Positions 1-64,000 of a stretch of 64,000 nucleotides of DNA are shown piece by piece. The stretch comes from Owenia fusiformis (Eukaryota; Annelida; Polychaeta; Sabellida; Oweniidae). How positions within the stretch are numbered: the first letter of the stretch is position 1; each line of letters starts with the position of its first letter. The notes under the pieces are model-generated. The model was given only the letters and a program-made list of their open reading frames with translations. It ran no database searches and was not told the origin of the DNA. Location: the NCBI GenBank assembly GCA_903813345.2, contig CAIIXF020000002.1, positions 33,062,109 through 33,126,108 of the forward strand. Direction: 5' to 3'. Both the position numbers and the translations under genes were made by a program.

Positions 1-1035
1 ATCAAAAAAATTAAAATATATGATTTAAAGCACATATACTAATTTAAAAACATACGGGATTGTTCGAATGCGTATTTATTACATTTTATTTAAAGAAAAA
101 AATTTATCCATTGTGAAAAATTAAATTTGGTATTTACCATGCATAAGTGCACTTACCTTAGAAAGGCTATCAAACATAGAACAATCATTGTATGGAGAAT
201 GAAGTGATTAAATGTAGTAAGCAAATAATTCCATTTGATTTCACCCATTGTATTTGTTCAGCGAACTATTAGAACCCACTCTGTTATACTAATTTCGTAA
301 TATTAAGTTAGGATACAACGAACTGTATTTATAGCGTAGGTGTGTTAAGTACTTGTCATGTGCTCGACCAAATCGAATCAACATATGCTTTCTGAAATTC
401 TTCACCTAACCCCCCCCCCTCCATATAAACGTAAGATGTTTGAGTGAGTGCCCGTTTATTGTTTTATGCAAAACCAGTTGTTATCCATCTTTGTTTCGAT
501 AAACCTAGGCGTGGGTCATTAAGCAAGTAAGAAAGTGAATGATTTTTTCTAGTTAAACTACAGAACATTGCTTTTCAGTCGTTAATAGACAGTGTTCTAT
601 AATTCTATCACACCAAGTAAGCTGACATATGTGTTTGTAAATAATATATATGCTTTAAATCATATATTTTATTTTTTTAAATTATATAATTCAAATGATA
701 TGCTCCAGTTATGTTCCCAGCTCCGGTTACGTTCCAAAGTAATATTTTTAAAACTTTTTTTTTAATTAAACAAATCAGAGTCGAGTGAATCAGAAATAAC
801 AGAATTATTCAATAGTATAAGGACTATTCTGTACTTTTTTCAAAAGTCTATTCTTAAATGTTGTAAAAAGTTATAATCGAAAAACCATCTTTCGGAGTAA
901 AGTCCGTCTGCGCAGATTTCAATAACTTCGTACTTGATCAGAACTGGGTTCCAACAGAATTCCTACAAACTCTTGAATGAAATAGTTATTGCATGGAATA
1001 CTTACTTTTGTCAAAATCAAAATAGAACTCTAGTT
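1..1035. other. AT-rich non-coding stretch, no gene seen
   Basis: I see no open frame with conserved protein content, no convincing exon and no clear inverted-repeat element here. The stretch holds a short C-run near 410-420 and ordinary AT-rich sequence. It lies left of the first repeat element and may be intergenic or an intron of a gene outside the window. Confidence 0.5.
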
Positions 1036-2222
1036 AAACCAGAACAACGGCAACGCCAAAGCGTAGCGAATCCCATCGAACAGAAATAGCTGGCATTTTT
1101 ACAACAAAATATATAGCAAATATCATAAAATAACACACATAAGAAAGTTGTCATCAGAAGAAGTAATATGCTTTTTTATAGTATTCACATGCCAAATATG
1201 AACAAAATCGCTCTACTACTTTTCGAGTTATAGTAAAATACTTTAAAATGGTGGCCATTTTTCAAAATGGCCGCCTTCTACCAAAAGTGTCATAAGACAG
1301 TGTACCATGCTAATAGTATTCGAATACCAAATATGAACAAAATCGCTCCACTACTTTTCAAGTTACAGCAAAAATCGTAAAATAACGAGTAAAGGCCGAG
1401 TAAAATACGTTTAAATGGCGGCCATTTTTCAAATTCCATTTTTTGTCATCAGAAGAAGTAATATGCTTTTTTATAGTATTCACATGGCAAATATGAACAA
1501 AATCGCTCCACTACTTTTCGAGTTACAGTAAAATATGTTAAAATGGCAACCATTTTTCAAAATGGCGGCAAATTTTCAAAATGGCCTCCTCCTATCAAAA
1601 GTGTCATAAGACAGTGAGCCATGCTTATAGTATTCACAATAAACCAAATATGAACAAAATCGCTCCACTACTTTTTGAGTTAAAGTAAAATATGTTAAAA
1701 TGGCGACCATTTTTCAAAATGGCGGCAAATTTTCAAAATGGCCTCCTCCTACCAAAAGTGTCATTAGACAGTGAGCCATACTTATAGTATTCACATACCA
1801 AATATGAACAAAATCGCTCCAATACTTCTTGAGTTACAGCAAAAATCGTAAAATAACGAGTAAAGGCCGCCATTTTTCAAGACGGCTGCCATGTGCTATT
1901 TTAATTTCTACATTTCTAGCTTTATCAATGTCCTATATAATTTTTTTACATTTAAAACATAATGCTATCACAGTTTTACATATTGCACCTAAATTACTGT
2001 AAAATCGGCACTAAAATGGCCGCCATTTTTAAATGAGCGGCCATTTTGAAAATCGGCTTTTTAGCAGAACTTCTACTTCCATAGGGTATATGTGTACAAA
2101 ATATGAACAAAATCGGGTCAACGGTATTTGAGTTATTGCCCGGACGGACAGACGGACGTACGGATGTACGTACGGACGGAGGCGTTCCCTATATCCCTCC
2201 GAACTTCGTTCGATGGGATAAA
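1036..2222 (+). mobile_element. Non-autonomous inverted-repeat element with internal repeats, copy 1
   Basis: The left end carries ATCCCATCGAAC (near 1070) and the right end its exact reverse complement GTTCGATGGGAT (near 2208-2219). The interior has about five degenerate units of roughly 150 bp. Each has a 'CAAATATGAACAAAATCGCT' core followed by self-complementary AAAATGGCGGCCATTTT-type tracts. Just inside the right end is an ACGG tetranucleotide array (about 2140-2185). The same ends and interior recur at 7013-8480 and, inverted, at 51843-52886, which defines a dispersed family. No transposase frame is visible. The superfamily is not assigned. Confidence 0.75.
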
Positions 2223-2613
2223 AATATATTGTGCTAAATTATTGCCATTTCTTAGTAAAATGTCGTTCTCCGGTACGTTGCCAAAATTATTCGATGGTAC
2301 CCCGTGAGTTTGGACAATCCAATCAATTTGGACAAAGAGAGATTTGTGTAAACATTGATTTCACAACTCACCTCAAAGTGAACCCTTTTTTCCAAGTATC
2401 CATTGTAAGATATTACCCTTGATATCTACTAGTAGTAGTATGAGCATAATATATAAGAAGCCCAATGCAATGAGCAGACTTACCAGACTCACAAACTAGA
2501 AATAATAGCTGGGCAATAAAAAATACTCATCAGGAAATACAAGTATAAAATGTGGGACAATTTACATGAGCTTTGTCATGTATTTTTCAATTTGTATGAG
2601 CAACTGTGCAATG

Positions 2614-2619
2614 TTTATT
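2614..2619 (-). promoter_or_regulatory. Candidate poly(A) signal AATAAA downstream of the orphan last exon
   Basis: The plus strand reads TTTATT, giving AATAAA on the minus strand about 160 nt after the stop codon of the exon at 3119-2779. The spacing fits a short 3'UTR. The hexamer is common in AT-rich DNA, so this is only a candidate. Confidence 0.35.
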
Positions 2620-2778
2620 AAAAATGTAATTTGGCTTGATATTTAAGAAATAATGGATGGCAATTAATATTATATGAGATACAACACAGAGCTCAGCGTT
2701 TTCAAGATAACTTAACTGTATCATGAAATTATCATGGCAATATGATTTAGAAAGACAGGGGACCAGTCATTTTGGAAT

Positions 2779-3119
2779 CTAAACTTTAACCTGTCCTTTA
2801 ATTGTTTCATTATCATCAGTTTCCACATCTGGTCCTTCAAGTTTAGCAGACTTTTCTCCCGATTCATTGGATTTAACTGATACATTTTCCGACTCCACCT
2901 TATCCTCCGAGTCAGATATTTTGGCCGCTTCATCCTTTGGATTTTCATCCTTATCATTATGTTCACCTTTTGTATCATTGATGGTGGAGTTATCCTCCTT
3001 GTTGTTCTTGTTTTCTGGATCACTGTTCACATTTGTTTCAATTTGTTGTTGCAAGTCTCCATTGAGCACCATGCGAATCTCTGCCACCATGCCATCTATA
3101 TCTGTCATTGTTAATTTGC
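2779..3119 (-). CDS. Putative 3'-terminal exon of unknown identity (113 codons plus stop), acidic Lys/Glu/Asp/Ser-rich
   Basis: On the minus strand a good acceptor (TTTGTTTGCAG, AG at 3121-3120) opens a frame that runs to a stop at 2779. It begins with a phase-1 split codon read as G-KLTMTDIDGMVAEIRMVLNGD. The rest is a low-complexity hydrophilic tail rich in Asp, Glu, Lys, Asn and Ser, ending in KGQVKV. I do not recognise the family. It lies 1.3 kb downstream of the DNAJA3 stop on the same strand, and its phase fits the donor of DNAJA3 exon 9. It could therefore be an alternative last exon of DNAJA3 or the end of a separate gene. No convincing upstream exon of its own was found between 3120 and 4434. 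The acidic tail and sharp acceptor favour a real exon over chance. Confidence 0.5.
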
Positions 3120-4066
3120 CTGCAAACAAACAATGAAGTGTCATGACAGTCTTGTTAAAATAAAATATGACATCACTTCCTGTCAACATGGACAAGTATC
3201 CATGGGCGTAACCAATGGTTACTAGCCATGCACCTGCCTCATCAACTTCAACAGAGATAAATCTTTAATATATTTTGCAAATAAATCTTTGGAAATGAAG
3301 TGCAAAGGTTGTAATATAGTACCTCATTTGCCTTGCCTAATTCTAAATCCAGACTCTACCCCTGGGTACTACCTTTAAAAGATGGCAGCACCCAAGTGAA
3401 GATCCTTATCTTGAGATGACCCAACGTCGCTGATTGGTCAATTGACAGGAAGTAATATTATGTTCACTTTTGGCGTGTTTAATACCAAGCTTGTTATTTC
3501 ACATCAAAATAAAGAAAGATGTAAGGAATATGTTTACATCAATTAATACAAACTATATGTTGAAAATTTTGACAAACAAAGGTGGTAAGCTAGCCTTGCC
3601 CAAGTCGGTCTCTTTTACTTATCTTGATTTCTATTTAAGCAAGAGAGGTAATTATGAGTGACCTCAAAGCTCTGGGGTTCTCCCTCCTCTTATGACCATA
3701 TTTGACTCAATCAGAACCTTTCCATGTGTTTTGCTTACTATTATTGATACTAATAGCAACAACGCTTCATTGCCATGACAACACAGCATGAACACAACAG
3801 TGTTATTTTGCAATTTGATGCTATGTTGTCTATAAATACATCTTGCACACCAGACTTTCGAGGATGAAACATGGGCGTATGTCAGTCAGTAAGTCATATG
3901 AGATAATTGTTTATAGCAACTATATATAAAGTCAGAAATGTGCTAATAAGGAATGTCATTGACATTAAGGTCATTTGGTTAAAGTTTAAGACTCCTTTCT
4001 CATTTTTATGGTAGAATTGAGAAGTAATCACTTGAATGCAAAAGTCCTAAAAAGAAATCTGAAATC
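3120..4066. other. Non-coding interval between DNAJA3 3' end and the orphan exon
   Basis: No conserved frame or clear element is seen. It would be an intron if the exon at 3119-2779 is spliced to DNAJA3, and intergenic otherwise. Confidence 0.4.
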
Positions 4067-4072
4067 TTTATT
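4067..4072 (-). promoter_or_regulatory. Candidate DNAJA3 poly(A) signal AATAAA
   Basis: Plus-strand TTTATT gives a minus-strand AATAAA about 360 nt past the DNAJA3 stop codon (4437-4435). It is the first canonical hexamer I noticed after the stop. A transcript ending here would carry the hairpin at 4233-4390 in its 3'UTR. Confidence 0.4.
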
Positions 4073-4232
4073 AGCTCTGAGATTTGCATGGGTTCAATGT
4101 GAGAAAAGTTACCCTATCTGAGCATATGCTTAAGTAAAGGATTACCATTTGAAAACAAAGACTGGTTTGCAAATGGCAGTATATCTTTGAAACCATCCAT
4201 GAGAAAAATAACAGATTCGTGTTCGAATCGTA

Positions 4233-4390
4233 ATATAGACCTCAGAGCAGATGTAATATCGACAAATACACTCCTTAGGGCTAGGCACAAAAGCTTTTGA
4301 ACCCCTTTGGTCGTTTAGGGTACAGAAAACATTTGTGCCTAACCCTGCGGGATGTATTCGTCGATATAACACCTGCTCTTCGGTCTATAT
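4233..4390 (-). repeat. 158-bp hairpin or MITE in the DNAJA3 3'UTR
   Basis: The two halves are reverse complements over about 70 bp with roughly a dozen mismatches. The left arm starts ATATAGACC and the right arm ends GGTCTATAT. Shared internal blocks include 'ATATCGAC', 'AATACA' and 'AGGCACAAA'. The loop is very short. It starts about 45 nt after the DNAJA3 stop codon, before the candidate poly(A) signal. Its size and terminal repeats fit a MITE. As RNA it would fold into a long stem-loop. Confidence 0.7.
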
Positions 4391-4434
4391 CTCTTAAATA
4401 CAGTAGACATTTACAAACCTAAATTCACTGTTTG

Positions 4435-7400
4435 TTATCCAAATAGTTTCTTCTTAATTTTGCCTAAAAAGCCAAGATTTTCCTCACTGTCTGTGTGAGC
4501 TGTTGCATTGAGAGGCGTTTCTTCATTACTTGTCTGTGTATTTGTCTTTGCTTCCCCACCTGGAAGGAAGGAAGGACAAATACGTCACAAAATGTAATCG
4601 AGCTCATGATTTAATCTGCAAAATTCTATGGAACAAAAAAATTTCAGGCAAATAGTTCCATTTTTAAAATATTGTCTGTATCTACAGGGCGTTTCATAAT
4701 GACCATCCCATCAACCACCAATCCTAAATAGCATACCACCATATTTTGTATATCATATGAAAGCTTTTTAAATTCTGGACTTATCAAAGCAGTCTTGACA
4801 ACTTGCTACAAAGTACATACCTCTACAAAAGGTACCCATTTTACCTTAAGCATAGAATCTGAAAGCTACATTTTTTCCAAAATATACCATGTGCCCGGCA
4901 AACAGCTATGATAACCATGCCTCAATACACTACTATCTGTAGTAATGTACAACTGATAACATTAGATGGATGCTGAGAGTATATCCCAATGATATTTGAA
5001 AGACAAAAGTATTACATATTTCAAAGAAATACCAGAGAGCTCAATGTGATTCAATGGATTATATAGCATTATGCTCCTCTTTTTAAATCCATGGGGGGGA
5101 GCTTTTTCACAATTTTGGCTAAAAATCATGTGAAAAATTCTCAGAATGGTGAAAAACTGCATGATTTTGAAAGAATTTCTGGCCAGGGAGGGAGGGAAGC
5201 TTCCGCTCCCCCAGCTCCTCCTCTGGCTACGGGCCTGTATAATGACTATCAAACATAATTTTACAAATCATGTTCCAATTGACCAATCATGCTTAAATTT
5301 GGCACATAAGTCCAGAATTGAATAACCTTTATAATGGTATATAGATTATGGGGCCATGTGATCTAGGATCGGTTGTGCATGGGAGAACGGAACATGAAAC
5401 ACCCTGTACATTAATTTCTTTTATTTTCATGACTTTGAGGTTTACCTCACCCTTTGTCCTTTGCATGAAACTTCCATTCAACATATTGATGTTTTAAAAT
5501 ACAATGTCAAGATCAAGATGAACACATCGTAAGTGATTCATATTCTCTCAATGCAACTTGCTCAAACATGAAAATTACTCTATCCTATTACATATACAGT
5601 ACTTTACGTACCATCTTTTGTTTGTGCTATTCCATTCACTGTTCCCTCAACTCCTTTCTCAATTTCAGCATAGGCCAACAACAAGGCCTTCTGCTTGTCC
5701 GAAAGTTTTCTGAAAACAGATTTGATTAGAAAATAACTCCCTGTTAAGCCAATACTATATTTAAGTTGTTTTTTTATCTGGTATTTAGCTAATTTAAGAG
5801 GAATGCCCAGAAGCATTGCACTTATCCTTTGAATTTGATCCAAAATAGCTGATAATAATGATGTATTTACACTGGTACATTTATTTTAATAAGTACAAAA
5901 TGATGTACTTACACTGGTACATTTATTTTAATATGTACATAATGATGTACTTACAATGGTACATTTATTTTAATGAATGGATGTACTTACACTGGTACAT
6001 TTATTCTAACATGTACATAATGATGTACTTACACTGGTACATTTATCTTAATATGTACGTAATGATGTACTTACACTGGTACATTTATTCTAACATGTAC
6101 ATAATGATCTCCATAACCATAGCTATTCACTCGACTTATTCCCTTTCCTTTCAACTGTAGCCGAGTATGGGAATCTGTTCCTGCTGGTATCTAAAAGTAA
6201 AAATATATATTGATGAATTAATGACATATTCAACTATACATACAAGAAAGGGTAATCTCTACAGTAAGTTTTCACTACAGAGGGGCATTCACTACGGATA
6301 GGGATATTCACTAAACATGGGTCTTCAATACCAAGAATCTTTCACTTCAGAGGGGTGATCAGTGTTCACTTAAGTGGGTGTTCCACTTAAGTGGGTGTTC
6401 CACTTAAGTGGGTGTTCCCTACAGAGAGCTATTCAACACAAAAAATCATTAGCGGGATTTGTGACAGATGCTCACATTAGAAAAATGTACAAATGTACTC
6501 ACATTTAGCAGGATATCTCCATATATACCAGGTATTCTTGTAGTACCCCCCAATACTGCCTGTGTCAGGGATATTACGGCATCAGAATGTACATCAGCGC
6601 CATCCCTTCTAAATGTCCTGCTTCTTGCCACCTAGCAAATAACACATTTCTCATCATTTCTTCAATAAATAAAAAAAATAAACTTTAAGAGGCACTGGTG
6701 GAAGAGAATGTATTATAGGTTTTACTATAATATGTCATTATCTTACGAATAAAATCATTCCAGTCTGAGACTGAAATAAACTTCTCTGTTAATAGTGAAT
6801 TTGGGATTTTGGGCACCAATTTCAGATATATTTTGCCAGGTCGTGAGCATATTGCAAAATAAAACTCTGATTTTTACACAAATATGAAAAAATGCCTAAC
6901 AACTAATGATTTGTACTTTATGTAACAACAACAACACTTTTTTGTACTTCATGTGCTTCCTGTTGATAGATGTTATGGACAATTTTGATATCATAACAAT
7001 ATAAAACCAGAACAACGGCAACGCCAAAGCGTAGCGAATCCCATCGAACAGAAATGGCTGGCATTTTTACAAACGAATAGCAAATATCATAAAACAACAC
7101 ACCAGAAAGGCCACCATTTTCAAAATGGTTGCTCACTAGCCAAGTTGTCATCAGAAGAAATAATATGCTTTTAAGTAGCCACCTCTAAAATTTTTGAAAA
7201 ATCATACATGTACTTGTAAAATAACACACATAAAAATGGTGGCCATTTTTCGAAATGGCCGACTACTCCCCAAAGTTTTATTAGACAATGTGCCATGCTT
7301 AAAGCATTCACATATCAAATATGAACAAAATCGCTCCACTACTTTTCGAGTTATAGTAAAATACGTTAAAATGGCGGCCACTTTTCAAAATGGCCACCTT

Positions 7401-10400
7401 CTACCAAAAGTGTCATTAGAAATAGACAGTGTGCCATGCTTATAGTATTCACATACCAAATATAAACAAAATCGCTCTACTACTTTTCGAGTTATAGTAA
7501 AAAAAGTTAGAATGGCGGCCATTTTTCCAAATTTTTTTCAAAATGGCCACCTTCTACCAAAAGTGTCATAGGACAGTGTGCCATGCTTATAGTATTCACA
7601 TACCAAATATGAACAAAATCGCTCCACTACTTTTCTAGTTATAGTAAAATATGTTAAAATGGCGGCCATTTTTCAATTTTTTTTTCAAAATGGCCACCTT
7701 CTACCCAAAGTGTCATAGGACAGTGTGTCATGCTTCTAGTATTCACATACCAAATATGAACAAAATCGCTCCACTACTTTTCGAGTAATAGCAAAATACG
7801 TTAAAATGGCGGCCATTTTTCAAAATGTTTTTCAAAATGGCCGCCTTCTACCAAAAGTGTCATAGGACAATGTGCCATGCTTATAGTATTCACATACCAA
7901 ATATGAACAAAATCGCTCCACTACTTTTCGAGTTATAGTAAAATACGTTAAAATGGCGGCCATTTTTCAATTTTTCTTCAAAATGGCCGCCTTTTACCAA
8001 AAGTGTCTTTAGACAGTGTGCAATGCTTATAATATTCACATACCAAATATGAACAAAATCGCTCCACTATTTTTTGAGTTACAGCAAAAATCGTAAAATG
8101 ACAAGTAAAGGCCGCCATTTTTCAAGATGGCTGCCATGTGCTTCTTTAATATCTACATTTGTAGCATTATTAATGTCCTTTATAATTTTTCTACATTTAA
8201 AACATATTGCTATTACAGTTTTACATATTGCACCTAAATTACTGTAAAATCGGCACTAAAATGGCCGCCATTTTGAAATGAGCGGCCATTTTGAAAATCG
8301 GCTTTCGAGCAGAACTTCTACCCCCATAGGGTATATGTATACAAAATATGAACAAAATCGGGCCAACGGTATTTGAGTTATTGCCCGGACGGACGGACAG
8401 ACGGACGGACGGACGGACGTACGTACGGACGGACGGAGGCGTTCCCTATATCCCTCCGAACTTCGTTCGATGGGATAATAAAATTAAAATTTACTTAACA
8501 CTTTACAGTGTTGCCCCTTCATTGAATACACACAAAAAAATATTTGTTCATATCTGGCTAATTCACAAGACTGTAAACAATAAAATCGCATAACTACTTT
8601 TTTTCTTCTTTTCACAACCTTTATTTTACTAAACAGGACGTTTCGGATCCTGTCTGGATCCTTTTTCAACTGTATATAAACTGAACTGAAGCGCTACAAT
8701 GAATACAATACTGTTAAACATTGATGTACATTTAATCAATCCATAATCACACATCTTTTTGCGTGGTAAAAATTGTTGAGATCTCGTTTACTAAGATCTG
8801 ATCAGTTATTTTTTTCCATTACAAATATTTACTGAAAATATAGATATTCACTCCTTCAATGATTGTATTAGGCTCTTTGCATTCTACATTTTTATGATCA
8901 ATTTCTCATTGGTTCACTGGTATTTTAAACATAACTTAAATACTTATATTTGTATCCAGAATAAAATCAAGATAATCAAGTGAAAATTTCACTAGAAAAA
9001 TATAAGTATGGAGAAAACTACTCCACTGTTCACAGGGTTCATAATAGACCACAGAGGAAGACGATGAACAAAACTAAATGCTTGTTTTGCTATTGGATGG
9101 TAACATGTTAATTATGTCACAGGTTAATATAGAATCAACATGTAGATGATTTATGTAGTTTAGATTATTTGTTTGTTAATTTTTTTTTTTTGTTAAGTTG
9201 CCGATGGAGCAATATGTGACTGATGTCATAGTTGATGTGAATGTCATATCTTCGAATTAATAGTACAAAGAAGTCCGCCCATTTCGAGGAGGGCCTTTAT
9301 AAAAAATAATACAAGTAAGCTAATGTGTAGGTGTCAGGTGGTTATGAAATTCTCCAACTTCCTCACTTTATCATAAATATTTTTTTCATGAAATTTGATT
9401 ACCATCTTCCCACTTACCCCACAAATGTGAGCCTGATTTGCGTTTTTTCTTATTTTTGACATTTTCTAAGCAAATCCAATATTTTGAAAATAAATTCAAA
9501 AATAATCAACAAAATAAGACAAAATATCCTCACATTTATATGGGGAATTTCTCCAACATACAGCAGAATAAGATGTTCTCAAAATGCATTTCATGATATG
9601 AAGGTAATGAATTGGTAATTACATGTAATTGCTCACTACTTGTCTACGAGGGTTGTCCTAAAAGTCTTGAAATTTCGCTCTCATTTCATCAATTCTTCGT
9701 ATATAATTGACTTGAAACAGATGAGATGGGTTGTTGATCATGAGGAACTTTTTTAGAGAGGTTAGTTATCTTTATATGACTCCTTCTAATTTGATGTAAC
9801 CTATACCCAAGAATGTTGTAAATCTGCTTATGTATAGTCAACATTCATTCAATCTTTTCGCATTCCACAAAAGGATATGAAATCTATATTTACGAATAAT
9901 TGAATAATTGTAACAAATTTGTATTGCATATAAGTGTATGGTATATTTACTTCGAAGTTCAACACAAATGTTAAATTGATTAACCTTGTTGAATTTTCAT
10001 TGTATGAAATTAAATGTTATAATATATGAACTTGAAATAAAAATGATTACTAAAAAAAAATATTTGTAATTGGTCAAATGGGTAGCTTGACAAGCTGATG
10101 GGAAGCCACTGTACTCACCTTAAATGTGATGAAAATTTCTCCACTGCCGACGTTCATGCGTACAGTTTGTCCATCTTCGACACCAGATGGCACTGGGACA
10201 GTAACTGTTTTGCGCAATATAAGCTTTCCTTTGCCACCACACTCAGTACAAGGGTGCTTGATCAATACTCTTGTGCCGTGACAGTGTCGACATGTTGATC
10301 TCATAACAAATGGTCCATTACTGATGGTTTCCTGAATCAGAGAAAGACAAAATCATTTTCTCTTTAGCACTGTTGTATGAGGTAAGATAAGAATGCTTTG

Positions 10401-13400
10401 GGTATAATTCCTGTCATCACTTTGGGATATGTTTCTGTCACGTATACCTGTATACATCTGTTCAAGAATAAGTCAAATAAATTTTGAAAGTTTGGGATAA
10501 AAGGAAAAGTTTCTAAGATTTGGTCAAGTAGAACCACATTATTAAAGATATAACTTTACTTACTCTAAATAGAAAATTGAACATCATTAGATATACAAAG
10601 CAAACAGAATGTCTCATATACAAACCTTCAAACTCTCAATTTGTTTTTAATATTCTATTTTTGCAAAATGCCCAAACTGCACATACATATACTTCCAAAT
10701 ACTCACCATGCCTGTACCATTACAGTGGTGACATCTACTGGTGCCCGTGCCAGGTTCAGCTTTCTTGCCCAAGCATTTGGGACATGTGTCTTTTACATTT
10801 ATGGAAATGTCCTTATTAACCCCTCTAGCTGCTTGCTCAAATGTTAGGTTCATCTGGTACTAAGGAAAAGTATTAATTATATTAATTAGTTTGTAAACTG
10901 TTGTAGCTATAAGCCTTATTATTTCATAATACTACAAAGGGGTCATATTTTTTTATAGAACTAACTGAGGGGGTGGGGGTAAACCAAGTTTTGAAATACG
11001 AGTGATGGCTTGGTTTGTTAACTTGGTTTGAGCAGTTAAAGTAAGATCCATAAATAATAGGAATCTTGAGTAGTAATTTTCATTTACATTTTGATCTGGA
11101 AATGGCAATAAAATGGTAGAAAAAATTTCAAAATCAAAATATTTCAATTTTGTATTACAACTTTTGAAAACTTAAAACTACCACACAAGGATTGTTGGCC
11201 ATCGCAATCATGAAAATTTTGAGATAATTCTTATCATGTTCTTTTTTAATGTTCTTTTTTAATGCCTACCTCTGAAGCGGCTGCAAAGCCATATTTGGAT
11301 TCTTCAAAATCATCCATATTTCCAAAGCCAGACATTCTGAACCCAGCATCTCCAAATATTTTCCTAAATAATTCCTCTGGGTCTATACTGCTCTGAAACC
11401 CTCCGAATCCTGAAAATTTAAGAAATTTTTGATATTCCATCCTGTAAAATAGGTGGGGAGGGGGGGTGAAAGGACCAAGACATAAACAAGTTACCACTAT
11501 TCAATATTCCAAATAGTCTAGCTACTAGCCCCTGTGACAACCCTCCCCCGACACCTCACCACCCCACAAATGGTGCGTTGGTGGAGTAAATAAGAGGGGG
11601 GACACACTAGCGGATCTGGGCCCTTTTTTCTCAGACCAGAAGTTTGGACCCCCTCTTGTTGCCAGATCCGCCCCTGGGGCAAAGTCTTGAAGTAAGGCTA
11701 TATTCCAAAATGTAAAAAACTAAAAGGCATTGAAATAAAAATTGTCTCATTTGGTAAATTACACAAAGTCATGATTTGAAATCTGTAACAACATATTACA
11801 GATGCTGACATCGATCACAAGTTACCAGCGATTTGGTATGCATAATGGTATATCTTGAAAACTTTCTGCAACTTTCATTTGTCGCAAAATTATTGACTGT
11901 CAGACATGATGGATGGACTGACAGCGGGACAAGTGGAGCAATTCCATAAGCTCACATGAGTGAGCCAAAACAGATATAAGGGGACATCAAAATCTTTTGA
12001 AAAAATTATACCTGAAATTGAAGGATACTTGTTAAAAAAATTCCTAACTAACCTTGACCTCCAAAGCCACCTGGAAAGCCTTGGGCCCCAAATCCCCCGG
12101 CACCTTGGCCCATATTTTGACCTGCCTGGCCAAATGTATCATACTGCTTCCGCTTACCACTATCACTGAGAATCTATGAGTATATACACCAAAATTAATA
12201 ATCATATACAGTAGCTTTTTATTGAATGATATGAAGAAAAAACATAATTTTACCAAAATGTATTAGGAAACATTAAAAATGTTGAACAAGCATGTAAGAA
12301 ACTGGTGTTGCTCATTCCAAATGTGTTCCTCATTCCCAATAATTAACAGGGGTTTCATTAGCAGCAGGCAACAGACAATTTTCATAAGTTGTTTTCACAA
12401 AATCGCTTATTGTTTTTAGGGACTTTTCAACTTTTCCATGTTAAATTTATGACTTCCATAAATTTTGCCCTCTGTTTTATTTATTTAGCCTGTTGTTAGA
12501 AATTCTAGTGATATCCCTGATTAGAAATTAATGTACATGTATGATTCCATACTTGATGTCTAGTTCATAATCTCCATTTGTGCGTGCCATCAGTTTATCC
12601 ATGGGGCATAAAAAATATGGAGCTTTGAAATAATTGTATTAAAATAGCATAAAAGACGTGTTAGATGACCATGAGTAGGAACGAGTGCTTTCAATTAATC
12701 TGTAAATGCCATCCTTAACCAATTTGCGATAAGATTATATAACTATATTGATGTATTACCTTGTGTATATCAATAACCAGTGATAGGCTCTAGTATTTTG
12801 AAGATACAAAAATATGAATCAGCATTATTATGTAATGAAGGCCAAGTGACCAGGTTATGCTTGCCATCTTTACAATGAATTCAGTGATCTTCCCAGGATT
12901 TTATCTCAAGTGGGTGCAAAATTCTGAAGCTCACAATTTAAATCAAATTTGGTCAAAATATGGCAAATTCTCATGAATTTTCTCATTTTCAAGTGGGTGC
13001 CATGCCCACTTTCTTTAATGATGGGGAGATCACTATGTTAACAGAGCAAATGAGTTCAACGGCCGGGCCACTTTGAATAGTACAAGATAATTAAGAAACG
13101 GATAAGAATTCTAAAGCTCACCTCATATGCTTCAGAGACCTCCTTGAATTTTTCAGCTGCTGTTGGGTCTTTATTCTGATCAGGGTGATATTTCTTAGCT
13201 AACTGTAAAGGTGGAATTACAAGTAAAACTGAAATAGTAATTCAAACTTAAAAGGATCAATTCTGTTTATAATGAAGGTATTTGGACATCTAATCAGCAA
13301 TATGGCAATAGTTTCATTCTACTGAATGTGGTACTGGTTTAATAAGCAATATTTAAATGATATGCAACATATTCTGGCCCCAACGTGACCTCACTGGACT

Positions 13401-14831
13401 CCATATAGTCCCTTTTGGTCCACTGAATCATGATCTCATTATTAAAAAGATATTTTGTTATTTGTCTTACACAACATTCTTGCGGTTGCTATGGTGTTGT
13501 GATAACCAAAAAACCAATAAACTAGAACTAATATTATGTATGATGTTACTGATCACGTTGGGGCCAATCTAACTGATATGTTAATTTTATAATGGCTTTC
13601 ACAAGAAGTCTATTTTAGGCTTAAAATGCAGAAAAACAAATTTCTAGCCTACAAGTTGAGAAAACCAATTTTATCTGTCCTTTAGAAGAATCTAATGTAG
13701 ACAATGCTTATCCTTAAGTTTTAAAAAGAGTTCAAAATTATCGAGAATATTTTTGATTTTTAACCATTTAACGTGCTAGCCACTCTCCCAAATAGACAAT
13801 AGTATCAAAAATTAGGGTTTCTCAAACTGACTTACTGTATAATATGCTTTCTTTATCTCTTTATCACTTGCACTTCGTGATACCCCTAGAACTTCATAGA
13901 AATCTCTTTTCTTTTGACAAGCTGTTGATGACACATGGAAATGTCTCTGTGGGATAACTAGATTTGGTAGCGATAAATATGAAGCTGAAATAATGCAGAA
14001 ATTTAAATTCATTCAATGCAATGAGAAATATCTAGAAACAGATTGAGGTTTATGATAATGTCAATCAATATTTTAGCATTCTTTTCGTGTAGTTAGATCC
14101 ACAATTGTCTGGGTTTATCGGCAGAACGAAGAAATTTTCGTTTTTGATCGCAATATTTGCGTGTAATATTTAACTTATTTCAACCGTCAAAATCATCCAT
14201 TAATTGGTACTTCTGGGCCGGTCAAACGGGGAATCCCATTTTAATCCAACGGCCATCTCGAAAAGTGATGGAATCTCTCTCGATGAAAATGAAAAATGTT
14301 CCCATTCTGCCGATATACCCAGAAAATTGTGGATTCAACAACACGAAAAGAATGCTAAAATACCCAGGAATCTACTGAAGTAGGTATCTAAGTGTAAGAG
14401 GCGTAGAAAATTCTCCCATGTTGTAATTGTACAGGCAAAAGATTGAGACGTTCTCAGGACTATAGTAGATCTACTGGCATGGGATAACCTATGACTTGAT
14501 AAAGGATCACTCATCTTTGATGAGCTTAGACTTGTATCTGGATATACGTAGAATTCGAATGTCTATTGAAAAGTGGACACGAAGAAACTATAGAAAGGCT
14601 TTTAAACAGTGAAATGAATGAATGACGAAAGTGACGAATCGAAAAATATTTTTTTTAATTTTACTTACGATTTTTGAGGTCAGGTCGAGATTTACTGCAT
14701 ATACTGTTATTTCCCGGTAGGCCCTGGTGTAAGAGGTATGATAACCTTACATAAGAATATTGTCTGTCGACATTTAAAGGGAGCTTTTGTGATTTTTGTC
14801 GACAGAAAAGTCGAGAAGTTCGCATTGCCAT
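4435..14831 (-). CDS. DNAJA3: DnaJ homolog subfamily A member 3, mitochondrial (Tid1), 11 coding exons, 495 aa
   Basis: Mitochondrial Hsp40 co-chaperone that stimulates the matrix Hsp70 ATPase and binds unfolded clients. Coding exons (minus): 14831-14669, 13984-13836, 13202-13122, 12173-12053, 11409-11270, 10859-10707, 10331-10119, 6631-6503, 6190-6075, 5709-5612, 4559-4435. All introns are GT-AG and every phase matches; the sum is 1488 nt. Residues 1-30 are Arg-rich and lack acidic residues until Asp22, a plausible import presequence ([12 protein letters not shown]...). The J-domain starts near RDFYEVLGV (about 81) and has HPD at 110-112. A Gly/Phe-rich region follows (about 145-215). The zinc finger has four Cys motifs between 244 and 304: [24 protein letters not shown] and CTECGGKG. 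The first lacks its usual final Gly. The C-terminal domain has [11 protein letters not shown] and [10 protein letters not shown], and the protein ends [12 protein letters not shown]. Human DNAJA3 is about 480 aa. The exon-8 donor lies in a tandem array (5858-6108). I chose the ATG at 14831 because its exon phase fits and it supplies the presequence. Confidence 0.95.
4683..5409. mobile_element. Fold-back element with ACAGGGTGT-type ends in DNAJA3 intron 10
   Basis: The left end reads TACAGGGCGTTTCAT and the right end ATGAAACACCCTGTA, an almost perfect inverted pair. Similarity between the arms continues inward for about 130 bp, sharing a 'TTCTGGACTTAT' block. The middle (about 5090-5235) looks like a separate insertion with G-rich and 'GGCTACGGGCCTG' sequence. 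Similar ACAGGGTGT ends occur at 26010-26056 and 47744-48174. It lies between the last two coding exons of DNAJA3. No coding capacity is seen. Confidence 0.6.
5858..6108 (-). repeat. 42-bp tandem array made of DNAJA3 exon-8 end plus its 5' splice site, six units
   Basis: Units start at plus positions 5861, 5903, 5945, 5981, 6023 and 6065, spaced 42, 42, 36, 42 and 42 bp. On the minus strand each unit reads roughly ATGTACATGTTAGAATAAAT, then GTACCAGTGTAAGTACATC. That is the last codons of exon 8 followed by its GTAAGT donor. The unit nearest the exon body (6065-6108) overlaps real coding sequence; the others lie in the intron. Five units keep GTAAGT and the most distal has GTAAAT. Every spacing is a multiple of three, but reading past the first donor meets an in-frame TAA at once. 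Confidence 0.9.
6230..6420. repeat. 17-bp tandem repeat and related short repeats in DNAJA3 intron 8
   Basis: Three head-to-tail copies of ACTTAAGTGGGTGTTCC start at 6368, 6385 and 6402. Each contains the palindrome CTTAAG. Upstream (6260-6365) are looser repeats of 'TTCACTACAGAGGGG' type. The array is about 80 bp beyond the exon-7 donor on the minus strand. No function is evident. Confidence 0.65.
7013..8480 (+). mobile_element. Non-autonomous inverted-repeat element with internal repeats, copy 2, in DNAJA3 intron 7
   Basis: The same ends as copy 1 are present: AAACCAGAACAACGG then ATCCCATCGAAC on the left, and GTTCGATGGGATAA on the right. The interior has about six units of 146-150 bp with AAAATGGCGGCCATTTTT cores, then an ACGG array (about 8389-8440). 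The orientation matches copy 1. The open frames across it (for example Arg-Thr-Asp-Gly repeats) only translate the ACGG array and are not genes. Confidence 0.8.
8600..8690 (-). mobile_element. Possible decayed retroelement tail with a GGATCC hairpin and GAAACGTCC motif
   Basis: On the minus strand the sequence reads GAAAAAGGATCC, AGACA, GGATCC, GAAACGTCC, then an AT-rich stretch with AATAAAGG. A short hairpin followed by GAAACGTC resembles the ends of some invertebrate retroelements such as Penelope-like elements. This is recalled similarity only; no reverse-transcriptase frame is nearby. Confidence 0.3.
8700..10118. other. DNAJA3 intron 7, remainder, including a possible mariner-type end at 9645
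   Basis: Mostly unstructured AT-rich intron. At 9645-9670 the sequence TACGAGGGTTGTCCTAAAAG resembles a mariner/Tc1 terminal repeat, beginning with the TA expected at such insertions. No partner end or transposase frame was found, so it would be a relic. Confidence 0.35.
12347..12519. mobile_element. Short dispersed MITE-like repeat, copy 1 (DNAJA3 intron 3)
   Basis: It begins CAGGGGTTTCATTAGCAGCA and ends in TAGTGATATCCCTG, which are imperfect inverted ends. A second copy in opposite orientation lies at 27298-27472 and shares internal blocks such as 'AACATGGAAAA' and 'GGGACTTTTCAA' on matching strands. Length is about 170 bp with no coding capacity. Confidence 0.6.
12883..13034. mobile_element. 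Short MITE-like element with AGTGATCT ends, copy 1 (DNAJA3 intron 3)
   Basis: Ends are AGTGATCTTCCCAGG and GGGGAGATCACT, an inverted pair. The interior has two 'AAGTGGGTGC' blocks and 'TTTGGTCAAAATATGGC'. A diverged inverted copy lies at 31870-32005 in the first GLIS2 intron. About 150 bp, non-coding. Confidence 0.55.
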
Positions 14832-15230
14832 TTTTCTCGCATGGGAGTCGACCTTGACCTAATTAAATTTTAACTCCACTGCGAAAGTAACAATTTGGTA
14901 TTTTAAAATTCACTTTAGAAGTTGTCTAATTCTTAGAAAGCTACTCTTATAAGCTTAAATTTTACAAATGTTACTTCAAATTAAGTAAAAGAGGAATGGA
15001 GTTACAAACTCTCTGGAGACATGCACCCTTCAAGTTCAATGTACAAAATGGTATAAGGCCAAGAAAATTTATTCCACCGAAAAAAACTATAATAGGCCAA
15101 GACAAATAGATTTAAGGCGAAAATTAATTATATATAATATAGGGAATACTTTATTGTCATTAGACACAGGGGTGTATTCATATTTGTTCTTTATGAAAAA
15201 TTCACTTAATCCATACAGAACAGAAACATA
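14832..15230. other. Upstream region of DNAJA3, no recognised promoter element
   Basis: This is the 5' flank of DNAJA3 on the minus strand. I see no clear TATA box, NRF1 or CpG-rich block. A second ATG (14842-14840) lies 11 nt upstream of the chosen start, out of frame. Confidence 0.35.
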
Positions 15231-15234
15231 ACCA

Positions 15235-15369
15235 GGGGGTCACAGAAACTTAGTAAAGTTACGAATTCGTAAATCAATTGTTGTAACCATGGATATAATA
15301 ACGTCACAGTTAGAGAACAATGGATTTTACGAAATAATAACTTTATGAAGCTTCTGTTAATGGCCCCCA
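15235..15369. mobile_element. Short palindromic MITE, copy 1
   Basis: The ends are GGGGGTCACAGAAACTTAG and TTCTGTTAATGGCCCCC, imperfect inverted repeats. The interior includes CCATGGATATAATAACGTCA. The reverse complement recurs at 18336-18481, so this is a dispersed family. Non-coding. Confidence 0.65.
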
Positions 15370-15410
15370 GGATCATATGTCATATGTCAAATGTCTAAAA
15401 TTTGGCGAGG

Positions 15411-16069
15411 CAAAGGATTGGTATCGATATGGTGAACTTTTTGAACACACATTTCTCTGAAAGCAGTTGTCAAAAAATTCTGAAAATTTTACACATTATC
15501 AATTTTATGATCATCTTTTGAATGGTAACAATTTGTTCTTGGTATGTTCAGAGTGAAATGAAACATCGATCTGAACCTTGGAACAAAACGACATAAACAC
15601 AATGTGTTTAGGTCTCTCAATATTGTAATTATACAAAGGATAGTTTGGTTGACTTAAAAAAGTATCTTTATAATGAAATAAAAGGTATCATAATTTTTAT
15701 CTATTTTGGGGGTTTTTCTTTTAATTTTTGCAATACTTTTTGTTAAATCAACCAACATTTCTTTGTATAACTATAATATTGAGAGGTCTAAGAAAATGTT
15801 GTATATGTTATTTAAACAATAAGGTTCGGAAAGATATTTTATTTCATTCTCAAGAATTGGTTGAAAGGAACAAAAAACAATTGCACTAAAAAACAAAAAA
15901 TGTTAACAAAAGCAGTAAATAAAATATATATGAATAATTTTCGCATTAAATTGTTGTCAATCAGTCAACATTACATGAAAGACCTTGTTTTTTACAGAAT
16001 GTTTTCAATAATTGGTTTAAGAGAAAAACATTGTTGAATTCAGTTCACCATATTGATACCAATCCTTTG
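15411..16069. mobile_element. 659-bp inverted-repeat element, copy 1
   Basis: Left end CAAAGGATTGGTATCGATAT and right end ATATTGATACCAATCCTTTG form an almost perfect inverted repeat. Inner sequence is also partly self-complementary, with blocks such as GAGAGGTCTAAG and its counterpart. A longer relative with the same ends lies at 55972-57403. No transposase frame is seen. Confidence 0.7.
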
Positions 16070-18335
16070 AGTCAAAGGTCAATAATTATCAAAAGAATTC
16101 ATTTTCACAATATTTCAATATTTTCTACTTTTTGGAGAGGCAGTGTTGCCTTGCCTGTCCCATGCCTTCGTTCATGCAGAATTCTTGTGTAAGTAGTTCC
16201 ATGAAGTTCACATTAGGTTTACTTGAGGTGAAACCAACCAAATTAACCTTTATTTTGGTTCAGGTTAGGTAGCAGTTAATATGCACCTAGATCTCCAATC
16301 AGTAGGTTCACTTTAGGTGTAGTTTAGGCTTTTTTATGGAGTTCACTGATTCTATGTTAATACGTATGAATAAAATATGGTGACTTGAATTTTCATAAAT
16401 TATTTACATTGCATTATAAATTATTTCAGCTTTAATAAGCGGTAGTATATGCAATCATGTTTTTGACAGAAGCAACACTAAGATAATTTTGCAACAATAT
16501 AACATAAAAATATGCCACCAGTCCACCACTTCTGGCAGTGACATAAGAACTAAACAACCCCTTAGCAAAAGCTGGTAACGGCTTGACAATATAGAATCTA
16601 CCAATGATGGAGAGTGAGCTATAAGCATTATTTCCAGATGGCATCCATAATAATCATGCACAGACTAACGGAGAGTAAATGTACATGTGTTTTATTTAAT
16701 TGTTGCTAAGTGCCCATTTAATACTAATTATGCTACCATAGCATAGTCAACAGAGTTGAGCAATTTCAGTAAACACGAACATGTGAGTGTTAATTGAGTC
16801 CCTGGGCACCATTTGGAACCCCAGCTAGGTCTAATACATCATTGTAATTTCCTGCTACTAATAGGGCCATGTAGATGTCAAAATAAAGTCTACAAAAAAT
16901 GTGAATAACATGTGGTATTTTTCTTATTTAAGAGCTTGATAATAATCAATACTTTTGCATTGTGTCAGCCATTCCTTAACATTAATGCCATTATTGCGAT
17001 TGGCAGCTTATTCTATAATTGTACAACTAAAATTGCTAAAAATAAAAACAACTGCTTTCCCGAAAATTTACTCCACACATTTTCACATGGTTTTGGCATG
17101 GTACATTTAGGCCTATGTTTTATAACAATGATTATGTGATGTTATGTTATGGCCTATGTTTTATAACAATGATTATGTGATGTTATGTAACTATTTTCTA
17201 TTTTTACAACTCATTTATTCGAAATATGTATATATGATATTATATATAATATAATATTACATTATATAATATTATTTTTGTAAAACTTCTGAAGAAGGAA
17301 CAAAGAAACATGTTTTGTTTTTCATAAAATATATTTTATTTGTTATTTTTTACATATATAATATGTTGATGTAAACACTAAAAACATCACTATGGATACT
17401 GTCTGGATAGATTTATGTAAGTACTATTGTTATTCGATATTTGTTTAATTACTATAGTAACTGTCATGCCAGGATGATTGAATAAAAGGAATCATTATTC
17501 TGCAGTCTTATTTTGAATTTCATTTTTATTAAATATAATCATGTTGATCAATGGAATGAAGCAGGTTGTTTTTACGTGAATTTTAAGATTTCACACAATT
17601 TATTTTTTTCACTAAAAAGTTGCTCATTCGCAGACAAAATGAACCAGTACATGTAATGAGAATGTTAATCGATATTGTCACCGTGCAAAAGTACTTTGTT
17701 TGAAACATACTTGTACTACCTCACACGTACACAAGTTGAATGTTGAATACTTTGATGTGTTTGTAGAAAAATAGCCGAGGGTTTGACTTGTTTGTGATGT
17801 ATACTACAAGATATTTCACAACTTATGAAATACTGTAAAGTGCCACATTAATTTTTCTACTCAGCATTTTTCATATTCAATAACACAAACTGTAATCTAG
17901 TTGGTCAAGAAATCAATTTTTCTACTGGCATCTTGTCCACAGTCTAATTATCTAAAAATGATATTTTGAGACATATGTACACTGATGATTTACAGGCATT
18001 ATTTTTGAATTTGGAGTATTACAATTAGCACTTTTAACCACACACATCATAATAAACTTTACTTCTTGTTTTGTATCTGATTATTTTGGTAACAGTAACT
18101 ATGTTATTCTTCAAAGTAATTGTTATTGAATAACCAAAAATGGAACAGGATGTATGTTGTCAAAAATAACTTCACAATAACACCATGTCAAAAATAACAT
18201 CACATTTAGAGGGAGTAGTACTCAACATAGTTTATCAAATGACTTGTCATTTCTAACATTTCTTGATAGGCAGGGGATATTATAGTACTAAACAAAAATT
18301 TCAAAAGGCCTTAGTTAAGCTTTAATGTCGAACCA
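16070..18335. other. Gene-poor intergenic DNA with one 41-bp duplication
   Basis: No conserved exon is recognised. At 17110-17191 a 41-bp block starting GGCCTATGTTTTATAACAAT is present twice in tandem. Around 17220-17290 there is an AT dinucleotide-rich patch. Confidence 0.5.
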
Positions 18336-18481
18336 GGGGGGCATTAACAGAAACATCTTAAAGTTAAGAATTCATAAAGTCCATTGCTCTCCAACTGTGA
18401 CGTCATTATATCCATGGTTACAACAATTGATTTACTAATTTGTAACTTAAGGAAGTTTCTGTTAATGACCCCCCCCCCCCT
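18336..18481. mobile_element. Short palindromic MITE, copy 2
   Basis: Reverse-complement relative of 15235-15369. It starts GGGGGGCATTAACAGAAAC and ends GTTAATGACCCCCCC, with the shared interior TGACGTCATTATATCCATGG. The terminal C-run has expanded. Confidence 0.65.
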
Positions 18482-21130
18482 GTTTAAGAACCCCTACTCT
18501 AACTTTCGAAAATGGATTCTAGCAATACTTTCCAACAGGAATCTACATGTTGAGATTCAATCAACTTGAGTTCATCTGAGAAAATGAGGATTTCAGCAAG
18601 GGTGCATTGACTTTATATAGTGACATACCCAATGATATCCCCCTGCTAAGTCAATGGTCAATGGTGTAAGCCTTACTTTCCTTAGACTGGTGTACTATTT
18701 GATATTTTCTTTTTCTTGCAGAGTTTTGTAATCAATTTTGGTATTTTCCGTACTTGCACATACACATTTATCTTTAATTCATTTTCTGAGTATTAACTAA
18801 CTCAAGGTGATCGCTAAAGGACCTAACAACTGCCCAACTTCCACCTAGCATCATTCATATCTCAGAAAGTAGAATTAGACAAAAGAGTGAGTGAAATGTA
18901 AATTGAAAAAGAAGGCATTAACATGCAAATTTCACCACCTGCCATTTGTTACAGATGCACACTGCCGAACACTGTCCATTTTGAGATTTGAATCATGAAT
19001 TTTGGTCTTATTACATAACAAAAAATTCCAAAACTCACAAGAAATGATCGAGATATTAGTTCGAATCTTTTGAACTGTTCAATTAAATTTATAGTCGGTT
19101 ATAATTTCAGAAAATAATGACATGTCAACGTTTTCATTGTCGGAAAATATCGAGTTTCGATCATGGGAGCCAATCATCCTTGCCCAGCACCTATTTGTCA
19201 TATTCAATAAATTTCACTATCAGGTTAGCAACTTTGGTTTTCAATGTAGTGGAATTTTTAAATCAAAATAATGAAATACAAATAGAAAATTGACATATTT
19301 TTCATATATTTTAGGTAACAATTTTTAGCTGTATAATTTTTACATAATCATTAAGTTTGATACATAATTTTTTAATCAACTAGAAAAATTTCATTAAAAT
19401 TTCTGATCAATACATGATCATTCAAGCAATGCTTTTTGAATAACATCTTAATTCACTAATCAAGTAGATTGAAGATGCAAAAATGTCCAAATTCAATAAA
19501 ATTAGTCCACTTTTCCAACTTTTTGCCAGTTTATCCTGAACTATATTCAGAAAGAACTGTTGGACTTATGACATGTCATCATGAGAGCAATAATATTGTT
19601 TAAATTGTGGCTTTCTCTCAATTTATCACTTGACTTAGTTGTCCCTTTTAATTTCAATGTTCTCTATTTCTCAAATACATTCCTCCACTTTTCCATGCTG
19701 ATTTACTAAAACTTATTCAAACATGATCGTGCTCTTATTGAATTTCTCAACCAATCAGAATACAGCATAGCCAATAATTAACGTTCTCTATTTCTCCATA
19801 CATGCATGACAATGCTCTATTCAATCTGCTTTCAGGAATCTATGTACATGTAATTGTGTTGTATCATGATGTCACACCTGGGAATGGCGAAAATAACAGC
19901 AAGTTTGGTAATTTCATTGACCTCAATCCCCAATTCTCTGAACAAGGTTTTCATTTATATGTTTGAATCGGAATAAATAGTGACAGGCCATTCAATATGG
20001 TGAAAAACTACACTCGTTGGACAGAATGTCAGTACAAATGCACCCAGCTTTGGTTCGTGCTTTGTACGACATTCTACAATTCTTGTATCTAACTCATGCT
20101 GAATTTTACCATATCATTGAATGGCCTATCATTATTTACTAATTTACTTATCATTATTTACTAATTTACTGATAAATTTTAAACATTTAGTATCAGTTAT
20201 ATTCTTCTTTATACTGATGCAGTATATTCAATATAATATAATTTAATATAATATACTTTATATATTTTTTTGAAAAATCTATATACATTGAGTTGATTTT
20301 TACATTTTGCTTACATAGTGGACCAAAGAAACAACCATAATATTTCATTTTCCTTTTACTGTTTTTTATAATGCATGGATTTCAATAATATTCTAGCAGG
20401 AGATGCAGCAACCAGTTATCCAGCTGATCCTAAAGTGGCATCATTTTATTTTATCTGTAGCAATATTTGAATGAGTAGGTTAAACATTCAACAGGGGTGT
20501 GAATACCCCTGCATGGTTTCAAGGCAAAATATCACTTTAGAATTATAGAGTGATGTTTAGCTATGCCTGATATTGCAGTATGGGAAGCAAATGGACAACT
20601 TAAACAGTCCTATTTTAGGATCAACTTCAAAAGTAATTCCTGCACCTCCATAAAAATATTTGAAATATATAAATATCAAATAAGGAAAATACACACATGT
20701 TTTGGCCTACCCTACATATAAATCGATGTTCCATAAATCACATCTTATTAAATATAAGTCTCATTGAGACGCTGCCTCTTTTTAAACTATTCTTGAGCAA
20801 AAGTCCACAATTAAAGATTTTATCGATTTTTGAATCAGAATGATGTGTAGCTTACAAAATCAGTATACTAGCACATAATGTTTTTTTAAAAAACTTGAAA
20901 AATTGCCCATTTAATTATCAAACACAAAATACTTTTGGTATGCTGGGGCCACTTATGTATGTTATAATCCATCCACTTTTCTCTGAGGTATTTTGATCTT
21001 GGATCAATTATACAGAAAGTCTATATATTTACAAATAACCTTAGAGGTGCATACATTTTATATACATGTATTAATATTTCTAATGTTCTCATTATGAGAG
21101 AAAAAATTATTTCTCATGTCCCCATCTATA
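18482..21130. other. Intergenic DNA 3' of GLIS2, with one clear and one weak MITE
   Basis: No gene recognised. At 19974-20139 there are inverted ends, TAAATAGTGACAGGCCATTC and GAATGGCCTATCATTATTTA, around a 166-bp interior. At 20422-20626 weaker inverted ends (AGCTGATCCTAAA and TTTTAGGATCAACT) suggest another small element. The rest is AT-rich unique-looking sequence. Confidence 0.5.
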
Positions 21131-21144
21131 TTGACAGTGAACAT

Positions 21145-21150
21145 TTTATT
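21145..21150 (-). promoter_or_regulatory. Candidate GLIS2 poly(A) signal AATAAA
   Basis: A minus-strand AATAAA lies about 245 nt beyond the stop codon, inside the first unit of the 3' minisatellite. Neighbouring units carry near-matches such as GATAAA, so the signal may have arisen within the repeat. Confidence 0.35.
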
Positions 21151-21392
21151 CCTGTGTTCTAATCTAGTCCAAATTAACAGTGAACCTTTTTTCTTCTATG
21201 TTTTCATCTAGTCCATATTAACACAGAGAACACTTTATCTCTTGTGATTTCCTCTTGTCCATATTAACAGAGAATACTTTAAATCTCATGTGTTCTCAAT
21301 CTTCTCATCTTGTCCATTTTAACAGAAAACACTTTATCTTTTTTTTTCATCTAGTTTATATTACAGAGAACACTTTAATTCTGTGTTTTCAT

Positions 21393-32159
<10,767 letters not shown>

Positions 32160-32209
32160 AATGACAGGTGGCTGATCAGGCTTTAGCACACAATGATCGA
32201 TCCCTCAGA

Positions 32210-33260
32210 TGATTATGATCATTTTGTAATTAGAGCTCCATGATTAATCATTAGCTAGGATTAAAATGATCAAGTGCTCAATTCATAATGATCATTCCCT
32301 CCATGATTTGCATATTCTGAGTTGCATCACTAACCAAAATGTTCATTCTCCTGTTTCAAAAGTATTATTCTCTAGTTCACTAGGATCATTCATTCATCAA
32401 AAATTTTAAAAATAATTTATAATTTTCTTAAAATCACCATTCATTCAGTTCACCTTTCATGCCTTTAGATTAATCGTTGCTTTTGATTTATTTATAATTA
32501 CAACTCCCCATATTAATTGATGGCAGTCTCTTCTTGAATTATGCATTGGTTGTTTAGTATGCTTCTCTTAACAAAATGATCCATCCATCTAAGACTTTCT
32601 TTTCTTGATTCTTCCATGACTTCAGTTCAAATGCATTGAGTTTTTCTTCATACATGAAACTGACTGACTTTTAGTTCATATTCCAAGGCTGACTGACGTT
32701 TAGTTCATATTTTTGGCTGACTCACTTTAAGTTCATACATCGAGGGTGAGGTTGATTGACTTTTAGTTCATATTCATGGATGAGTGAATTTCATTATACT
32801 CAAGGTTGATCAACCTAAAATGTACATGTATATTCAAGGCTGGTTGACGTTTAGCTCATATTTGAGACTAATTGACTACTAAACCATATTCTGAACTGCT
32901 TTCTTTAAGCTCATGACTGAGGTTGAAACCAATTGAGAGAAATCTATAGTAGTGTCATCGACTCATCATATGTGTATTGTCCAGCTAATGGGAGACTTGA
33001 ACAGCACTTGGTATGATATAGGTGGCACTACAGGTTATTGCTCAGTCTGGTTCCTGAAACAGAAATAAAACAAGTTGAAGTTGACAATTCTGAGACACTT
33101 TTATGAAGTAAAGATCTATACGAAAACTGTATTATCATTTTTTCATACTCAACATACAGTAAAACCCAAGCATTACTGAGTGAGGTCACATATCCAGTAT
33201 CGTCGTATTGAATAATCCAATTTTCAATTTCAATTTGTTTGTAACATACCCAGCTACATG
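32210..33260. repeat. Upstream GLIS2 region with degenerate ATGATCATT and TTTAGTTCATATT repeats
   Basis: At 32190-32400 short palindromic ATGATCATT-type words recur. At 32655-32895 a loose unit of about 30-40 bp (GGCTGACTGACTTTTAGTTC followed by ATATT) repeats about seven times. TACAGTAAAACC near 33162 resembles a pogo-like terminus, without a partner. No exon is recognised. Confidence 0.45.
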
Positions 33261-33477
33261 AGCTATGGGATATACCACATATTTTTTAACTCACTCGGAA
33301 GTACTCGTAAAATACTCAGGAATAATTCCTGAAGTTGAGGGCTGACATTTTGAAAAACTGTCTGATTTAAAATGTCCAATTTGAGACAGCTGCTACTTTT
33401 TTGCCATTGGGAGGACATTTCAGGTGGTGTACAGAGTCGATTGAGGTAAGAAACATACACCCCCAATCCGCACTCTG

Positions 33478-33546
33478 AAATCACGGTACCGTACGGTACT
33501 GTATATGGTACCGTACAGTACTGTTTGCACGGTACCGTACGGTACA
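33478..33546. repeat. GGTACCGTAC palindromic cluster
   Basis: About four copies of GGTACCGTAC or GTACGGTAC lie in 70 bp, each nearly self-complementary. This is a local expansion of a palindromic decamer. The minus-strand open frame through it is probably incidental. Confidence 0.6.
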
Positions 33547-33659
33547 TTAAGAGTATGGTACCGTTGGAGATTGGCTGTGTATGCATTGCTAGCGAAATTA
33601 TTTTTTTACTTTTGAAATATAATGTAGGCTGCAATTCAATGCTCGTAAAACTATTGGTC

Positions 33660-35330
33660 TTGGTAAGATAATCAATCGTTAAGAGACATTACAAAAGCAG
33701 ACAGACAATAACAAATAAATATAATACTACAGTCAAAATCATACTGCTGCTAGGAAGTAAGAACAAACAAGACAGACTGGTTTAAAGTTCATTATTCCAT
33801 CGGTGATACAAGTTTTAATATGTTCCATTCTGACTTATCAGAGCCGTTTTATTTGTTCTCAGAGTCTTACTATGTCTACTACTTGGTCTCCAAGGGAAAG
33901 TTCAGGTTGTGGATTCTACAATGGATATACACTCCAGTGGCGTAGCACAGGTATTTTTGAGTGTATGCCATGAGGGAGCAAACCAGGTAAGCTTTGAGGG
34001 GGTTCGGGGAGGGGTTCTCTAAAGAAAATTTGAAAATGAAATTGCATTTGAAGCACTTTAGAGAGTTTTAAAATACGCAATTCCGACCAATATGGACTAA
34101 TTAAGTGTAAATTATTGGCCATTTTTCAGAATATCAAGTAAAATTTTAAGTGTGGGGCATAGTTTCTCTAAATTTTGAGAGTACGCCATGGTGTTTTATG
34201 TGTATATGACGCTACACCATTGCACTCTTATGGGCATCTATTCAAATATAAAAAACAATTTGTTTTCTTTGAACTATACTTTTAATGAATGTTTTAATAA
34301 ACATCCTTCTTCATTTATCAGTTCTTTACAAAATAATGTATTACATCATAAAATACAAAAAAAGTTAGCGACAAGAAAAACAGATTCAATTAGCAACTAG
34401 AATACATGAACAAAAACAAACTCCAAGGTAAACAAAGTAACTATAGCAACTGGTAGCATTACAAGGGGTAAAATAGAAAATACAAAAAACTAAAACTACA
34501 GGTAAACAAGGCATTACATGCAAATTGTCACAACCTGTCATTTGCAACCTCCGATCACAGGGCTTCAAAATCCAGAATATATTCTTTCTTTTTACCCCCT
34601 GCGATAAGCAGTTAGCATTTCCCCGATTAAGAACTCGCAATCTGATTGGCTGTCGTAACACTGCGACAGAAATCATGTATAAGTCATTGCGCATAATAAG
34701 ATCACGTGATTCAGTTTAATCGGGCGCTTCCAAATTGGTTATAGCAGGGGGGAAGAAGGAGGTACGGATTCTGGACACCTGCTTAGGAGGATGGCCATTT
34801 GTTACAGACAATGAACATTAACTGCCAAATACCATCCATAAAAAGTAACATAAGAATTCGAAAATGTTCATCACCACTCAAACACAGGGTCATGACAATT
34901 TTTTGAGAAAATGACTGACCTGTACTTCAATATATATATCGATTTTGGAGTATTTCTGTCAGTACAGTAGTGAGGAAAAATAATTGATAAGTCATATATT
35001 TGGCATATTTTCTTGAATTTTAACATCAAATGCTCCAAACGCTCCCAAACTGCAGAAAAGTTTACCCAGAAGCAAGTTATACCAGAAGCAAATAACTCAT
35101 GTGCCCATATTCAAATAATCTTATTGGCACATGTGCACGATGTGTGCCATGTATTTTTTGTGATTTCATTTCTTTCAATGGAGTTTGTGTTTCAATGTAA
35201 CTTCCACAAAAAATGGTGTACCCATGAATTAACAGGTAAAATCCAGAAAAAGTGAGTAGCTCCTATAATTCTTTCATATTCTATCGTATTCGGGGATTCC
35301 CAACTATATGATGTCTAAATCTAATCCAAT
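33660..35330. other. Intergenic DNA between GLIS2 and TFAP4, no gene recognised
   Basis: Open frames here lack recognisable protein content. A CCAAT-type box in reverse (GATTGGCTG, about 34640) and an E-box (GATCACGTGATTC, about 34703) are isolated. Confidence 0.4.
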
Positions 35331-35338
35331 TGCAGGAT

Positions 35339-35391
35339 CTGATCACGTGAACAATCATGAGCACGTGCTCTCTCAGTGCTGCGCATGCGCA
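35339..35391. promoter_or_regulatory. NRF1-like palindrome with two CACGTG E-boxes
   Basis: Within 53 bp lie GATCACGTGA, GAGCACGTGCTC and TGCGCATGCGCA (35380-35391). The last is a perfect match to the NRF1 consensus palindrome. Such clusters mark promoters or enhancers in animal genomes. This one sits between the divergent GLIS2 and TFAP4 genes. No transcript evidence is available. Confidence 0.4.
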
Positions 35392-36639
35392 AAGTAAAAT
35401 TTGAAATCGTGGAAATGGCGTCTATTTCAGTTTAACATCATCATTTCAAAACTATGGAAATACTACTGACATTTCTCGATCCAAACTTGTAGAATACGCA
35501 TAAAACAACAGCGAACATTGTGAGATCCATTTCAATGGCAAATGAGGCCTGTTTATAAAATTGATATCAAACGTGCCAATACCAAAGGTCATCTCTGGGA
35601 AATCTCAAATCTCCCCCCCCCCCTGGGTAGAATCACTTCAAAATTTGAGAGAACTTTTTGCCTATATAGCAAAACTTTTGCTTTACTTTGTGCATTCTAT
35701 CTATCAGGTATGAGTCTCAGGGGTATATAGGCAAAACCCTTTTGGTAGGAGCACTCTCTTTAGTTTGGAAACCCACCGCATATTATTTACTGTTCACACT
35801 GTAGCGGAATGGATAAATACAAGCTTCCATAAAACTCTGTGATACGTCAGATCTAAGTAGGCTGAATCATTTAGAAGGAATATTTGAACATTCTGAAAAA
35901 TCAATTTTTGGACTGACGAGGAGCACGACCTGAATGCACAAATAATAGGAAGTTCTCCATTTAACTATAGGATAAGTCAGGTTAGGCATCTTGAATCAGA
36001 AAAAACTGGCCTCCACCCTGAGATGTCACTATTCACTGGCATTACAACTGGCTATAAATTCATAATCAGCACTATCAATAGGTTTGTACTAATATCGCAA
36101 TCACCTCTTATGTGTTTTGAATTTTTTTATTATGGAATAAGACCAAATCTGGTGATTCAAAATCTGAAGTGGAAAAAATATTCAAAATTGCAGCATTTTA
36201 ATTTGTAATTAAGACATCCTTAGATCAGCCTATTCACTAACAGGCAGAGCGAGGAACAATTCTAAATTCTCCGATTTGGTTCATTATCTGACCGATAATA
36301 CTGTAATAAGCCAGTTTGAGGTGAGAAAAAATTACATTTTTCCCTGAAGTGTTATATTCATGTTTTAGGCATACCACAAGAATCGTGTAAACATAACAAG
36401 GCAAAAAATGATTTACCTATTTCTTCTTTTTTCAAACTTCTTAACGCACTTGGTGTAACCCATAGATCACAGCTTTCAGTCAGTGCGATCGCCAGTCAGG
36501 GAGGGTGTGATTGTGCCATAAACTAGCCAAAAAAGATGCTTCAAGTAAAAAGCATTTTAAAGCTCTTTACTTCTTCTGTCTCATGGTTCTATTTTATCGA
36601 TTATCGCACCCCCTGCACTGGCTACGCCTATGCTATCAG

Positions 36640-36790
36640 GGGCGGATCCAGGATTTTGTGTTAGGGGGGGGGGGGGGGGGGGGGGCGTGTGATAATAACT
36701 GTGAGCGAATTAAAAAAGAGTCAAATTTTGTAAAAAGCGATGAGGCAAAACATGAATTTTCTGACTTTTTAGGGGGTGCGCCTCCCGCTC
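36640..36790. repeat. GGGGCGGATCCAGG-type repeat with a run of about 22 G
   Basis: AGGGGCGGATCCAGGATTTT is followed by an uninterrupted G-run (about 36664-36686). Related GGATCTGG/CCAGATCC and GGGGCGGAGCTGG words occur at 11610-11680 and 37400, suggesting one dispersed repeat family. The G-run could form a quadruplex. Confidence 0.5.
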
Positions 36791-37165
36791 CCGTCTAGAT
36801 CTGGTGGTGGAGTGCATGCAACAACAATTTTGGGACAATGTTGTCAAAAGTTACCCCCCTCCACAAATTGTAGAAATTTTTGACCCCCCGCCCTGGTAAA
36901 AATCTGATAACGGCCTAAGGTGCATGTGGACCAAATCACTGATCAAAAGAATTTCGAAACAAAATACAATTGAAAATCAATTCATAAAAATTTATCAAAT
37001 TTTTAGCACAGGATTTCTGTATTTTTAGATCTATCGGATGAGTTTTCGTGATGAAAACAATATTGTTTCGTTTACACAGAGAATGATATGCTAGACTTTA
37101 TCAATCTTCTTAACCCATTTATGTTATACTTACTCTAGAATATGTTTTTATGATGGATTTCTTAC

Positions 37166-37183
37166 CTTTTCCACTTTCAGCAT
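37166..37183 (-). CDS. Possible short first coding exon of GLIS2 (six codons)
   Basis: On the minus strand ATG CTG AAA GTG GAA AAG is followed by a strong donor (AAG|GTAAGA). It lies just downstream of an NRF1-like palindrome at 37198-37209. Its phase 0 end would join in frame to an AG at about 32172, giving MLKVEK-PPVIMDGACS before the GLIS2 frame. The acceptor there has a poor pyrimidine tract and the ATG lacks a purine at -3, so it may be 5'UTR or chance. Confidence 0.3.
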
Positions 37184-37197
37184 GTAACTTTTGCTAT

Positions 37198-37209
37198 TGC
37201 GCATGCGCA
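37198..37209. promoter_or_regulatory. NRF1-like palindrome TGCGCATGCGCA, candidate GLIS2 promoter
   Basis: Perfect NRF1-type palindrome 15 bp upstream (minus sense) of the putative short exon at 37183-37166. It is the second such site in 1.9 kb. It is also about 3 kb from the TFAP4 start, so it could serve either gene. Confidence 0.4.
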
Positions 37210-37399
37210 GACCCCCTGCTTGCCAAATAAACCAATTCTCCAGCGCAGAGTCTCGGCTGGCTGAAGGCTTGTCTATGGAGGAATTGAGTATGAGTATTTG
37301 GAGAATGTTCTACGCGGGGGACATACCAGGGACTGATCATTTTCGCTACACACATTTGACAGGATCAGAACTCTGCTTATGAACTTGTAACTTGTAAAC

Positions 37400-39420
37400 C
37401 CAGGGGCGGAGCTGGGAGTGGGAACCAACAAGGGGGCCCAAATATCAGGTCAGAGAAAAAGAAATTTGGGCCCCTAAAATCCAAAAGTGGGCCCAACTAA
37501 GGCCTTATTTTTAATTTTAGGCCAAATTTTGAAGAAAATGGGCCTCAAAATTTCAAAATTAAGGCTTAGAAGGCCCAGTAAATGACCAAAACGGTCCACT
37601 TTTTGGGGCCCTGCGGCCTTTTTGGCCCGTTTAGAGGGTATATGGTGCTCCCATGAATATGAGGTTATAATTGTGTAAATGTTTACCAAACCAGTCCCCC
37701 CCCGGTTCTGGACCCGGTGTAAAAGGGTAGGAGGTCCTATCAAATTATGGTCCTACTCTCCATTGATTTATATGGTGACCTAAATACAACTCTTTCCCTT
37801 ATTATCATATCCACAATCAGGGCCAGTAAGGACCTTTAAGAAAGGGGACCATAATTTCTTTGACACCAGGTTACTCTAGTCATTCACTTGAAGTGCGCCA
37901 TCATGGTCGTAACCGGGGGTGGTAAGCCCCGGGTGTCTCGGTCCACTCCCTGAATCCAAAATGTCATTGATCAATTCAAACACGGTCTCGAAACATTGAA
38001 CATATAATATTTTCATTAGATTCATAAAAGATTTTATAGCTCAGAATTCAATTATCAAATACGTTTTTATTTTCCCTGGAATAGAAAACCTGGGAAAAAT
38101 TAAATACTATCCGGGAATACTATAGAGTCCCGGGTATAGAGTACACTCATTGATGAAGCAATAAGAGAAATGAAAGATGAGAGAATAAATGTTCATTATG
38201 GATAAGTCTTGGAAACTTGTTCGGTGCCGGGACAATATACATAGTCCTGGCACTGGATAACTGGAACAAAGTTCTATCATGTGTTATAAAGAAAACAAGT
38301 CTTGAAATAGAAACTTTGATCAGATTTTACAAGTGGCCAATACATTTTATTACCACGCGCAAGTTTTTGAAATTAAAAATATACAAACTACAATGCAATA
38401 AGAAATATGAATTTTAGTGTTCACCCCAGCCTCCATATTAAAAGACTGTCGCCAGAATCTTAAAATAGACGAGGGAAAATATAAAAATATATATTGGCGA
38501 TGCAATTTTGAGTGTAAATAAAAAAAGAAGTCAGGCCCACATTTGATGAATTCTGGGCACTTTTAAAGCGTTTAAATTAACAAATAAAACTCCTCAAAAA
38601 TTCCTCGTATATTTTTCAAAATCTTTTTTTGGTGTGCGTTGTAATCCCCTCCATAATTTTACCAATTAATGTATCAAGATGCTATGTTTCTTTGCACTTT
38701 AAATGTGTTTGAGGCAATACATGGAATTTGAATAAACTCTCTTCCAATTGTACTATTTTCTAGGGGGATGCAAATTAACTAATTCAAGATGCTTTTTCTG
38801 GACAAAAAAGTAAAATAAACAGAAAAATGCTTTCTCTAGGGGGAGGGAGAAGTAGTGGCCCACTTTCGGCTCTGGGAAATTTTAGCAATCTAAGATACTA
38901 TATGTTAGTGATCTTTAGACACTTTTAAACTGAGGCCCGGGTATACAGTAAAATAAAGTTTCTTGTGTTTTACATCTATCTTGTTTTGTTACATCTTGTT
39001 CACTCATTTGCATAAGTAAGTAGCTAAGATAGTAAAACAATAATTATTTACATATATATTAGGCATTACCAACATAAGTACACTTGGGGATTTTTAAACA
39101 TTTTATAACGTATGCCAAGGCATCAGATTTTAAAGGGTTAGACAATAAATAAATAAAACTTTTTTTTGGGGGGGGAAGGAGTGCCAGAGGGGGAAAGGTG
39201 ACCCCCTCCCTTCAAAATATTTTACCATTTCAAGATGCTATTTGATGTCTTGGCACTTTTAAAGTGAAGTGAAGTCAAACGAATGCAAAGGGTACTTTTA
39301 AAGTGTCTCAGACAATAAATAAAATAGCTTCAGAATATTTTGGGGATACAAGGGGTAGGCCTAGTCACTCCATCTATAGGTATTAGCCTGCTATTTGTTT
39401 AATATCCCGGGTGTTATTCT
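37400..39420. repeat. Mixed low-copy repeats in the divergent intergenic region
   Basis: 37430-37630 has repeated GGGCCC/GGCCT words, similar to a short patch at 30640-30725. 37735-37866 has inverted ends AAATTATGGTCC and GGACCATAATTT. 38560-39330 holds four to six degenerate units with CAAGATGCTAT, GCACTTTTAAAGTG and GACAATAAATAAA blocks. No gene is recognised. Confidence 0.45.
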
Positions 39421-40039
39421 AAATTAAAACTTCACTTTTTACAATACTTCACTATTTTTTCAATTAAGAGATTCGAGAAATTGATTTCATAAATTTATCC
39501 AGAAATCATATTCCATCCTCAAATTTGACAGTTTGCCATATTTTTAGGAGCGGCTGCATTCCATGCATTCTCCGATGTTAGGAGATTACTATGTACACTA
39601 ATCTGTTTATGACAAGAAAGGGGCAATTTCAAAAATCGTAAACAACAATACTTAGATAAGACGCTAGATTATATATTTGAATATTTGTTTCTGGAAGATA
39701 ATTAATCTGCTTTACAGTAGAGCAATGATATTGTAAAAATTTCCTAAAGTATGTTTCATTTTCTCCCAAGTTAAACTCATAGTAAAATCCACCAGCTGTT
39801 TGGATTGTTTATTTTCATGAGTTCCCGCGTCTTGCCAACACGACACCAGCTGACTGGATATATTACCACTTTAAAAGTGGGCGACGAGAAAATAGTTCCA
39901 TTGATAAAAAAAATTAAAACTGCTTTATTTCAAAATTTAACAAATGTTATACGTTCAAATGCTTGCTAGTATTTTCCATTACATTTATGTATGGTATCAT
40001 GTTATATTCTATCACAATTAATGCGTTAATCAATCGTTT

Positions 40040-40230
40040 GTCTTGTGATGATTAGTGTGTAGCGGAGCGATATATTTTCTACTACGGTAAAGGAGTCATT
40101 TCCCGCCAGAATCCTACGCATCGTATACATTGTAATACCTTCAGTTGTAAAACGTCAAAATTTGTCAACAAAAAGAGGATAGTAGAGGCCAAAATTTACA
40201 AGGTCTTTGCAAAACACCTAAAACTTCAAT
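40040..40230 (+). promoter_or_regulatory. Candidate TFAP4 promoter and 5'UTR with an E2F-like site
   Basis: The sequence before the TFAP4 start contains TTTCCCGCC (40099-40107), which matches the E2F consensus, about 125 bp before the ATG. No TATA box is obvious. The start site is not determined. Confidence 0.35.
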
Positions 40231-43200
40231 ATGAAGATGGCTATATACCAGCGAGGCCTTGAGAAAAGGCGTCTAAGTGGAGTATACGACAGCGAAAATA
40301 ACTCGTTCCAAACAGAAATCGGAAGGTGCGTATCTCAATATTTACATTTTTACTCACACATTTAGACATAAATTTCTCCATCAATAATGCATTATTTTAG
40401 TAATACCAACCACCAAAATGTGCAACATGATATAAGCTTCAGTATGCGTCAAATCATTTGAATGAAGTTGATAAATTTCATTGTTAAAAATATAAAAATT
40501 AGATGCTGTCTGGGGTGGTCATGTGACCTCGTGGTGCAGAATGCATATAAACAATGGCGGTTTGACAAAGAGGGCTTATGAAAACATCCGATATGTCGTG
40601 TATCCGTCTCAGGTTTGCAAGTTAAAAGACGGTATTTAAAGCAAACAGAACCTTTAAAAATAATAATGTTTTAAATTGTGGTGTACGTCTTTTTACATTG
40701 AATATCTATATGATGATGACAGATGTGTCTGAATCACACACAATCAGCTGTGAATCAATGGATTCAAATCACGCTATTGACATTGCAATGTATAAGTCAT
40801 GCCTACATATTTCACCTGATCCTCTACAACTAAGTTTTTAATGGAACATATTTGGATTCGGTCTACTCTGCTTTGCTTCGACATGGTTGGTTGCTTCGAC
40901 ATCGATACTGAGTGTTTAATTTTCTAACTTTGTCGCTCTTGTCACAACAGACAAATTATGAAGTTCATGCAATGCTCTTATTGATGATAAAATAGATGCA
41001 CCAAGATGAGATGGTTGGAAGAATCAATGATGCATAATACAAATTCACTTATTAGTTCTAAATATGGATAGGTTTATATGATGAGTTAAAACGAAACTAG
41101 GAAGCGAATTTCTCTTCTCTTTTTCAGATGTTACAGTCGCATTCATTAAATTATTGTTTACTTCCTGGTATAAAGTCTACGAAATGTAGAAATATTGTTC
41201 ATGACTAATGCATATAAATAAAACCAACACAATTGTATAGAGAAAGTTAACTATGTGGTTCAAATCATCCTAGGAATGCATCCTAAAAAATATCTGTGTG
41301 AAAAAATAGCCAGACTGACATGTGATATATCTAGCTCAGTCTAGTATTATAATGAGCCGTTTGGCTCTATGCCAAATCATTGGGAACTGAGCCAAGTCAC
41401 TAAGCCCGGACTATTTACATGTTATAAAACTAATAAGTCTGTAAAACCTCGCAAATTCATCTTTGTTATTTCATATTATTGATTCCATTGTTAAAATATA
41501 TATTGGAGGCTCTCCAAAATATGTTAACTACTCAAAAAGGTTTTAAATTGGTTCAATCTGGTTAAAAATTGAGAAGGCATATATATAAAATGTGTAGGAT
41601 GTTAATCTGGCAGTGAGCCAATCCAAAGTAGACCACCATAGAAAATCAATACATCCAAGTAGAACTTTAGTCACTACATCTGCTCTGGGAAATTCCCCAG
41701 ATATGTGGAGCAACTTACTCATTATTCATTATCTATATCTTGTAGAGTTATATATTCTTAAAGTCCTTTGTATGATTTTACATCATATAACATCCTTTAT
41801 CAATGTTGTCGTTAATGATTTGATAATTAGCCGTATGTAAATACAAACAATATTGTACCAAATTTTTCATTATGAGTACATGTATTACATAACACAATTG
41901 CATTTTTAATGACATATTAAGTAATTAAATTTTTCAAATAACTTCAGCTCCCCTCCCTCATCCCCTGGATCACAATCTGAGAATGCACCCCCAGAAACTG
42001 ATAAACGTCTTCGTCGGGAGATTGCTAACAGCAACGAACGTCGTAGAATGCAGAGCATCAACAGCGGTTTCCAGACTCTCAAGGGTGTGATACCCCATCA
42101 AGATGGCGAAAAATTGAGCAAGGTACGTCACATGAATCTCAATAACTTGATTTCCCTTGGTGTCATGCTTATGAGCATATTTTTCCAAGATTATTAACTG
42201 GATGACTGAATTATGTGATTTTGGTGCATCTTGGGAAATTCCCTCCTGTTTTCGACAATCAGCTGTTTCCTGTACTTGGAATGTCCAGGAAATCCCAAGC
42301 TTATATTTCATGTTGTTAAGATTATAACACACCTCCCGTATCATTCATACTTTAAACATCACATGTCAAATCATGATATCTTATCATTTTATTGAATAAT
42401 TTGTCAGTTCGGAAGCTTTATTTTAAATTGTGATAATCATATAATAAAAATTTAGTTTGTTAATTTTGACAAGAACTAAAAATAAATTGACCTGAAGTGA
42501 CTGTATTGTATTGTACCCTAAATGACCACAAACTATCCTTATAAGGAAAGGGTGGGTGGTCGCTATGTAACTTCATTATGGTACCTATCCCGAAGTGTGG
42601 CAATGTTTTGTAGCCACAATTTTATTTTGGGGACAGAGGTTATTTTTTCAAGTAATGCAAGTTAAAAACTTGTAAAAGTGAGATTTGAAGAAAATCCTTA
42701 ACATTAATGATGACCCCAAACTGACATACACATAGTTTTCTTCAACAATTTTTAAGTGCATAATAAGGTCAAAGTTCAGGAAACAGTCACCAAGTGCAGA
42801 TAAGGTCAATCTATCACAGTGCCACCTTTAAGAAATTATTTGAACCAACAACCTTTGGAAGATGATAATTCTCAGAACCAAAAGTTCCCTAAATAGAAAG
42901 TACTCAAGTTCATTGTGTGAGGAAAAAAGTTTGAACCCCATGTTCGTGACCGATTTATTTTGTTTACATTCTTATCTCATAACTAAACAATGGACTGATG
43001 GAGTAATATACATTGACAAGTGCCTCATTGTGTGACATTTAGTACGTGTGTATGTGTCATTCTATCCAGACACTTCACTGATAAAATGTCGAATTCTCTA
43101 TGCACTTTTCGCCAAAATTCTCTCTTAATATATATTTGAAAGATTTACAATCTTCTAACCCATTTCTTTTGTTGTTCTTTTTGTTGTGAAGTCTACACAT

Positions 43201-46200
43201 TTTTATTGTTTAGCATTTTTTAAAATGGCTTTCATGACATTTTACATGAGACAGGGTTTGACCTTCAGTTCAACTGCAAAATGGCTCCTATTGGTTTACG
43301 TTTACATAGCGTTAACATGCAGGAAGTCTGACCTCATTCTCATAATAATATGAATAGCGAATTAGTTTTTTACACAGGTCTATTTCAGCTATTTCTATGT
43401 CAGTCACCAAGTGCTGATATCAATATGTCGCACAATGTATGTAAATACAATTTAATAGAATAGAAAAGAGAAGACAGTACAGTACTTGCTATCAAGGAAT
43501 TTTACTTCAGTAATGTCATGGACAATTTTTGAATAAAAATCCTTTAGAAATATTTAAAATAAGTTATATGGATTTTTTATGCATTCAGATTGATAAAATC
43601 TGTGAAATAGACTAGAACATTCCCTTTGCATGAAGGAGTGTTGAAAGTATTTATAAATTGTGGGAATTTTGGTTTGTGGTTAGGCCACCCTTGATTTTTG
43701 GCAAAAAGTTGAAAACAACAAATGAAATGATGTATCGATGAAAATATTTTGATTCTTGGAGCATCTTTATGTTAGTGTCCTCAAAATATGGTTTTGATAT
43801 TCGTTATTGTAAATTATCATAATTTGGCATATATTTGATCAACAGGCGATCTATTGAAATAACAGATCGGGAAAGTAGATTACGTTGCCTGTACATTTAA
43901 TTAAAACAAAACTTACTTGAGGCCAGTTAAAAACAATTACTCAATTTTCCTGTTTTATTTTTAAACAGCAGCATAATTAATATTTATCCATTTATAGAAG
44001 ACTGGGTTAACCATATTTCATTTATTTAACAGTTTCTTACTCCACTTTAATTACATTTATAACGATGATATAAAATAGGTATATTTATATTCAGTAAGGA
44101 TCACCATTACATTCAGCTGAGGTCACCCTGTTCTTGCGAAGGGCATTGTACTTTAATGTAAAAATGATGGCGCCAATCATACAACTCGCGGTAAAATGTC
44201 AATATCTAATCAGACATTCCTATTTGCACTTTAAGACCATGAAGTAGATTGTGCACGAGGATCGGGATGGAAGACTCTGAGGTGATCAAAAGCCTTTGTT
44301 CCTTGTTTCCTTCACTATATTTTTGTAGTTTTACAAAAAATAAGTTGCGTTTTCTGAAACAAGTAGTGATAAATATTGTCTTCAAATTAGATGGATTAAC
44401 ATCTATTTATATATTCCATTGGGATTCAGATATCCTCATAAGAACCTGCTATGATACACGGTTTCAATTGCAAACATAGAGCAAAAGCTAAAAAAAGTCT
44501 TTAAGCCAGAAAATACCAGAAATTAACAGAAAATAATAATTCAAATTTCGATAAAAATGATAGAATTGGGATGAAAATACAGACTTTATGAACATGCACA
44601 TCAAAGATAGGGTAATGTTGGTATATAATCTCAGCTGTGGTTGTTCATTTGACATATAAGGAAATACATTCATGGTTACTACGGTTACTACAGACCTGCA
44701 CTACTTTCCTGGATCTATTTCCAGTGATTCGCCCTACTAGTCAAAATATCACTAGCTATAGCTTACAGCATCTGTTCAAATAAAACCTTGAACCCACAAA
44801 TAAAATATTTTCTCAAAATACTGAAAATGTTTTCAAGAAAAAAGGGACAAGAGGATGAGTTTTACAGAACTTGATTTATATGGAGATACAGTCAACTTTG
44901 CCTCTCACTAGTAGTTTTTAGGGAGATGATTGAATAGTATTTTTGCAGATCATAGTTAATTTTATAGATAAGCTGTCTGACCTCTTAGACTAAAAGGCAT
45001 CCTCCCATCTTAAGAATTTTTGCAAAGAATATAGAAATAAATCACCAAGACTGTGATTTGGAAAGGCAGAATTAATTTTCACAGAAAACTGTCCTAATTA
45101 GTTTTCTTATAATAAGGTGAAAAGAAATCAATATATTAATTACTAGAAGTGAAGGACTATGACCCGGCAATGTAATTAAACATGGTTGAACTAAGTACTG
45201 TTTTGTAATTAATCATTCAAATTGATGTTACTTTAGTTTTTTGTGCAAAACTATATTTTTTAATTTTGTTCAAAGTATGCATTTTGTTCAAAGTACGCAT
45301 CTTATACTCAAACAAATTCATTATGTTATCTTTGCAATGTTTTGATCACATGGTGCTTTTAAGATATGATGTCAACTACCTTTGCTCCATTCACTGTAAA
45401 CTATGAGATAATAACGAAGATCTATAGCACGTGGCGATAGGTCATGGTAGGAATGTCTATATTTACTAACAATCTCTGAACTCAACGGGCAAAGACCAAA
45501 CTGAAAGAGTAAAGAGTAAAGTTTTCATTTTTACAGGACATTTAGGAAGGTTATGTCTGAAGGTTACTGTAATTCCAATCCATGCTTTTTTGCCTTTAGT
45601 AATGACGATATATGTACATTTATTTTATTCATGCTTATTCCGCTCTTCAGTTTGAAGTTATGACCATTTGTGATATTTTTCCCTATTAAATCAGCTGTTT
45701 TTTTATAGATCATTAAATTGTGTGTTATTGGGTTTTATTCCTATGTTGTTTACATGCGGATGCCCCTGGATAAGGTCATTTTCCTCTAACTCTATTCTCT
45801 GTTCACGCACTCTTATTTCACGCCTTTTCTCTCTAAAATTTGATTGAATTGTTGCATTTTTTAGCATTTCTATACAATTTAGAGTGTTTACTACATGACT
45901 GTTAATTTTATTCCTTGCAGGTCCCATTCTTTTGCACTCTATTTTCAATTTTAAAACATGACTACAGTGACATATTTTTTATAGGCTTGTGCTAGTTCAT
46001 GCACTGGCTGGCTGTCATTCCATGTGTTAACGAGTAAAAACATTTACTTATTGAAAATTTATGTGTAAATTGACCCCCTGAATGTCATTGGTGAATGATC
46101 GAACTGCTTGTTCAAACTTCAAAAATCAGTGACTTTTTACCACTTTCTGTAAAAATTACATTTAAGTTTTAACGAAAAATTCATGCAAAATCCAAATATA

Positions 46201-49200
46201 TGTTAACTTTTATTTTATTACTGGATAGAATTCAGAGTACTATCTTGTTTTATGATGGGTTTTAAAAAATATGAAAAAAGATATCTTGTAATTGTTTTGA
46301 GTCAGTTTTGTAAAATGGAGGAGTTCCATTTACACAAATTTTTGCATTTTGGCTTTGAAATGGATGATGTTGTGACATTTGGTTAACCCTACAGAGCCTT
46401 CAATGCCCTTCTTTTAAAGTACAGTGAAACCTGTATATACAAACACCTCTCTATTCTAAGCACCTTACTTATCCAAACACCTGTCAATTTGAATAACTTT
46501 TCTCAGTTCTAAATTGTTATTTATCATAAATAACATTTTTTACCTACTAATCTGATCAATTTTACCTGCTCCCAAAGGTGTTCAGATGAGACAGGTTTTA
46601 TATTGCATGATGTTCGTCATTAGTGAAGATGGACCTAGATTTATTGTGAGTTGAATAAATCAGGCAAAAGTATTTTTGCATGATAAAAAAAGTCTTTTAA
46701 ACACATTTTGTATTTTTATCATTATTTTACAATTATTTATGGAATTAATACACATAGTATGAACCAACTCTTTGTACCATATTATAAATATTGTACTTGG
46801 CACAAACTCTATCTTAAGCTACGTAGATAAATATGATATTATAACACCCTTTTTTTTGAAATGAGAATTGATCAAATAATGAGAATATATAGTTCCACTA
46901 TTTTATGAATTTGATTTGACCAAAATTTATGCCCGGCATAAAATTTGTTCCAAAATTTATGCCGGGCATAAAATTTGTTCCAAAATTTATGCCGGGCATA
47001 AAATTTGTTCCAAAATTTATGCCGGGCATAAAATTTGCTCCAAAATTTATGCCGGGCATAAAATTTGTTCCAAAATTTATGCCGGGCATAAAATTTGTTC
47101 CAAAATTTATGCCGGGCATAAAATTTGTTCCAAAATTAATGCCCAGCATAAAAATTGTTACAAAGTTCATGCTAGGCATAAAAATTGTTACAGAATTTAT
47201 ACCCAGTTTAAATTTTGTTACAAATATCATGCCATGCATAAAATATTGCTTTTGAGATGGAATTTTTTTCAAATACTAGAATCATTATGCCAGCAGGAAA
47301 AAAACTTTGGGGAAAATTAATACTTTCACCAACATCAATTTTTAGTCTTTTTCGGCCATTATTTCAATGCTCTAATAAACTTTTAGTTTTCTGCAAACAA
47401 GCATTTTACCACTCATTTCAGCAGTTAATAACAAAGAATCATTTACTTGTATTGTATTTATTTTTAACAGTTAACTCTTTATTTTCCATGCATATAGGCT
47501 ACAACATATTTATTCTAAGGCTATTGCATTAAAGTATACTCCATAAATATTGTGTATATATTTTTGTCAAGTATTTTAAGTTGATTTTAACTTAATTTGC
47601 AGTCAGTCGTATTATTTAGAGCTTCAAATGTCATTTCAATCCAATGTTGACTTGAAGTATCCACAGATTTGCAGAACTTTTAACTACAACAGGTTACTCA
47701 GTTGTAATCCAAATGTAACCATATCATGAGGTGACCATCCATCATATACAGGATGTCAAATAAGTCTCATCCTACTGCTACAGCTAAAACCTTAAAAGAT
47801 GGTACCGAGTATGATATACCATTTGAAAGGTCACCTAAAGTATCTCAAGTAATTAAGATGAAATTTACCTATATTTTCATGATGAGAATTCCAGAAATCA
47901 GTTAAATTCACTGCGATATGCATCTTGAGCTCACTTGACTTTCTGATACATGATTTTTAGAATCCTGGTAAATACATCAAATTGCCATGTTTCTAGGTCT
48001 ATGGTCACCTTAATTGATATCAATTTTGTGACAATGATTGACAGGTACCAGATATAACACATATTAAAGTAACTTTGGATGATCTTTCCAATGATGCATT
48101 AATTTGGTACCATACATCTTGGTTTGGGCTTTAGAGGGGGTGGAACTCACAACACCCTGTATATGAGGAATTTTAGGGTTTGTCTTATTCATGTAAAATC
48201 CCTAACCTTGTAATTTTCACTATCACTAATTGATTGGATAAGACGCCTGGGAAGGTCAGCGAGCTATATCTACCGCTATTGCCTGATGAATTACCCCGAT
48301 ATAGCCCCCTTACCTCATTTTGATATTAGATTCTTTAATGACCATGAAAATATCATAATGTCATGCGTTTCATTTCAATCAAATTCTACTCGCACACACA
48401 TGTGTGATGTCATTGATACAACATAGCCATGAAAATAAAGGTATGTAATACACCAGCTATGTCACTATGACGTGAAATATGCCTTCGTGTGATTAAGATG
48501 TTATAGTTGTGTTATCATTCATAGTCAACTGTTTTCAGTTCTCTGCTTCGTCTGCTGTTAGTGCTTCCTTGCACAGGGCACAGTCGTTTCTTCATATCAG
48601 CACTGGTTTAATAAAAAGGCTCTGATTCCATTATTGCACGGTCATTTTGTCTCAGGTAGTTTGATAATCATTTCACTGTGAGCAGTCTGGACAGTGTGAG
48701 ATGTGAAGTCTAGACACTTCTCACTTCTAGATGCATTTTCGTGTCTTGGCCTGGTCTTCTAATCCTCACATGTATTTTTATCAGGAACTGAGTTTTGCAG
48801 GGGCAAGTCAATGTAGCCAAGCTGAATAACTCAAGATGGTCAGTGTTTGGTGTTCTAGAGCCACAGTCACAATAGGCCTAGCTGATGGTGAAGTTACAAT
48901 ATGTCATTTTGTTGATTGTTTCTTTTGACAATTTTTTGATTTGTATGTAGGTTTTGGATTCTAAATAGATCGGGAGTATCAGTATCAATCAGCGACCTTG
49001 GAAATCAGTCGATTCTAACACCAATGACAGGGAACATCTTCTGCAAACACTGAAAAATGAGAAAATTCATTATTGACATTATCAGTCAAAATCTAATACT
49101 GTAGATTGGGTTAATTTGGTGCCCTCTTTAATTTGGCAATTTAGCGAAATAAAAAAAATGTCCAATTCACATCTTTGCCAAATTTAGAAAGGATCTGCGG

Positions 49201-52200
49201 GAAAGGACGATTCTCGGTTTGGAGAACGAAGTTCATCAATCTAAATGAGCATTATCCCTGCTTCGGACAAATTTCATTTTTTTACATAATATATATTTGA
49301 ATGTCTTCATTTGAATAGTCATAATTTAATTTAGGTAATATTTCTAGATTTTTTGCAAAAAATATTAGCGCAGTACACTGATGAACTTTTTTCCCCAAAT
49401 CGTGACTTGTATTTTATTGATACGGTCTAATTGAGCATTATCCCTGCTTCAGACCAATTTGTTATTTTTACATCTTGTAGATTTAAATGTCATCTTTTGA
49501 ATATTCATAGTTTAATTTGGGTAATATTTCTATATTTTTCATAAAAAAATTATTAGCCCAGGAGACTGTTCTCCAAACCGAGAATCGTCCTTTCCAGGGA
49601 ATTTTGTATGGTGTATTTAAATCCCTTACGTTTTAGTTTTTACAAAATCTGAAAAGAGTAAGCTTAACAAATATCAATATGATTGAGCATTACCACGCGG
49701 AAGCCAAATTTTTAAATAATAAATTACTAGCTAGATAAAGTAGTTGAATTGAAGGAATTGATGTAGCAATTTGTATTTTATTTGAGTATGTCATCTATGT
49801 ATCTATGGAAGTTGTGGCATCATAGCAATGTCCAAGCCCCAGTGTCCGCCAAATCAAATGGCTGCCATAGCCTGCCAATATACAAATAAAAAAAGTACCA
49901 TGGGTACTGGGCTCACATGGTCACTGGTGTTGCTCAAAAGTGAATGAATGATGGCTAAAATGGCAGAAAACTAAGAAACCGGTATAATTTTTTTTCTGAT
50001 TTTTTGCAACATAATTATTTCATATAACTACTCTTTACAGTGACATGGCTTTTTACAATGCAGGACACCTGGAATTATTTGTAAAGCTAGAAAATGGGCA
50101 AAAAGTGAATTTTGCAAGACAAAATGGCGACCATTTTAAAAATAAGCAAGCTTTTGAACCAGTAGTCATAGAGGGGAGTTTTATGTATTGATGTTGAACA
50201 AAGATAAGTTAAAGTGGGGATCCTATTGACATGGTTTTAAGGCAAATAGTCCAAAAGTGGATTTCGCGAGAGAGATGGAGAAATCAAAGATAACTAAAAT
50301 GGCTGAAAATAAAAAATGGATAAAATGTTTTGCCGATTTTTTTGTAACAAAATTATTTCATAAAACTACTCTTTACAGTGAGATGGCTTTTTACAATGCA
50401 AGAAACCTGAAATTATTTGTGAAGCTAGGAAATGGGTCAAAAAAGAATTTCGTGAAACAAAAATGGCGACCAAATTGAAAATAGGCAAGCTTTTGAACCA
50501 GGGCTCAAAGGGGAGTTTTCTGTATTGATGTTGAACAAAAATAACTTAAAACTGGAATCCTATCGACAGAGGTTTTAAGTCAAATGGTCCAAAAGTGGAT
50601 TTCGCGAGACAGATGGACAAATAAATGTTACTAAAATGGCTGAAAATAAAAAAATCATTTTATACAACTACTCTTTACAGTGATATGGCTTTTTACAATG
50701 CAGGACACCTGAAATTATTTGTAAAGCTAGGAAATGGGCCAAAAGTGAATTTCGCAAGACAAAAATGCAGACCATTTTGAAATAGGCGAGCTTTTGAACC
50801 AGGAGTCATAGTGAAGTTTTCTGTTTTGAAATCGAACAAAAATAAGTTAAAATGGGAATCTTATCGACGCAGGTTTTAAAGCAAATGGTCCAGAATTGCG
50901 AGGCCAAAATTGCGGCCATTTTGAAAATAGGGGAGCTTTTGAACCAGGAGTCGGAGGTTTTTTTCTATATTGATGTTGAACAAAAATAACTTAAAACGGG
51001 AATCCTATTGACAGAGGTTTTAAAACAGGCCAATATATTGTTGACAGCCGGACAGACAGACGGACAAGTGAGTAATTGCAATACCTCACCATGTGAGCTA
51101 AAATTGGCAAAATCGCCAAATTAAGTAGCGCCAAATTGATCCAATCTACAGTAGATTTAAAATATTAATACTATTGAGTTGAGTGTAAATGTATCCAAAC
51201 TCAATGCTGAATGTAGTGATTAAATTGCCTGCATTGCACATTGTCAATAAAATTCAATGGTTTTCTCATATTTCATGTTGAGTTATCCTAAAGGCCTAAT
51301 GCAAAATATGAAAAGTTTAATCACTAGTTTAAATCATTTAAATTATTACTTTTCATGACTTTAACAACTGTATTCAAGACATTTTTGAAAATGTGACTTT
51401 TGAAAAACATATAGAATCTATTAAAAGAGTCACCAAGTCAATGTTTTCGCTATAAATCAAGCAACAATGCTCTACACAACTGGTAATAATATAATAGGTC
51501 TTATACGTGATGTTATTATAACAAAACCAATGTCATTGCTGGTTTTTTAAAATAAATTCCAAATCTTAGATAGAATTAATCGAGAATCATTATAATTGAA
51601 CGGAGGGGGAGTGAACGGAGGGGGGGGAGTAATATGTTTTGTAGGTGGAAGAATTTTCCGCGATTTTGTGTATTTGAAAACTGAAGTAAGTAACAACTCG
51701 ATGTTACAACTCTTTACAACTCTTTAAGAGTGAAAAATAGGGACATTTGGATTTATTGGAAATAAAGTCAAGTTACATCTCTTATCATATGTCTTATAGA
51801 CATTACTCCCCCTTCTGTTCACTCCAGCTCCATTCAATTTAATTATCCCACCGAACGAAGTTCGAGGGGGATATAGAAAAGCCGTCCGTCCGTTCGTCCG
51901 TCCGTTCGTCCGTCCGTTCATCCGTCCGTTCGTCCATTCGTCCATCCGTCCGTTCGTGTGTCCGGGCAATAACTCAAATACCGGTTGACGGATTTCATTC
52001 AAATTTTATAGGCTTATGCCTTATGGGTGTAGGACCTCTTCAATATGGCCGCTTAATTCAAAATGGCGGCCATTTTCGGAAAAAATATAATCTTTAATAA
52101 CTCAAATACTAGTGGATGGATTTGGTTGAAATTTTATATGCTGTTGCCTTGGTACAAAGGAGCCTTGCTCAAGAAGACATTTTCAAGATGGCCACCAAAT

Positions 52201-55200
52201 TTCAAAATGGCGGCCATTTTTTGTAAAAAAACGTTATCTTTGATAACTCAAAGACCATTGAATGGATTTGGTTCAAATTTTAGATGCTGATGCCTAGGGA
52301 CATAGGAGCTCTGCTCAAGAAGGGATTTTCAAGGTGGTAGCTAAATTTCAAAATGGCCGCCATTTTTCATAAAAGAACGTAACCTTTGATAACTCAAATA
52401 CCAGTTGACGGATTTGGTTCAAATTCTATATGCTGATGCCTAGAGACAAAGAAGTTCTGCTCAAAAATAAATTTTCAAGATGGCCACTGAATTTCAAAAT
52501 GGCCACCATTTTCGTAAAAAAACGTAATTAATGATAACTCAAATACTAGTGGATGGATTTGGTTCCAATTTTATATGCCGATGTTTAGGGAAAAAGGAGA
52601 TCTGCTTCAGAAGAAATTTCAAAGGCGATAGCTGAATTTCAAAATGGCTGCCATTTTTCATTAAAAAAGTAATCTTTGATAACCCAGATACCATTGGATG
52701 GACATTCTCTGCTAAAGAAGAAATCTAAAGATGACAGCTGAATTTCAAAATGGCAACCATGTTTCATAAAGACATAATCTGTGATAATTCAAATACCAGT
52801 GGATGAATTTGGCTCAATTTTTTTTATCAAAACATGTTTTGTTCGGTGGGATTTGCTACTCCGTGGAGTTGCTGTTTTTCTAGTTACTTTCGATTATTTT
52901 TTATATAACGTATCGTAACAAATTTCACAAAACCAGCAAATGACAAATTGTTTTGTTATAAAATAATAACATTACGTACAAATATTCATAACAGATCCTG
53001 TAGATGACATTTACACGTTTAATAAATGTTTCAAATGTTAACATTCTTAAAAAATAAATCTTCCAGATTTGTTGAATTCTCTCGCGAAAATCAGCTACCC
53101 CCCTCTGCTTGTTTCTTCTAATCACTGTGCGTGATCATTATAGAAACAAACATTTAGAATTTGAGATCATTAAATAAATCTCTTAATGCCCCCATATAAA
53201 CTTTAAACCGTTGTGGCTTACTCACAGTACTCTAATACTTGACACTATTATATTTTGGGATATTTAAACTTTGCGGCTATTATATTTTGCTAATTTCAGT
53301 TTCAATTTCACCATTTCCTGGATTAGAACTATTGGAATTTTGCAGCTATTATACTTCGCAAAAGGAGGAGGGAAAGTATCGCAACAGATTTTGGACTGTC
53401 ATATGTTGGATTTTGGCTATTTTCTGAGGATTTAAACAGGTGCATATGTTAGATAAATGCATTACCTCCAGGAAAAGCACTCATAGAGATGATAAAATAA
53501 TTTCGACTTTGAGATTGGGAAGATGCAAAGAGCCCATCCACATGAAATGTTGTTCTGATTTTCAATGTCAATGATTTTCTACTTCGATTTTAACAAATCT
53601 TTTTTTGCACAGTTTCGTTGAGTTCTTACATGACCTTAGGCTTGAGATTTGACCTTTTGGTGACCTTCAACTTTTTAAAAATGCCTAGATTGCTTGGTTA
53701 AACCTCTAGTTTTTTTTATTAAAAACAATTTCCATTAAATTGAATACCATTTTATTTTGGTTAATTTTCTTTTAAGTCATCAAGGAAATGGTAGAATAAA
53801 TAGGTACTAAGTACAGAGCCCTGCATTACTCCATTTGTTTCCGAAGTTTACATGACAGAAATTCCAAAATGGCCATCCTAACATTTACCCATAAATGTCC
53901 CAAAACAAATCAGATCCACTAGTCATCAAAGATTATATTTTTTCCAAAAAATGGCCACCATTTTGAATTAAGCAGCCATATATATTGAAAATTCTTTTTC
54001 GAGCAGAGGTCCTACACCCATAAAGCATAAGCCTATAAAATTTGAATGAAATCCGTCAACCGGTATTTGAGTTATTGCCAGGTCACACAAACATACAGAC
54101 GGAAAAACAGACGGCTTTTCTATATCCCCTCGAACTTTGTTCATTTTGCTTCGATTGACCAATTAGTTTTTCAAAATCATCTACAAGTTCTCAGAAGTTC
54201 AAATCTGCCTTTGGATTTGTGATTCCACCTCCAATGACATTCTCAGGGTCAAAAAAGGTCTTTTTACATCTTGCTTCAAATTGACCAATTCATATTTTCA
54301 AAGTCATTACTACAAGTTCTAAGAAATTCAAATCTGACTAAGATTGAACTCATAATATATGTCATATTATGAGCAACAAGGTGGTGACATTTTGTCATGT
54401 TAATGCCTTGTTATTAAAAAAAATTACTTTTCTCACAAAAAATACAAGCCATTTTGAATTCTAGTGGCCATCTTTGAAGTTTTTAGATAAATCTTATCAT
54501 CGCGATTCCAGAAACACTTGATGGCTTAACTTCAAATTTCCACACATGTTACATGGTAAGAGGTTCTAGAGCTGATTATCTTGCATTCTGGTAGCAATCT
54601 TGGAAGTTTTCAGATACTGTATTCCTGGTATATTTCCGCTTGCAATTTAGTTTCGCGCTTTTCGCTATTGAGGTAAAATCGCAAGGATTTGTCAAAGGAG
54701 CACGTAAGTTATTGCAAACAATTTCAGAAGGTTATATCTTGAATTACGACTATTTTCTGACAGTGAAGACAGGTTTATCTTTTAGATCAGTTAGTTATCT
54801 CAAAGAAGATCAAATACTGTACTCCGGGTAATGTTCACGTGCGATTTAATTTCGCTTTGTTCGCGAATGTAGTAAAATCGCGAACATTTATCGTCGCGAA
54901 ATTTGTCTTAAATCCCCGGTGTTGTTGGGCGAAGGCCTAAAAACATTTTGAATTGGCTTATTAGACCAACAAAGGCAAGAACTGTTGACGACAATGATAT
55001 CCTACAAATTGAAGTTGAAAAAGCCATTCAAGAATATTCAAATAAATGCCCTAAACGTGGGAAATTGATTCATGGTAATCGGAAAAAAATTCAACTTGTG
55101 CAATCTGCGAAATGTCATCAACTCACACTTTTTCAAAGACGGTGACCCCATTTTCACCAAAAATGCAATCATTTTTACAATGTTTAATGCAATACTATTC

Positions 55201-58200
55201 TTTATTTTAATGTATGAAATAGTGCTTGAAAGAAAAACTTAATTGCTTTAGATAAGTGTTCATGTTATTTCTCCATTGAAAAATCTCACGTTATCTATTG
55301 GTTTCAGTTCATTTTCAAATTCAGTATCTTTAAAGTCCCTGGAGCAATCAACTTTTCCTTCAGGAAATCAAACATGTCTCAAAGTACAATTATGCAATTC
55401 AACAATAAAATAAAAAGCTTGCATTTTTGTGAGAATTAGGTAAACATTGAAAAAGTATGTTGATTGGTTCATTGTCCCTTCAATATCACTTAGGTCTGAT
55501 TAACTAAATTATCATTATAAATACTTTTCTTGAAGATCATGAATGGATCTAAAAGATACACCCATGTTCATGATAAGAAAATATTCATAATTCAAGTTAG
55601 AATCGTTTGACATTGTTTGCGATAACCTACGTGCTCCTTTATTACCTAGTATTACCTGTGCATTGGTGTTGGGCGATAAATGGGATACAAGCAACAATGT
55701 CACTTAAACTGGCTTATTTGATCAAATAAAGCAAAAAAATTATGATTTAATAGAGGTTGAGGTGCTACGTGCCGTTGTCAAAGATATGTTATTGTAAATC
55801 TTATCCAAACATGACAATGGGTAGGTGTAACACGTTTACATCAGGGAAAAATAAACCAGTGAAATCCATGAAATTAAATAGCCGCGATACGGTGATTTTT
55901 CAAAATTCGTTAAATTTACCGGGATCAAGTGCAGTAAATCATGTCATAGTGATTCCAAGAAAACAACTTCACAAAGGAGTGGTATCGATATGGAGAACTG
56001 AATTCAACAATGTTTTTCTCTTAAACCAATCATTGAAAACATTCTGTATTTTATGTTATGTTGACTGATTGACAACAATTTCATGTGAAAAATATTAAGA
56101 AATATTTTATATAACTGTTTTTGTTAACTTTTTTTTTAGTGTATTGTTTTTTGCTCCTTTCTACCAATTCTTGAGAATGAAATAAAACGTCTTTCCGAAC
56201 CTTGTTGGAACAAAATAGCATATACAGCATGTTTTTAGACAGACCTCTAAATATTATAGTAATACAAAGGAATTTTTTGGTTGATTTTAAAAAAGTATTC
56301 AAAAAATTAAAACAAAATCCCCAAAAATAGATAAAAATCAAGATTAACCTTTTATTTCATTAAAAAAATACTTTTGAAATCAACCAAAATTTCCTTTGTA
56401 CAATTTCAATATTGAGAGACCAAAACATGTTGTGTTTATGTCGTTTTGTTCCAATGAGGTTCGGAAAGATGTTTCATTTCACTCTGGAAACGTAATACCA
56501 AGAACAAAACAATTTTGGTTTGTTTTCTAAAACAATATAGTAAGTATATATATTTTTTTCAAATTATATTGTTACCATTCAAAAGATGACCATGTAATTG
56601 ACGATGTTTTAAATTTTTAGATTTTTTATGACTGGTTTAAAGTGTCTCACATATTCGATCAAAATTTGCCATGCAAACATGTTAGTCTACTTTACTGGCC
56701 CCCCTTGCTGTAACAAGGAACCCAAAACACATTAAAACGTAAACATAAACCAATTAGTCACTTCACTATGAAAGTGAGGGGTGTACGCTGTGTGCATGGA
56801 TTAACACAATATCAGTGGTCATTTACTGTGTCAACTTAGTAACCCTTGCATATCGTGCTCACTCAAGTATTGAATATTTTTTTTTATGATCTAAATGTTT
56901 GTGGTTTATAAAAAAAAAGTGATATATTTTAGTTAGAAATACATTAATTAATATATTCATTCAAACAGCACTAGAATGCGGGAAGAAAGAGCAATGGTGA
57001 CAAAATGCAGACAGAGTTTTCCGTAAGGGTTTCAAACATTTCTGAACACAATCATACATGTACTTCACGTGTACTGTTATTTTTAGTGCTGTATTTATAG
57101 ATATAATTTCACGTATTAAAATCATATTTTCCAGCAATGACTTCAAATTCGGAACCACACCCATATCACATTTTCTTCAAGAACTCCAAACATGTGTAAA
57201 CATTGACCATGTGCATATAAATTCAGATTTCATGAGCTCTTTCCTATTCGAGTACCTCATACACCCCTGCATGGATTTGAGTTGGATTCGCCTTTTATAC
57301 TTGAGCCGACACACTCGCAAACGCTGATTGGATAAAGATTGCGAGAATCTTTAAGAAAAAAAAGTGTGTTCAAAAAGTTCTCCATATCGAATCCACTCCT
57401 TTGCTTCAAATCTTCACACATGTTACATGGTAAGAAGTTCTAAAGCTGATTAACATTTTGCACTCTGGCAGCCATCTTGGAGGTTTTTAGAAAAATTTGG
57501 TCATCCTCACACTGGTATCGAAAGATTTGTCCGTTGTGACGGAGCATGTTATTTTTCATAAAAACACTAAGAAAACCATACAATTTATTTTTAACTCTTA
57601 TGTTTCATTATATCAAAGAAAATTACTTACACGATACAATTGAAATATCATTTTCGGGTAACTTTCACTTCTGTTTGAAGTTCCATAACGCTAGGAGTAA
57701 AAGCTATTGAAAATGGCGCCACCTGGTTAGTATCGAACTCTAAAATGTTCCATTTCTTTTTTAACTTTATAATGGCACGATAGAGTGACAAAGTAACATT
57801 TACATATGTTTTCAGCATAACTCTGAAGGTATTGATAAAATAATTGATGTATTTGGTCTATTTAATTTCTTTTATAAAAAATAATGTTTAATTTTTTGTC
57901 CACTGTGAGGGAGCAAATACAAACTGCCCGTCACATAGCGGACAAAAACTTTTAAACATTATTTTTTATGAAAAATTAAAAAGACCCAATACATCCATAT
58001 CTCATTAATACATTCAGAGTTATGCTGAAAACATATGTAAATATTAGTGTGTCACTATACCATGCCATTTAAAAGTTAAAAAAGAAATGGTTCATTTTAG
58101 ATTTTGATACTCTTGCGCCATTTTCTGTTAGCTTTTGTTCTTAGCGTCACTGAACTTCAAATAGAAGTGAAGCTTATCCGCAATGATATATTATAATATG

Positions 58201-61200
58201 CATTGCATGGAGTAGGTAATTTTCTTTGATCAAACGAAACATATGAGTTAAAAAATAAATTGTGAGGTATTCTTAATGTTTTTATGAAAAACAAATTTGA
58301 TATCATTCATAGAAAAAGAAAAAAATTGAAAAAACTGATTTGAAAAGCGATCTATTCTCCTTTTTATGATCACCATTTTTGTTTCAGAGAATTTTCTAAA
58401 AGTTCAAAGATTGTACCAGTTAGAGCATTATATTGGGCACATTTTCTGAAAAATTCAAAAGATTCTGTTCAGTGACCTTCCCTATTTCCTACTTTTAGCT
58501 ATTTTTCAGTCACATTTTCAAAGGGCTGAAAAGGTTATTTCATCATGTTCAGGGTCATTCTGACCATGCACATTGTGATCCTGGTCCTGTAATTGATATG
58601 TGAAAATAGTTAAGTTGACTGGAGGTCAAAACAGAACTCTGTTATCTTTGTTCAAAAAATCTCTAAAAATGCAAAAATTTTTGTCACTTCCTGTTTCGTC
58701 ATTTCCTGTTAAGTATCATGGCACCTTAATGTCGGATAACAAGTTAGTAATTTCAATACTGGCAAATGCTCAATTCCATTGATGAACCGGCATTAACGGA
58801 TTACTGTTAGCCTCTCAAAAGCCCTTGAGCAAAAGGTCCTTTTTGAATATCAGTGACCATCTTGAAAATTTCTTCAAGAGCAAAGCTCCTTTGTCCCTAG
58901 ATCACAGTGTTATAGCATGACGGTTACGTGAAGGCGATTTGCAAAATTTTGCGGTAACAATAACAAAAAATGGCGGATGGGAAAGGCAGCATATCCTCTT
59001 TCTCGCCTGTAAGCAATATTCACAGATAAGATTTCCTTTTAAACTAGTTCCATTCGGTGACGTATATATGGATGGTTATAAAGACCGGGTCAAATCTGCC
59101 AGGTGGTCTACAAGAAAAAGAAAATAAGCTGTAAACCTACTGACTGAGATATCAAAGTTCATAATTTTTGGTCCATTCTCGTGTTTTCTCAGTACATGTG
59201 CCTCAGAACCACTCAAAGTATTAACTGTAAGTAAACTGTATAAACAAGGCAAAAAATGACAAATCCAGAACAGGAACATGGAGTATATCATAAATAATAA
59301 GGTTTCAAACGCAATGTCGCAAAGTGTAAAAGATAGCAATGAAGAGATTAAGGATCAAGTACATGTACTGATGAAGGTGACAAAATTAATAACAATGAAT
59401 CGGGGTTTCATATTTGAATCTGGCTCGCGTAACTATCTATCAATTTTTTACGTTACCGCAAATTCAAAATACATTATTATGGCTTGAGTATATAGAACAT
59501 ATTAAGTGGTTTCCAATGCTCAGTTGGCTTTGTATGATCGTATTTAGGTTACATCTATATACCCCAAGGTTTTTAGGCAATGTAGACCATGCCCTAACAA
59601 CAAAAATAAACAAATTACTAAATTTTATGTAATTTTGAATTTCAAACTTGACAGTTTTTCTCTTATTTCATGCTATCCCCGGGAATCAATTTGCAAAGAC
59701 TACGGTCAAAATATACATTACTGAATGCATCACCGAATGCAACGCTTACATAAATCGTTCATCCTTTCATTGATACACAGTAAAAGTAGAAAATAATGCA
59801 CCAACGTTAGTTTTCTCTTCCATCGCGGCCATTTTATTGGATAAATCAGTTAACGTAGCCGTCCAACCTCGTTTTCAGAGGTGGCGTAACCGTCATGCTA
59901 TAACACCGTGTAGATTGTGCATTAGCATATAACCAACCAACCAGCCAACCATATAAAACTTGTATTGTATTTGGTATTTAGATTCAGATTGATCAAAGAT
60001 TGCATTTTTACAAAAAATGGTGGCCATTTGAAATGAGCAGACATGAAAATATGCCCTTTGACCCTACTTTGATAGATGAAAATAAACCCCCCTCCATCAA
60101 AAATATTAGAATTAGGTCAGGCCTTTTTGGAAGAAATGAAGATAATCTGATGAAAGCCTTTTGACAAAAGTTCAAGCTTTCAACTCAAAGCCAAATCTGA
60201 AAAATCATCAAACATCAAAATATTTTGAAATAAAAAACTGATAAATTATTCACATTTCATATCAGTTTTCTATGAACTTTATTTAGATCTATAATTTTAT
60301 TTGGGCAATAACAATAACAAACATAATTTCAATACATACTTACATAATGTTGATCAGGAAGATCTAGGCCTTCAATAACATTTTTCCCTCAAGATTTTCT
60401 GCCAAGGCTGTGTCTGTGTGTGTATCTGTCTGCTGATGACTCATCAAACAAACAGGGTCAAAGGTCAACATGTCAACAAAACTTCTTGTGTCATGGCAAC
60501 CAAGCATATGACAAGCAGAAAGCAGGGTAAGATACAGAATTCTCAGAAATATGTGTCATCAAACAAACCATGTAAACAAAGCTTGTATCATTGCAACCAA
60601 GGTCATAAGTATTAGCAGACAGCAGGAAGCAAAAGACCAACTGACTGACTGATGTGATTTTAGAACAAAATTGTTGCAGAATTTGGGGTATGTTTTCATG
60701 ATATTATATAAATTATTATTTTTTGAATATAAACAACTAATATGCATAACATAATTTAAAATATCTTAAGAATATTTAAGAATGATACTGCAAGATCAAT
60801 CCTCAACTCAAATCTGGGACAAAAATTGTCAGAATTGAAAAACTGAAAATGGGCCTAGGAAAGCTATTGGAAATTGAAATTATTAAGACATCATGTTGTT
60901 CAGCCCTGGCTTATTGAGCTACTGATACAACTTAAAGATTACAGTTGAGCTGGATGGAATTTGGGGTAAATATGAAATAGCTTGTGTTCCATTCATTGCT
61001 GAAAAAAATTACAGTTTGTCTTTTGTGATTTTCAGAATGCTGGAAAGGTGTCAAAGGCTAAGCTTAAATGCATTAGCCAGTTGCTAAAAACATACTTACC
61101 ACTTGACTCCCAATTAGAAGATGGAATAATGATTCTGTGGACCTAAACTGTTTTTTTCATGTTGTGACTGTAGCGAGTAGGCCTCGTATACCCTCTTCAC

Positions 61201-63544
61201 CTGGATCGGTATTGATGTTTGCATGCTGAGGACCTTGATATAACAATACAACCATATGTTTCCTTGTGACATTCATCAAAGGAAACTTTTGCCGTACTCT
61301 ACATATGTACATGTGTCTATAGGAACTATGTGTCATATACATTGATTACGTCTACCAGTTGATATTCTGACACAAGCGTCTCATCCAATCAATCAATTTG
61401 TCATTGTGAAAATCACTTGATGAGGAATTTTACACAAACAACCAAAACCCTCAAATTCCTCATGGGAGCCTAGGATAGCTACTACTACATGTCATAGTTA
61501 CATCTGGATTACAACATGTACAATGGCTGAATGGAGTACCCTGTTGTAGTTAAGAGCTCGGGAAATCTGTGGATACTTCAATTGACTTCATAGAAGCTCC
61601 AAATAATAACACTACTGCACTAGGCCACTGGGTGACAATAAATTCAAGTCAAAACCAAATTAAAATACTTGACAACAAAATACAATCACCATGTTTATAC
61701 AGTATACTTATTAAATTAATAGTAATAATATATTAATAATAAAAATAGTGCATATATTAAATAAAAAGTGGAATTATTAAAAATAAATACAAACTATAGA
61801 TAGTAGAAAGTAAACATTTGTTTATTCATTGCTGTACTGACTCTTGTAATATTTGTTCAGTTGGTAGAAAATTAAAACTTTTTTCTTCAAAATCCACAGA
61901 GCATTTTAATAATGAGCCAATAGACTAAAATGATGCTGGAATAAAATTAACATGAATTTTTTTGGACTTTATTTTTCCCCTGTTTTTATGTCAACACCAG
62001 AGATGTTGACATATTATTCTTCCTGGCAGTGGAATAATGATATTTGTAACAAATTCCATGCCCAGTTCAATATTTATACGTGACATGACCTTTGTAACAA
62101 GTTCTATGTAGTGCATAAATTCTGTACCAAATTTTAAGCCCGGCATAAATTTTGGAACAAATTTTATGCCCGGCATAAATTTTGGAGCAAATTTTATGCC
62201 CGGCATAAATTTTGGAACAAATTTTATGCCCGGCATAAATTTTGGAACAAATTTTATGCCCGGCATAAATTTTGGAACAAATTTTATGCCCGGCATAAAT
62301 TTTGGAACAAATTTTATGCCCGGCATAAATTTTGGTCAAATCAAATTCATAAAATAGTGGAACTATATATTCTCATTATTTGATCAATTCTCATTTTAAA
62401 AAAAAGGGTGTTTTATACTGTTTTATGAATTTGGTTTTATTTGTTAGGATGGAAAAGAAATCTGACTAGTGATTACAGAACAGCAATACATCAACTTACT
62501 TTTCATGTTAGATAATATTAAATTGAATTAATACCGGAAAGCCAAAAATAAAAATATGAGACAAAGAAGCTTGTTAAGTGCATCTGTGGGGTAAAGCCAA
62601 TAGTCATGGTGACATACGCAATCAACTCAGGCTGGGGATAAGAGTCACAGAGAGGTTACACTATTATAAGAATAAGATGCTGTCAATCGGTTACCATGAC
62701 AACAATCCTAATTGATTATTCAAGATGCTACCCTATTGTGTTGACACGCCTTAAAACAAGGGATCTGATACTTGAATTACGTTCCATATGGGTTTTATTG
62801 CAAGTAGATCTATTCAGAGTTGGTTAACAAGAAAGAGATAATTAAGATGATTATGATTGACATGCTGAACCTTGATTGACTCTTGATTAACTGCCACAAT
62901 GCCCTGTTTTCTACAGATGCGTAAAATTACTCTTGTACTTTAATAGCATACTTCATAGGTATAAAACAATCCCTATATTCTCTTGTGAGTTGTATGAAGA
63001 AAAGAAGATCATGTTGAACTCAGAAAATACAGTTTGTGTGGATTCTTGCTCCAGGGTGCTCAACAGTAATAAATTTGCTAATTGAATTAATTTGGAATTA
63101 TTGGCAATGTTTTTGATCAAAGATTTTGCGCAGATGATACGACTGGTCAGTTTAAGCTATTGATTGGTTTTCAAGTGTCTGTCTTGTTTTCTGGGAATAT
63201 GGCGATTTGGCACACTGCCAAGCTGACTACCAGCTGATGATGGGCTTGTCTTTGTAAATGTAATGTCTAGTGACGGATCACTGAAATAGTGAAATATACT
63301 CCTTTATGAGAATGGTATTTTGTGTTAAAGTTACTCAAATGAAAAATTTGTTTATATCATGTATTACAGGCTGCTATTCTACAACAGACCTCAGAATTTA
63401 TCCAAACTTTGGTGCGTGAAAAGGAACGTTTGATTTCCCAGAATGCATCACTGAAACAGATGCTGACTGATTTGTCTGTGCGGCATGGCGATCTGGATAG
63501 CCATCCGGGGTCACCACCTGCGAAACGGAAAAAAAGAGATACTG
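40231..63544 (+). CDS. TFAP4: Transcription factor AP-4 (TFAP4), bHLH-leucine zipper, first three coding exons; gene continues off the right edge
   Basis: Nuclear bHLH-zip factor that binds symmetrical CAGCTG E-boxes as a homodimer. Exons: 40231-40325, 41948-42122, 63370-63544, all GT-AG, with phases 2, 0 and 1. They give 148 codons plus one base; the rest is outside the window. Residues 51-65 are the basic region (KRLRREIANSNERRR), including the Glu-Arg pair that reads the E-box. Helix 1 and loop follow (MQSINSGFQTLKGVIPHQDG, EKLSK). After the 21,247-bp intron 2 come helix 2 and the first zipper (AAILQQTSEFIQTLVREKER, LISQNASLKQML). A likely nuclear localisation signal is PPAKRKKRD. The bHLH is close to human AP-4; the N-terminal 50 residues are not. 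The start is ATG at 40231 or the one two codons on, which has the better context (AAGATGG). Confidence 0.93.
40326..41947 (+). other. TFAP4 intron 1, no feature recognised
   Basis: 1.6-kb intron with GTGCGT donor and TTCAG acceptor. I saw no clear repeat element or hidden exon. Confidence 0.5.
42123..45690 (+). other. TFAP4 intron 2, left part, largely featureless
   Basis: AT-rich intron. AGGTCAAAGTTCA (about 42769) is a direct-repeat-1 nuclear-receptor-type word. No conserved exon or strong inverted repeat was recognised. Confidence 0.4.
45703..45948 (-). CDS. Coiled-coil-like open frame of unknown origin in TFAP4 intron 2
   Basis: An 81-codon frame has a charged, helical-looking centre, REKRREIRVREQRIELEEN, and ends at a stop at 45703. 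Such Arg/Glu stretches occur in the Myb/SANT-like accessory proteins of some DNA transposons, but I cannot assign a family. No splice structure or flanking inverted repeats were identified. It could be a transposon relic or a chance frame. Confidence 0.25.
   Translation of the reverse strand: MKIECKRMGPARNKINSHVVNTLNCIEMLKNATIQSNFREKRREIRVREQRIELEENDLIQGHPHVNNIGIKPNNTQFNDL
46421..46605. mobile_element. Pogo-like MITE relic
   Basis: It begins TACAGTGAAACCTGTATATA, then CAAACACCT. The other end has AGGTGTTCAGATGAGACAGG then TTT, an imperfect inverted match. TACAGTGAAACC is typical of pogo/Tigger-type termini. About 180 bp, non-coding. Confidence 0.45.
46841..47245 (+). repeat. 30-bp palindromic satellite array A with conserved flank
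   Basis: Units start every 30 bp from 46921. Seven are near-identical (CAAAATTTATGCCGGGCATA, then AAATTTGTTC), followed by four decaying units to about 47245. The core TTTATGCCGGGCATAAA is a perfect 17-nt palindrome. A flank of about 75 bp before the array is shared, inverted, with the array at 62050-62413. The array is open in several frames on both strands, giving MPGIKFVPKF-type peptides that are not genes. Confidence 0.9.
47744..48174. mobile_element. 431-bp element with ATATACAGG/CCTGTATAT ends
   Basis: The left end ATATACAGGATGTCAAATAA and right end ACTCACAACACCCTGTATAT form an imperfect inverted pair flanked by AT-rich sequence. The ends belong to the ACAGGGTGT group also seen at 4683-5409. 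No coding frame. Confidence 0.55.
48175..49097 (+). other. TFAP4 intron 2 stretch with no recognised feature
   Basis: No repeat element or exon is recognised apart from scattered short palindromes. Confidence 0.4.
49098..51152. mobile_element. 2.06-kb inverted-repeat element with internal tandem repeats
   Basis: Left end ACTGTAGATTGGGTTAATTT continues GGTGCC, CTTTAATTTGGCAATTT. The right end is AAATTGATCCAATCTACAGT preceded by GCCAAATTAAGTAGCGCC, giving about 50 bp of imperfect inverted repeat. The interior from 49980 has at least three units of about 300-336 bp with CTACTCTTTACAGTGA, ATGGCGACCATTTT and TGAACAAAAATAA blocks. A CGGACAGACAGACGGAC tract lies near the right end. A second element is nested at 49200-49595. 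The layout (inverted ends, ATGGC/GCCAT repeats, GAC-rich tract) parallels the 1036-2222 family. Confidence 0.75.
49200..49595. mobile_element. Nested 396-bp element with 27-bp inverted ends
   Basis: Left GGAAAGGACGATTCTCGGTT then TGGAGAAC; right GTTCTCCAAACCGAGAATCG then TCCTTTCC, an exact inverted pair. Inside are two tandem copies of about 190 bp starting GAGCATTATCCCTGCTTC (49248 and 49433). It sits inside the larger 49098-51152 element. Confidence 0.75.
51843..52886 (-). mobile_element. Inverted-repeat element with internal repeats, copy 3 (inverted)
   Basis: Starts TTATCCCACCGAACGAAGTT and ends GTTCGGTGGGATTTGCTACT then CCGTGGAGTTGCTGTT. These are diverged reverse complements of the ends of copies 1 and 2. 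A GTCC-type array (51888-51965) is the complement of their ACGG arrays. The interior has six to seven units of about 130 bp with AAAATGGCGGCCATTTT and GATAACTCAAATACCAGT blocks. Confidence 0.75.
52887..53860 (+). other. TFAP4 intron 2 stretch with no recognised feature
   Basis: AT-rich sequence without a clear repeat element or exon. Confidence 0.4.
53860..54615 (+). mobile_element. Truncated copy 4 of the ACGG-array family plus diverged repeats
   Basis: 53940-54150 matches the inverse of the copy 3 start: AAAATGGCCACCATTTTGAA, TCCTACACCCATAA, GGTATTTGAGTTATTGCC, a degenerate CAGACGG tract and ATATCCCCTCGAACTTTGTT. The terminal GTTCGATGGGAT is lost. Two similar blocks near 54155 and 54285 (GATTGACCAATT... 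and ...TTCTCAGAAGTTCAAATCTG) form a tandem pair. A 54533-54610 block recurs at 57403-57500. Confidence 0.55.
54600..54915 (+). repeat. Paired TACTGTAYTCC...TTTCGC repeats around a protein-like fragment
   Basis: Two related blocks at 54617 and 54818 read TACTGTAYTCCNGGTA, then a TGCRATTTARTTTCGC segment and GTAAAATCGC. Between them an open frame encodes KGARKLLQTISEGYILNYDY, FLTVKTGLSFRSVSYL. The blocks look like MITE ends. The protein fragment has a relative on the other strand at 55640-55515. Confidence 0.4.
54948..55145 (+). pseudogene. Protein-like fragment, unknown family
   Basis: The frame reads NWLIRPTKARTVDDNDILQI, EVEKAIQEYSN and so on to a stop at 55145. A weaker relative follows at about 55695-55790 (LFDQIKQKNYDLIEVEVLRA). 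Together with the KGARK/KGARR pair, this suggests two diverged copies of one coding segment, now broken and partly inverted. I cannot name the family. Confidence 0.3.
55515..55640 (-). pseudogene. Protein-like fragment related to 54690-54815
   Basis: On the minus strand the frame reads NKGARRLSQTMSNDSNLNYE, YFLIMNMGVSFRSIHDL. It aligns without gaps to KGARKLLQTISEGYILNYDY... on the plus strand at 54690-54815. It is likely a transposon or retrogene remnant in inverted orientation. Confidence 0.35.
55972..57403. mobile_element. 1.4-kb inverted-repeat element, copy 2 of the CAAAGGA-TGGTATCGATATGG family
   Basis: Left end CAAAGGAGTGGTATCGATAT then GGAGAACT; right end AGTTCTCCATATCGAATCCA then CTCCTTTG. 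Interior blocks at 56100-56600 match the 15411-16069 copy (GGTTCGGAAAGATGTTTCAT, TTTCCTTTGTA). About 56690-57340 has no counterpart in the short copy and is probably an insertion or extra internal sequence. Confidence 0.65.
57530..58295. repeat. About 740-bp imperfect palindrome in TFAP4 intron 2
   Basis: The arms 57540-57905 and 57945-58295 are reverse complements with mismatches. Matched pairs include ATAAAAAATAATGTTTAA with TTAAACATTATTTTTTAT, TCAGCATAACTCTGAA with TTCAGAGTTATGCTGA, and TTCACTTCTGTTTGAAGTTC with GAACTTCAAATAGAAGTGAA. The central loop is near 57905-57945 and carries TGTCCACTGTGAGGGAGC and GTCACATAGCGGACA. It could fold into a long intronic double-stranded RNA. Confidence 0.75.
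58296..58902 (+). other. TFAP4 intron 2 stretch with no recognised feature
   Basis: No repeat or exon recognised. Confidence 0.35.
58903..59910 (+). mobile_element. 1.0-kb element with 26-bp inverted ends and short open frames
   Basis: Left CACAGTGTTATAGCATGACG then GTTACG; right CGTAACCGTCATGCTATAAC then ACCGTG, one mismatch in 26. Inside are short frames at 58939-59127 (plus; FAVTITKNGGWERQHILFLA and onward), 59278-59487 (plus) and 59339-59076 (minus). None is recognisable as a transposase. It could be a deleted DNA transposon. Confidence 0.7.
60415..60640 (+). repeat. Diverged tandem duplication with AP-1 and DR1-type words
   Basis: Two related blocks of about 110-120 bp share GTCATCAAACAAAC, CAACAAA/TAAACAAA, TCATNGCAACCAAG and AGCAGAAAGCAGG/AGCAGACAGCAGG. 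The first contains TGACTCA (60437-60443) and GGGTCAAAGGTCA (60455-60467), the AP-1 and DR1 nuclear-receptor consensus words. Function is not shown. Confidence 0.45.
60641..62040 (+). other. TFAP4 intron 2 stretch with no recognised feature
   Basis: AT-rich intron. The short open frames lack recognisable content. Confidence 0.35.
62050..62413 (-). repeat. 30-bp palindromic satellite array B, inverted relative to array A
   Basis: Same 30-bp unit as 46841-47245, in the opposite direction: about seven near-identical units (ATTTTATGCCCGGCATAAAT core) from 62140 to 62335 and decaying units toward 62050. The far flank (62336-62413) is the reverse complement of the flank before array A, including 'GGAACTATATATTCTCATTA'. 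The pair is separated by about 15 kb within one intron. Confidence 0.9.
62414..63369 (+). other. End of TFAP4 intron 2, no feature recognised
   Basis: Ordinary AT-rich intron leading to the acceptor TGTATTACAG before exon 3. Confidence 0.45.
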
Positions 63545-64000
63545 GTTAGTATGTATTTTCATTCTGGATTTTGCTACCCAAAGGCTAGTAGCGAACTTAA
63601 GATTTGCTAAGTCAAATATATGCAAAGAGAAGGGACATTTAAAAACATGTTCGAGGGGTGATCAATATGTTTATAGGCACTGTGTACCAAAATTACTGAA
63701 AAAACTAATGAGGCATCCCAATCCATTTTGACTCAATTATTACTCTCAGGAATGCAATTAGCAATTTAAAGTGTACTCACTGTAGTAAAGCAATGAGTGC
63801 ACTGGGAACCGATGGATAATATGACTAGGAAATTCCCCCCATGTTTTTTTTTATAATATTCTGACAACAATAAATGAATCAATGAATAAAATCAATGCAT
63901 ACTGTATATTATTATCATAAGTGAAGCTGAACCTTATATTGGGTACCCTGGATAAGTGAGACAGACCTATTTACGAATTTTGCTTCCCATTCGTAAAATG
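63545..64000 (+). other. Start of TFAP4 intron 3
   Basis: Begins with the GTTAGT donor after exon 3. No further exon is recognised before the window ends. The remaining zipper, Gln-rich and C-terminal exons must lie to the right. Confidence 0.6.

Follow-up and report, generated by a model that had tools for sequence, protein, structure and literature searches.

A tandem array of six copies, each carrying the end of an exon together with a 5′ splice site, lies across an exon-intron boundary of a DNAJA3-like gene in a 64,000-nucleotide stretch of Owenia fusiformis DNA (the window). Such donor arrays recur in conserved genes of the O. fusiformis genome, which is the new observation made here. 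The DNAJA3-like array itself belongs to the mirage-type minisatellites, an already described kind. As judged from the sequence, the donor nearest to the exon body (donor 1) is likely to be the one used, and the other five would be tolerated passengers removed together with the intron.

Gene and array

A single open frame of 440 residues, ending at the stop codon, was obtained by joining ten minus-strand exons that had been picked by eye. The encoded protein contains a J domain, a zinc-finger domain and, at residues 163-366, a DnaJ_C domain. Its zinc finger (2.2e-29) and J domain (7.8e-25) matched the corresponding solved DNAJA3 domains, which fits the name DNAJA3 given to the gene in the preliminary description; we refer to it as DNAJA3-like. 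Over the full length, the best match was a bacterial-type DnaJ (4.5e-67), because the full DNAJA3 chain was absent from the match list.

The array-bearing exon (6075-6190; all exons and array features are on the minus strand) measures 116 nt with donor 1, codes for 39 residues plus two bases of the following codon and holds the end of DnaJ_C, as confirmed by Pfam on the exon peptide alone (E 4.3e-8). It is preceded by an exon at 6503-6631 and followed by one at 5612-5709, the acceptor of which reads ...ttttcag and which joins donor 1 in frame. The stop codon lies in the last exon (4435-4559), whose junction is situated behind the stop that use of a later donor would introduce. The array exon had been described as exon 8, which is right when numbering starts with the exon at 13836-13984; since an acceptor stands before the latter, there is probably another exon ahead of it, and 9 may then be the correct number of the array exon. 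Using the boundary-proximal donor, the host gene is intact, with its 440-residue frame and its J, zinc-finger and C-terminal domains. A genome search found no second copy of the gene and no retrocopy recording past donor use; the four matches obtained all belonged to this locus.

Analysis of the array (5855-6108) with TRF yielded a period of 42, 6.2 copies and a score of 389, compared to a best score of 64 (period of at least 10) in 200 first-order shuffles of 5601-6300. Read on the minus strand, the units measure 42, 42, 42, 36, 42 and 42 bp, followed by 8 bp of a seventh. A full unit consists of 34 exonic bases and GTAAGTAC, which are 8 intronic bases; the array thereby spans the exon-intron boundary, and its units carry splice signals. 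GTAAGT is present in donor 1 (6069-6074), donor 2 (6027-6032), donor 3 (5985-5990), whose unit is identical to copy 1 over all 42 bp, donor 4 (5949-5954), where it follows ATT inside the 36-bp unit, and donor 5 (5907-5912), while donor 6 (5865-5870) is weakened to GTAAAT. On the minus strand, these donors start at 6074, 6032, 5990, 5954, 5912 and 5870, respectively. The earlier account of six copies, one of them 36 bp, with five GTAAGT and a final GTAAAT was thus confirmed by TRF and by the unit read-out.

Duplex energies with U1 were calculated using the sequence that we take to be its 5′ end and amounted to -6.8 kcal/mol for copy 4, -2.6 kcal/mol for copy 6 and -7.8 kcal/mol for each of the other four. 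As a correction to the earlier account, the six sites are not equal, given the ATT before GTAAGT in copy 4 and the GTAAAT of copy 6. RNA structure was considered as a donor selector and rejected, the array folding no better than shuffled sequences (z -1.33; 26 of 200 shuffles equally good). The array locus gave a single match in the genome assembly; neither a second haplotype nor further array copies were found in this search, in which simple repeats, common words and stretches outside the searched sequence can be missed.

Predicted products of the six donors

Joining of donor 1 to the next exon as GT/A keeps the residues V-P-V-K-L. Each of the later donors would extend the exon by a multiple of three nucleotides (42, 84, 120, 162 or 204 nt), as had been claimed for the donor spacings. 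For all five, the extension brings in the same in-frame TAA, which sits within donor 1 itself; because this donor reads GTG TAA GT, the stop is immediate whichever later donor is used. The resulting product would end at residue 367 of 440, just past DnaJ_C, and lack the last 73 residues. The last exon junction would be located 136-298 nt downstream of this stop. A stop well upstream of the last junction usually leads to decay, so NMD would be expected. Both the need for the exon-proximal donor to obtain full-length protein and the truncated or NMD-targeted message expected from later donors, as put forward in the preliminary description, consequently agree with the frame read-out and with the usual rule. 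That the frame is full-length with donor 1 only, the sole one of the six to keep it, supports the use of this donor.

Origin of the array

The array is flanked by an 8-bp direct repeat, ATCATTAT, with an exon-side copy at the start of copy 1 (6101-6108) and an intron-side copy after copy 6 (5855-5862). From base composition, the chance of an 8-base identity at one fixed place is about 3e-5. The presence of ATCATTAT at both array ends suggests slippage or unequal exchange, for which two 8-bp direct repeats lying 42 bp apart, presumably ancestral, would be the simplest seed; the same picture would result if the duplication had left a partial copy behind. Copies 1 and 3 being identical, homogenisation or recent duplication seems to involve the coding exon end. 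Copy 6 differs from each of copies 1-3 at 5 sites and is the most diverged among the five full-length copies compared (all but copy 4).

According to the route that we propose, the last 34 exon bases and the first 8 intron bases would have been duplicated in tandem, probably between two ATCATTAT repeats, after which the array would have grown into the intron through slippage or unequal exchange; some homogenisation, which may have included the coding copy, would have accompanied this growth. The spliceosome would pick the exon-proximal donor, and the five others would be removed with the intron and be neutral; leakage into a single truncated message prone to NMD would be minor at most.

Intron creation by internal duplication, reportedly described by Rogers (cited in PMC3087553) and by Gao and Lynch (cited in PMC3488318), likewise involves a tandem duplication that carries splice signals. 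Unlike in that process, the DNAJA3-like array makes no intron. The acceptor required by the frame (5710-5711) and the existing intron lie outside the array, no new intron is present between copies, and by inspection the unit contains AG dinucleotides and no pyrimidine tract.

Donor arrays in other genes

The genome was searched for three-fold occurrences of AGGTAAGT with gaps of 20-50 bases (449 matches; at least 11 distinct loci among the matches listed) and of MAGGTAAGT with gaps of 33-49 bases (184 matches; at least 13 loci among the matches listed, 8 of them new). From both searches, 19 other donor-array loci were examined. In 11 of these, the exon entering the first donor gave a match to a known family with E no higher than 1e-5. 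Family matches were obtained for UGDH, ubiquitin hydrolase, immunoglobulin, Il2rg-like and CTDNEP1 exons, and for BLOC1S5/Muted and tetraspanin exons following joining of a second exon stretch by hand. NCS-1 was matched against solved structures and FANCI both by Pfam, below the curated cut-off, and by solved FANCI (1.2e-15), whereas the matches of the Cep192 domain and kringle exons remained below the curated cut-off of the family. TRF copy numbers among these 11 arrays ranged from 6.1 (CTDNEP1) to 68.8 (kringle). An ABCC5 exon with a 5.3-copy array (TRF) matched weakly (0.01 against solved structures; none with Pfam), and the remaining seven arrays (L005, L007, L008, L025, L026, L030 and L032) were without a recognised family match. 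The array at the kringle-like exon (L029, C6:25948801-25953400) has a 44-bp unit of exon end and donor in about 69 copies. At the tetraspanin-like gene (L003, around 950-1250), the acceptor side and the start of the array exon also occur twice, and both exon ends seem duplicated.

The BLOC1S5-like array has about 33 donors; when its first donor is connected to the following exon, the conserved protein is restored, with a Pfam Muted match of 2.6e-28 across the junction. Unit length was not a multiple of three in 9 of the 17 other donor arrays measured with TRF. When 13 arrays, including that of DNAJA3, were read through, 11 showed a stop within 23 codons past the first donor. Coding use of the arrays was accordingly discarded; among the 13, only tetraspanin is open throughout, FANCI being open for 139 codons and then showing stops. 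In ten arrays, 152 of the 177 donors of copies 2 onward are intact GTAAGT. Pooled over these ten, which had been picked by intact donors and are thus biased toward them, the later-copy donor hexamers diverged by 2.4%, against 4.0% elsewhere (Fisher p 0.016), and the comparison with windows of the same arrays gave p 0.093. Evidence for selection on the donors of later copies is weak.

Comparison with mirrored words

An excess of arrays at strong donors is suggested by word counts for which mirrored words served as the only controls. Triple MAGGTAAGT at 42-58 bp was matched 184 times, compared to 40 for the reversed word, although the single word occurs less often (11,150) than its reversal (16,270). 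Distinct loci with a true period of 42-58 bp numbered 12 for the donor word and 2 for the control (C1 to C8:16.84 Mb; binomial p 7e-4), the periods at control loci being judged by eye except at C2:24841991 (TRF 52). MAGGTGAGT arrays yielded 148 matches against 40 for the control word, but matches overlap and a single 29-bp array accounted for 34 of the 100 listed. At a spacing of 59-89 bp, 308 donor-word matches were obtained versus 107 for the control, a single locus again supplying 31 of the 100 listed. GTAAGT alone showed no excess over the mirrored word (7013 versus 7154), and AGGTAAGT little (449 versus 362).

The mirrored word identified control arrays at no fewer than 12 distinct loci among the matches listed, L017 being without a TRF array. 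A Pfam scan of peptides from ten of the control loci (L022 not among them) found two arrays adjoining a recognised exon (SLC6, 3.9e-18; serpin, 1.2e-12); these peptides were open frames over the array edges chosen by script, whereas those of donor arrays were taken upstream of the first donor by eye. At the SLC6-like exon (L021, 780-1200), a 52-bp array begins 25 bases behind the donor, which is excluded. Tandem repeats are abundant in the genome: in 84 kb from 12 random segments (contigs C1-C5), 11.9% lies in a TRF array of any kind, and 0.43% in two 40-60 bp arrays of three copies or more.

Discussion

In amphioxus, mirage minisatellites have been described in the Adh3 and globin (BflGb6 and BflGb9) genes, with units of 10-72 bp in Adh3 and 150-160 bp in the globins and with lengths that differ between two haplotypes (PMC3087553). 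A troponin C mirage and similar repeats in PGBD5 were reported later (PMC3902484). The results of both papers suggest regular splicing, which the repeats reportedly leave undisturbed (PMC3087553, PMC3902484). Like the amphioxus mirages as described there, the DNAJA3-like array is a repeat over an exon-intron boundary in which splice signals are copied and the gene is intact; homogenisation of copies, as in amphioxus, may also occur in it. It differs from the amphioxus mirages in its 42-bp unit at the 5′ splice site of a DNAJA3-like gene and in the recurrence now shown at other genes. Tandem repeats at exon-intron boundaries, with units of 30 bp on average and 4 copies, are also known from human segmental duplications, where they reportedly can create novel introns in recent paralogues and thereby alternative splicing (PMC2812944). 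Minisatellite expansion at exon-intron boundaries is common to both; unlike those human repeats, as far as described, the present array is situated in a conserved gene, no second copy of which was found, and at an existing intron. Among the titles listed by a literature search combining DNAJA3/Tid1 with repeat and splice terms, none concerned such a repeat in this gene, which, being based on titles only, is no proof of absence.

The conserved frames imply that, if the genes work, the exon-proximal donor must serve in most array genes, even next to dozens of near-equal copies. The simplest reading of the mostly intact later donors is that they are passengers removed with the intron. Against it, identical downstream donors should compete with donor 1, and in model transcripts the donor nearest to the acceptor is preferred. 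Nor is the excess of full-consensus donor arrays over the mirrored word predicted by purely random minisatellite growth. It is possible, though in our opinion rather doubtful, that full-consensus donors are duplicated in tandem more often, either through a mutational process linked to donors or because additional U1 sites are of benefit to splicing. The excess of triple MAGGTAAGT despite its rarer single word, the distribution over distinct loci, the MAGGTGAGT arrays and the 59-89 bp spacing all point in this direction, but GTAAGT alone and AGGTAAGT contribute no or little excess, overlapping matches are dominated by a few long arrays, mirrored words are the sole controls, one control array begins 25 bases past a donor that it does not include, and the DNAJA3-like donor itself is not of full consensus.

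Regulated unproductive splicing relies on NMD-coupled alternative 5′ splice sites, and the later DNAJA3-like donors, judging from the sequence alone, would similarly add a premature stop. Some transcripts would then use donors 2-6 and lead to NMD or to Tid1 minus its last 73 residues, the copy number setting the share. The stop common to all five later donors, the position of the last junction behind it, the equal calculated U1 pairing of four of the six donors and the slightly lower divergence of later-copy donor hexamers favour such a role. We nevertheless regard it as improbable: the architecture is shared by other genes, in which unit lengths often do not divide by three and copies can number about 69, which argues for a mutational class rather than a DNAJA3 device; the reduced divergence of donors does not stand out clearly from windows within these arrays; and the locus, as a single genome match, provides no length variants. 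The proposal that the array tunes the ratio of full-length to truncated Tid1 is consequently not supported, in view of the recurrence elsewhere, the unit lengths and the regular splicing reported in amphioxus (PMC3087553, PMC3902484). That the assembly collapsed or over-expanded a tandem repeat is very improbable; such arrays are difficult to assemble and the locus is present as a single copy, but most full-length units differ from each other (by up to 5 bases, copies 1 and 3 being identical), a 6-bp deletion distinguishes one unit, and the class recurs at other loci.

Put more broadly, and as an unlikely generalisation that we offer tentatively, 5′ splice sites of O. fusiformis may be recurrent foci of tandem amplification (about 5 to 69 near-identical copies of exon end and donor in conserved genes), of which only the first donor is read, with donor-linked mutation or a spare-U1 benefit continuing to make arrays. 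If so, a rule that the first donor wins would hold against dozens of equal competitors. Experiments on how one of several identical 5′ splice sites is chosen have mostly relied on a few engineered copies; the arrays in conserved genes, with about 5 to 69 copies, constitute a natural test of this choice. Routine RNA-seq of the species could tell if the exon-proximal donor is invariably preferred, and genome annotation could reveal if minisatellites arise at donors with particular frequency. The interest of the DNAJA3-like array thus resides in its recurrence and in this natural test.

Further repeats in the window

G+C content is 34% in the window and 33-37% in 11 of the 12 random segments, that of amphioxus being about 41%. 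Near the DNAJA3-like gene, a zinc-finger gene that is presumably GLIS-like (21393-22775, minus strand) contains tandem repeats within its open frame at 21867-22019 and 22188-22342. At 1471-1844, 7246-8100 and 52039-52702, the window holds tandem repeats of about 146-157 bp whose units abound in AAAATGGC-like words. Two nearby blocks, at 29158-29577 and 30093-30430, consist of arrays of a 14-bp CATGATAACATGTC-type unit. Finally, the repeats at 46920-47244 and 62113-62335 have a common 30-bp consensus unit in opposite orientation.
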